Shown here: positions 1-43,236 of the stretch, piece by piece
Layout: the number at the start of each line of letters is the position of its first letter
Numbering within the stretch: position 1 is the first letter of the stretch
From: Akkermansia sp.
GTDB taxonomy: Bacteria; Verrucomicrobiota; Verrucomicrobiia; Verrucomicrobiales; Akkermansiaceae
Direction: 5' to 3'
Length of the DNA stretch: 43,236 nt
Assembly (NCBI GenBank): GCA_030535795.1
Contig: JAUNRE010000002.1
Location: forward strand, 30,363-73,598
Notes under the pieces: model-generated
Seen by the model: the letters and a program-made list of their open reading frames with translations, nothing else
What the model was told of the DNA's origin: nothing
The model's database searches: none
Program-made: the position numbers and the translations under genes

Positions 1-3
1 ACA

Positions 4-1434
4 TTAAGCGAACGAACAGCTGAGTCTGTCAACGAGTTCTCTCAATTTTGCATCACTTGCCATCTTGTCCTCGATGGTCTTGGCTGCATGGATGACGGTG
101 CCGTGATCGCGCCCGCCAAATGCTGCGCCAATATCCTGTAGGGAGCTCTGGGTGCAGCGGCGGGAGAGGTACATAGCCAGCTGACGAGGGTGGGCGATGT
201 TGGCAGTGCGGCGGCGGCCGTTGATGTCGGCAACGCGGATGTTGAATTCCTCAGCCACACGACGCTGGATGTCGGCAATGGTGACATCTTCATTGCTTTT
301 CTCTTCCTTGAGGAGGTCGTTGAGCTGCACGCGGGCATCCTGAACACTGGGGCTCTTCTGGGAGAAAGATGCGAAGGTTGCCAGGCGAATGAGGGCACCC
401 TCCAGGCGGCGGACGGAGCGGGTGATGTTCTTGGCCAGGTATTCCAGCACCTCGTCGCTGATGAGTGTGCTCTTCCACATGCGGCGCTTTTTGCGCAGGA
501 TGGCGAGGCGTGTCTCGTAGTCCGGCACGTTGAGTGCAACGGTAAGCCCCTGCTCAAAGCGAGAGGTGAGGCGGTCATCGAGCTTGGTGATTTCGCCGGC
601 GGGGCAGTCGGCGGAGAGAATAATCTGCTTGCCGCTGGCAAAAAGTGCGTTGAAGGTGTGGAAGAATTCTTCCTGTGTCTTGCCTTTCTGGGAGAGGAAC
701 TGCACGTCGTCGATGATGAGAACGTCTGCCTTGCGGTACTTGCGGCGGAAGTTGCTCAGCGAATCGCCCTGACGGGAGATGGCATCGATGTAGGAATTGG
801 TGAAGTCCTCGCTGGTGACATAGAGCACCTGAATGGAGGAGTCTTTTTCGCAGATGGCGTTGCCGATGGCCTGCAGGAGGTGTGTCTTGCCCATGCCTGA
901 TGCACCGTGAATGAAGAGAGGGTTGTACATCTTGCTGGGAGAGTTCACCACGGCCTTGGCGGCGGCAACGGCGAACTCGCTGTTGGAGCCCACGACGAAG
1001 CTGTCGAAGGTGTAGTCTGCGTTGAGTCCGCTGTTGAAGGTTTGCTTTTTGGTGCGCTTGCCGGTCTTGGCTTTGGCGGCAGGCGTCGGCTGAACTGGGG
1101 CAGAGGGGGCAAAGAGCGGGAGCTCTTCCATAAGCGGGGCTTTTTCTGTCTCTGCCTGTTCGGCTTCCTCGGCTGCTGCCGGTACGTATTCCAGCTCACG
1201 CGCTGCGTCGAGCACGCGTGCTGCGCTGATTCTGATTTCGTTTGAGTAGTAAGTCTCCACCCAGTCGATGAACATGTCGGCCGGGTATTCGAACACCAGC
1301 TTGGTGCCCGTGTCACTGATAAGCTTCAGTTGAGAGATATAAGACTCGAACCCAAAATCACCCACATTGCCCTGACGCCGGACATCCTCTTTGATGTCCT
1401 CCCAGAGCTTCCTTTCCTTTTCCGTTTGGTTCAT
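4..1434 (-). CDS. dnaA: Chromosomal replication initiator protein DnaA
   Basis: DnaA is the AAA+ ATPase that binds DnaA boxes, opens the replication origin and helps load the replicative helicase. The 476-residue product shows the expected layout: an N-terminal domain (about 1-90), an acidic/Pro/Ala-rich linker (about 90-130), the AAA+ core with Walker A GASGMGKT near residues 177-184 and a Walker B containing IDDVQFLS, and a C-terminal helix-turn-helix with the DnaA signature around GGRDHGTVIHA. I start it at the ATG at 1434 (MNQTEKERKLW), where domain I begins. A GTG further upstream at 1521 would add a 29-residue charged tail unlike the family. No clear ribosome binding site precedes the ATG. 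The stop lies at 4-6, so the gene is complete. Identification is secure; the start is likely. Confidence 0.97.
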   Translation of the reverse strand: MNQTEKERKLWEDIKEDVRRQGNVGDFGFESYISQLKLISDTGTKLVFEYPADMFIDWVETYYSNEIRISAARVLDAARELEYVPAAAEEAEQAETEKAPLMEELPLFAPSAPVQPTPAAKAKTGKRTKKQTFNSGLNADYTFDSFVVGSNSEFAVAAAKAVVNSPSKMYNPLFIHGASGMGKTHLLQAIGNAICEKDSSIQVLYVTSEDFTNSYIDAISRQGDSLSNFRRKYRKADVLIIDDVQFLSQKGKTQEEFFHTFNALFASGKQIILSADCPAGEITKLDDRLTSRFEQGLTVALNVPDYETRLAILRKKRRMWKSTLISDEVLEYLAKNITRSVRRLEGALIRLATFASFSQKSPSVQDARVQLNDLLKEEKSNEDVTIADIQRRVAEEFNIRVADINGRRRTANIAHPRQLAMYLSRRCTQSSLQDIGAAFGGRDHGTVIHAAKTIEDKMASDAKLRELVDRLSCSFA

Positions 1435-1691
1435 TGCTTGTATCTCGTTTTTCTTGTTTTGCTCGCTCGTCGTTTTTCTGTCCGGCGGTGAGGCGTGGGA
1501 GAAATATGCCACGACTCCCACCTTCGTGAAAGTTTTTTTTCAATCTGCGGGTCAGGTGTGGCTCCCTTAACTGTTGTTCCATGGGCGTTCCACGACTTTT
1601 TATTTTTTGTGGCATGTCGGATAGGGATAGTTAAGCTAACTTGATATTTTTGTCCGATGTCAAAAAATGCCAATCGAGTCTTGTGGAACAT
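1431..1691 (-). CDS. Possible small basic leader ORF upstream of dnaA (86 aa, unproven)
   Basis: This open frame fills most of the gap upstream of dnaA. Its ATG at 1691 lies 8 bases after a perfect TATAAT (1700-1705), close to the spacing seen before leaderless genes elsewhere in the window. Its TGA overlaps the dnaA ATG as ATGA, the arrangement of translational coupling. The product is very basic, especially at the C-terminus, and I recognise no domain. The -35 is poor: TTGGCA is present but only 14 bases from the -10. It may be noncoding leader sequence. Confidence that it is a real gene is low. Confidence 0.22.
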   Translation of the reverse strand: MFHKTRLAFFDIGQKYQVSLTIPIRHATKNKKSWNAHGTTVKGATPDPQIEKKLSRRWESWHISPTPHRRTEKRRASKTRKTRYKQ

Positions 1692-1807
1692 TGTTATGAA
1701 TTATATGTAAGAGATTGCATGCCAAATGACTGAACTAATTTGCGAGCATTTGTGCATAGTGATAGTATGTTAGATGACTATAGCGTTAGGTTATTGAAAA
1801 TGAGCGC
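1435..1807. other. Intergenic region between thiL and dnaA
   Basis: This 373-base stretch is visibly more AT-rich than the flanking genes and carries the dnaA promoter region on the minus strand. A TATAAT lies at 1700-1705 and a TTGACA at 1658-1663, but neither has a convincing partner hexamer at normal spacing. Two weak DnaA-box-like words occur on the plus strand: TGTGCATAG at 1751 (8 of 9 against TGTGNATAA) and TGTGGAACA at 1682 (7 of 9 against TGTGGATAA). This is too little to call an origin. The only coding candidate is the 86-residue frame listed separately. I see no RNA gene and no terminator for thiL. Confidence 0.5.
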
Positions 1808-2692
1808 TTATGCTCTGAAGTGCTGCCAGCCTTGAGAAAGGGAATTTTGGCCGCTTGTGTCGAGGGTGCCTATTGCAAAGATGCCGCCGGGTAGTGTGGC
1901 AGAAGCAAGGACTTCAAAATCAGTGGGAGCGAGGGTAAAGAGGAGCTCGTAGTCCTCGCCGTCGCTTATGGCCTGCTCTGCTGAGCAGCCGGGATTGCAT
2001 GGAATGGCGGATGTGTTGAGCGAAAAACCGCAGCGCGAGGCTGCTGCCAGGCGGGGTAAATCGCAGCCTAAGCCGTCGGATAAATCCATCATGGCCGTAG
2101 GGGTGGGGCCGTGCTCCATGAAGTGGCGCGCGAGCTCCAGGCGTGGCTCGAAGTCCAGGTGATGCCCGCTGGGGAATGAGCCGCCCAGCGGGCCGCTCAC
2201 GCAGATGATATCGCCGGGGCGGCCTCCGCTGCGCAGAATGGCGCGCCCGTGCTCTACTCGGCCTGTCAGAGCGACGTTGATGACAAGACCGTCGTATGGC
2301 AGGGATGACGTTTCGCCTCCGGCCACGGAAATGCCGCAACGTGCCGCGAGGCTGTTGATGCCGCGGTAGATACCCTCGGCAGTCTCAACGGAGCGCTGCG
2401 GGTGCATCAGGAGCGTAATAAGGGCATATTCCGGTATGCCGCCCATGGCGGCGATGTCCGACACGGCACGGGCGAGGGCTTTGTGGCCGATTCTTTCCGG
2501 CTCGGTATCGCGTGTAAAGTGCACGGCTTCGACCACGACATCCGTTTTGAGAAGAGTATCCCACTGCTGATTGCGTGCAACAACGGCGCAGTCATCCCCG
2601 GGTCCCGTAAGCATGGGGGCTTGAGTGGTGAGGCGGCTCAGCAGACGATGCAGCACGGCATTCTCACCCAGCTGACTGAGTGGTGTAGTCAC
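1808..2692 (-). CDS. thiL: Thiamine-monophosphate kinase ThiL
   Basis: ThiL phosphorylates thiamine monophosphate to thiamine pyrophosphate with ATP, the last step of cofactor synthesis in the cytosol. The 294-residue protein belongs to the PurM/AIR synthase fold. Visible motifs are LGENAVL near the N-terminus, GPGDDCAVV (Mg/ATP-binding aspartates), AGGETSS, MDLSDGLGCDLPRLA and ISDGEDYELLFTL. The start is a GTG at 2692, nine bases after the stop of the CPBP gene, with no Shine-Dalgarno site. It is slightly shorter than typical ThiL. It is the last gene of a co-directional run starting many kilobases upstream. No other thiamine genes are nearby, so it may simply ride in the operon. Confidence 0.95.
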   Translation of the reverse strand: MTTPLSQLGENAVLHRLLSRLTTQAPMLTGPGDDCAVVARNQQWDTLLKTDVVVEAVHFTRDTEPERIGHKALARAVSDIAAMGGIPEYALITLLMHPQRSVETAEGIYRGINSLAARCGISVAGGETSSLPYDGLVINVALTGRVEHGRAILRSGGRPGDIICVSGPLGGSFPSGHHLDFEPRLELARHFMEHGPTPTAMMDLSDGLGCDLPRLAAASRCGFSLNTSAIPCNPGCSAEQAISDGEDYELLFTLAPTDFEVLASATLPGGIFAIGTLDTSGQNSLSQGWQHFRA

Positions 2693-2701
2693 AGAGGTAC
2701 G

Positions 2702-3514
2702 TCAGGATAAAAGAAGAATGGCGATGGTGGAGATAGTATTGAATATCATGTGCAGCAGAATGCAGTACGTCAGCGAGCGCGTTTTTTCGTACAAAGCACA
2801 TTGAACGCAGGCAAAAACAAAGAGAGGCAGTGTTTGTATGAGAGAGACGTGTACGGCAGAGAATAAAAGGGATGAAGCCAGTGTTGCGGCGATGATGCCG
2901 CATCTCTGCCTCAGCACGTTGAATAGGAAGCCGCGGAAAGCGAACTCCTCCAAAATCGGGGCTGCGATGATAGAGCTGAAACAAAGGCCGGCCAGTGCGG
3001 GTGAATTCTTGTTTTGTGATAGCTCGGTGCTGACCTCCTGTAATTTGGGGCTTCCTGTGAGTTCTATCAGGTAATTGCAGAAGCCGCTGGCGTTGATCAC
3101 AAAGTTGAAGGCATAGATGCAGATGAGCCCGGCAAAGACGTAAAGCAGGTACCTGAGCGGCCGGTGCTGTGGCATGGGCAAAGTGATATAGCGCAGTGCA
3201 AACGGGCAGAAAATGATGATGTGGATGAATGTGCTCATCCAGATGTTGTCAGGGGTGTGTTCTGCCGGTGCTGAGAATTGGTTGGTCAGTGCGCTCGTCG
3301 CAAAAAATCCCATGAAGATGAGGACGAAGAGTTCATCGGCAATGCCGGGAAATGAGCTTCCGCTGAAACGACTGATGCGTGGCAGTCCGAGGCCGGTTAG
3401 CTGCTGACGGACGAAGCCGAAAATCCAGAGCAGGTAACACAGCAGCAGGCTACCGATTAAAAGTGAGCTGTTAACCCATTTATAGAGAGGCTGAGAAGAA
3501 AGATACTCAATCAT
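2702..3514 (-). CDS. CPBP-family intramembrane metalloprotease
   Basis: This 270-residue multi-pass membrane protein carries the CPBP (Abi/Rce1-like) signature. There is an EEFAFRG motif (EExxxR), followed by FSAVH and, in the last helix, HMIFN; these supply the glutamate and histidines of the intramembrane active site. Hydrophobic helices are visible at about 17-35, 60-75, 90-110, 120-140, 180-200 and 215-268. Family members are proven or presumed intramembrane proteases that process prenylated proteins or peptides, or give self-immunity to bacteriocins; the substrate here is unknown. The ATG overlaps the stop of the upstream phosphopantetheinyl transferase as ATGA, so the two are probably translationally coupled. 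I see no bacteriocin gene next to it. Confidence 0.87.
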   Translation of the reverse strand: MIEYLSSQPLYKWVNSSLLIGSLLLCYLLWIFGFVRQQLTGLGLPRISRFSGSSFPGIADELFVLIFMGFFATSALTNQFSAPAEHTPDNIWMSTFIHIIIFCPFALRYITLPMPQHRPLRYLLYVFAGLICIYAFNFVINASGFCNYLIELTGSPKLQEVSTELSQNKNSPALAGLCFSSIIAAPILEEFAFRGFLFNVLRQRCGIIAATLASSLLFSAVHVSLIQTLPLFVFACVQCALYEKTRSLTYCILLHMIFNTISTIAILLLS

Positions 3515-4149
3515 GACTGCATCTGATGTATCATATTAGCATGTTCGGCAGGAGCCTGCAAGCTTGAAGTGGAGAAAGCTACTGCCGCTCGGTATCCCGG
3601 CGCAGGAGCGAAGAGGTTGACTCGGATTGGCGTGTCTGCAAGCAGGCGAATGTGCCCGGTGTGCCAGAGGTAGGGGAATTGCTTTGCCTGCCAGATGGTG
3701 GCGCCTGCCTGCTTGACGAGTGCTTCGGTTGTGCACCAGCAGTCGAAGAACTCTTGAGTGTCGGCTCCTCGTTGTTGCCATGCGGCGAGTTGTTGCGGGC
3801 ACATGATACGTCTGGCGAGGCGTGGGGTTGCCTGAGCCGGGCGTATCTGCTGTACGTCGATGCCGATGGGGGCGTGGTGAAAGGCTATGCAGAGCAGGTC
3901 GCCGGAGTGGCTGATGTTGAAATGGAGCTGGCAGCCCGGTAAATAGGGCTTGCCGTGCTCGCCGGTGGCCAGGCGAAGCATCTGTGCATCGCAGCCGAGC
4001 CTCATGGCAAGCGCGCGCTTGAGGGTGCTTCGGGTCTTCAGGAAAGACTCGCCACGCCGGGCGTAGATGGCTCGTTCCTCGTCATTGAGCGTACTGACGG
4101 CTGAATCATCGGCCGGTAGCTCGCTCAGGTTGTAACAGAGGTAGGTCAT
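3511..4149 (-). CDS. 4'-phosphopantetheinyl transferase, Sfp type
   Basis: This enzyme would transfer phosphopantetheine from CoA to a serine on an acyl or peptidyl carrier protein. The 212-residue protein shows the Sfp-superfamily motifs FNISHSGDLLCIAF (about 77-90), GIDVQQI (96-102) and WCTTEALVKQAG (138-149). Compared with the usual GIDxE and W..KEA...K, residue 100 is Gln in place of the Mg-binding Glu, and the residue before the catalytic Glu142 is Thr, not Lys. Asp98, Glu142 and Lys146 are kept, so activity is plausible but not certain. It overlaps its neighbours on both sides as ATGA. No carrier protein, polyketide or peptide synthetase gene is in the window; it could serve fatty acid synthesis ACP. 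Confidence 0.88.
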   Translation of the reverse strand: MTYLCYNLSELPADDSAVSTLNDEERAIYARRGESFLKTRSTLKRALAMRLGCDAQMLRLATGEHGKPYLPGCQLHFNISHSGDLLCIAFHHAPIGIDVQQIRPAQATPRLARRIMCPQQLAAWQQRGADTQEFFDCWCTTEALVKQAGATIWQAKQFPYLWHTGHIRLLADTPIRVNLFAPAPGYRAAVAFSTSSLQAPAEHANMIHQMQS

Positions 4150-4640
4150 CAGAGTCGGTGGTGAGTCAGTGAATTGTCCTGTGTATTGTAGACGGCGAAC
4201 CCGGGAGCGCTGCGTACCCCTGCTATTTCGCCGGGGTTGGCCAGCAGTGTTTTGCCGCAGGTGTGCTGCTCGGCAAAGTGTGTGTGGCCGAAGAATACGG
4301 CATCGTAAAGCCCGATTTGAGCGGCCTGCGCAGCGATGTGCGGGTAATGTGTCAGATAGATGCGGCGCCCGGCCAGGTTGATGTCTGCGGTATCCCCATG
4401 GTGGCAGGTGTCATGAAACTGCTCCGCCAGTTGCATGAAGGTACGGCGGTCGAACTCGTTGTTGCCGAATACAAGGTCTATGCCGTGCGGCCATTCCTCG
4501 CGCAAGGTGCGAAAGGTGCTCAGTGTGGCCATGTCGCCCGTAAAGAGCAGGTGGGTGCATCCCATGCGCTCCGCCTCTGCCAGCGCGAGCAGCAGGTTGG
4601 TGGTGTTGTCGTGTATGTCTGACATCAGGGCGATGAGCAT
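4149..4640 (-). CDS. YfcE/MJ0936-family metallophosphoesterase
   Basis: This is a small cytosolic binuclear-metal phosphodiesterase of 163 residues, the normal length for the family. The ordered motifs are all present: SDIHDN (7-12), TGD, GNNE, THYP and FGHTH, followed by NPGE near the C-terminus; they supply the metal-binding Asp, Asn and His residues. Related enzymes hydrolyse model phosphodiesters or cyclic nucleotides, but the natural substrate is generally unknown. Its stop overlaps the next start (ATGA). It begins 21 bases after the stop of the coiled-coil membrane protein. That short spacer contains an eight-G run on the plus strand (4653-4660), an unusual homopolymer in this window. 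Confidence 0.88.
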   Translation of the reverse strand: MLIALMSDIHDNTTNLLLALAEAERMGCTHLLFTGDMATLSTFRTLREEWPHGIDLVFGNNEFDRRTFMQLAEQFHDTCHHGDTADINLAGRRIYLTHYPHIAAQAAQIGLYDAVFFGHTHFAEQHTCGKTLLANPGEIAGVRSAPGFAVYNTQDNSLTHHRL

Positions 4641-4661
4641 TGACGTAAGGATGGGGGGGGA

Positions 4662-6803
4662 TTATGGACGAGTGGCGGTGAACACAGGTGAGAAGATAGC
4701 AGGCGATTCCGGGGCTTCACCGGCTTTGGTGGCGATGATGCCGCCTTCTGTTGAGAGGTACCAGATAGCGGTATCCGGGGCGAGATTGCGGAAGATGGCG
4801 GCTTGTCCCTTTTCATTGATGTAGCCGCTGAAGCTGGCTCCCACTTTGACAAGCGAGCCGAAGTTCTGCTTGATTTCCTTCGTGTAATCTGCGCCACTGT
4901 GGGTACGGAACCAGTTGTCGAAGTCCTGCTCGGCCGCACTCAGCTGCGGTGATTTGCCCAGCCAGCATCCGGCACGGAGCTCGATGCCGTGTTTTTCTAC
5001 CAGTTGCTTGAAGGAGGCTGCGTGCTTGCGCAGGGTGGGGCTGTAGCTGATGCCGGTGAGCAGGGGGTGTTTGTGCTCGCTGATGAGTTGCAGCAGACGG
5101 TGGTAAATGAAAGCCGTGGCGAGTGCCGGGCAGTTGCGGTGCCTGAAGTTCAGTACCGTTGTCAGCAGAGCCGGAAGATTCCTGTCGCGGAAGAAGGTGG
5201 GCTTATCGATGTTGATGGCTTTTTTGAGCGGTCGGGTGTCGATGGTTCGCTTCCAGACGTTGGCTGCGTCATCCCAGTAAACATCGCGATTGCCGGTGCT
5301 GAAGCCGGGGTCCAGATCGGAGCGCCTGATGTGAACCCGCTTGCTGGCATCGATAGTGGGTTCCTGTTCTGTGTAGCACACACGGCCGTCTGCGTGGGTG
5401 ATTTCATACAGGCAGACTTGTAACGAGGGCGCGGTGAAGATATCCTCCATCAGGTGCACCTGAGTTTGCGTGGCCGGATAGGCCGCCGTAAAGGTGGGGC
5501 CGTTTTTCAGCAGTGTGTCGATGGCGGCTTTCGTTTCGTTGTCATCAATTTTGCGCTCAGGATCCTGGATGAGGCTGCGTACGTTTTCTTCCGCCGGCAG
5601 CTTGTCGCGTATCTTCATGAGCGCTATGGCCGGGGTGTAGTGCCGGGGGGTGTAGTTTTGCAGTGTTTCGCGGAAGCGGTCGTAGGTACGCTGGTGCCGC
5701 AGGCGCTGCAAAAGATCCTTGTAGGCGTCGATTTCTGCCTGACAGGTGCGGATGAATGCCAGACGCTCCTCGGCCGAGGAGGTAAATGAGGCATCTAACT
5801 TATAACTCTTCGGGGCGTCTCGGAACAGACGCAGGCGCCCACGGGCTTCAGCTCGCAGCACTACCAGCGCGTCTGTATCTTCCGCCGGGTTGCCGGTGTA
5901 GGTCGGAAGCGGCGAGAGCGGGGTGAGCAGTTGGCGCACGAGAAGTGATTTTTGGTACTCCAACGCGGCTTTTTCTTTTTCGCAGAGTTTGTTCCAGCGG
6001 TTGGTGAGGCTGCTGAAATCCGCCGGCATGGCTTCGAGCTCACGCTCAATTTCCGCGCGGAGCGACAGGCGCATGTCCGAGACGCTGCCGTGTCCGGCTT
6101 CGATGCGGGAAATGTGCTTTTCAAGCCGCTTGCGTCTGTTCTCCATGTCTGTAAGCCAGCGATTGGCCTGATGTATTGTGTTTTCCAGCTCGGAGCACAA
6201 TAGTCTGTTAAATGGAGTATCGGCTACCGATGCGATGTTCTGCGCGCGCTCCCAGGCTTTTGCTTGCAGGGATTGCCTTAAATCCGATTCCAAATCAGCG
6301 GCGCGTTTGTAGCACAGCATGCCGATGCCCGCGATGAGGGCCACTGCTCCTAAAATGCCCCCGGTGCGAATCCCTCGGCGGCGGACACGTCCCAGACCGC
6401 GGCGACGCAGTTCTTTTTGCAGGCTGGTGTTATATGCTTTCAGAGCCGGGCTTTCTGATTGTCCTGCTGCCTTGAGTTTGCGGAGCGCCTCCTGTATTCT
6501 GGAGCGCAAATCGCTCAGTCGCTCCGTGCTTCTGGTGGAAAGGCTGGGCTCCGGGTACAAATCCATGATGTTCAGAAGCGTTTCGCAAGCTTCCGTTGCT
6601 TCTCGTTTTTTGCGCTGAGCGGCTGTTTCGGTTGCACGCAGCGGCAGGCCGTCCTCCAGGCGTTGGAGTTCGTTCTTGGCCTCTTCGTCATCGGGCTTTT
6701 CTTCCAGGCGCTGTAAGAGCAGATGTCGGCAAGCTTTGAGATTTCCCGCAATGGCGTATCGGCGCAGCGTCCTTTGGTATGATTGGTCGTTTTTGCGTGC
6801 CAT
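4662..6803 (-). CDS. Single-pass coiled-coil membrane protein, third component of the GTPase/GAP1 cassette
   Basis: I do not recognise a named family for this 713-residue protein. Residues 1-130 are charged and helical, with repeated Arg/Glu/Leu stretches that suggest a coiled coil or helical repeats. A basic patch (about 132-146) leads into one hydrophobic segment at 147-165, then a long helical region up to about 420. The C-terminal 270 residues look globular and contain several Cys and aromatic residues. The basic patch before the helix suggests that the N-terminal 140 residues face the cytosol. The ATG at 6803 overlaps the stop of the GAP1 gene as ATGA, and I prefer it over an upstream in-frame start that would lie inside that gene. 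Tight coupling suggests that it works with GAP1 and the GTPase. Confidence 0.7.
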   Translation of the reverse strand: MARKNDQSYQRTLRRYAIAGNLKACRHLLLQRLEEKPDDEEAKNELQRLEDGLPLRATETAAQRKKREATEACETLLNIMDLYPEPSLSTRSTERLSDLRSRIQEALRKLKAAGQSESPALKAYNTSLQKELRRRGLGRVRRRGIRTGGILGAVALIAGIGMLCYKRAADLESDLRQSLQAKAWERAQNIASVADTPFNRLLCSELENTIHQANRWLTDMENRRKRLEKHISRIEAGHGSVSDMRLSLRAEIERELEAMPADFSSLTNRWNKLCEKEKAALEYQKSLLVRQLLTPLSPLPTYTGNPAEDTDALVVLRAEARGRLRLFRDAPKSYKLDASFTSSAEERLAFIRTCQAEIDAYKDLLQRLRHQRTYDRFRETLQNYTPRHYTPAIALMKIRDKLPAEENVRSLIQDPERKIDDNETKAAIDTLLKNGPTFTAAYPATQTQVHLMEDIFTAPSLQVCLYEITHADGRVCYTEQEPTIDASKRVHIRRSDLDPGFSTGNRDVYWDDAANVWKRTIDTRPLKKAINIDKPTFFRDRNLPALLTTVLNFRHRNCPALATAFIYHRLLQLISEHKHPLLTGISYSPTLRKHAASFKQLVEKHGIELRAGCWLGKSPQLSAAEQDFDNWFRTHSGADYTKEIKQNFGSLVKVGASFSGYINEKGQAAIFRNLAPDTAIWYLSTEGGIIATKAGEAPESPAIFSPVFTATRP

Positions 6804-9622
6804 CAGGGAGTGGGTGTTTGTAAGATAAAGTACCAAGTGAGTTCGCTGTCCGGGCCGAGGCTGACGCGCTCCAGTTTTAATTGCAGGTTGACGGCGGAAT
6901 CAACGGTCTGTTTCGCGTAAGCGGCCTCGTAGGCTCGGGTGACACTGCGGGTAAGAAGCTCGCAGATGCGCAGGCGCATAATCCGGCGGATATTGCTTTC
7001 CTTGAGCGTGCGGGTGATTCGATTACGCGCTTGGTTGTGGGTGGCGCCGCGTTTGTTGATTTCATCATCCGTCAGCTCTAAGCCCAGGTCTGTTCCCAGG
7101 ATGAGCGGCAGTCGGGAAACGAAGCGTTTGTCGGTGTGCAGGCTGTAGAAGCGATCCACCACGGCATTAAATTCCTTACGCGTTTTTCCTTTGTGTTTTT
7201 CATCTGCTACGCTATAGAGTGCAGCAATGCTGTAGCGAGGGTCGCCGTTGGGGACTTCGCCGCAGCAGGAGCTATTGGCCACCTGTAGGAAGGTTTGCAG
7301 CACCGGCGCAGCAAAGGAATACCGGCGGTTTATGGAGCAAGCCCATGAGTTGATACTATCACTGTCGGTGGTGATACGCTTGTGATTCCAACTGTAGGGA
7401 ATGGCCTGTTTTGCATCCGGTTGCAGGGCTATAATCTGATTTTTACCCGTGAAATTCGGCAGAACGATGTGCAGTGGCGGATTGAGTGTCACCGGGACTT
7501 CTGTGTTGAGGTTGCTGAAGTCGTTGTGTTTCTGCAAGTCGAGTTTGCCGGCTGGCGCATTGGGTTCCGGCTTGCCGAGTGTGAGGCGATCCGGTGTAAT
7601 CGTCAGCTGGGAGGGAGTGGCTTTGGCCGGAGCTTTAGAGAGGATTCCCACTACCGGGATTTCCAGAGACGGAATCAGCAGGTAAGTTTGGCGACGGGAG
7701 TTGTCGATGTGGCGAAGTTTGACAGCCGTTGGTACTCCGTTGCTGCTGAGGGCGGTGAGTATGCCGTCTTGGGAAAGTGTCATACGCACCGGTGCGGCGG
7801 TGCCTTCTGCCCGGATGAGCCAGGTGTTGGCATTGTCGCCGGGGGTGATGCTGAGTTTCTGCCCGTGCTTTACAACCGTGGGCGGGATGAGTGCTGTGGT
7901 GTTGGAGCCTATGGCGATGGCTTCATATTCACAGTTTGTCAGCTTCACTTCTTCACCGGAGAAAAGTTTACGCAACCCTGCCGGAAGTTGGCGGCCAACG
8001 GTGACGAGTTCGGGCACCAGAGCATCCGTTATGTCCTGTTCCGGAGTCTGCTGTGTCGGCTCCGGGGTGGCGTCAACCTTCGGCTCCGGTTCAGGTGTCA
8101 CGACCGCAGGTGTGGGGGTGACGGGCTCCTCTCCTATGTCCGTTGTTGTTACGCTGTTTTTATCAAGCACGTCGGCCATGTAGGGGTAGAACTTTTCCTC
8201 CTGAAGTAGCGGCTTGATGAAAGACCATTGGCTGAGCAAATGCAGCCATCCTTGGAATTCTGTGTTGCTGGTGTTGCTCTGCCACTCTTCAAGCGGGCGG
8301 TCGTGTATCGCTTCATTCAGGTAGAGCCGGCAAAGTCCATCCGGTGAAATATCCAAAGCCTCAGCACATTCGATGAGGCGGCTCATATTGCTCGGGTGTC
8401 CGTGCGCATCCGTGGAGGCGCATCGCAGCAACTGTACACATTCTCGCAGCAGTTCGCGTTTTCTGATGGGCTTCTCAGTGGGTGGCAAGGCTCGCAGGTG
8501 TGACTCAAGCTGGTCAAGCTTTCGTGCTGTCGAGTTGGGGGAATAGGGGGCTGACGCCAGCTCCGAAAGTAGCTGAATATCCTCCTGCTCGTTGATTTTC
8601 GTAATGATTTGCCCGGTAATTTCACCGGCATCATCAATGAATATCCCCGAAACGAGTGAGGATGCACACCAGATAATACCGAGACCGCCCAGAACAAAGG
8701 CAAGGCGCACCCACTTCTTGGGCTTAGGTAGGATGTTGAACACGTCCTCATCAGGCGTTTCCGTATATTTGTATGGAATGGCCGGTGCAGAAGTGTGCGT
8801 GGGAGGTGGGGCGAAAGCAATGGGCTGATGATGCGTGTTGACGCCGAGAGGTGCAGAAACAGGGACGGTATCGTTTTCCTGCGTGATGACCAGTTCATCA
8901 TTAATTGTCAGGATGGTAGCCGCGCGGGCTATGGCGTCTTTTTCTATTTTGCTGCCGGGAGTGGTGAAGATTCGTGTGAACTCCTGGTGCGTATCCTGCT
9001 CGCTTCCGTGTGTCGTAAAGGTCTTACCCCATCCTCTGGAGGATGTGAGCCAATCACTCTCATGGCAGAGTTTCAAGATGTCCTCCGTAGAGGTGCCGCG
9101 CGGTACTGTGATGATGCATTCGCGGTCGTAGGGGTATACAAAAAATGCTTTTGCATTGCCTTTGTGACCGGAAAGCTGCTTCCAAGTGGGTTGTACAGAG
9201 GCATCCGGCAGTGCAGCCGCCGTCAGTCGGGGCTCTGTTTCGACATCCTCGTTGTCTGCATCCCAGACGCCGATTTTTCCCAATGCAACAATGACGCCGG
9301 CCGGGGTGGGACGAGAGGCGTTGCGTCGCAGGGCTTGCACTTCATCTTCCGTCAGGGCTAACAAGCGGGTGGTATAGCCATTGTCTGCGGTGTGGTAGTG
9401 CGTGCAGCTCAGAATGTGGAATGAGGTGGCCGCGCATATCACCTGGCGGTAGTTGAAGGAGGGTTCACCCTGTTGTGTCGGGCGAGAGCCGGGGTGCGGG
9501 CGGCTGATGGCCGAGAGCTCCTGCTCCAGTGCCTGAGGGATGCTATTACAGAGGATGCGCCGCTCCGCAACCCGGGATTGTCCGGGAAGTAGAGGGCCGC
9601 TGAAAATGCATTGGTAAGACAT
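6803..9622 (-). CDS. GAP1-N2-like GTPase-associated membrane protein
   Basis: This 939-residue protein begins with a domain that matches my knowledge of the GAP1-N2 (GTPase-associated protein 1) type found in Planctomycetes and Verrucomicrobia. Its marks are IFSGPLLPG near residues 6-14, HILSCTHYHTADNGYTTRLLAL at 69-90 (family form: Tyr-Thr-x-Arg followed by a conserved leader into an LxxxE segment), a WKQLSGHKGNA segment at 147-157, and RGWGKTFTTH at 196-205. A Pro-rich linker (about 250-290) precedes one transmembrane segment at 304-328. A second Pro/Thr linker lies near 480-510, followed by a C-terminal region that I cannot place. Known GAP1 proteins are encoded beside double-GTPase (DO-GTPase) genes in predicted NTP-dependent conflict systems. 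Here the GTPase gene ends 14 bases upstream, which supports the assignment. The biochemical function is unknown. Confidence 0.68.
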   Translation of the reverse strand: MSYQCIFSGPLLPGQSRVAERRILCNSIPQALEQELSAISRPHPGSRPTQQGEPSFNYRQVICAATSFHILSCTHYHTADNGYTTRLLALTEDEVQALRRNASRPTPAGVIVALGKIGVWDADNEDVETEPRLTAAALPDASVQPTWKQLSGHKGNAKAFFVYPYDRECIITVPRGTSTEDILKLCHESDWLTSSRGWGKTFTTHGSEQDTHQEFTRIFTTPGSKIEKDAIARAATILTINDELVITQENDTVPVSAPLGVNTHHQPIAFAPPPTHTSAPAIPYKYTETPDEDVFNILPKPKKWVRLAFVLGGLGIIWCASSLVSGIFIDDAGEITGQIITKINEQEDIQLLSELASAPYSPNSTARKLDQLESHLRALPPTEKPIRKRELLRECVQLLRCASTDAHGHPSNMSRLIECAEALDISPDGLCRLYLNEAIHDRPLEEWQSNTSNTEFQGWLHLLSQWSFIKPLLQEEKFYPYMADVLDKNSVTTTDIGEEPVTPTPAVVTPEPEPKVDATPEPTQQTPEQDITDALVPELVTVGRQLPAGLRKLFSGEEVKLTNCEYEAIAIGSNTTALIPPTVVKHGQKLSITPGDNANTWLIRAEGTAAPVRMTLSQDGILTALSSNGVPTAVKLRHIDNSRRQTYLLIPSLEIPVVGILSKAPAKATPSQLTITPDRLTLGKPEPNAPAGKLDLQKHNDFSNLNTEVPVTLNPPLHIVLPNFTGKNQIIALQPDAKQAIPYSWNHKRITTDSDSINSWACSINRRYSFAAPVLQTFLQVANSSCCGEVPNGDPRYSIAALYSVADEKHKGKTRKEFNAVVDRFYSLHTDKRFVSRLPLILGTDLGLELTDDEINKRGATHNQARNRITRTLKESNIRRIMRLRICELLTRSVTRAYEAAYAKQTVDSAVNLQLKLERVSLGPDSELTWYFILQTPTP

Positions 9623-9636
9623 GATCGGGAGCTTAA

Positions 9637-11367
9637 TCAGCTGTTAGTGCCGGGGAAAAGTGAGGGCTCAAGGCTGCTGAGAGCCCATAAGAGCGGGTCG
9701 GTGACTCGGAAGGGATTGAGGCTGCCGGAAGCGGGGCCCATGACGACGTCTCCTGTTTCTTCATCAGTGAACTCCACGGGGGCGGCACCCATAGCGGAGG
9801 CGGCAAAGTAGCACACGTTGTCAGACACAGCCTCGGCGTTGGTGCAGATGTTGGGGCTGATGCGGAAGAGAAGTTCGCGCAGGCGATTGGAGTTTGCGAT
9901 GATGTTTTCCTGCTTGAGTTGTCCGTTTCTCACCAGTGGGAGCAGGGGTTCAGCCCCCAGCAGGCTGCGCCAGGCGTCGCTCTTGCCCAGAATGATTGCC
10001 AGCGGCGTGTTGACGCGTTGTCCCGGCTTGAGGTTGAGGGCGGAGCGCAGGCGGTGTTCCATGTCGGCCAGCAGACGAGCCTGGCGCCCCGGCGGGGTGA
10101 GGCAATTTCGCAGTTGCGGGTCATCTTCATTCTTCAGAAGAGCTCGGAACTCCGGATTTGTTGTCGGGTCAAACAGGAAAAAGAGAGCATCGGCAACTTT
10201 GAGGTGGTTGAGGGAGGAATCCACCCCTTGCGCCTCGCTCCCGTCTCGGTTGTTGTAGAAGACAATCGAGTGTGCCCCTGATCCTTTGCTGAGGGTATAG
10301 ATAAAGGGGCGCGGCATGTTGATGTAGGCGCCATCTTTCCAAACTTTGCGGTAGAGGCTGTTGCTGAGGTGCGTCTTACCGAGATGTGCCGCCTGGGGTG
10401 AGTCCGCCGTGAACACGCGCATACGCATGTCGTTGAGCGGGGCGTTGGACGTGGGGTCGGCATCTCGGAAGGGGATTCCGAAGTCGCGGGGCATGGTACG
10501 CTCCAGCTCATGCACCAGTGATGAGAGGTAATACGACCTGCCGGCGGACGGTACGCCGACGAGGGAGATGATATGCTGGTTAATTTGCCCGAAATAGGGC
10601 GGCAGCTTGTGGTGGCAGTAGGGGCAGGCTCGCTCATGGCAGCGGGAGCCGCGGCTGTCGGTGGCATAGTCTGCCTTGGTGATGACTTCGGGGGCAAAGC
10701 GTTGCATGGCATCCGGCCCCAGGCGTTCATCACCGCAGAGCGAGGGATGCGTGGCAATGAAAAGGGCTTCCTCTTTGATGAATGTAGCCCTGCAGGAGGG
10801 GCATCGGTATTTTCCCTTGGGGGTGGAGCCTTGCATGTGGGCTCGCTGTACGGCACCTTCCATGCGTGATACGAAATCGGCTACGCTGAGGATATCTGAC
10901 AAGCGAAAGGCCTGGTGTCCCAGGCCTTCGAAGGCCGCAAGCGCTGTGTTAGATGCGGCTTCGGGGCAGCGAGGCAAATCAAGCAGCGCATGTGCCGAAC
11001 TCCATGCTCGCGTTTCGGGGGTGTAGATGTACCATACGCGTGGGCGATAGGCTGCAAAGTCCGGTCTGTTTTCCTCGCTGCCGTACCAACAGATAAAACA
11101 TCCGCCGGCCAGAACGAAAAGGTGGGTGCTGTCGGGCAGAATGTTGTGGTCGTGAGATTGTGCATGCCCATCAAGGGAGTATGATTCCAGTGAGGAATGC
11201 GGGAAGAAGCGGCATTTGCCGTCTCGCTGGGCGAAGACACCTCCGTTATCGGCGGCCATCGTCACTCGGAATGTGCTCTTGGGATTCTTGCCGATAGTCA
11301 TAAAGCTGCCATCCGACACACGTAATTTTCCTGTCAGGCAATCGAAGATGTAGAGCTGATAATTCAT
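9637..11367 (-). CDS. FHA-like / zinc-ribbon / TRAFAC (DO-GTPase2-like) GTPase with altered P-loop
   Basis: This 576-residue protein has three visible parts. Residues 1-97 look like a divergent forkhead-associated fold: a run of short beta strands with TIGKNP, a Ser-rich turn and a late strand with LFVLAGGCFICW. Residues 188-255 hold two zinc-knuckle pairs, CPSC (189-192) and CPYC (248-251), with further Cys/His nearby. Residues 265-570 resemble a TRAFAC GTPase of the double-GTPase 2 type: P-loop GVPSAGRS (271-278), a G3-like IVFYNNRDGS, LFFLFDP (395-401), and GKSD (461-464) as the base-recognition motif. The P-loop Lys is Arg and the G3 Asp appears to be Asn, so GTP hydrolysis may be weak or absent. 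I start at the ATG at 11367 because the frame upstream overlaps the NERD gene. A promoter lies just upstream. Confidence 0.72.
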   Translation of the reverse strand: MNYQLYIFDCLTGKLRVSDGSFMTIGKNPKSTFRVTMAADNGGVFAQRDGKCRFFPHSSLESYSLDGHAQSHDHNILPDSTHLFVLAGGCFICWYGSEENRPDFAAYRPRVWYIYTPETRAWSSAHALLDLPRCPEAASNTALAAFEGLGHQAFRLSDILSVADFVSRMEGAVQRAHMQGSTPKGKYRCPSCRATFIKEEALFIATHPSLCGDERLGPDAMQRFAPEVITKADYATDSRGSRCHERACPYCHHKLPPYFGQINQHIISLVGVPSAGRSYYLSSLVHELERTMPRDFGIPFRDADPTSNAPLNDMRMRVFTADSPQAAHLGKTHLSNSLYRKVWKDGAYINMPRPFIYTLSKGSGAHSIVFYNNRDGSEAQGVDSSLNHLKVADALFFLFDPTTNPEFRALLKNEDDPQLRNCLTPPGRQARLLADMEHRLRSALNLKPGQRVNTPLAIILGKSDAWRSLLGAEPLLPLVRNGQLKQENIIANSNRLRELLFRISPNICTNAEAVSDNVCYFAASAMGAAPVEFTDEETGDVVMGPASGSLNPFRVTDPLLWALSSLEPSLFPGTNS

Positions 11368-11397
11368 GAGCGGAGGCGAATTGCTTTGCGTACCATT

Positions 11398-11426
11398 CTT
11401 ATAGCATACACGGTTGCAGGCGTCAA
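11398..11426 (-). promoter_or_regulatory. Promoter for the GTPase/GAP1/coiled-coil cassette
   Basis: A sigma70-type pair, TTGACG (11421-11426) and TATAAG (11398-11403), has exactly 17 bases between the hexamers. The -35 overlaps the stop of the NERD-helicase gene. The expected transcript starts near 11391, giving a leader of about 24 bases with no Shine-Dalgarno site before the ATG at 11367. It suggests that the three-gene cassette can be expressed apart from the helicase. Confidence 0.6.
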
Positions 11427-13177
11427 GTAAATCTCGTGAAATCCCCGGGTGCTGATTCAGGAGCGGCGGAGCGTCTCTGTACTTCGCGCACAAAGGGTTC
11501 ACCCGTTAGGGTGGGGATGATGTAGAGCGCCACACGGGCTCGTGTGCAGGCTACATAGAAATCATTGAGGGAGAAAGCCGGTGTTTCTCCTAATGCGGGG
11601 ATATCTGTCAGGATGACGATGAGTGATTCAAGGCCTTTGAAGGCGCGAATGCTCTCTCCGAGCACATGTTCGTTCCGGTGCCAGCGTTCATGGCGGGCAA
11701 GGGATTGTTCCGGCTGTTCGCCTGGCTGAGCTCCTGCAACACCCGGTATGCGGCAAAGAGATGATTTTTCCGCTTTTTTCCACGGGGAGAGGACGACAAT
11801 ATCGCGTGCTGAATAGGTTTGTAACAACTCGCTGACAAGCTTTGACGCCTTGGCTGCGCGGGTGTCTACATTGTCAGACCCCGGTAGAATATGCACTTTC
11901 TGCGAGTTAAGGGGAAGAGCGTAGACTGTTGTGCCCGGTGGCAGGAGTGTGTGGCTATAGGTTGCTATATCCTTGCTGTTGCGGATATTGTGATGCAGGG
12001 TAATGCGAGTGGGCGGCTCCGGAACGGTGTTTTTATGGCCGTAAAGGGATTGGTTGGTATCGGTAAAAAGATAGAGCTTGCCATTGGGGCGCAGGGCTTG
12101 CTTGACAAGTGGCCACCAGGATGGGTGAAAATCCTGTGCTTCATCGACAAACACATAATCGAATTGCCAATTTTGGGTAATCTGTTCACGGAGCTGGCGC
12201 GTATAGGCAGCAACCTCACTTTCGGCTTTGCGCCAATCTATTGTCAAGTTGAGCGGTGTCAGCACATCATCGCAGAATCGAGCAAAGGTATTGGCGTAAA
12301 CAATGTCGGCTTGACGCAGTTTGTAAATGGATTTCTGTTCGCGCAGGTTATGGGCGAGATGCCGATTGAAACAGAGCAGCAGGATGCGCTCTTGTCCTTC
12401 GTTTTGCAGGATGCGTTTCCCGATTCGCTTGACTTCCGAGGCCGCCATCAGCGTCTTGCCGGAGCCGGCACAGCCGTCCACACGAATGCCCCCGGTGCTG
12501 TTTTCCAGCAGGTAGAGTGTGCGGGTCAGTGTTTCGCTCGCCATATCGAGCATTGAGGCATGGCTGCGCAGGTTTTTCTCATACTGAATCGTTTGAACGA
12601 GATAGGCTCGGATGGCCTCCATCTGCTCCCGGGCAAACGCATGCCCGTTGATAAAGAGTGACTCTATGCGTTGCTGTAGGTTGTCCTGCATTTCTTCGAT
12701 GCCGAATACCATCATGTCATCCAACCCTTGCGGCAGGCCGACATCATCTCGCCGCTGCTGCAGGAGGATGGCTAGGCTGCGAAACTCGACATGGTTCACA
12801 TCGAAGCGATAGCTAAGGCAATCCATGAGGCGTTTGGAGCCGAGATAGGCCTGTTGCACGGGCGATATGTAGGAGCCGAGGGGCTTTTCGCGCCCCTGTT
12901 CGTCAAGAAACATCCACTGGCCCGATTCAACCCAGAGGGTGCGAACATTTTTGACTTCTATCACCAACAGGCCTTTGTTCGGAACCAGTACGATGAAGTC
13001 CGTTTCGTAATTGGCGTATTGTTTCCGGTTGTGTTGGAAGAAATAGCGCCATAAATCGTGGATGACAATCCAATCATCCGGTAGGTTATCACGCAGAAAC
13101 TCGTAGACAATACGTTCTCCCACCACACCGGAGTTGGGGCTTTGATTTGTGAAACAAGCGGGGAACATGGAGGCCAT
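11423..13177 (-). CDS. NERD nuclease-domain / UvrD-like superfamily 1 helicase fusion
   Basis: This 584-residue protein combines an N-terminal NERD nuclease-related domain with a superfamily 1 helicase. In the NERD part I see GERIVYEFL (20-28), ETDFIV (58-63) and IEVKN (73-77), matching the E...D...ExK pattern of restriction-like nucleases. In the helicase part are Walker A GCAGSGKT (235-242), FVDEAQDF (343-350), HHNIRN (395-400), a motif V-like RAFKGLESLIVIL and motif VI YVACTRARVALY. NERD-helicase fusions are often found in defence neighbourhoods and on mobile elements, but some are housekeeping. It sits 20 bases after hrpA and directly before the GTPase/GAP1 cassette. A second in-frame ATG three codons in is an alternative start. 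Confidence 0.85.
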   Translation of the reverse strand: MASMFPACFTNQSPNSGVVGERIVYEFLRDNLPDDWIVIHDLWRYFFQHNRKQYANYETDFIVLVPNKGLLVIEVKNVRTLWVESGQWMFLDEQGREKPLGSYISPVQQAYLGSKRLMDCLSYRFDVNHVEFRSLAILLQQRRDDVGLPQGLDDMMVFGIEEMQDNLQQRIESLFINGHAFAREQMEAIRAYLVQTIQYEKNLRSHASMLDMASETLTRTLYLLENSTGGIRVDGCAGSGKTLMAASEVKRIGKRILQNEGQERILLLCFNRHLAHNLREQKSIYKLRQADIVYANTFARFCDDVLTPLNLTIDWRKAESEVAAYTRQLREQITQNWQFDYVFVDEAQDFHPSWWPLVKQALRPNGKLYLFTDTNQSLYGHKNTVPEPPTRITLHHNIRNSKDIATYSHTLLPPGTTVYALPLNSQKVHILPGSDNVDTRAAKASKLVSELLQTYSARDIVVLSPWKKAEKSSLCRIPGVAGAQPGEQPEQSLARHERWHRNEHVLGESIRAFKGLESLIVILTDIPALGETPAFSLNDFYVACTRARVALYIIPTLTGEPFVREVQRRSAAPESAPGDFTRFT

Positions 13178-13197
13178 AACGATGGGGTATTGTTGGG

Positions 13198-16100
13198 TTA
13201 GTTGTTGAGGAGTTCTGCTGCGGATACCAGCTTCTTGACGGAGGCGCGTCCCTTGAGTGACAAGGTGGGGGCAAAGAGCGAAAGCCGATATTCTGCCACC
13301 ATGAGGCCGTATGCCTGCCAGGCGGGTGAGTGGACATGGCGCGGATATTCCTCATAAAAGCCCGGAATGATGGCAGCGTTGAGGGCGTCGATACGCTCCA
13401 GCTCACGGACTGCCGGTTGCTGAGCGATTTTCTGGAGGCGTTGCTGAAGTCCGCGGGCAAAACGTGAAATATCCTGAAGGGTTGTGGGAGGCAGCTCCGA
13501 AAGGAAGAAGGGGCGTGTGAGCCATTGCCACTCGCGTTGCAGGTCTTCGGCAATGCGGGATGCATAGCGGTCGCGGCTTGCCGTGAGACAGAACTCGCGC
13601 AGCGGTGCATCGGCTGCAGCCAGTTGCTCCCACACTTTGGCCAAGGGGCCGGCAATGGTGTCGTAGAGTTTTTCGCGCATGCGCAGGCAGGCAGCATCAA
13701 AATCTGCGGCGTTGTATGGCAGCGGTGCCAGTGTTGCATCCATGGCGGCATAGATGGTATCGGCTACGTTATTTTTAGGGCAGGCGCCCAGTGTGGTGAT
13801 AGCCAGTTTTGCCTCAACTGATTTGATGGGCAATCGTTTGCGTATGCTGCTGATGAAATCGCCATGCCGAATCAGCGCCAGACGACGCACTCCTATACGG
13901 TGGATGTGTCGGGCTTCTTCCTCGGTGGGATACACTTTGATGCGAACGTGCTCTCCGTCATCAAACAAAGCGGGGTATCCCGTGCCGGTGCCTACCTCGA
14001 CGGTGGTAGGCAGGTCGCCGCAGTCCCAGCGGGTCATGGCGGTGGCGGAGAAGGTGCGAGCTGCTTTTTTCTTGAAGCGTTTTTGACGAACGCTTTCTAA
14101 GCGCTCGCGGAGAGCCTGCATATTGCTGCCCATGGCGAGCGTCTGTTCCTCATCATTGAACACCCAGACTTTTGTTTGCAGGTCGTTAGGGATTCTGGAA
14201 AAATCGAACTGCTGGGCATTGCAGAATTTCTGCGTGCGGCGCATAACGAATTCTGCCAGTGCCTGGCTGAGGGGACGGTCGGGTGTGCGGTCGTACCATT
14301 CCTCCGCAAAATCATCTGCCGCACTGCCGATGGGCATGAGAAACTGTCGCACGTCTTTGGGAAGTGTGCGCAACAATATCTCGGCTCTGTCTGCCAGATG
14401 CGCCTGTACTCCCCACTCAGGCAACCAGTCGGGGAAATCGGTAAAGCTGTCAATGTGAATGCCTAGGGTGACGCCGTCATCAGGCTCGCCGGGATGGTGG
14501 GCGTAGTAGACGGCACAGGTGATGTCGCCGACGGTTATTTCATCCGGGTAGAGGTCTGCCGGGGCATGATCCTCACCGGGATAGACACAATCCTCGTAGG
14601 GAACGAAGAGGAGTTCGGGGGATGTTGCCTCTGCTTTTTCGCGCCAGCGGCGCAGGGCTCTGGCAGAGGCGCAATCCTTGGGCAATATGCCGGCAAAGAA
14701 GTTGTAGACACCTTCTTCACACCAGATGAGATCTCGCCTGCGTAATTTCGCTTCGGTGGTGCGCACCGTTTCCCTCATTTCCTGCAAGTGGCGAATGAAG
14801 GGGGGCTCGTCTCGCAGCTGCATCCCCAGAATGCCCTCACGAATCATGATTTCGCGTGCAGCCTGCAGGTTGTAGCGAGCGTAGGAGATGCGGCGGGAGT
14901 CAATGATAGTAAGGCCGCCGCAGGTGACTCGCTCTTTGGCATGAACTACGCCTGCATCTTTATCCCACGCTGCATCATAGGCATGGCATGCGCAGAGTTG
15001 TGGCGCGACCTGTTCGACCCAGGCGGGATCCAACACTGCGCAGCGGCGCATGAATAGCTTGCTCGTTTCTACCAGCTCTGAGCCGAAAATCCACTCTGCT
15101 CGTTTGTTGCGCCGGAAAAGACCGCTACCGGGGAAGATGCTGAAATCGCGTCCGCCCGCGCCTCTGTATACTTTATCCTCCGGTCTCCATACACCGATTT
15201 GGAGCGGGGCGCCGGCTAGAAGCGAGCGGTGAATCATCTCGGGCGTGGCTTGTTTGTCGGCGGGGGGAAGTTCCGGTATGCGCCAGCGAAGTGTTTCCTG
15301 CAAAGCGGCGGCTAAATCCTGAGTCAGATTGTTCCATTCCACCATGCGCAGGAAGTTGAGGTAGTTTTTAGAGCACCATTTTCTGAGCTGGTTACGTTTC
15401 AGCGTCCGTTTTTCGCGGAACTCGAGGGAACTGCGCCACAGGGAAAGCATGGAAAGGAAGTCGCTGTCTGCGTTTTTCCATTGGGCATGCGCCTGGTCGG
15501 CCTGTGTTGTGAACTCCTGCGGGCGTTCTCGCGGATCCATGATGCTCAACCCGGCGACGATAACAAGCATTTCCGCCAGGCAGTGCTCGTGCCCGGCCTC
15601 CAGCAGCATTCGCCCCAGACGCGGATCTAGCGGGAGCCTGGCCAGGCTGCGCCCGGTATCCGTCATTTTCTTGCTGCGGTCAAGCGCGCCTATTTCCCGC
15701 AAGGTTTTATAGCCCTCGTTGATGAGGCGGGGACTTGGCGGATCCGGCAGCGGAAATTCACCGAGCGGGGGAAGTCGCAGGTCTGCCATGCGTAGGATTA
15801 CACCTGCCAGCGCGCTGCGCTTGATTTCCGGGTCGGTGAAGGCGTCGCGTTGCTCAAAGTCTGTTTCTGAGTACAGGCGAATACAAACACCCTCGGTGAT
15901 ACGGCCGCATCGGCCGGCTCTCTGGCGGGCACTGGCCTGCGATATGGGTTCTACCTGTAGCCTTTGAATCTGCCGCCCCGGCAGGTAGCGGGAAATACGG
16001 GCTAATCCGCTGTCGATAACATAGATGATCCCCGGAATGGTAAGCGATGTTTCTGCGACATTGGTTGCCAGAACAATGCGTCTGGTGTTTTTCGATGGCC

Positions 16101-16920
16101 GGAAAATGCGCTGTTGTTCCGCCAGGCCTAGGCGGGCGAAGAGGGGCAGGATGTCTGTGTGCGGCAGGTTCAGGTATTCCAGTTCATCGGCGCAGTCGCG
16201 AATCTCGCGTTCGCCGGGAAGAAAGACTAGCACGTCACCCCGGTCATCAAGCTCTGATAACCAGGTAACGGCACGAGCCACATGCTGCGGTAACTCTTCA
16301 TCCGGATGGCGCTGCGGCATGTAATGCAAGTCCACATGGTAGGTGCGCCCTTCGACGTTGATGATGGGGGCTCCGCCGAAGAACTCGGAGAAAGCCCCGG
16401 CATCCATTGTAGCGGAGGAGATGATGAGCTTAAGATCCGGGCGGCGGGTCAGCAGCAGTTTCATATACCCGAGCAGGAAGTCAATGTTGAGACTTCGCTC
16501 ATGGGCTTCATCGAGAATGATGGTATGGTATTTGCGTAAATCCCTATCATCCTGTGTTTCTGCCAACAGGATGCCATCGGTCATGAGTTTTAACCGGGTG
16601 TTGCGCCCGGTTTTGTCATCGAAGCGCACCTGGTATCCGACATAATCGCCAAGCTCGCAGCCCACCTCTTCGGCGATTCTTCGTGCTACGGCCACAGCCG
16701 CCAGCCTGCGGGGCTGGGTACAGCCGAGCATGCCTCGCCTGTTGCCTGCCACTTCGAGGGCAATCTTGGGGAGCTGCGTGGTTTTACCGCTGCCGGTTTC
16801 GCCCACTACCACAACCACCTGGTTGTGGCGCAACGCCTCCGCTATCTCCTTCCTGCGGCGGGAGATGGGCAAATCCGGATACCGGAAATCAGGGCGATTA
16901 GCGGCAGTTGTGTCAGTCAT
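13198..16920 (-). CDS. hrpA: ATP-dependent RNA helicase HrpA (DEAH box)
   Basis: HrpA is a large DEAH-box RNA helicase acting on RNA and stalled translation complexes in the cytosol. The 1240-residue length matches the HrpA group. Motif I GETGSGKT is at about 40-47, DEAH at 137-140, SATMDAGAF follows as motif III, and QRAGRCGR is motif VI. The helicase-associated and OB-fold domains follow, then the long HrpA-specific C-terminal region (DUF3418) that HrpB lacks. I start at the ATG at 16920, ten bases after the oxidoreductase stop; an upstream in-frame start would overlap that gene. No Shine-Dalgarno site is visible. The gene is probably part of the same transcript as its neighbours. Confidence 0.95.
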   Translation of the reverse strand: MTDTTAANRPDFRYPDLPISRRRKEIAEALRHNQVVVVVGETGSGKTTQLPKIALEVAGNRRGMLGCTQPRRLAAVAVARRIAEEVGCELGDYVGYQVRFDDKTGRNTRLKLMTDGILLAETQDDRDLRKYHTIILDEAHERSLNIDFLLGYMKLLLTRRPDLKLIISSATMDAGAFSEFFGGAPIINVEGRTYHVDLHYMPQRHPDEELPQHVARAVTWLSELDDRGDVLVFLPGEREIRDCADELEYLNLPHTDILPLFARLGLAEQQRIFRPSKNTRRIVLATNVAETSLTIPGIIYVIDSGLARISRYLPGRQIQRLQVEPISQASARQRAGRCGRITEGVCIRLYSETDFEQRDAFTDPEIKRSALAGVILRMADLRLPPLGEFPLPDPPSPRLINEGYKTLREIGALDRSKKMTDTGRSLARLPLDPRLGRMLLEAGHEHCLAEMLVIVAGLSIMDPRERPQEFTTQADQAHAQWKNADSDFLSMLSLWRSSLEFREKRTLKRNQLRKWCSKNYLNFLRMVEWNNLTQDLAAALQETLRWRIPELPPADKQATPEMIHRSLLAGAPLQIGVWRPEDKVYRGAGGRDFSIFPGSGLFRRNKRAEWIFGSELVETSKLFMRRCAVLDPAWVEQVAPQLCACHAYDAAWDKDAGVVHAKERVTCGGLTIIDSRRISYARYNLQAAREIMIREGILGMQLRDEPPFIRHLQEMRETVRTTEAKLRRRDLIWCEEGVYNFFAGILPKDCASARALRRWREKAEATSPELLFVPYEDCVYPGEDHAPADLYPDEITVGDITCAVYYAHHPGEPDDGVTLGIHIDSFTDFPDWLPEWGVQAHLADRAEILLRTLPKDVRQFLMPIGSAADDFAEEWYDRTPDRPLSQALAEFVMRRTQKFCNAQQFDFSRIPNDLQTKVWVFNDEEQTLAMGSNMQALRERLESVRQKRFKKKAARTFSATAMTRWDCGDLPTTVEVGTGTGYPALFDDGEHVRIKVYPTEEEARHIHRIGVRRLALIRHGDFISSIRKRLPIKSVEAKLAITTLGACPKNNVADTIYAAMDATLAPLPYNAADFDAACLRMREKLYDTIAGPLAKVWEQLAAADAPLREFCLTASRDRYASRIAEDLQREWQWLTRPFFLSELPPTTLQDISRFARGLQQRLQKIAQQPAVRELERIDALNAAIIPGFYEEYPRHVHSPAWQAYGLMVAEYRLSLFAPTLSLKGRASVKKLVSAAELLNN

Positions 16921-16930
16921 GCTGCGTTGG

Positions 16931-18238
16931 TTACCAGTTTTGCATGGCTCCGTTGGCCAGCCGGGATTTTTCTGCAAGGAAGACAATGCGATGCCCGGTG
17001 ATGGAATCCTCTATCAGCGTTTTGCCGGGGGATGTCGGCTCACCGCGCAGGTAGGCTATGAAATCCAGCACAACTTCGCGGTCGCCCCCACCGTGGTGGC
17101 GGCCTTCCTGTGCTTCCGTAACGTCTACTACATGCCTTATGCGTCCTTCTGGAGCCTCGGGGGCAATGGTGGAAATGGTGAAACGGCCTGTTTCAAATGT
17201 GCCGTATATTTCACCGCGAGTACCGGTGATGTGGATGCTTCGCTCGGATATGGAGGAGCCTCCGGTCATGGAGAAGGTGCCTGTCGCGCCATCGGCATAT
17301 TCGATGAGGACGGACTGATGATCCACAATATCAGTTTTGCAGCGGTAGACACAGGCGCCGTAGGGGTTATCCGGGGCGCTGAGAATGGCTTGCTTTTCTT
17401 CGTCGGTTTCCGGACGGCGCATGTTGGAGTCGTGCCACACATTATCTGCCCAACGCTGGGGGTGTTCAATGTAGAGGCGCCGGGCGGAGTAGGGGCAATC
17501 GCGCTCCACCGGGCAATCGGTAAGACAATGGGTGCCGGCGCCTTCCGGTGCCTGCTCCGGGACAAATTGGAACATGCTGCCGACGCTGGCAATGCGGCGG
17601 GGGTGATTCTCGCCCATGAGCCAGGCCATCAAATCCAGATCATGGCTGCACTTGGTGAGCAACATGCCGGAGCCACATATCTCGGCCGAGGCATATTTTC
17701 CGCGTACAAACGATACGCTCTCATGGAAGTAGTTCACCTGTGCGGACATGCGGATGTTGATGACTCTGCCGATCTCTCCGCTTTCCATGGCTCGCTTGAG
17801 CCTCTGAAAGTACGGAGCATAGCGCAGCACATGGCATACCATGACGGTGCGGCCGGTTTCGCGCACGCATTCAAGCAGTTCTCTGGCTTCCTCTTCGTTA
17901 AGAGCAAAGGGTTTTTCCAACAGCATGTCGTAGCCATGACGAAGCAGGGGAATGCTGGTGCTCACATGGAGTCTGTCCATGGTGCCATTGATAACGGCAT
18001 CGGCAAACTGCGGCACTGATACGAGTTCCTCGACGCTTGTGAAACAGCAGGTTTTGTCCAGCCCGAAGGTGACGCGGGCATACTCCCTGCGCTTTTCATC
18101 CACATCCACCACCCCTACAATTTCCAGTAGCTCCGGGTTAGTGAGTGCAACTCGGGTGTAAATCATGGAGCGCACACCCATGCCCACTACGATAACACGC
18201 AGCGGCGGCTTGGTGCCTGTGCTGATTTCTGTCGTCAT
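16931..18238 (-). CDS. Gfo/Idh/MocA-family NAD(P)-dependent oxidoreductase
   Basis: This 435-residue enzyme has an N-terminal Rossmann domain (VIVVGMGVRS at about 15-24), the EKPFAL catalytic-site motif typical of Gfo/Idh/MocA dehydrogenases near residue 109, and a C-terminal alpha/beta domain with SHDLDLMAWL supplying the active-site His. Family members oxidise or reduce sugars and their derivatives with NAD(P). A cysteine-containing insertion (CLTDCPVERDCPYSA), seen in some sugar-active members, lies in the middle. The substrate cannot be read from the sequence. It begins 8 bases after aguB and is followed 10 bases later by hrpA. No Tat signal is seen, unlike GH109 relatives, so it should be cytosolic. 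Confidence 0.88.
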   Translation of the reverse strand: MTTEISTGTKPPLRVIVVGMGVRSMIYTRVALTNPELLEIVGVVDVDEKRREYARVTFGLDKTCCFTSVEELVSVPQFADAVINGTMDRLHVSTSIPLLRHGYDMLLEKPFALNEEEARELLECVRETGRTVMVCHVLRYAPYFQRLKRAMESGEIGRVINIRMSAQVNYFHESVSFVRGKYASAEICGSGMLLTKCSHDLDLMAWLMGENHPRRIASVGSMFQFVPEQAPEGAGTHCLTDCPVERDCPYSARRLYIEHPQRWADNVWHDSNMRRPETDEEKQAILSAPDNPYGACVYRCKTDIVDHQSVLIEYADGATGTFSMTGGSSISERSIHITGTRGEIYGTFETGRFTISTIAPEAPEGRIRHVVDVTEAQEGRHHGGGDREVVLDFIAYLRGEPTSPGKTLIEDSITGHRIVFLAEKSRLANGAMQNW

Positions 18239-18246
18239 ACGAAAAA

Positions 18247-19101
18247 TTATTTACCCCATCGTTGCGTGATGCCGGTGTATGAATCGATTCGGCGGTCGCG
18301 GAAGAAAGGCCAGATGCGGCGGTGTGCCTCGAGGGCGGCGAGGTCGAGGTCTGCAAAAAGGACGGTGCGTTCCTTGACCGGTGCTTTGGCTACAATTTGC
18401 CCGCAGTAGTCGCTGACGAAGCTTTGCCCCCAGAAGGTTGTTTCGCCTTCCTTTCCGCAGCGATTCACGGCGCAGATGTAGCAACCATTTGCAACACCGT
18501 GGCCTCGCTGTACCGTTTCCCATGCGCAGTGCTGGGCGGTGTAGAGTTCCTCTTCACCGGGAATCCAGCCGATGGCTGTCGGATAAAAGATAATTTCGGC
18601 ACCCTGCATGGCAGTAAGTCTTGCTGCTTCCGGATACCACTGATCCCAGCATATCAGCACGCCGATGCGCCCGTACTTCGTGTCGAAGCATTTGTAACCC
18701 AAATCTCCGGGCGTGAAGTAGAACTTCTCTTCGAATCCCGGATCCTGGGGAATATGCATTTTACGGTAGAGCCCGAGGAAGGTGCCATCGGCGTCAATCA
18801 CCCAGGCCGTGTTGTGATAAAGGCCGGTGGCTCGCTTTTCGAAGCCGGCTGCCACGATAACAATGCTCAGCTCGCGCGCTAAGTCGCAGAGTTCATCAGT
18901 CCAAGGCCCGGGGATGGAGTCTGCCGTGTTGAACAGCTCACAGTCTTGTGTGCGGCAGAAATAGAGAGTCGTGCACATCTCCTGTGTGCAAACTATTTGT
19001 GCGCCGCCGGCGGCGGCCTCGCGTATGGCCTCCATTTGCAGGCGCTTGTTTTCTGCCGGATCTGCTACGGCCTCTTGCTGGATGAGTGCGATGCGGGGCA
19101 T
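18247..19101 (-). CDS. aguB: N-carbamoylputrescine amidase
   Basis: AguB hydrolyses N-carbamoylputrescine to putrescine, CO2 and ammonia, the last step of the agmatine route to polyamines. The 284-residue protein is a nitrilase-superfamily enzyme with the full triad: Glu41 (CTQEM), Lys114 (YRKMHIPQDP) and Cys151 (LICWDQWYPEAARL). The stretch around FEEKFYFTPGD is typical of AguB and separates it from other carbon-nitrogen hydrolases. I start at the ATG at 19101. A TTG at 19137 in the same frame would lie inside the promoter. The agmatine deiminase partner is not in the window. The start codon sits 7 bases after the -10, so the mRNA is probably leaderless. Confidence 0.92.
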   Translation of the reverse strand: MPRIALIQQEAVADPAENKRLQMEAIREAAAGGAQIVCTQEMCTTLYFCRTQDCELFNTADSIPGPWTDELCDLARELSIVIVAAGFEKRATGLYHNTAWVIDADGTFLGLYRKMHIPQDPGFEEKFYFTPGDLGYKCFDTKYGRIGVLICWDQWYPEAARLTAMQGAEIIFYPTAIGWIPGEEELYTAQHCAWETVQRGHGVANGCYICAVNRCGKEGETTFWGQSFVSDYCGQIVAKAPVKERTVLFADLDLAALEAHRRIWPFFRDRRIDSYTGITQRWGK

Positions 19102-19108
19102 GCCGCGA

Positions 19109-19137
19109 AATATACCATAAATTGAGTTATTTTTCAA
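19109..19137 (-). promoter_or_regulatory. Promoter of aguB (leaderless layout)
   Basis: TTGAAA (19132-19137) and TATATT (19109-19114) are separated by exactly 17 bases, and the aguB ATG follows the -10 after 7 bases. Transcription should start at or next to the A of the ATG. There is no room for a ribosome binding site. It may drive the long co-directional run down to thiL. Confidence 0.68.
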
Positions 19138-19243
19138 GACATCTGCCGTAATTTACTTGCAAAAAAGCGCTCGACGGATGATGCTCTGCTTATTTCCGGG
19201 AATGAGGAGCGGTCTATGGCGACCTTCGTTCGTGTCTCCGTAA

Positions 19244-20359
19244 TCAGGACTTCGCTTGCGGTACAATTTCCCTGTAGAGTTTCTTGTATGTTGCGGCTGT
19301 GTCGGAAAGACGGTAGGGGAAAGGAATTTCCGGGGCCGTGGAGGGGCTGTAGGTGTTCCACTGCGACAGTGTATCGATGATGGAGGCTGTATCGCCCGGG
19401 GCAACTCGCCCCTCCGGCAAAAAGGCCTCCAGCAACTCTCCGATTACCCCGTGGTCGTAGCCGACAACCGGGCGCCCGAGCGTCAGCGCTTCCAGCACTG
19501 GTCGATCCCAGGTGGCCGGTTCGCGGGTGAGTGAGAGCGTGACATCGCAGGCACAAAGGACGTCGCGCAGGTCGGCTCTGGCACCAATCCAAGTGATGTG
19601 GTCACTCAGTTGGGCATCTGCAAACTTTTGTTTCAGCTCAGCAACGTAGTCTTCGTTGGCGCGGCGGGTGTCGCCGGCAATAAAGACATGTGCTCCGATT
19701 CCGGAACGTAGCAACCCCGTCAGAATGGGGACGATGTCTTCCAGCCCGTGAAGCGGAGAAATAGCACCGGGAACACAAATGGACATTTTGTCGGCTCCGG
19801 CGTTCGGATTGTTGCGTCGCCATTGTTCCAGCCAGGCCGTAGTCGGGGTGTAGCCGGGGTAACACAGGCGCTCATTCACGCCATAAGGGATAACCCATGG
19901 CTTGCTGCTCAGCGGGGAGCCGGGGGCGTCCAAAACATTGCGCAGATGCTTCGATATAGCTGTGAATACATGGCAGTGGCGCCACCCCACTTTAGGAGTC
20001 CCCGGTGTTGGGTATCCTGTCAGAACACCAACGATACGGGGACGGGCGCTCGGTCGCAAACGGCGACTTGCCATGCTCGTAACCCATGCAGCCTCAGCAG
20101 AATATACTTGTACTACAGCCGGCTTATGATTGCGGATGATATTGCGGAGGCGTCGTATCTCCTGCCAGGTCGTCATCAGGTTGATACTGCGGCTGATAAT
20201 ATGCCTGACCCCCGCTGCGTTTTGTCGGCTGATAAGTTCGCAGGGCGGCGAGACAACGATGTTCTCACAATCGCTGCTTTGCAGAGCGCATGCCAAATCC
20301 GCAGCCAGAGCTGATGGCCCGCCGCTACGTAATTTAGGACTGTAGTGGATGATTCTCAT
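19244..20359 (-). CDS. GT4-family glycosyltransferase
   Basis: This 371-residue protein has a GT-B fold of the GT4 type. The N-terminal acceptor domain opens with MRIIHYSPKLRSGGPSALA, the usual first strand and Gly-rich loop. The C-terminal domain shows a donor-site segment with a Pro-Val-Leu-Glu-Ala-Leu core (PVLEALTLGRPVVGYDHG) in place of the common EPFG..LEA. GT4 enzymes move a sugar from a nucleotide-sugar to a glycan or lipid. Donor and acceptor cannot be read here. It begins 3 bases after the upstream GT4 gene and is likely the last gene of the purE-pyr unit, since the next gene has its own promoter. The role is probably surface glycan synthesis. Confidence 0.85.
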   Translation of the reverse strand: MRIIHYSPKLRSGGPSALAADLACALQSSDCENIVVSPPCELISRQNAAGVRHIISRSINLMTTWQEIRRLRNIIRNHKPAVVQVYSAEAAWVTSMASRRLRPSARPRIVGVLTGYPTPGTPKVGWRHCHVFTAISKHLRNVLDAPGSPLSSKPWVIPYGVNERLCYPGYTPTTAWLEQWRRNNPNAGADKMSICVPGAISPLHGLEDIVPILTGLLRSGIGAHVFIAGDTRRANEDYVAELKQKFADAQLSDHITWIGARADLRDVLCACDVTLSLTREPATWDRPVLEALTLGRPVVGYDHGVIGELLEAFLPEGRVAPGDTASIIDTLSQWNTYSPSTAPEIPFPYRLSDTAATYKKLYREIVPQAKS

Positions 20360-20362
20360 GTG

Positions 20363-21475
20363 TTATTTTTGCTCACACAGCTCTTTGTATACGGCTATGT
20401 AGGCATTAATCATATCCTCTCTACGATGAGGGGCAGATACAGGGCGGTGTGGTTTGCATGGATTTTGATACCATTCAGCTAACAGATTAGCCATAGCCTC
20501 AGGATCAGCAGTTTTTACCTTGCCTTCGGGTAAATATATGCTCAATTGCTCGCCGACTCCGCCCGCTTCATAACCGGCAGTCGGACGACCGAGAGCTAAG
20601 GCTTCAAGTGTCGTTTTACCAAATGGTTCAGGAACGAGATTGAGCGACACCACTACGTTACTGGCTACCATAATGTCCCGGATGTCGCGTCGCAGACCTG
20701 TCCATGTTATATTTTGAGCAACGCCTGCTTTTTCAAACTTCCTTAAGAGCTCTTTGCGGAAAGATTCTTTGCGTTTTTTTACTTCTCCTACGAGCAGCGC
20801 ATGTGCAGGTATGCCTCGTTTCTTGAGAGATGCAAGAACGGGGGCTAAATGCTCGGCGCCTTTCTGGCGAGCAACACGCCCCGGGAGACAAATCACATAT
20901 TTTCCTTTGAGCTCAGGATACTGCGCATACCATTTTTCGTACCATTCCTCAGAAGGTCGATAATCTGTGTTATGCTGCGAAGGATCGATAGAGTTTGGTA
21001 TAACCGTAATCCGATCTTCAGGGGTGCTCGGATAACATTTCAGGATAAACTCTCGCATAAAGTCAGAAACCGCCACAACTTTGTCACCCTTTGACATGAT
21101 TGCTGAATAAGGGTTGACGGAATAATGGGAATGAAAAGTAGCGACTATTTTAGGACGTTTCTCAATCGGAAGTTTTCTTACAGCCCAGTGTCCGAACCAC
21201 GCTGGCAGGCGTGAGTGAAAGTTAAGTACGTCAGGTCGTTCTTTTTCTATCAGCTGAGCTAGCTGACTAACAACGAAAGGTATGCGAAAACTCTTCTTGC
21301 CTACTTCCAAGGTGAAATGACGAGCCCCTGTATTTTCAATATCTGGAACCATTGCGCCCCCACCGGATACGACCACACTTTCGTGGCCGTTCTTAATCAA
21401 TCCTTCACATTGTTCAAGAACGACTTGCTCTACACCTCCGGAGGTGAGAGAGGGGAGTAAATGCATAATCTTCAT
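20363..21475 (-). CDS. GT4-family glycosyltransferase
   Basis: This 370-residue GT-B enzyme shows MKIMHLLPSLTSGGVEQVV at the N-terminus, a VAVSDFMREFI linker motif, and the classic GT4 donor-binding EPFGKTTLEALALGRP near residue 290. It is closely related in layout to the next gene (both have a WY/QW segment after the acceptor domain), so the pair may be old duplicates acting on one glycan. By eye the coding sequence is more AT-rich than its neighbours, which may mean later arrival or different constraint. It starts 36 bases after the ELM1-family gene. No ribosome binding site is visible. Substrates are unknown. Confidence 0.87.
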   Translation of the reverse strand: MKIMHLLPSLTSGGVEQVVLEQCEGLIKNGHESVVVSGGGAMVPDIENTGARHFTLEVGKKSFRIPFVVSQLAQLIEKERPDVLNFHSRLPAWFGHWAVRKLPIEKRPKIVATFHSHYSVNPYSAIMSKGDKVVAVSDFMREFILKCYPSTPEDRITVIPNSIDPSQHNTDYRPSEEWYEKWYAQYPELKGKYVICLPGRVARQKGAEHLAPVLASLKKRGIPAHALLVGEVKKRKESFRKELLRKFEKAGVAQNITWTGLRRDIRDIMVASNVVVSLNLVPEPFGKTTLEALALGRPTAGYEAGGVGEQLSIYLPEGKVKTADPEAMANLLAEWYQNPCKPHRPVSAPHRREDMINAYIAVYKELCEQK

Positions 21476-21511
21476 AGTTTTGTATTGTTTGTTGTTTCTG
21501 ATCGAAAGTTG

Positions 21512-22456
21512 TTAATTGGGAAGAAGGTCGGGGAACTTGGAAAGAATGTAGTCAGCCGCTCGGGCTGCTTCATCGATAACGTTTTCCGGATGCGGCAGGG
21601 TGTTCGTCTTTGCCCATTCGGTAAAGGAGTTGGTACCACCATCCGCAATCAGCATATTGATACCTCGCTCGATGCGAGATTGCTTGTTCTTGTGCGGCGG
21701 TCTCTTGCGAGGCATTTCTATAATACCGACAGGCGACCCGCTGGAGAGAGCTTCGTAGACCATGGTGCCGCTGTCTTGCGTTACCCATACTTCGGCCGCA
21801 CTGGCGAGCTGGTCGGCAACCCAGGTGTCTCCGGTCTGTTCGAATGCTTCAACTCTGATATTCGGGCAGGCGGAAGTGACATCGTCCACGAAGTCGGATG
21901 GTGTGCGGCGTGAGGTCGTGAGCAAAATGGGCCGACTGCTCTTGGAGGCAATTGTTCGAAGCTGGGTAAGAATGTGCTCAGCTTCCCATTTGAACTCCTT
22001 GTTGGGACCGCCAATGAGCACCAGGGTGTATTTCTTCTCCTTTTCCGGATGCGGCTTTATATTATTGATGGAGCCGTTTGTCAGGAAAACATTGCTGGCA
22101 GGAACGCCGTTTTCCGGCACATCGTGGCGGGGGGTAATGCACAAATCAAACATACTCAGCGGCAGGCTGGGACGCATGCATACCATGCACAGGCAGCGCA
22201 GGTGGCGCGCAAGACTTAACGCCGCGAGGTGGGTGCTGTGACCGGCGCAGAGAATTAAATGCGGACGAGGCAGTTCCAAATCCTTACCTTTGTAAAAAAG
22301 CTTGGCAAACCAGCTCTTGCCGGCAACAGATATCTCATGGCAGGAGTGTTGCATTTCGGGGCATGCTTTTCGCGCACGTTCCAGCAAAGCATCTGCCAGA
22401 CCTCTCGTTTGGGTGAGGTGGTCGTGCTTGCCATCGCTAATGATGTAAATAATCAT
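21512..22456 (-). CDS. ELM1-like protein (mitochondrial fission ELM1 / DUF1022 family)
   Basis: This 314-residue protein matches the bacterial members of the family named after plant ELM1. Features are the N-terminal ISDGKHDHLTQTRGLADAL, the CAGHSTHLAALSLARH segment, the MRPSLPLSMFDLCITPRHD motif, and the later VTQDSGTMVYEALSSGSPVG, which resembles the nucleotide-sugar site of GT-B enzymes. The bacterial proteins have a GT-B-like fold and often sit beside lipopolysaccharide or glycan genes. The bacterial function is unproven and mitochondrial fission is only the plant role. The two GT4 genes downstream support a glycan role. It lies 24 bases after the PyrC'-like gene. Confidence 0.85.
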   Translation of the reverse strand: MIIYIISDGKHDHLTQTRGLADALLERARKACPEMQHSCHEISVAGKSWFAKLFYKGKDLELPRPHLILCAGHSTHLAALSLARHLRCLCMVCMRPSLPLSMFDLCITPRHDVPENGVPASNVFLTNGSINNIKPHPEKEKKYTLVLIGGPNKEFKWEAEHILTQLRTIASKSSRPILLTTSRRTPSDFVDDVTSACPNIRVEAFEQTGDTWVADQLASAAEVWVTQDSGTMVYEALSSGSPVGIIEMPRKRPPHKNKQSRIERGINMLIADGGTNSFTEWAKTNTLPHPENVIDEAARAADYILSKFPDLLPN

Positions 22457-22480
22457 ATAGTGAGGAGAGAGTAGGAAAAG

Positions 22481-23776
22481 TTAATTAATCGGCAGAGTCA
22501 CAGTGCCGCTCAGCGTTGTGCCGAGCATCGGGTTATTAAGAGTGCCGCAGCTGAGCGTATCCGCTGTTACTTCGTAGGGCGAATCCGGCGAGAACAGGAG
22601 CAGGGGGGCGGTGATGGGTGTGTCCTCTTCGCTGTCGTAGGGCGACACAATGGCGGCCGGTGCGGTGCAGCAGGTGCGCACAACATCTGCCCATGTGAGT
22701 TTGCCCGGCTTAATCAGATGCGTGTAAATCGCCGGAAGCAATGTGTCGAGTGCTACCATGCCCTGCGGCGCACTGATGAAGTCTTGCTTCTTGGCAAAAG
22801 GCATGCAGGGGGTGTGGTCAGAGACGATGCAGTCTATCGTCCCGTCTTTCAGCCCGGCAAGAAGTGCCTCGCAATCCTTCTTTTCGCGCAGCGGAGGCGT
22901 CGTTTTGAATGTGGTGTTATAGTCGCCTATATCCTCGTGTGTATAGAGCAGATGATGCAGCGCAACCTCAGCGGTGAGGCCTTTCATGCCGCTTCTACGT
23001 GCTCTGCGGATGATGTCCACGCCCTCAGCGGTGCTGACTGTCTGAATATGCAGCCGTGCACCGGTATCGGCTGCAAGACGGATAAGTGTTTCAATACCGA
23101 TTTCTTCGGCGCAGGCCGGAGTACTGTGCAACCCGAGCTTATAGGATGTCGTCCCGGGGTGAGCATATGTATTGCGGGTAAGCGCCGGCACATCACCGCG
23201 TATGGCAAAGGTAAGATCCATCTCTGCCGCATACTTCATGGCACGGTATAGCAGCAGCAGGTTGTCAGGCATGTTGCCTCCATCGCTCAGGATGGTGATG
23301 CCGCGCGCGGACAGTGTGTTATAGGGTGCCTGTTGCTCGCCTTTCATGCCCTCAGTGATACAGCCGGCAGGCACCATAGTGGCAAAGGAGCGTTCGCTGA
23401 CGGCTTCGGCAAAGCTGTCGAGTGTTGCTGCATTGTCAAACACAAACCCGCGGGAAGGCATGACGAGCATACCCCATACACCACCACGGTTGGCAGCCTG
23501 ACCGGCGCGGTAAATGCTTTCGCGCTTGCTGTGGCCTTCCAGATTAATGGTGGCATGCATATCAAAGAGGGCCGGCAGCAGAATCTTCCCGTCGGCATCA
23601 ATGGTGCGGGCTCCGGCGGGAACTCTCATTTCGCCCGCCGGGGCTACGGCGGTTACGCCGGGCAAGGGAATGTCGTTGAGAATAATCCCCGTTGACTCAT
23701 CACCATGTCCCACTCGCAGGTCAAGACGTTCGTTGGTGAGAGCCCAGGTTGCATTTAAGATGTAAGTGTCAGTCAT
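22481..23776 (-). CDS. pyrC: Dihydroorotase homologue lacking metal ligands (PyrC'-like, probably non-catalytic)
   Basis: The 431-residue protein aligns along its length with type I dihydroorotases: LPALFDMHATINLEG (68-81), ILSDGGNMPDN (162-172), ALHHLLYTHEDIGDYNTTFKTTPPLR (272-297) and SDHTPC (319-324). The metal centre is broken. The DxHxH motif is D72-M-H74-A-T76, the usual H-[AC]-E-D site is AIRGDVPAL with Arg in place of His, and the usual HICHVS is HIQTVS with Thr at 246. Such proteins in pseudomonads (PyrC') are inactive but needed to assemble aspartate transcarbamoylase. The ATG overlaps the end of pyrB by 8 bases, the same gene order as pyrB-pyrC'. An active dihydroorotase should exist elsewhere in the genome. 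Confidence 0.9.
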   Translation of the reverse strand: MTDTYILNATWALTNERLDLRVGHGDESTGIILNDIPLPGVTAVAPAGEMRVPAGARTIDADGKILLPALFDMHATINLEGHSKRESIYRAGQAANRGGVWGMLVMPSRGFVFDNAATLDSFAEAVSERSFATMVPAGCITEGMKGEQQAPYNTLSARGITILSDGGNMPDNLLLLYRAMKYAAEMDLTFAIRGDVPALTRNTYAHPGTTSYKLGLHSTPACAEEIGIETLIRLAADTGARLHIQTVSTAEGVDIIRRARRSGMKGLTAEVALHHLLYTHEDIGDYNTTFKTTPPLREKKDCEALLAGLKDGTIDCIVSDHTPCMPFAKKQDFISAPQGMVALDTLLPAIYTHLIKPGKLTWADVVRTCCTAPAAIVSPYDSEEDTPITAPLLLFSPDSPYEVTADTLSCGTLNNPMLGTTLSGTVTLPIN

Positions 23777-24698
23777 TGCTCTGCGTCTCGGGGGTAAGGT
23801 GATAAAGTATGCTCATACGCGCGGCTATGCCGTTTTCTACCTGATTATTGATGAGGTTGTTGCGATAATCCATGGCTGCATCGCATATTTCCACGCCTCG
23901 ATTGACCGGGCCGGGGTGCATGATGCTCAGGTCGAGGTCATCGATGCGGCGCAGGCGTTCCTCGGTGACACCGAACGCGGCATGGTAATCCGCAGCCGGA
24001 AAGAAGGGGGAATCAATGCGCTCATTTTGTACGCGCAGCAGGTAGATGACATCCGGCTTCCATTCAAAAATCTGATCCCAGTTGGTGAAACGCGGTATGC
24101 CGGTGTGCTGCTGCAACGGCACGAGCGGGCCGGGACCCATGTAGGCGACCTGGGCACCGAGGCGGCGCAGGATGGTGCTGGTGGAGCGGGCAACGCGGCT
24201 GTGCAGGATGTCGCCGATAATGACGACGCGCTTGCCTGCGACCTCGCCATATTTCTCTTTGATGGTGAAAGCGTCCAGGAACGCCTGGCTGGGGTGAGCG
24301 TGTGCGCCGTCACCGGCATTGATGACGGAGGCCTTGCAGTGGCGGGCAATAACTGCGGGGATGCCGCTATTCTTATGGCGTACAATGATGTAGTCCATCT
24401 TCATGCTCATGAGCGTGTCGATGGTGTCGTGAACACTCTCTCCCTTCACAACCGATGAAGTGGATACGGTGAATGTCGTGACATCTGCCGACAAACGATG
24501 GGCGGCTACCTCAAAAGAGGAGCGGGTGCGTGTACTCGGTTCGTAGAAGAGGGTGAGCACGGATTTGCCTTTGAGTGCCGGTACTTTCTTCACGCTTCGT
24601 GTAAAGATGTCCTTCATGGCTGAGGTGCTATCCAGTATGGTGCGGATATCCTCATCGCTCAACGCGTCAATCGTTATTAAATCCTTGCGCGGGTTCAT
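23769..24698 (-). CDS. pyrB: Aspartate carbamoyltransferase catalytic subunit
   Basis: PyrB joins carbamoyl phosphate and aspartate, the committed step of pyrimidine synthesis. The 309-residue protein shows all marks: FYEPSTRTRSSFE for carbamoyl phosphate binding, GDGAHAHPSQAFLDAF, GDILHSRVARS and MHPGPVNRG near the C-terminus. It lacks the N-terminal extension of the Pseudomonas class A enzyme. No pyrI regulatory subunit is nearby. The overlap with the inactive dihydroorotase gene suggests a PyrB-PyrC' complex. PyrR is encoded 19 bases upstream. No Shine-Dalgarno site is seen before its ATG. Confidence 0.97.
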   Translation of the reverse strand: MNPRKDLITIDALSDEDIRTILDSTSAMKDIFTRSVKKVPALKGKSVLTLFYEPSTRTRSSFEVAAHRLSADVTTFTVSTSSVVKGESVHDTIDTLMSMKMDYIIVRHKNSGIPAVIARHCKASVINAGDGAHAHPSQAFLDAFTIKEKYGEVAGKRVVIIGDILHSRVARSTSTILRRLGAQVAYMGPGPLVPLQQHTGIPRFTNWDQIFEWKPDVIYLLRVQNERIDSPFFPAADYHAAFGVTEERLRRIDDLDLSIMHPGPVNRGVEICDAAMDYRNNLINNQVENGIAARMSILYHLTPETQSND

Positions 24699-24717
24699 GG
24701 AATGTGAAAGTTGTAGT

Positions 24718-25236
24718 TCAGTACGTTATCTCATCTTTGCCGTCGATTTCCCGGAGGCTTACCTTTACTTCTTTGGCATGCGCTTCCGAAAGGTCGAAGG
24801 CTACATAGTCGGGCTGAATAGGCAGCTGGCGGCCTCCTTTGTCTGCCAGGCAGTGCAGCTGTACACTTTCCGGGCGACCGTACTCCCACAGCACCTCCAG
24901 CGCGGCTCGTGCTGTGCGTCCGGTGCTCAGCACATCATCCACCAGTACCAGCCGCAAATCATCTGTGGAGAACGGCAGGTGGGAGGAACGCAGAGCCGGG
25001 CGCTTTCCTCGAAAGGAAAGGTCATCCCGATACAGGGTAATATCTATTGCACCGTAGAGGGCGTCGCAGCCGGCTGCGGCAAGCTTCTCCACCAGGCGTT
25101 TGGCCAGCACGTCCCCGTGGCTCACGATGCCGACAATAGCCAGAGCTGTCTCCTGTTGTGCATCTGTCGTTTGCAACAGGTGAGCGGCCCAGGCATCCAA
25201 TGCCCTTCCAATCTCTTCTTCGCTGATACCGGGCAT
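24718..25236 (-). CDS. pyrR: PyrR, pyrimidine regulator / uracil phosphoribosyltransferase
   Basis: This 172-residue phosphoribosyltransferase-fold protein carries the PRPP-binding motif RLVLVDDVLSTGRTARAAL and the IDITLYRDDL segment that sets PyrR apart from other phosphoribosyltransferases. In Bacilli PyrR binds pyr leader RNA to cause attenuation; in other groups it may act only as a uracil salvage enzyme. No anti-terminator/terminator pair or PyrR-type hairpin is visible upstream, and the unit's first gene, purE, appears leaderless. RNA-based attenuation at the operon head is therefore unlikely here. It lies 18 bases after purE. Confidence 0.93.
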   Translation of the reverse strand: MPGISEEEIGRALDAWAAHLLQTTDAQQETALAIVGIVSHGDVLAKRLVEKLAAAGCDALYGAIDITLYRDDLSFRGKRPALRSSHLPFSTDDLRLVLVDDVLSTGRTARAALEVLWEYGRPESVQLHCLADKGGRQLPIQPDYVAFDLSEAHAKEVKVSLREIDGKDEITY

Positions 25237-25254
25237 GGTGAATGAAAAATGCGT

Positions 25255-25662
25255 TTACTTGGCGAGGTTGATAATGCGATGTGCGGCCATAGCGGCGTTG
25301 ACAGGGGTCTTCTTGTGCAGACCCACCGTAGTGGCCGGAACTCCGCCCGGAAGCTGGGAAATAGCAAGAAGCGCATCCACTCCGTTCAGGGGACCACAGG
25401 GAACGGGTACCCCGATGACCGGCAGCTGAGTGTTCATGACAACGACACCGGGCAGGGCTGCGGACAGGCCGGCTACGCACAGAAGTACGGCTTTCGTGCC
25501 ACTTTCCTCAAGACCTTTCAGGTACTCGATGAGAGCGGGTAAATCGCGGTGTGCGGAATAGATGACCTCTTCGTGCTCAATACCATTTTCTGCAAGGTAC
25601 TCGCGAGCGGGCTCCATGAAGGGAAGGTCGCTCTTGCTGCCGTAAATAGTGATAACTTTCAT
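25255..25662 (-). CDS. purE: PurE-type 5-(carboxyamino)imidazole ribonucleotide mutase
   Basis: PurE catalyses the carboxylation-related step from N5-CAIR (or AIR) to CAIR in purine synthesis. The 135-residue protein keeps IYGSKSDLPFM at the N-terminus (family form GSxSD), SAHRDLPALIEY, AGLSAALPGVV and PVIGVPVPCGPLNGVDALLAISQLPGGVPATTVG. It is shorter than the usual 160 or so residues, and LP replaces the normal TP after SAHR. I choose the ATG at 25662. The earlier ATG at 25674 lies in the -10 region of the promoter. It is the first gene of the apparent purE-pyrR-pyrB-pyrC' unit, which puts purine and pyrimidine steps under one promoter. Confidence 0.9.
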   Translation of the reverse strand: MKVITIYGSKSDLPFMEPAREYLAENGIEHEEVIYSAHRDLPALIEYLKGLEESGTKAVLLCVAGLSAALPGVVVMNTQLPVIGVPVPCGPLNGVDALLAISQLPGGVPATTVGLHKKTPVNAAMAAHRIINLAK

Positions 25663-25672
25663 GCTAGCACGC

Positions 25673-25701
25673 ATCTTATCATGTCAAGACCGCCAAAGCA
25701 A
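25673..25701 (-). promoter_or_regulatory. Promoter of the purE-pyr-glycosyltransferase unit
   Basis: TTGCTT (25696-25701) and TAAGAT (25673-25678) are 17 bases apart. The purE ATG at 25662 follows the -10 after 10 bases, so the leader would be 2 to 4 bases. No operator is evident. Confidence 0.5.
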
Positions 25702-25728
25702 GAAAATTTCACGTATTCACTCAGTATT

Positions 25729-26715
25729 TCAAGCCAGACAGCCGGGGCAATTGCGCACAAAGTGACCGGGGCTGTGTTCCACCATCTCCGGAATGCGATC
25801 GGTGAGACAAAGCTCCGGCTTGCCGATGATGTTTCGTGGCTTGAAAGAACAACCGCATACAGGGCTGCGAAGAGTCGGCGGAAGCCCCGGTATCGTTTGT
25901 AAGCGGCTGCCTCGGGAATGCATAGCCGGGATGCTGGCCATCAGGGAGCGGGTATAGGCGTGCAGAGGGTGGCGCAGCAGTTCCTCGGTAGGGGCGCTTT
26001 CTATCGTGCTGCCTGCGTACATTACCTGCACCCTGTGGGCATATTGGCGTACCACGCCAAGGTCGTGAGTGATGAGGATGATAGCTGTCCCCAGTTCTTC
26101 TTGGCGTGCCCGCAGTAAATCCAATACCTGTTTTTGCACGGTGACGTCGAGAGCTGTTGTCGGCTCGTCTGCAATGAGGAACGACGGTCTGGTGATAAGC
26201 GCCATTGCTATCATGACACGCTGGCGCATGCCCCCGGAGAACTCATGGGGGTAGGCCTTCGCACGCTCTGCCGGATTCGGAATACCGGTGCGAGCGAGCT
26301 CCTCGATAGCCAGTTGCAGGGCTTCGCGGCGTTTCACCCCTCGGTGGATGATGAGGGGTTCCGCTACCTGGTCGCCTATTGTCATGCAGGGGTTCAGGCT
26401 GGTCATCGGATCCTGAAATATCATGGAGATTCGATTCCCCCTCAGCGCGGACATCTCACGTTCTTTCATGCGCAGCAAGTCTTTACCTTCAAACAGCGCT
26501 GTCGCGTTTTCCGAAATGTGTGCAGGCGGCTTAGGCAGCAATCCCATGAGCGCAGAGCAACTGACGGACTTGCCGGAACCGCTTTCACCCACAATGCCGA
26601 GAGTCTCCCCTCGATGCAGTTCAAAACTAACATCATTAACGGCATAGTTCACCCCTGCACGAGTCCGGAACTCGACACTCAGGTTGTTCACGCTCAGAAT
26701 AGGCTGCTCACTCAT
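25729..26715 (-). CDS. oppD: Oligopeptide ABC transporter ATP-binding protein OppD/DppD
   Basis: This 328-residue ATPase powers peptide import at the inner face of the membrane. It shows Walker A GESGSGKS, the Q-loop MIFQDPMTSLNP, the signature SGGMRQR, Walker B FLIADEPTTALD and the H-loop ITHDLGVV. The C-terminal extension with HPLHAYTRSLMASIP and a Cys cluster (CGC and two further Cys) is typical of OppD/DppD, where it binds an iron-sulfur cluster. I start at the ATG at 26715, ten bases after a perfect -10. It stands alone: OppA, OppB and OppC are more than 3 kb away, and no OppF is in the window. Confidence 0.94.
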   Translation of the reverse strand: MSEQPILSVNNLSVEFRTRAGVNYAVNDVSFELHRGETLGIVGESGSGKSVSCSALMGLLPKPPAHISENATALFEGKDLLRMKEREMSALRGNRISMIFQDPMTSLNPCMTIGDQVAEPLIIHRGVKRREALQLAIEELARTGIPNPAERAKAYPHEFSGGMRQRVMIAMALITRPSFLIADEPTTALDVTVQKQVLDLLRARQEELGTAIILITHDLGVVRQYAHRVQVMYAGSTIESAPTEELLRHPLHAYTRSLMASIPAMHSRGSRLQTIPGLPPTLRSPVCGCSFKPRNIIGKPELCLTDRIPEMVEHSPGHFVRNCPGCLA

Positions 26716-26725
26716 CAGTAGCTGC

Positions 26726-26754
26726 ATTATACCCGCCATCATCGGTGGAGTCAA
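26726..26754 (-). promoter_or_regulatory. Promoter of oppD (leaderless layout)
   Basis: TTGACT (26749-26754) and a perfect TATAAT (26726-26731) are 17 bases apart. The ATG at 26715 follows after 10 bases, which leaves a leader of about 3 bases. This is one of the clearest sigma70-type sites in the window. Confidence 0.75.
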
Positions 26755-26770
26755 TGGATATGACCGAGAA

Positions 26771-27814
26771 TTACTGAGACAGAGCTTTGACTTCGGTCTT
26801 TATGGAAGCGTCACCCTTTTTCACCCACAGCGAGGTGCCGGGTGTGCTGTGTTCTGTGCTGACGTATGCAATGGCATAGCTGTGTCCATTGGCCGGTGAT
26901 GTGGCTGAGCTGGTAATGTTACCGATAGCGCGTCCGCAGTGGTCGTGAACGGTATCGCCCGGGGAAAGCGTATGCCCCGGTGTGCTGCAATGGAGTGATA
27001 CCAGTCGCCCGGCATCGCTATCCGTAGGTGGGGTGGAGCCGGTGTCTTTGTCGGTAGTACATAGGTGGCTCAGGCCGGCAGAGGCAGGCGTGCAACCTGC
27101 GGCATCTTTCTTAACATCGGTGCGTCCTTGTTCCAATCTCAGAATTTCGCGTGTTTGCAGGCCACAGGGAATTGCACCGGCTGCCATGAGTTGCTCAAAC
27201 CAACCGATACCGGTCGCGGCTGGACAAAATAACTCCATGCTGTCATTGTTAATCAACCCGGCTCGCGTCAGAATGCAGCGCTGGCCTCCTCGACGAAAAC
27301 AACAGAACTCTCCTTTTGCCGGAATCTCCACCGCAAAATGCACCCTCGATAACACTTTGCCCGCTTCAGGCCCAACTAAAGCTATCGCGCAAAGTGTATC
27401 TGTCTCGTCCTCTAACTCTAAAGCTTCTCGCTGCGCAAAGCGACTCAGTGAGGCAAGGTCGGCCTCTACCTGAGAAGCTGAGCCGATGATAAAAAAGCGC
27501 CCGGCGCTTATTCGGCATAGTGTAACCCGGTCAAGTATCATTCCCTTAGTTGTCAACATCAGTGTTTGTTGGGTGTGGCCGTCGCGACAATTCCCTATGC
27601 GATTGCTCAGGATTCCGTCCAGATATTCTTGTGCTCCATTGCCTGTCAATCTGAACTTACCAAGATTGGAAATATCAAATATTCCGCACGCAGAGCGGGT
27701 GGACATGTGCTCATGCAGCAAATCAGTGTACTGCTGCGGCATTTGCCAGCCGTATTCATTTGTCATAGAAGCACCTAGGCGCCGATGCAGAGGAGTGAGC
27801 TGCGTTTCTTTCAT
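26771..27814 (-). CDS. GcvT/YgfZ-family folate-binding protein (orphan)
   Basis: This 347-residue protein resembles the glycine cleavage T protein: TPLHRRLGASMTNEYGWQMP at the N-terminus, YTDLLHEHMSTRSACGIFDIS (family form: EH..vR...gvFDvSH), TKGMILDRVTL, and GLQTREILRLEQGRTD followed by GCTPASAGLSHLC. The SH after FDIS is SN, and the NAAN-type folate segment reads IIGSASQVEAD. It may therefore be a divergent paralogue or a YgfZ-like iron-sulfur assembly factor, although YgfZ's KGCYxGQE motif is absent. No gcvH or gcvP is nearby. A stretch of Thr/Asp/Ser after residue 255 looks like a low-complexity insertion. The start at 27814 is set by the promoter. Confidence 0.75.
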   Translation of the reverse strand: MKETQLTPLHRRLGASMTNEYGWQMPQQYTDLLHEHMSTRSACGIFDISNLGKFRLTGNGAQEYLDGILSNRIGNCRDGHTQQTLMLTTKGMILDRVTLCRISAGRFFIIGSASQVEADLASLSRFAQREALELEDETDTLCAIALVGPEAGKVLSRVHFAVEIPAKGEFCCFRRGGQRCILTRAGLINNDSMELFCPAATGIGWFEQLMAAGAIPCGLQTREILRLEQGRTDVKKDAAGCTPASAGLSHLCTTDKDTGSTPPTDSDAGRLVSLHCSTPGHTLSPGDTVHDHCGRAIGNITSSATSPANGHSYAIAYVSTEHSTPGTSLWVKKGDASIKTEVKALSQ

Positions 27815-27821
27815 ATCACGC

Positions 27822-27849
27822 ATTTTACGATGATGCGTTGCTAATGCAA
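27822..27849 (-). promoter_or_regulatory. Promoter of the GcvT-like gene (leaderless layout)
   Basis: TTGCAT (27844-27849) and TAAAAT (27822-27827) are 16 bases apart. The ATG at 27814 follows the -10 after exactly 7 bases. An ATG at 27823 overlaps the -10 and cannot be the start on this transcript. It is divergent from the plus-strand promoter at 27888. Confidence 0.6.
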
Positions 27850-27887
27850 GAAGTTAGTTCCAGCCGTTAGTTTTTCGATAAATTGTC

Positions 27888-27916
27888 TTGAGTTTTGCCG
27901 TGCATTTGGATATACT
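27888..27916 (+). promoter_or_regulatory. Promoter of the C39-like peptidase gene (leaderless layout)
   Basis: TTGAGT (27888-27893) and TATACT (27911-27916) are 17 bases apart. The ATG at 27927 follows after 10 bases, leaving a leader of about 3 bases and no ribosome binding site. Confidence 0.6.
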
Positions 27917-27926
27917 GTCGCCTGTC

Positions 27927-29102
27927 ATGGCGTTGAAACATTTTTTTGTCGGTGCATCCTTGCTTCTGCTGAGCTCATTGGGGCTGTCGGCAGTTGATTT
28001 GTCTGATGCGTTGGTAAACGGCTCTATTTGGCAGAAGAATCGAAAGAAAGTTTGCTCGACAAATTTTGTCGGTCTTCGCTATATGCCCATAGACGACCAT
28101 GCGATTCGACTTGTCCCTGAGCTTTCTGTCAATAACCAAGGGAATACCGGAGGCGAAGCCCTTACAATCGGGAAACTGAAATTCGGTGAAACGATAGTGC
28201 GTTGGGATGAAGACATGAAGACGCTCAACATGCTGGGGCTGGTATACAATCGCGGTGATAATGGTGATATCAGCCGCAATCAGTTCGCTCAACTCATTCG
28301 CACAAGTATCCAGGCGTTGGATGCGATGACGGCAAGTGCCGGCTATGTCCGAGAGGCAAAAGGAAAAGGCGATGAGGAACACGTCGGCGTTTCCGGTCTG
28401 CGTAACTGGTTCTGGCAGTGGGATAACGGTGTTATTCTGCTGGAGGCCTCGGCGACAGACATGGGCGGTGGTAGCATTCGCCCTGAGTTTATTCGCGTGA
28501 AGATGGGCGCCACCCCGGAAGCGATTGCGACCGGCGGAGCCGAGAATCTCACCAACGCCGCATGGTTGCATGAAAACGTGAAGCGCGAAGGTGATAAGGT
28601 GTACATTGCCGGTGTGCCGATGGTGGATCAGGGGCAGAAAGGATACTGTTTGCCTGCCTCCGTGGCACGAGTATTTGCCTATTACGGCGCAGATGCTGTT
28701 GACCAGCACGCCTTGGCTCAGGTGTGCAACACCCGCACAAGTGGCGGTACTTCGCTGGGCGTCATGTATAATGAATTGGTGGAGATGGGCAGAGTATTTA
28801 ATTTTACTGTGCTGCCGTTATATGCCAATCCGGCAGATTTTAACAACTTGGTAAGTTACTATGTGAACCGCGGTATCCCCATGTTGTGGTGTGTGGAGTT
28901 GAATACGGCACGCGAAGCCGGTATCCCCATCAGAGCCCAAAATAAAGGTTGCCATGAGCGACTTATTATTGGGTACAATGCGCGGACAAAGGAAGTATAT
29001 TTCTCGGATTCCTGGGGGCAGGGCCATGAACTGAAGAGTATGTCGGCGAGTGACGCCGCCAAGATTACCCTTGGGCTTCATGTGATGATTCCTAACCGAT
29101 AA
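27927..29102 (+). CDS. Secreted C39-like cysteine peptidase
   Basis: The 391-residue product begins with a signal peptide (Lys at 4, a Leu-rich core and a Leu-Ser-Ala end near residue 22), so it is exported. The catalytic part is C-terminal. Gln237 and Cys241 in VDQGQKGYCLPASVA provide the oxyanion Gln and nucleophile, His343 lies in GCHERLIIGYN, and Asp361 in YFSDSWGQG. This order fits the peptidase C39-like clan CA fold. The N-terminal 220 residues are beta-rich and not recognised. There is no ABC transporter next door, so it is not an obvious bacteriocin maturation protease. It is followed after 13 bases by a Pro-rich membrane protein. Function is unknown, perhaps processing of host or envelope proteins. 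Confidence 0.78.
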   Translation: MALKHFFVGASLLLLSSLGLSAVDLSDALVNGSIWQKNRKKVCSTNFVGLRYMPIDDHAIRLVPELSVNNQGNTGGEALTIGKLKFGETIVRWDEDMKTLNMLGLVYNRGDNGDISRNQFAQLIRTSIQALDAMTASAGYVREAKGKGDEEHVGVSGLRNWFWQWDNGVILLEASATDMGGGSIRPEFIRVKMGATPEAIATGGAENLTNAAWLHENVKREGDKVYIAGVPMVDQGQKGYCLPASVARVFAYYGADAVDQHALAQVCNTRTSGGTSLGVMYNELVEMGRVFNFTVLPLYANPADFNNLVSYYVNRGIPMLWCVELNTAREAGIPIRAQNKGCHERLIIGYNARTKEVYFSDSWGQGHELKSMSASDAAKITLGLHVMIPNR

Positions 29103-29115
29103 ATCAGGAGACGTT

Positions 29116-29751
29116 ATGTCGTTAAAGCAGCCACGGAATGCGCACCTCTCTCGGGAAAAAGGGCGTAGGCGTCAACCCCGACAAAACAACGCCGTACTAT
29201 GCGCGCTTGTGGGGATTGTTTTCGGTGGGTTGTTCCTCCTGATGTTTAATCAGAATCAGGAGAAGGACAAGCGCGTACGTCGCCCCGTGGCTAAGGTGGA
29301 GATCGAGAAGGGAAAAATCCCGGCTGAGTCTCATGCTGCGCAGGATACTTCGGAGAAAACAACTCCCGTTGCTCCTGTGCCGCCACCGCAACCTGCTGAG
29401 GTGGACGACAACGATGCGCCTGCGAGGCTGGCTGTTGCTAATGATAACCCCTCGAAGACTACACCGGATGTCCCCGGTAAATCTACACCTGTAACCCCGA
29501 ATCCGCCGGTTGTTCCGCCAACGTTACCTCATGAAGAGGCTCCTTGCAAAGATGACAGGTTGACAGCAACTAATTCATGCGGGGAGAGGTATATTGACAT
29601 GACCACCGGAACATTACTGTTCACGGAGGACTCGTCTCAGAATGATGAGAATCTCGAAGTCTATCTCGAGCATGTCATGGATACCTATGAGACGGAGGAT
29701 TATGATCAGCAAGGCGCTGAGCGTAAAGATGAGAACAAGAAGGTGCGTTAA
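29116..29751 (+). CDS. Single-pass membrane protein with Pro/Thr-rich linker, partner of the C39-like peptidase
   Basis: This 211-residue protein has a basic N-terminus (about 1-24), one transmembrane helix (about 26-44) and an acidic, Pro/Thr-rich stretch (about 55-140). The positive-inside rule places the N-terminus in the cytosol and the rest outside. The last 70 residues are acidic, with two Cys (CKDD and NSCGERY) that could form a disulfide. I recognise no family. A clear Shine-Dalgarno site (AGGAGA, 5 to 10 bases before the ATG) is present, which is rare in this window. It is probably co-transcribed with the peptidase. Its stop is 3 bases from that of convergent oppC, with no terminator between. 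Confidence 0.7.
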   Translation: MSLKQPRNAHLSREKGRRRQPRQNNAVLCALVGIVFGGLFLLMFNQNQEKDKRVRRPVAKVEIEKGKIPAESHAAQDTSEKTTPVAPVPPPQPAEVDDNDAPARLAVANDNPSKTTPDVPGKSTPVTPNPPVVPPTLPHEEAPCKDDRLTATNSCGERYIDMTTGTLLFTEDSSQNDENLEVYLEHVMDTYETEDYDQQGAERKDENKKVR

Positions 29752-29754
29752 AGC

Positions 29755-30699
29755 CTAATCCTTGGCGGATTTGGGGTCGATGGCATCTCGCAGTCCGTCG
29801 CCCAGGAAATTGAGTGCCAGGAGCGTCAGGCAGAAAAAGGCCGCCGGGAAAAGCAACAGCTCGGGGGTCACTTCCATGCGATCGGCGCCTTCTTTGATGA
29901 GGGTGCCCCAGGAGGAGTTCGGCGCTTTGACGCCTAGCCCGATGAAGGAGAGCGTAGACTCGGTCAGCATGATGCCGGGCACTGCCAACGTAGTGTAGAC
30001 GACAACCGTACCCAACAGATTGGGCGCGATGTGGCGGAACAGGATGCGCATGTGCCCCAATCCGAGAGACTGAGCCGCCATGATGTATTCCTGCGCTTTG
30101 ATTTCCAGAGTTTGCGTGCGCACGATTCGCGCGAGTGTAAGCCACCCCAGTGAGCCGATGGCAATGAACAGTGGCACCAGTCCCAGAATGGGTGCAACTG
30201 CTTCACGACGCCAGCCTGTGATCTCTACAATAGCGGTTGTGAGTTGGCGGCTGGGTTCTTCAATGCTCAGCGAAAACACAATGACCAGCACAATAAAGGG
30301 CAGTGCAAAGAGCACATCTACCGTGCGCATCATGAAAGCATCCGTGCGGCCGCCGACATAGCCAGATATCAGCCCGTAAATCAGGCCGATGACGAGTGCC
30401 ACCACCGTTGCCACCAGCCCCACCAGCAGGGAAATACGCCCGCCGTAGAGCACGCGTGCCAGCAGGTCGCGGCCGAGTTGGTCTGTGCCGAAGGGATGTG
30501 CAAGAGAGCAGGGGCCGGCAATGTTGTTCAAATCTGTAGCATTGGGGTTGGCGATGCAGGGGAACAACGGCAGAACAAAGCATGCCAAGGTCATGAAGAC
30601 GAGGAATCCCAGCGAGGCCATAGCTGCTTTGTTGCGACTCAGGCGTAGCATGGCATCACGCCACAGCGAATTACCTTGTGTGTATGTTGTTGTTGCCAT
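29755..30699 (-). CDS. oppC: Oligopeptide ABC transporter permease OppC/DppC
   Basis: OppC is one of two membrane subunits forming the peptide channel. The 314-residue protein has an N-terminal helix (about 31-50), the PFGTDQLGRDLLARVLYGGRIS motif that marks OppC/DppC, five further helices, and a conserved cytoplasmic loop that contacts the ATPase (QEYIMAAQSLGLGHMRILFRHIAPN, the EAA motif). I start at the ATG at 30699, 7 bases after the oppB stop. A GTG at 30717 in the same frame would overlap oppB and add six residues. It is the last gene of the oppABC unit and faces a convergent plus-strand gene. Confidence 0.92.
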   Translation of the reverse strand: MATTTYTQGNSLWRDAMLRLSRNKAAMASLGFLVFMTLACFVLPLFPCIANPNATDLNNIAGPCSLAHPFGTDQLGRDLLARVLYGGRISLLVGLVATVVALVIGLIYGLISGYVGGRTDAFMMRTVDVLFALPFIVLVIVFSLSIEEPSRQLTTAIVEITGWRREAVAPILGLVPLFIAIGSLGWLTLARIVRTQTLEIKAQEYIMAAQSLGLGHMRILFRHIAPNLLGTVVVYTTLAVPGIMLTESTLSFIGLGVKAPNSSWGTLIKEGADRMEVTPELLLFPAAFFCLTLLALNFLGDGLRDAIDPKSAKD

Positions 30700-30706
30700 T
30701 ATTGTA

Positions 30707-31636
30707 TTATGCTGCACCCTGCGTGCGCAGGCGGGGGTTAAGCGCTACAAGAACTAAATCCACGATAAGATTGGCACTGACGATGAGGACGCCGTAGCAG
30801 AGAACAAGCCCCTGAATCAGGAAATAATCGCGGTCGGTTGTCGCGTTGACGAAGTGAAGCCCCATGCCCGGTACCTGGAAACATGTCTCCACCACAAAGG
30901 AGCCTGTGATGAGCGCCGCAAAGGCCGGCCCCAGGTATGATACCGCCGGAAGAAGCCCGCTTCGCAATGCGTGTACTACCAGCTGCCGCACCGCTCCGGC
31001 TCCCTTGGCGCGGGCGGTCCTCATGAAGTCCTGCGAAAGCACCTCCAGCATGCCGCCGCGTGTCAGGCGGGCAAGGTAGGCAGCATTGATGAGGCCCAGC
31101 GTCAGAGCGGGGAGTATGGCACAAAGCGGGTCATCCCATCCGGCTACACTCAATCCGGGGACATGCATGCCCAGCGTCTTGCCGAAGAGGGGGGCAACAA
31201 CAAACGCAGGAATACATATACCCAGCATAGCTGCAAACATGAGCAGCATATCGGGCCATCTGTTTTTGCAACGTGCGGCCAGCATGCCGGCAGGTATGCC
31301 GATGAGGATGGCAATGCCCATGCCCAGAATGCCCAGCCACAGTGACACGGGGAAAGCCTCGGCAATGATGTCGCTTACCTGCATACCTTCTCGCACGAGC
31401 GAAGGCCCGAAATCGCCCTCGGTGAGGATGTTTTTCCAGTAGTTGTAATACTGCACATGAGCACTTTGATTCAGGCCATAGAGAGAGTTCAATTGTTCCA
31501 TGACATGCTGCGGAAGCTTGCGCTCACCCAGGAATGGATTACCCGGCAGCATGCGCACCAGGAAAAAGGTAATCGTTTCCAGCACAAATACTACCAGAGC
31601 ACCTTGCATCAGGCGTTTGAACAGTAACTTCATCAT
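30707..31636 (-). CDS. oppB: Oligopeptide ABC transporter permease OppB/DppB
   Basis: This 309-residue membrane subunit starts with the KRLMQGALVVFVLETITFFLVRMLPGNPF pattern of OppB/DppB (first helix, then PGxPF), has six predicted helices, and carries the EAA loop as QDFMRTARAKGAGAVRQLVVHALR. The C-terminal NPRLRTQGA is typical. Its ATG at 31636 overlaps the oppA stop as ATGA, so synthesis is probably coupled to the binding protein. A second ATG directly follows and could also serve. It pairs with OppC and needs OppD, encoded at 25729-26715, and perhaps a distant OppF. Confidence 0.93.
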   Translation of the reverse strand: MMKLLFKRLMQGALVVFVLETITFFLVRMLPGNPFLGERKLPQHVMEQLNSLYGLNQSAHVQYYNYWKNILTEGDFGPSLVREGMQVSDIIAEAFPVSLWLGILGMGIAILIGIPAGMLAARCKNRWPDMLLMFAAMLGICIPAFVVAPLFGKTLGMHVPGLSVAGWDDPLCAILPALTLGLINAAYLARLTRGGMLEVLSQDFMRTARAKGAGAVRQLVVHALRSGLLPAVSYLGPAFAALITGSFVVETCFQVPGMGLHFVNATTDRDYFLIQGLVLCYGVLIVSANLIVDLVLVALNPRLRTQGAA

Positions 31637-33258
31637 GGCTTTACTTGTACGGCATCAAGGGGGAAGTTATCCAACAAACGCGGCTGCCAGCCGCCTATGT
31701 GGCGGGAGGAGCGTAGGTAGGTGCGTTCGCTGTGGTAGAGCGGGAGTATGGGCTGAGCCTGTAACATGAGCTCCTCGGCTCGCTGAAGGTGAGCTCGTCG
31801 TTCATCGGCGTTGCCGGTGTTGCGGGCTGCCGTTAGTTCGGCATCACATTCAGGGCTGCCCCAGCCGGTGCAGTTATTGCCGCCTCCGCTGCGCCAGAGT
31901 TCTACAAAGGTGGCCGGGTCGAGGTAGTCGCCGCTCCAGGAAGACGAGGAAATATCGTATTCCATATTCTGTTGAGCCGCTTTATACGCCGTCCATTCAC
32001 AGGAGCGGATATCAATGTGAATACCTAACACTTTTTCCCACATAGCCTGAATAGTCTCAGCCATCACGCGTTGCACATCGCGCGATGTGGTCATGAGCTC
32101 CAAGATGGGGAAGCCTTTGCCGTCTGGATACCCGGCGTCTGCCAGCAGCTTGCGAGCCAGGGCTTCGCGCTCTTCCTGCGTGGCGGGCTCGGTTGAGGGG
32201 TGCACGGCATAACCGGCTCCGGGCGGGGTGAAAACGGTTGTCGGTTTGCCTGCTCCGCGCACGACTTTGCCCACTAAAGCCTCGCGATTGATGGCGAGGT
32301 GCAGGGCGCGGCGCACGCGCAAATCGCGCAGCGGTCCTCGAGTTGTGTTCAGACGGTAGAAGATGGCGCAGTAGTAGGGGTCCTGGCAGTAATCCTGCGT
32401 GCATTTGCCTCGGGTATAGGAGAGCATCTCCGGCGGCACATTGTTGGTGATATGCAGCTTACCACCCATATACATGCGCGTTTCCGTGTACCCGTTCACA
32501 ATGGGGAGGAAACGAATGCCTTTATTGCGGAGTTCGCCCTTACGCAGATAGAGGGGGTTGGGTTTAACACTCAGATAGTCATTGAAACGGTGCGCATCCA
32601 GCACATAGGCGCCGTTCCCGACCCAGTGTTCCGGGCGAGTCCAGAGGCTGCGGCGGTCAAGCATCCCTCCAAGCGCTTCCACTTTGTGAGTCGGTACCGG
32701 GAACCAGGTAAAGTGCAGCAAAAGGCGCGGCAGATGTGGCGTGGGGCCGCCGAGCGTCAGTTGCAGGGTATGTTCATCCAACGCTTTTGCTCCCACCTGT
32801 TGCCAATCGCACTTACCCTTGTTGTAATCTTCTGCATGCAACAAAGGATAAAGCATTTCGGCATATTTACCTGCGAATTGCGGGTGCAGCAGGCGATGGT
32901 AGGCATAGACAAAATCATGTGCGGTCAGCGGGGTGCCGTCGCTCCACTTCGCGTCTCGGTTCAGGTGAAAAGTCCAGATATCGGCACTTTCGTTGTGTTC
33001 CCATCGTTCGGCTACGCCGGGTAACACATCGCCGTCAGTCGTAGCAGATGGGCGAACAAGCCCTTCCAGAAGGGTGCAGATGATTTTTCCGTCTGCAACG
33101 GCGGTCGCTTTATGCGGATCTTGGCTTTGTGGCTCGGAATTATTGCCAAGTAACAGAATACCATCTTCTGCAAAACGCTCGGCTGAGCTCTTACGCTCTC
33201 CGCAAGCTGTCAGCAGCGAGCCCAGCAGCAGGGCTATGATGGCTCTTTTCATCTTCAC
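31633..33258 (-). CDS. oppA: Oligopeptide-binding lipoprotein OppA (SBP family 5)
   Basis: OppA captures peptides outside the inner membrane and passes them to OppBC. The protein is about 541 residues and begins with a lipoprotein signal: basic MKMKR, a Leu-rich core and the lipobox LTAC followed by GERKSS. The family 5 signature is visible in ILLLGNNSEPQSQDPHKATA, LLEGLVRP, GVAERWEHN, WTFHLNRDAKWSDGTPLTAHDFVYAYHRLL and later ALHLAINREALVGKV. I choose the GTG at 33258, exactly 7 bases after the -10. The ATG two codons later at 33252 is an alternative. Its stop overlaps the oppB start. Confidence 0.93.
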   Translation of the reverse strand: MKMKRAIIALLLGSLLTACGERKSSAERFAEDGILLLGNNSEPQSQDPHKATAVADGKIICTLLEGLVRPSATTDGDVLPGVAERWEHNESADIWTFHLNRDAKWSDGTPLTAHDFVYAYHRLLHPQFAGKYAEMLYPLLHAEDYNKGKCDWQQVGAKALDEHTLQLTLGGPTPHLPRLLLHFTWFPVPTHKVEALGGMLDRRSLWTRPEHWVGNGAYVLDAHRFNDYLSVKPNPLYLRKGELRNKGIRFLPIVNGYTETRMYMGGKLHITNNVPPEMLSYTRGKCTQDYCQDPYYCAIFYRLNTTRGPLRDLRVRRALHLAINREALVGKVVRGAGKPTTVFTPPGAGYAVHPSTEPATQEEREALARKLLADAGYPDGKGFPILELMTTSRDVQRVMAETIQAMWEKVLGIHIDIRSCEWTAYKAAQQNMEYDISSSSWSGDYLDPATFVELWRSGGGNNCTGWGSPECDAELTAARNTGNADERRAHLQRAEELMLQAQPILPLYHSERTYLRSSRHIGGWQPRLLDNFPLDAVQVKP

Positions 33259-33265
33259 GACCCGC

Positions 33266-33294
33266 AGTCTAGCATATTTTGCCGCATTCTGCAA
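33266..33294 (-). promoter_or_regulatory. Promoter of oppABC (leaderless layout)
   Basis: TTGCAG (33289-33294) and TAGACT (33266-33271) are 17 bases apart. The -10 is followed after 7 bases by GTG at 33258, in frame with oppA. The promoter sits just downstream of the cysJ terminator. Confidence 0.6.
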
Positions 33295-33323
33295 GCTTCA
33301 AAACGTCCGCTGTCACAGGGCAG

Positions 33324-33362
33324 AAAAGCTACGGCAGGTCGATTAACTCGACCTGCCGTAGC
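33324..33362 (-). terminator. Intrinsic terminator of the cysJ-like gene
   Basis: A perfect 15-base inverted repeat (33328-33342 with 33348-33362) encloses a 5-base loop. On the minus strand it is followed by four T residues (33324-33327). It begins 28 bases after the cysJ-like stop and separates it from the oppA promoter. Confidence 0.88.
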
Positions 33363-33390
33363 GGAAAATGCAGAGCTGCCTGCGAACGGC

Positions 33391-34515
33391 TTAATACACG
33401 TCCTTCTGGTAGCGCTTATCCTTCTTCATATCGGCCAGGTAGGCTGCGGCTTCTTCTTCGCTGCGGCCACCCTTGGTCGCGATGATGTTAAGCAGTGCCT
33501 TCTCGACGTCCTTTGCCATGCGGTTGGCATCGCCGCACATATAGACGGCAGCACCATTCTCGAGCCATTGCCAGATTTCGTCAGAAGCCTGCTCCATGAG
33601 GTTCTGCACGTAAATCTTGTATTCCTGATCACGGCTCCATGCAACGGAAAGCTTCAGCTTACCGCTCTCAACAAGCGGTGCCAGTTCGTCTTCGTAGCAG
33701 CTGTCGGTTGCCTTGTAGGGGTTGCCGAAGAATAGCCACATGGGACCGGTGGCGCCGTCTGCTACGCGCTGCTGCCAGAAAGCGCGGAAGGGGGCGATAC
33801 CGGTACCGGGCCCCACCATGATGATGGGCGTATCTCCATTTTCCGGCAGGCGGAAGTTCTTGTTGCTGTGCACAAACACGCGCACTTTGTCACCGGCGGA
33901 AATGCGGTCGGCCATGTAGGTGGAGCACACGCCGCCACGCTGGCGCTCGCCGCTCTTGTAGCGTACGGCACCCACGCAGAGGGAAACCTGGCCGGGGACG
34001 GCATCGGGGCTGCTGGCGATGGAGTACAGGCGCGGCAGCATCTTGCCGAGAATCCCCACAAAGGCAGTGGCATCGGTAAATGTGGCCTTCATCTCCGGAT
34101 CCTGTGCTACGTCCAGCAGGTCACGTCCCCAACAGAAATCCTTGAGCGCATCCTTATCCTCAAGGATGGCAGCCAGTTTGGCGCTGTTGGCCACGGCATT
34201 CCACTTGGTGAGAACCGGTTTCTTGAGGTTGGTGATGTCGCAGGAGCTCGTGAGCACTTCTTTCAGCGTGCCGGAGCCGTTAGGCGTGGATACCTCGGCA
34301 GCGGGGTCGAGCCCCAGCTCGGCGATGAGAGCATCCACCAGTGCCGGGTCGTTACAGGGGATAACGCCCAGGGCATCACCGGTCACATAAGTCATACCGG
34401 AGCCTTCCAGAGAGTAATCCACATGGATTGTCTCCTTGGCGCTGCCGGGCTTGGTAACGGAGCGAACCCCTACCACAGTGGCAGGGAACGGGTTCTTCAT
34501 GCTATATGGTTCCAT
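33391..34515 (-). CDS. cysJ: CysJ-like NADPH:flavin reductase without flavodoxin domain
   Basis: This 374-residue protein matches the FAD/NADPH half of sulfite reductase flavoprotein and related diflavin reductases. It has the FAD-binding RLYSIASSPDA, GVCSTYMAD for the FAD pyrophosphate, MVGPGTGIAPFRAF for NADPH and the C-terminal RYQKDVY with the aromatic residue that stacks on FAD. The N-terminal flavodoxin (FMN) domain of full CysJ is missing, so electrons must pass to a separate flavodoxin or ferredoxin-like partner. No cysI is in the window. The ATG at 34515 gives a 28-base leader with no ribosome site; the ATG at 34500 is an alternative. A strong terminator follows the gene. Confidence 0.9.
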   Translation of the reverse strand: MEPYSMKNPFPATVVGVRSVTKPGSAKETIHVDYSLEGSGMTYVTGDALGVIPCNDPALVDALIAELGLDPAAEVSTPNGSGTLKEVLTSSCDITNLKKPVLTKWNAVANSAKLAAILEDKDALKDFCWGRDLLDVAQDPEMKATFTDATAFVGILGKMLPRLYSIASSPDAVPGQVSLCVGAVRYKSGERQRGGVCSTYMADRISAGDKVRVFVHSNKNFRLPENGDTPIIMVGPGTGIAPFRAFWQQRVADGATGPMWLFFGNPYKATDSCYEDELAPLVESGKLKLSVAWSRDQEYKIYVQNLMEQASDEIWQWLENGAAVYMCGDANRMAKDVEKALLNIIATKGGRSEEEAAAYLADMKKDKRYQKDVY

Positions 34516-34550
34516 AAATTGTATCGGTTAGTGAAAAACGGCTTGAGTTA

Positions 34551-34578
34551 AGTCTATAAAAGAGGGGTGAAATGTCAA
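34551..34578 (-). promoter_or_regulatory. Promoter of the cysJ-like gene
   Basis: A perfect TTGACA (34573-34578) is followed after 16 bases by TAGACT (34551-34556). The predicted leader is about 28 bases, so this unit does not follow the leaderless layout. Confidence 0.6.
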
Positions 34579-34593
34579 GAAAAAACGATGAGG

Positions 34594-36483
34594 TTACTGA
34601 ATCGCCTTGAGCCTGCGTGCTTCCTGCAAGGTGGGGGCTAACAGCTGGCGGATGGCATGGCAAAGCTCGATATCTTTTTCAGCAGCTGCAATGGATCGCC
34701 CGGTCTGTTCGCTCTGTTCGTAGGCTTCCAACTCGGTGCGAAGGCAGTTTTCCAACGCGCCGACGCGACGCGAGATGAACATGTCGAGAGCTTCACCCAC
34801 TTTGCGCTTCCATGTTTCCATCCTGCCGGCTATATCTTCTCGGCCTGCTCGTCTCCACTGGGGGGCAGTGTCGTTGTAGCTGCATGTCCGGTTAATCATG
34901 CCCATGAAGGTTGTTTCTTTCAGGGCGCCCAGATTCACGGGGCTGCAATCAAGCGGTACGTCCGTCCAGGCGTTCAGTACGGCCTTGATATAGTCGCGGC
35001 GTATTTCGTCAACGGTGCGGCGTTGCAGGGTATCGGCGCAAGCCTGTAATTTTTCCTGTTCCAGGTCGGTGAGCTCGCAAATCTTGGCAGGTGCCAGAAT
35101 GTGAGTTTCCTGCTCAGCCAACAATTCGCCGAGGTCATTTTCTGCCTTGATGCGAATGTGATTGAGTTCCTGCGCCAACATGTCACGCCCCATCCAGTCG
35201 GCGGGGAAATATCCGTCCACTGACAAGTCGAGGATGGCATCCAGTCGCTTGTTGAGCTCTTGCTTTGCCTGGTCGGCCAGATAGCCGCAGCGTATGCGGC
35301 CCTCGTGCATGTTGTTGCTTTCAACGGCTTCGCGCAGGCGGGCGGAATCCATGAGCTTATGCACGGTTGACTGAATAGAGTGGATGTGCGAAATGTGGTT
35401 CTGGCTGGTGCGGATGTATTCCTTGAGCCGCTCATCGATGGATTCCAGCGTCTTGAGCAAGTAGTCCGAGGAATTGCGGCGCAGGGTGGCTTCTGGGTTG
35501 CGCAGGTCTGCCAACACCTCCTTTTCCAGTTCTTCCAGATGCGAGGGCTTATCGCTTGCCGGAGCCGTTTGTTGGATATTCTCCGGGCGGAACTTCTGCT
35601 CCATCTGCCACCAGGCGAGGCCGGCATTGACCCAACTTCCGGGGATAACCTTGCGGATAAACTCGCTGAGCTGCTTCTGGGTGTTGAGCTGCTGCTTTTC
35701 CTGCTGCATGAGCTGTTCTTCGGCTGGCAGCCAATGTTGAGCTTCAATGCGGTTCTGCACCACGCGGATGGGACGCTGCGAGCGCTCCATGGCGGTGCGA
35801 AGGTAGGCGCGCGTATCGGGAGTGAGAGCAGAGAATGAGCTTTGCACCAGCAGGAAATAGTCCGCATTCTCATTCATCCATTCATGCAGCTTCTCATCAT
35901 GCCAGTTGGAATCCAGCCCGTCCATGCCCGGCATATCGACGATGCCGATACCGGCCTGCAACAGCTTGGCCTCGGGTTCCACCAGGAAGATGGCGGCGCA
36001 CCCGGCGCTGGTATGCCCCTGTCCCCAGGCTTCCAGATTTGCTTGGTTGATGTTGCGGCGGTCGATGGATACTTTTTCGTGGAAATTTTCGGGTTCGACT
36101 TTGCGCAGGTAGTCAATCACGAGCTCAAAGAGTTCCTGCTCGCTGAGCGTACCGGCTGCCAGCGGGGAGAATAACTCCATGCGCTCCGTGCCGTCATCAC
36201 TGGCCAGTATCACCATGGGCAGGCGGGTTGTTTCGATGCCCAGGCGTGTGAGACACAGGTTGCGGCGTGTCAGGCAGTTGGTGAGGGTTGATTTGCCGCT
36301 CTTCACGGAACCGATGGTGGCCATGAGCAGGAGGTTGGAACGGAAGCGTGCGAGGCTGCGTTCAATCTCTCGTTCGCTTCGCTTCATGATACCCTGTAGC
36401 TCAGGGGAAGCATTGCTCATGCCGCTGAGCTTTTTGGCAAACTTGTCTGCTTTATTGCAGATATCTTTCAATTTAGCATCCAT
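34594..36483 (-). CDS. Dynamin-like GTPase
   Basis: This 629-residue protein has a dynamin-type GTPase domain followed by a long helical region. G1 is GSVKSGKST (58-66), the switch I Thr is in IETTRLP (84-88), and G3 is DMPGMDG (183-189). The G4 position reads VQNRIEAQHW where T/NKxD is expected, so base recognition looks altered. Residues 330-629 are rich in helices and could form the stalk. I see no clear transmembrane helix. Bacterial dynamins remodel or protect membranes, including during phage attack, and many come as gene pairs; this one is single. I start at the ATG at 36483, 7 bases after a perfect -10; ATGs further upstream lie between the -10 and this start or in the promoter. Confidence 0.86.
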   Translation of the reverse strand: MDAKLKDICNKADKFAKKLSGMSNASPELQGIMKRSEREIERSLARFRSNLLLMATIGSVKSGKSTLTNCLTRRNLCLTRLGIETTRLPMVILASDDGTERMELFSPLAAGTLSEQELFELVIDYLRKVEPENFHEKVSIDRRNINQANLEAWGQGHTSAGCAAIFLVEPEAKLLQAGIGIVDMPGMDGLDSNWHDEKLHEWMNENADYFLLVQSSFSALTPDTRAYLRTAMERSQRPIRVVQNRIEAQHWLPAEEQLMQQEKQQLNTQKQLSEFIRKVIPGSWVNAGLAWWQMEQKFRPENIQQTAPASDKPSHLEELEKEVLADLRNPEATLRRNSSDYLLKTLESIDERLKEYIRTSQNHISHIHSIQSTVHKLMDSARLREAVESNNMHEGRIRCGYLADQAKQELNKRLDAILDLSVDGYFPADWMGRDMLAQELNHIRIKAENDLGELLAEQETHILAPAKICELTDLEQEKLQACADTLQRRTVDEIRRDYIKAVLNAWTDVPLDCSPVNLGALKETTFMGMINRTCSYNDTAPQWRRAGREDIAGRMETWKRKVGEALDMFISRRVGALENCLRTELEAYEQSEQTGRSIAAAEKDIELCHAIRQLLAPTLQEARRLKAIQ

Positions 36484-36490
36484 TGCATTC

Positions 36491-36519
36491 ATTATACGCC
36501 CATACTTGGCAGCTCGCAA
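36491..36519 (-). promoter_or_regulatory. Promoter of the dynamin-like gene (leaderless layout)
   Basis: TTGCGA (36514-36519) and a perfect TATAAT (36491-36496) are 17 bases apart. The ATG at 36483 follows the -10 after exactly 7 bases. Confidence 0.7.
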
Positions 36520-36543
36520 GCAAAAAGGCCGTTATGAAGAGAT

Positions 36544-36577
36544 AAAAAACGCCCGACAGACATCTGCCTGTCGGGCG
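36544..36577 (-). terminator. Intrinsic terminator of the glgA-GH57 unit
   Basis: A perfect 10-base stem (36550-36559 with 36568-36577) has an 8-base loop and is followed on the minus strand by six T residues (36544-36549). It lies 15 bases after the GH57 stop. Confidence 0.9.
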
Positions 36578-36592
36578 CAGTGAAAAAAACAC

Positions 36593-37777
36593 TCAGGCCA
36601 AGGTGGCGCGGTGGGCATTGTGAATCAGCTCCGCTTCCTGCCTCACTCGCACCTGTAGGTCGGCCAATGCATTCATGTAGTAAATGTAGGCATCAAACGG
36701 TGAGGGGTAGGGGGTGAACCCGTTGCTCTTTTCCATGTAGTGGAAATGGTCTGCGCTTTGCAGCTTGCGCCACACATGAATCATATCGCGATCCTCACTG
36801 GCTTTCACCTGTGTTTCGAGTGCATAGATTTTTTTGATGGCTTCCTGCTGCATGACATTGCCGTTCCAATGTGTTGTTGTACCGAAGGTAGAGCAGCTCA
36901 CAGGCTCGGGAACATCCAGCGTGCCGGTGGAGTCGAAGGTGCGGACGCACTCTGTGGGTGTCATGAAATTGTTGCCCGCAAAGAGGGTGGCCATAATCAT
37001 GCTGCGCCAGAATTCGAACACCCCGGTCGTGTCGGGCTGGCGCTCACCAAGCGTCTCGTAGTCCATGGAGATATTGACTACCTGACCGTGCTGCTGCCCG
37101 AGCCAGTCGGCATAGGTGTAGGGCGAAAGCGGGTACTCGCTCCAGCTGGGGTCAACTCGGCGGTTGGCCAGGTCGTTAGAGAGATGGCGATGGCGCACCA
37201 GTGTCTTTGTTTTGGCAATGAGCGGGGCGCATTGCAGCTCGTTGGGGTGCAGGTTGCGCATCATGCGGCTGCTGCCATCGGCCATAATTCCTTCAAAGCC
37301 CATGTCATATGCCTGCGCCGCAATGGCGTTGGAGTACAGCATGCCGGTATTCCACAGCACTTTGGGAGTCTGGCCGAAGAGTTCTTCGATGAGGGCGATG
37401 TGTTCATTGACCTGTTCTGCAAACTCGCCGGTGGAATACAGCGATGCCAGAGAGGCATAATAAGGCATGGCCAGGAACTCCACACACCCGGTGTCTGCCA
37501 GCTCGCGGAAGGAGGCGATGAGGTCGGGGCGGTGGTATTTAGCCTGCTCCAGAATCACGCCGGATATGGCCAACGAGAACTTGAACTTGCCGTCCGAAAG
37601 CTCGATGAGCTGTCTCATGAGCCTGTTGGCGGGCAGGTAACACCGCTCGGCCACCTCACTGAGTACCAGGCCGTTCATTCGATCATCTTCGTAGAACGCA
37701 TGCTCGCCGATCTTAAAGAAGTCGTAGGGTATCAGTCGGTTGGGCTGATGCGCATGAAATGTAAGTGAGATATTCAT
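36593..37777 (-). CDS. GH57 alpha-amylase-like protein lacking the catalytic nucleophile
   Basis: The 394-residue protein belongs to glycoside hydrolase family 57: HAHQP at 8-12 is the first conserved region, and MDYETLGE (238-245) carries the acid/base Asp239. The third region reads VLWNTGMLYSN (140-150), where active alpha-amylases of this type have NTE. The nucleophile Glu is therefore Gly145. Family surveys describe such alpha-amylase-like members in gut bacteria, often beside a glycogen synthase, as here (33 bases downstream of one). It may bind glycogen or have a changed activity, not hydrolyse it in the usual way. No signal peptide is present, so it is cytosolic. A terminator follows. 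Confidence 0.9.
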   Translation of the reverse strand: MNISLTFHAHQPNRLIPYDFFKIGEHAFYEDDRMNGLVLSEVAERCYLPANRLMRQLIELSDGKFKFSLAISGVILEQAKYHRPDLIASFRELADTGCVEFLAMPYYASLASLYSTGEFAEQVNEHIALIEELFGQTPKVLWNTGMLYSNAIAAQAYDMGFEGIMADGSSRMMRNLHPNELQCAPLIAKTKTLVRHRHLSNDLANRRVDPSWSEYPLSPYTYADWLGQQHGQVVNISMDYETLGERQPDTTGVFEFWRSMIMATLFAGNNFMTPTECVRTFDSTGTLDVPEPVSCSTFGTTTHWNGNVMQQEAIKKIYALETQVKASEDRDMIHVWRKLQSADHFHYMEKSNGFTPYPSPFDAYIYYMNALADLQVRVRQEAELIHNAHRATLA

Positions 37778-37810
37778 ATTACCGTCTTATGGGTAAAAAT
37801 CCTTTGTCAT

Positions 37811-39109
37811 TTACCAACCGAGCACATGGTGGTAGACTCGCAGCATTTTATCCGCGGCCGTGTCCCAGTTGGAGTTCTTAATGTCCTGAGCGCTCTGCTC
37901 GGCAACTTTCTTGTAAAGCTCTTCATCGGTGATGAGATCCACAATGTGCTTGGCCATCATGTTCACATCCCAGAAATCTGCTTTGAGTGCCCCCTTCATA
38001 ACCTCCGCTACACCACTCTGTTTGGAGATGACGGCAGGTATGTTGAACTGAGCTGCTTCCAGTGCTGATAAGCCGAACGGCTCGGATACCGAGGGCATGC
38101 AATACACATCGGTCATACTGAGTAGCTCATTCACTTTCTGCTTGTTGAGGAATCCGGTGAAGTGGAACTTGTCGCCCACGCCATGGAAGGCTCCTGTTTC
38201 GATAAGCTGGCGCAGTTTCTCGCCGGTGCCGGCCATCACGAAACGCACATTATCTGTCTGTTCCAGCACCTTGGCTGCAATCTCCAGGAAGAACTCCGGG
38301 CCTTTCTGCGCCGTGAGACGCCCAAGGAAGAGCACAAGCTTCTCGGGGAACTTCTTCTTGGTGTGGAAGACGTGCACAGGGTCTGCACCGTTGTGCACCG
38401 GGAAAATCTTGCCGGGGTCAATGCCGTAGTGGCCGGCTGCCACCGTGCCGGTGTACTTGGAAACGGGGATGACGGCGTCGGCCTGTTCCATGCCGTATTT
38501 CTCGATGTCGTATATCCAGCCTCGGGCATCCGCACCGGCTCGGTCAAACTGCGAGGCGTGCAGGTGGACGACAAGCGGCTTACCCGTGGCTTTCTTTACC
38601 TCCACACCGGCCAGATAGGTCATCCAGTCGTGCGCGTGCACCACATCGAAATCGTAGCGGCGAGCCATCACAGCGCATATCTTGGAGAACTCTATCACCT
38701 TGCGAGCCAAATCGCCGGCATACAAATCCTCCTTTCCGGTGAAGAGCGCTAAATCGGCTTTGTGCACCTTGCTGAACAACAGTTTACCTTCCTTGGTGAA
38801 GACAATGTTGCCCGGCGTCCCTTCTTCGCAGGCGTAGGGATCCAGATTCACGGGCGCCTTGCCCACTACGGTAAAGCTTTCGTATGTGTACCCTTCCTCA
38901 AGGGTCTCCATTTCCTGGTACTCCAGGTTGTTAATGCCCGTCAGCCCGAACCCTTCATAGGTCACACCGGGTTTTGCCTTGGGGACAATCACAGACAGGT
39001 CCACCTTCTTTGCCAGTGCCCTGGAAATGCCCATGCAGGCTACACCCAGGCCACCGTTGATCAGCGGCGGGAACTCCCATCCCAGCTTCAGCACTTTAAT
39101 TCTTCTCAT
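37811..39109 (-). CDS. glgA: Glycogen synthase-like glycosyltransferase (GT4/GT5 type)
   Basis: This 432-residue GT-B enzyme probably extends alpha-1,4-glucan chains. It starts with KVLKLGWEFPPLINGGLGVA, the Lys/Gly-rich donor loop (KxGGL equivalent INGGLG) of bacterial and eukaryote-like glycogen synthases. It continues with VVHAHDWMTYLAG, FLGRLTAQKGPEFFLE and the SEPFGLSALEAAQFNIPAV donor site. It is more like the GT4-type enzyme paired with GH57 in Bacteroides-like glycogen operons than like E. coli GlgA, so the donor (UDP- or ADP-glucose) is open. The mRNA leader is about 57 bases and holds a small GC hairpin (39146-39160); a GAGAG before the ATG may serve as ribosome site. Confidence 0.87.
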   Translation of the reverse strand: MRRIKVLKLGWEFPPLINGGLGVACMGISRALAKKVDLSVIVPKAKPGVTYEGFGLTGINNLEYQEMETLEEGYTYESFTVVGKAPVNLDPYACEEGTPGNIVFTKEGKLLFSKVHKADLALFTGKEDLYAGDLARKVIEFSKICAVMARRYDFDVVHAHDWMTYLAGVEVKKATGKPLVVHLHASQFDRAGADARGWIYDIEKYGMEQADAVIPVSKYTGTVAAGHYGIDPGKIFPVHNGADPVHVFHTKKKFPEKLVLFLGRLTAQKGPEFFLEIAAKVLEQTDNVRFVMAGTGEKLRQLIETGAFHGVGDKFHFTGFLNKQKVNELLSMTDVYCMPSVSEPFGLSALEAAQFNIPAVISKQSGVAEVMKGALKADFWDVNMMAKHIVDLITDEELYKKVAEQSAQDIKNSNWDTAADKMLRVYHHVLGW

Positions 39110-39172
39110 ATTCTCTCGTTGTTGCGTTGGTTACCTGTTGGAGCAGGGGCGTTTTGCCCCAGCCTCCGCACT

Positions 39173-39201
39173 ATTAAACACTTTTGCACGCCCTTTGTCC
39201 A
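39173..39201 (-). promoter_or_regulatory. Promoter of the glgA-GH57 unit
   Basis: TGGACA (39196-39201) and TTTAAT (39173-39178) are 17 bases apart. Transcription would start near 39166, giving a leader of about 57 bases that contains a 5-base-pair hairpin. Confidence 0.5.
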
Positions 39202-39328
39202 GCTAAATTTTTGCGCCGTATCGCAATTCCTGCCATAACACTGCGTTTTTTCAGTGTTTTGTGAAAAATTAACAAATTTTGTCACCCTGTTCAGGCTCGG
39301 CGTAAGCGGGCGACGGAACGCCCGGATA

Positions 39329-39535
39329 TCAGTTTTCGAGGTTGGCTCGGCGGATATCCTGCAAGGCCTCAATGAAGTCATCAAGGATTTCGGCGGGCAC
39401 CATGATACGGTCGCGGTTGGAGCTGACCTTTTCGGTAATGCGCACCACACGGCCTCGGGCATTGCTCTTGAGGTCGATGAAGAATGTTTTGCGGTCCGCT
39501 ATGATTTTCTCTGTGCAAATGATATCGTCGTCCAC
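39329..39535 (-). CDS. Single PUR-domain DNA/RNA-binding protein (DUF3276)
   Basis: This 68-residue protein matches the short PUR-alpha-like proteins of Bacteroidetes, Verrucomicrobia and spirochaetes. The beta-strand pattern is KTFFIDLKSNARGRVVRITEK, then the helix with VPAEILDDFIEALQDI. The FxxDLKxNxxGRxxxI core is diagnostic. PUR domains bind purine-rich single-stranded DNA or RNA and work as dimers. In Borrelia a relative controls gene expression post-transcriptionally. I start at the GTG at 39535. It is the only reasonable start, and the family length fits. The gene stands alone with its own promoter and about 219 bases to the next gene downstream. Confidence 0.85.
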   Translation of the reverse strand: MDDDIICTEKIIADRKTFFIDLKSNARGRVVRITEKVSSNRDRIMVPAEILDDFIEALQDIRRANLEN

Positions 39536-39575
39536 TGTACTTGTAACGGGGCGGTGTTGTGCGACCCGTGATGTT

Positions 39576-39605
39576 ATAATATAGCATGAAAAGCGAGTGA
39601 GTCAA
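39576..39605 (-). promoter_or_regulatory. Promoter of the PUR-domain gene
   Basis: TTGACT (39600-39605) is followed by an AT-rich -10 region with two options, TATATT (39578-39583, spacing 16) and TATTAT (39576-39581, spacing 18). The leader would be about 35 to 40 bases. It is divergent from the corA promoter. Confidence 0.55.
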
Positions 39606-39688
39606 CTATTAAATCCCGTGAAGGTCGGCATTTAGCTGATTTTTGTTGAGAAAAGCGCTTTGCGGGGCAAGGGGACGGCACTTTGGGC

Positions 39689-39717
39689 TTGATTTTTGCG
39701 CTGCAAAAAGGCATAAT
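39689..39717 (+). promoter_or_regulatory. Promoter of the corA-argB-nadK-DUF805 unit
   Basis: TTGATT (39689-39694) and CATAAT (39712-39717) are 17 bases apart. The corA ATG at 39733 follows the -10 after 15 bases, so the leader is only about 8 bases and has no Shine-Dalgarno site. Confidence 0.5.
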
Positions 39718-39732
39718 GAGCCTGCAACGGGC

Positions 39733-40722
39733 ATGATTCGTATCTACACACAGTCTGCGCACGGAATAACCCGTACGGTTGGTCTTGAAGAACAGAGCAG
39801 CCGCCCGGAGGGTATTTTCTGGATTGATTTGCTGACACCCGATGCCGAGGAACTCGCCTACGCCGAACAGCTCTGCGCCATCGAAATGCCCACCAAGGAT
39901 GAGATGCGAGAAATTGAGTCCACCTCGCGTTTGTATTGTGAGGACGGCGCCCGATTCATGACGACAACCGTGCTGTCGCGTGTGGAAACGGATGAACCCA
40001 TGATTGCGGAAATCACGTTCATCCTGAAAGATAGGGTGCTCATCACCATCCGCCACACGGATTCATACTCCTTCCGCGTTTTCTCGCACCAGCTGCTGCG
40101 CCGCCAGGATACGAACCGCGACCTCGTTTTCATCGGGCTGCTGGAGACGCTGGTTGATCGCCAGGCTGACGTGCTGGAACGCTTCGGCGCAGACTTGGAT
40201 GCTCTTTCCAAAAAGGTATTCGGTACACACAAGCGCCGCAAGGAGAAAGAGGATTCCCCTGATACCGATGACCTGCGTGATGCGTTAGAGGAACTGGGGC
40301 GCGTGGGTGACCTCATTACCCGCCAGCGAGATGCCCTGGTGAACCTGCTGCGCATGATAACCTTTGCCGGCAACGAGGATTCCTGCCTCAGCTCGCACGA
40401 TAGTCTGTATGTGCCGTTGCGCCCCGTTTCCCGAGACGTGAACTCTCTGGCTGAATACGCGTCGTTCCTTTCCAACAAGATTAACTTCATGCTTGATGCC
40501 GTGCTGGGGCTGATTAACATCGACCAGAACGACATTGTGAAGGTGTTCACCATCATGAGTGTGGTATTCCTGCCGCCTACGCTCATTGCCAGCATCTTCG
40601 GCATGAACTTCGAGCACATGCCCTTCCTGCACCATGAGTGGGGATTCTGGCTTTCCATCGTCATGATGGTGCTGGCCGGTGTTATCCCTCTCGTCATTTT
40701 CAAACTCAAACGCTACATCTGA
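39733..40722 (+). CDS. corA: CorA-family magnesium/cobalt transporter
   Basis: The 329-residue protein has the CorA layout: a large cytosolic alpha/beta N-terminal domain with a long coiled stalk (about 130-265), then two C-terminal transmembrane helices joined by the GMN motif (FGMNFEHMPF). The last helix is followed by KLKRYI, the usual basic tail. CorA pentamers carry Mg2+ into the cell. I start at the ATG at 39733 (MIRIYTQS), which fits the promoter and the family start; an upstream ATG at 39643 would lie ahead of the promoter. argB begins 3 bases after the stop. Confidence 0.94.
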   Translation: MIRIYTQSAHGITRTVGLEEQSSRPEGIFWIDLLTPDAEELAYAEQLCAIEMPTKDEMREIESTSRLYCEDGARFMTTTVLSRVETDEPMIAEITFILKDRVLITIRHTDSYSFRVFSHQLLRRQDTNRDLVFIGLLETLVDRQADVLERFGADLDALSKKVFGTHKRRKEKEDSPDTDDLRDALEELGRVGDLITRQRDALVNLLRMITFAGNEDSCLSSHDSLYVPLRPVSRDVNSLAEYASFLSNKINFMLDAVLGLINIDQNDIVKVFTIMSVVFLPPTLIASIFGMNFEHMPFLHHEWGFWLSIVMMVLAGVIPLVIFKLKRYI

Positions 40723-40725
40723 ACC

Positions 40726-41634
40726 ATGATCAGCACACGCAAGGTAATCAAACCCGAAGAGGAAATTCGCAAGGCCGATATCCTCATTGAAGCGCTGCCC
40801 TACATGCAGTCCTATCGCGACAAGACGGTACTCATCAAGTTCGGTGGCTCCGCCATGGATGACCCGGAGCTTGTTAAGTCTCTCATGCGCGATATCGTGG
40901 TGATGGAAGCCATGGGGCTCAATCCCGTTGTGGTACACGGCGGCGGCAAGGCTATTTCCAAGGCTATGGCCGATGCCGGGCTCGAAGCTCGTTTCGTGAA
41001 CGGCCTGCGTGTAACGACACCCGAGGCCATCGATATTGTGGAGCGCACGCTCAGCGGCACTATCAACCCCGGCCTGGTGCAGATGGTGCGCGATGCCGGC
41101 GGTAAGGCCGTGGGCATACCCGGCACCAATGTGTTTGTGGGCGAGAAGCTCATGGAGAAGGATTCCGATGGTAACCCCGTCGATATCGGCATGGTGGGGC
41201 GCGTTATCGGCAGCCAGCTGCGCCGCGTGGAGGAGGCTCTCTCCCTGCAGCTCACCCCGGTTATTTCCCCCCTGGCTCGTGAGCTCGGTACCAACCAGGC
41301 ACTGAATGTGAATGCCGATCTGGCCGCTGCGGCTTTGGCCTGCGAGCTCAAGCCGGTGAAGCTCGTGTACATTTCAGACGTGCCCGGACTGATGCTCGAC
41401 CCGAAAGACCCCAGCACCATCATCAAGAGCATTGACCGCCGCGAGGCTTTCCAACTGATTGATGAAGGTGTCATTTCCGGTGGCATGATACCCAAGGTAA
41501 AGAGCGCTGTAGATGCGCTGAATGCCGGTGTACGCAAGGTGCACTTTGTGGATGGACGTCTGGCGCACACGCTGCTGCTCGAGATTTTCACTCCCGAGGG
41601 TATCGGTACGGAAATCGTGCGTGAGCAGCGCTGA
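40726..41634 (+). CDS. argB: Acetylglutamate kinase
   Basis: ArgB phosphorylates N-acetylglutamate with ATP, the second step of arginine synthesis. The 302-residue protein shows VLIKFGGSAMDD, VVVHGGGKAISKAM, RFVNGLRVTTPEAIDIVE, NVNADLAAAALA, LVYISDVPGLM and SGGMIPKVKSAVDAL, all standard. The N-terminal extension (about 25 residues with PEEEIRKADILIEALPYM) is the type found in arginine-sensitive ArgB, so feedback inhibition by arginine is likely. It lies between corA and nadK with very short gaps and no other arg gene. Confidence 0.97.
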   Translation: MISTRKVIKPEEEIRKADILIEALPYMQSYRDKTVLIKFGGSAMDDPELVKSLMRDIVVMEAMGLNPVVVHGGGKAISKAMADAGLEARFVNGLRVTTPEAIDIVERTLSGTINPGLVQMVRDAGGKAVGIPGTNVFVGEKLMEKDSDGNPVDIGMVGRVIGSQLRRVEEALSLQLTPVISPLARELGTNQALNVNADLAAAALACELKPVKLVYISDVPGLMLDPKDPSTIIKSIDRREAFQLIDEGVISGGMIPKVKSAVDALNAGVRKVHFVDGRLAHTLLLEIFTPEGIGTEIVREQR

Positions 41635-41650
41635 ACCAAGCTTTTTAACC

Positions 41651-42478
41651 ATGATGCCGCCTCGCTCCATAGCTCTGCTTGCCGGTGTGCGCAACAGCGG
41701 CAATCGTGAGCTGATGCAGTCCCTCGCAGCAGCTCTGGCTTCTGCCGGACTGTCTGTGAGCGAGTACGACCGCGACGCAACCGAACAGCCCGACATGCTG
41801 CTCTGTCTGGGCGGGGATGGCACGATGCTGGCTGCAGCAACTCGCGCTGCGAGGCAGGGGATGATACTGGGCGGTATCAATACCGGCCATCTGGGCTTCC
41901 TGAGTGCCTGCGGGCGCAAGGAGGTTGATGCCTTGGTGGAAATCCTGGTAAGCGGGAGTTACAGAGTGGAAGAACGCGCCATGCTCCAGGCCAGCCAGAG
42001 CGGCTTGGAGGAAAGCTACCCGTACCCGCTTTTGGCACTCAATGAGGTGTGCCTCATGCGAGCTCGCACTGGCAAGATGATTGACGTGGATGTGGAGCTG
42101 GATGGCTGCTTGCTCAACCGCTACCATGCGGATGGTGTGCTGGTGGCAACCCCGACAGGTTCTACGGCGTATTCTCTGTCTGCCGGAGGTCCCTTATTGT
42201 GGCCGGATGCCGGGGTGATGAGCCTCACTCCCATCTGTCCCCATAGTCTGACAAGTCGACCTGTTGTGGTGTCCGATTCCGTGCAGATAACGCTTCGTCC
42301 TCGAGTGCGACGCGGGCGGGTAGAGGAGTCCATTATCTATTCCGTGGATGGTCGCTCGGCTCATGCTATCAATGTCAATGATTCTCTCAATATCCGCAAG
42401 GCGGATGTGCCGCTCAAACTCCTGACCCTGCCGGACAGTGATTATGCGGCGCGCTTGCGAGCCAAGCTGGGCTGGTAA
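41651..42478 (+). CDS. nadK: NAD kinase
   Basis: NadK makes NADP from NAD with ATP. The 275-residue protein carries LCLGGDGTMLAAAR-like GGDGT near residue 56, GINTGHLGFLS, LNEVCLMR (family NE motif) and DGVLVATPTGSTAYSLSAGGPLL. The start is the ATG at 41651, 16 bases after argB; the next codon is also ATG. A longer frame upstream would overlap argB. Length and motifs fit the bacterial NadK group. It is probably in one transcript with corA and argB. Confidence 0.96.
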   Translation: MMPPRSIALLAGVRNSGNRELMQSLAAALASAGLSVSEYDRDATEQPDMLLCLGGDGTMLAAATRAARQGMILGGINTGHLGFLSACGRKEVDALVEILVSGSYRVEERAMLQASQSGLEESYPYPLLALNEVCLMRARTGKMIDVDVELDGCLLNRYHADGVLVATPTGSTAYSLSAGGPLLWPDAGVMSLTPICPHSLTSRPVVVSDSVQITLRPRVRRGRVEESIIYSVDGRSAHAINVNDSLNIRKADVPLKLLTLPDSDYAARLRAKLGW

Positions 42479-42495
42479 AACACAATTCCAATACA

Positions 42496-43077
42496 ATGAC
42501 CGCTACCGCTACGACTGAAAAACAAGGCCGCTATTCCGGGCGCATGAGCCGCTACGATTTCTGGATGCGCATGATTCCGACTAATGTACTTTTTGGTTTG
42601 ACAATCAGACTGATTGATCATTATTATGGCGTGCTTATCGAGAAGGAAACAACGCCTCTGATTCAGGAATTGGAAACATCTGCCGAGCACATGCAGCCTG
42701 AGCTTGTAGAGGAAAAAACATGGAATCTCCTCATGCTGACCTACAAGCATCTTTTGCCCAGCTTAGGCATTCAGACTTTGCTGATGGTACTATTCATTAT
42801 CATCAGTTCGCCTTGGGTAGTCAAGCGCATGCACGACATTGGCATGAGCGGAAACTGGTATCTCCTTTGGGTATTCGCACAGCTTGGCCTGCTTAGTATG
42901 GGGCTTCTTGCCCCGATTGTCCCATTTGCAGATGTTGTGGGAATGCTTCTCTACATCTTGTCGGGCCTTTTCATCCTCATTTGCGGTATCAAGGATTCGC
43001 AGTACATGCCGAACTGCTACGGGGAATCCCCCAAATACGCCAAGTTCTACAAGCTGCCTCAGATTCCCCGTCAATAA
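42496..43077 (+). CDS. DUF805 membrane protein
   Basis: This 193-residue protein matches DUF805 (YhaH-like). It has a GRMSRYDFWMRM start after a short charged N-terminus, a first helix (about 28-42), a soluble insert (about 45-85), helices at about 92-108, 119-140 and 145-163, the VKRMHDIGMSGNW motif and a C-terminal NCYGESPKY. The function of the family is unknown. The insert between the first and second helices, with Glu-rich sequence, is longer than in most members. It starts 17 bases after nadK and is probably the last gene of that unit. Confidence 0.88.
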   Translation: MTATATTEKQGRYSGRMSRYDFWMRMIPTNVLFGLTIRLIDHYYGVLIEKETTPLIQELETSAEHMQPELVEEKTWNLLMLTYKHLLPSLGIQTLLMVLFIIISSPWVVKRMHDIGMSGNWYLLWVFAQLGLLSMGLLAPIVPFADVVGMLLYILSGLFILICGIKDSQYMPNCYGESPKYAKFYKLPQIPRQ

Positions 43078-43084
43078 GATAAAA

Positions 43085-43236
43085 GGCGCCGTTCGGGTTC
43101 TGTAAGCCAGATTCTGTCCACCCTTTCGGGCTGTGTGGCCATTTTTCTTACGGGGTGAACCCGTACCCTGCGTTTATAGCAGGGTGCAACTATTACCCGG
43201 GGATACAGCGGGCAGGCGACCCTTCCCCTGTTTGTC
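43085..43236 (-). ncRNA. rnpB: RNase P RNA, 3' part (continues beyond the window)
   Basis: RNase P RNA is the catalytic part of the enzyme that trims tRNA 5' ends. Read on the minus strand, the end of the window holds the conserved 3' core: AGAAAAATGGCC (usual AGATGAATG), then GGACAGAATCTGGCTTACAG followed by AACCC, which matches the bacterial rnpB ending (for example GGCTTACAGAAC in Bacillus). The 3' end lies near 43085 and is followed on that strand by four T residues. The 5' part, with the GAGGAAAGTCC core, lies outside. The gene is convergent with the DUF805 gene, 7 bases apart. Confidence 0.84.

Follow-up and report, generated by a model that had tools for sequence, protein, structure and literature searches.

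The four co-directional open reading frames at positions 4662 to 13177 on the minus strand of the window (the whole stretch of Akkermansia sp. DNA analyzed, 43,236 nucleotides), taken from the ORF listing, are real genes, but they do not form a four-gene unit. Three of them, encoding a GTPase (GTP), a GAP1-like protein (GAPL), and a coiled-coil protein (P4), constitute a true module, old and conserved, and the NERD-UvrD helicase encoded upstream is a recent neighbor outside it. We give an even chance to the reading that the module is an envelope-sensing GTPase switch of the inner membrane which, in relatives, has a proton-driven motor under its control.

Gene organization

Features of the locus are listed in Table 1. 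The ORF coordinates give gaps of 55 bases between the helicase and GTPase genes and 14 bases between the GTPase and GAPL genes, in agreement with the first-pass annotation, which had also placed all genes on one strand; the GAPL/P4 junction, described there as an ATGA overlap, reads TGATG, with an overlap of 1 base. Between the helicase and GTPase genes lies a near-consensus sigma-70 promoter whose -35 box shares bases with the stop codon of the helicase gene. Of 37 Akkermansiaceae loci, 34 have such a promoter (match of 9/12 or better) 39 to 61 bases ahead of the start of the GTPase gene. In the genus Akkermansia, the operon runs on from P4 into the MPE and PPT genes, MPE being the next operon gene in most small-genome Akkermansia. 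MPE and PPT had been left out of the cassette as first annotated.

Table 1. Features of the locus (positions are those of the window)
Feature	Positions	Strand	Description and basis
NERD-UvrD helicase	11423-13177	-	584 aa; Pfam and PADLOC; judged outside the system, between hrpA and the GTPase gene
GTPase (GTP)	9637-11367	-	576 aa from its ATG; alignment, Pfam on homologues, motif survey
GAPL (GAP1-like)	6803-9622	-	939 aa; Pfam GAP1-N2 in homologues, model and fold match, rates
P4 (coiled-coil protein)	4662-6803	-	713 aa; alignment, model, VIA match, GAPL neighbor throughout the phylum
MPE, YfcE-like metallophosphoesterase	4149-4640	-	Pfam; P4-MPE neighborhoods
PPT, 4'-phosphopantetheinyl transferase family	3511-4149	-	Pfam; neighborhoods; 3' of MPE
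Sigma-70-like promoter of the GTPase operon, TTGACG-17-TATAAG	11398-11426	-	Conserved position before the GTPase start

Components of the module

In 93 of 95 Verrucomicrobiota loci, the GTPase gene has GAPL next to it, and P4 occurs at 80 of these 95; most of those missing GAPL or P4 are cut by contig ends. Based on alignment and on Pfam analysis of homologues, the GTPase comprises an FHA-like N-terminus, a split zinc ribbon, and a DO-GTPase2-like TRAFAC GTPase domain. The predicted zinc-ribbon residues (C189, C192, C248, and C251) are invariant in the 11 sequences of alignment A1, 9 of which match DO-GTPase2. The earlier assignments of an FHA-like/zinc-ribbon/TRAFAC GTPase and of a GAP1-N2 protein, for which a Pfam check had been proposed, are thus borne out through homologues, which pass the cut-offs (DO-GTPase2, 27.5 to 27.6 bits against 27; FHA, 52 bits against 20.7; GAP1-N2, 61 to 89 bits against 24), whereas the window GTPase (DO-GTPase2 E value of 0.11) and the window GAPL alone fall below them. 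GAP1-M scored 31 to 62 bits against a cut-off of 24 in three GAPL homologues (L178, L176, and L226) and below it in the window copy. No GAP1-C domain was matched among the GAPL homologues scanned with Pfam, and no FNIII (fn3) component among A2 and A3 members or in GAPL and P4 of L164.

GAPL carries its GAP1-N2 domain at approximately residues 1 to 250, one transmembrane (TM) helix near residues 303 to 325, and a C-terminal half that is predicted to be periplasmic. P4 has a TPR-like cytoplasmic N-terminus, one TM helix near residue 147, a long helical region, and a conserved C-terminal domain; residues 463 to 522 are modeled as a YgdI/YgdR-like SH3 fold (VIA match, Z 7.2). Both proteins bear basic residues on the N-terminal flank of the single helix (N-in, C-out), which accords with the membrane anchoring proposed at first. 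P4 belongs to no Pfam family; the third component had been left without a family name at first, too. Foldseek returned no whole-protein match for it, and its matches to dynein, spectrin, and similar proteins were discounted as generic helices.

The predicted fold of GAPL residues 1 to 255 matched, with VIA, FLCN/FNIP2 complexes (Z 7.8 and 7.4), Lst4 (7.1), TRAPPII (6.6), C9orf72:SMCR8 (6.4), TagF (6.1), and DENND1 (6.1), within a range of Z 5.1 to 7.8 to many longin/DENN proteins; these values come from a 13-sequence model, lie below the guide value of Z 8, and could reflect a common arrangement. A sequence search of solved structures with three alignments gave nothing useful, and no match for GAPL. 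From the model, we infer that GAP1-N2 may be a longin/DENN-like GTPase regulator, an assignment not made in the 2020 paper defining the family.

Motor genes linked to the module in relatives

Outside Akkermansia, about 26 loci also carry one MotA/TolQ/ExbB-like gene and two MotB/TolR-like genes, an arrangement at GTPase loci that is absent from the 2020 paper defining the families; we found no literature on DO-GTPase/GAP1 systems with motors. The order GTP-GAPL-P4-GYF-MotA-MotB1-MotB2 occurs in L163, L164, L227, L231, L232, L237, L238, L246, L253, and others. The linked A subunit matched PF01618 (MotA_ExbB) with an E value of 1.1e-9 (38.6 bits; cut-off, 22.9). The B subunits, MotB1 and MotB2, had no Pfam match; FQD and LLD, which supply the TM aspartate of a motor B subunit, are conserved at the TM start in 90% or more of the sequences (22 and 19).

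The invariant core does not include the motor genes, since the window, every Akkermansia-group locus, and many further loci lack them. Elsewhere in this genome are four PF01618 genes, one of them weakly like the linked MotA and none with MotB1/MotB2 neighbors. In the GTPase tree, a single group (support of 100) unites the 37 Akkermansia-type rows; its sister group bears motor genes, which occur in deeper lineages as well.

Proposed function

DO-GTPase/GAP1 systems have been predicted by computation alone (Kaur et al. 2020, PMC7159879), and we found no experimental work on them or on the present proteins in the open literature. In an envelope-sensing switch, the soluble GTPase would dock on GAPL, at its longin/DENN-like GAP1-N2 domain, and on P4, at its TPR-like N-terminus. 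Both membrane proteins would respond, through their periplasmic parts, to a ligand or to the condition of the envelope and so determine which nucleotide state the GTPase adopts. Where motor genes exist, the output would be a proton channel or motor with one MotA/TolQ/ExbB-like and two MotB/TolR-like subunits; in Akkermansia, the motor was probably lost and the operon gained MPE and PPT.

It is somewhat unlikely that the module serves instead as a DO-GTPase2/GAP1-N2 biological-conflict system of the anti-phage or anti-invader type (Kaur et al. 2020), in which the variable part of GAP1 would sense an invader, the GTPase would act as a threshold switch, and variable membrane partners would be effectors. 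The core families are indeed those of PMC7159879, the downstream genes are changeable (MotA/MotB, GYF, MPE/PPT, and Sel1), and the Zorya defense system has an ion-motor output. The periplasmic half of GAPL and P4 also diverge fast, but the neighbors CPBP (47%) and PPT (57%) do so as well, and GTPase identity (75%) is on par with that of thiL (78%), which speaks against the cassette proteins being uniquely fast-evolving. The mean identity of the periplasmic GAPL half, 44% against 78% for thiL, would also fit a conflict system. Travel to defense islands, raised in the first-pass annotation, finds no support in the GTPase tree, in which inheritance is largely vertical and follows taxonomy, or in searches of plasmid and phage sequences, which found no copies of the GTPase. 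Against a conflict role stand, besides, the fixed place of the cassette by MPE-PPT-thiL-dnaA in several species, the constitutive-type promoter, and PADLOC, which gave no match beyond chance for the GTPase or GAPL and no useful match for P4.

Loss of GTPase motifs in the window lineage

The Walker motifs, with the Walker B glutamate, are kept by the family and lost in the window copy. In the P-loop, GVPSAGRS, the Walker A lysine is replaced by arginine (GRSYYL in the window, GKSYYL in the family), and DxxG is lost, NNRDG standing in place of the family's DNAGE. In the motif survey, a canonical P-loop was present in 120 of 124 GTPases, DxxG in 114, and the xKxD motif (GKSD) in all 124. The loss of DxxG belongs to the window's lineage and that of the P-loop lysine to this genome. 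With these two changes, the window GTPase has probably ceased to act as a switch and is now probably either a nucleotide-independent scaffold or decaying. That the whole locus is a degenerating remnant devoid of GTPase switch function is improbable: these substitutions agree with it, as do the missing GTPase gene in one genome (G002) that keeps GAPL-P4-MPE-PPT and the missing C-terminal half of GAPL in several species, but no ORF is interrupted or shortened, the promoter is still there, GKSD is retained throughout, and identity to G187 is 75% for the GTPase versus 50% for GAPL. The Akkermansia sensor without a motor and the lineages without GTPase chemistry are natural mutants for comparison.

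The NERD-UvrD helicase

The first-pass annotation had joined the helicase to the cassette as its nucleic-acid arm. Its recognition of a NERD nuclease-helicase was sound (Pfam NERD, E value of 1.1e-12; UvrD, 1.2e-13), but that the four genes work together, as their shared strand and the 55-base gap had suggested, is hardly credible and the helicase is ruled out as a module member: its gene lies on about 1.8 kb of inserted DNA that separates hrpA from the GTPase gene, a sister Akkermansia (L096) has an empty site with the same gene order, none of the 95 homologous GTPase loci has a NERD homologue beside the GTPase, the GTPase operon has its separate conserved promoter, and the genus's other NERD-helicases lie elsewhere, two of them adjoining a McrB-like/LlaJI restriction pair. 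Helicase and cassette occurring apart, which the first-pass annotation had named as refuting its own proposal, is what these neighborhoods show. No convincing pair of repeats was found flanking the helicase insertion. The protein matches the NERD-UvrD helicases of PADLOC (C3a187, E value of 2.7e-31; RTasNERD-Hel, 5.8e-30); unlike RTasNERD-Hel, it stands alone, with no reverse transcriptase gene adjoining. It is an independent, probably defense-type gene that landed upstream of the cassette, and a helicase adjoining a GTPase need not mean one defense system.

Comparison with known systems

The DO-GTPase2/GAP1-N2 systems of Kaur et al. (2020, PMC7159879) share with the present module a zinc-ribbon TRAFAC GTPase followed by a GAP1-N2 protein with a C-terminal TM helix. 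That paper names verrucomicrobia and mentions GYF-domain membrane partners for planctomycetes, and its text has no mention of MotA, ExbB, TolQ, longin, or roadblock. Our loci differ in showing no FNIII component by Pfam, in having P4 as a constant third membrane protein, and, in many cases, in the added MotA/TolQ-like and two MotB/TolR-like genes. With the longin/DENN regulators (FLCN-FNIP2 and C9orf72-SMCR8) and bacterial TagF, the likeness would lie in the predicted fold of GAPL residues 1 to 255, at Z values below 8; GAPL has no sequence match to solved structures, and its catalytic arginine was not located.

Zorya (ZorAB) likewise has a MotA/ExbB/TolQ-family channel with a B subunit. However, ZorA models match the linked MotA-like protein weakly (best E value of 3.6e-6) and over the channel core, this protein is about 300 aa long against 461 to 1063 aa for the ZorA models, neither of two B subunits tested matched ZorB, and no ZorA, ZorB, ZorC/ZorD, or ZorE genes are present in the window.

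In the MglA/MglB-AglRQS gliding system of Myxococcus, the motor consists of one TolQ-like and two TolR-like proteins (PMC4488436). The GTPase family there is different, the regulator here is membrane anchored, and no shared outer-membrane parts were seen, but both comprise a GTPase, a regulator domain (roadblock in Myxococcus, predicted longin-like in the present module), and a 1+2 motor, a design likeness by subunit count. The fixed third component, the predicted regulator fold, and the linked proton motor would turn a conflict-system label into a testable machine. We put forward, tentatively and as an unlikely proposal at present, a GTP-gated envelope motor in Verrucomicrobiota, in which a DO-GTPase under regulation by a longin/DENN-type, membrane-anchored GAP1 would act via P4 on a TolQR-like stator, as a design that arose independently in bacteria in parallel to MglA/MglB-AglRQS, with GAP1 as a bacterial relative of the FLCN/C9orf72 regulator class.

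Gene organization and extent of the module

The window derives from contig C56 of a 2.4-Mb genome (G000) of an Akkermansia-like bacterium; among its named relatives, Akkermansia MAGs from the ruminant gut are closest. The minus-strand gene order is hrpA, NERD-UvrD helicase, GTPase (GTP), GAP1-like membrane protein (GAPL), coiled-coil membrane protein (P4), YfcE-like phosphoesterase (MPE), 4'-phosphopantetheinyl transferase (PPT), CPBP protease, thiL, and dnaA. The gaps reported by the first-pass annotation were correct, but at the last junction, TGATG, the genes overlap by a single base. MPE and then PPT follow P4 in most small-genome Akkermansia.

Features of the window and of homologous loci (L-numbers)
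Feature	Location	Strand	Remark
GTPase promoter, TTGACG-17-TATAAG	11426-11398	minus	sequence match
CPBP (Rce1-like) protease	2702-3514	minus	between PPT and thiL
NERD-helicase, EVE-AAA_5 (McrB-like), LlaJI-type restriction enzyme	L058:6983-12241; L059:6609-11905		in this order
Larger P4 paralogue, 877-892 aa	L052:149-2827; L053:5651-10462; L054:3809-9006		without GTPase or GAP1; kinase alongside at L053 and L054
Protein like GAPL C-terminal part only, 465 aa	L055:248-5593		after 1307-aa TM protein
MotA/ExbB-like gene (C156)	L187:9593-10351		window genome

The helicase, previously counted as a fourth member of the cassette, is not part of the module: it was found at none of 95 Verrucomicrobiota GTPase loci, it is missing from the sister genome G187, and the GTPase has its own predicted promoter. 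A promoter match of 9/12 or better recurred at the same distance in 34 of 37 Akkermansiaceae upstream regions, while among 500 shuffles of the window's region 23 reached at least 9, one of them reaching 10. In G187 (L096 and L191, JAFOZZ010000159.1, which are one sequence region), the order is GFO-hrpA-GTP-GAPL-P4-MPE-PPT-CPBP-thiL, with 90 bases between hrpA and GTP. DNA homology with the window extends up to 13214 on one side and resumes from 11408 on the other; thus, the window carries an extra segment of about 1.8 kb with the helicase as its sole content. NERD homologues (E of 1e-30 or better) occurred in only 4 of 145 genomes of the family, none adjoining the cassette except the window's own gene, and a second copy lies elsewhere in the window genome. 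The L058 homologue lies next to two other genes, one for an EVE-AAA_5 protein resembling McrB and one for a LlaJI restriction enzyme. Both neighbours recur at L059, at 78 to 80% identity, and the arrangement is plausibly a defence module of its own.

In another genome, G124 (L041), the cassette directly follows homologues of window 36593-37777 and 37811-39109 (92 to 97% identical), so that some 25 kb of sequence containing hrpA (window 11423-36593) sits elsewhere; one border of this rearrangement falls at the cassette. At L122 and L124, P4 and MPE are still together with the GTPase and GAP1 gone from the locus, and the two may therefore be a functional pair.

Distribution and family

The GTP-GAPL-P4 module is real and old. 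A profile search with the GTPase gave hits in 74 of the 388 genomes covering the phylum (43 of 198 genera), and GAPL and P4 accompanied the GTPase at 93 and 80 of the 95 Verrucomicrobiota loci, contig ends cutting most others. The complete large-genome Akkermansia that were examined lacked the module, and no copies were found in the plasmid and phage sequences searched. The GTPase tree broadly tracks taxonomy, with all Akkermansia-type rows in one group (100), although deep placements are unsure because this FastTree tree has several long branches.

The window GTPase and GAPL score under the Pfam cut-offs, but the family assignment is borne out by homologues (L164, L166, L174, L176, L178, L226, and L260) scoring 27.5 to 27.6 bits for DO-GTPase2 (cut-off 27), 61 to 89 for GAP1-N2 (24), 31 to 62 for GAP1-M (24), and 52 for FHA (20.7). 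The homology chain from the window proteins to these DO-GTPase2/GAP1-N2 families is clear.

Membrane proteins

The GAPL model has a mean pLDDT of 69, mostly 80 to 90 over residues 50-245 but weaker around 121-140. The fold matches of residues 1-255 were to FLCN complexes (Z of 7.8 and 7.4), Lst4 (7.1), TRAPPII (6.6), C9orf72:SMCR8 (6.4), DENND1B (6.1), and bacterial TagF (6.1 over 208 residues); PAS-fold matches were also present. Each Z is below 8, but the number of independent entries from one functional class persuades us to predict a longin/DENN-like regulator fold for this part. Longin-domain GAPs act through an arginine finger (PMC8213707); no such residue was located in GAPL. P4 is modelled as helical (pLDDT 86); residues 463-522 match a YgdI/YgdR-like SH3 fold (Z of 7.2, 50 residues, 2.0 Å), and the C-terminal domain is conserved but belongs to no named family. 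Basic residues on the N-terminal flank of the TM helix (PKPKKWVR in GAPL, RRRGLGRVRRRG in P4) give both proteins a predicted N-in, C-out topology.

The larger P4 paralogue occurs in the window genome and relatives, and at L053 and L054 it adjoins a Ser/Thr protein kinase that contains a TM helix, which suggests that P4 is also a partner of kinases. The 465-aa protein at L055 implies that the variable GAPL C-terminal domain occurs apart from GAP1-N2.

GTPase motifs and divergence

Among 124 GTPases, GxxxxGK[ST] was kept in 120, DxxG in 114, and xKxD in all. The window GTPase reads GVPSAGRS and lacks DxxG; the sister G187 and further rows close by (L207, L216, and L097) keep the lysine with DxxG missing, and a second Akkermansia set (L109, L111, L113, and L114) also lacks DxxG. 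G002 has lost the GTPase gene and retains GAPL-P4-MPE-PPT. Thus, part of the genus has lost the chemistry of the switch and kept the membrane proteins.

Mean identities over 85 Akkermansia pairs, which are not independent owing to near-identical records, were 78% for thiL, 75% for GTP, 57 and 44% for cytoplasmic and periplasmic GAPL, 54 and 52% for P4, 64% for MPE, and 57% for PPT. The cytoplasmic GTPase is conserved like a housekeeping gene, whereas the periplasm-facing parts drift fast; since neighbour genes do too, an arms-race reading is not forced. The CPBP protease is among the fastest diverging genes (47%).

Motor genes in relatives and proposed mechanism

Outside the Akkermansia group, the operon is longer at about 26 loci, which belong to Verrucomicrobiaceae (Prosthecobacter and Brevifollis among them), Chthoniobacter, Opitutia, and other lineages. 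The additional genes encode a membrane protein with a GYF domain, a MotA/TolQ/ExbB protein with three TM helices (PF01618, E of 1.1e-9), and two single-TM proteins, usually as GTP-GAPL-P4-GYF-MotA-MotB1-MotB2; in L174, L250, and L252, the motor block has another position or orientation. The TM start carries FFxFQDxIT in MotB1 and LDLLLDT in MotB2, aspartates that we read as placed like the TolR/ExbD TM aspartate. Zorya was rejected, as ZorA models match only weakly and no ZorB match was found in the two B subunits tested. The window has no motor genes. Elsewhere in its genome, the MotA/ExbB-like gene on C156 precedes large proteins with near-terminal TM helices, with kinase-like genes flanking.

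The analysis shows the order of the genes, their domains, the topology signals of the membrane proteins, the promoter, and the motif loss. Beyond this, the GTPase would dock on GAPL and P4, whose periplasmic halves would do the sensing, and the module would control the motor. In the motor-less window, MPE and PPT are candidate outputs by position only. The first-pass annotation recognized a real, little-studied module, but misplaced its border and read it as nucleic-acid defence; the best reading is a DO-GTPase2/GAP1-N2-type GTPase switch at the membrane of Verrucomicrobiota, tied to a proton motor in relatives.

Comparison with known systems

Among the GTPase-centric systems that PMC7159879 defined, the module belongs to the GAP1-N2 type; MotA, ExbB, TolQ, longin, and roadblock do not occur in the text of that paper. 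It differs by P4 as a constant third part, and no FNIII component was detectable in it. In design, the motor loci recall Myxococcus, in which AglR works with AglQ and AglS as one TolQ-like and two TolR-like subunits (PMC4488436): in both, this subunit set goes with a GTPase and a regulator domain, which for GAPL is a predicted one.
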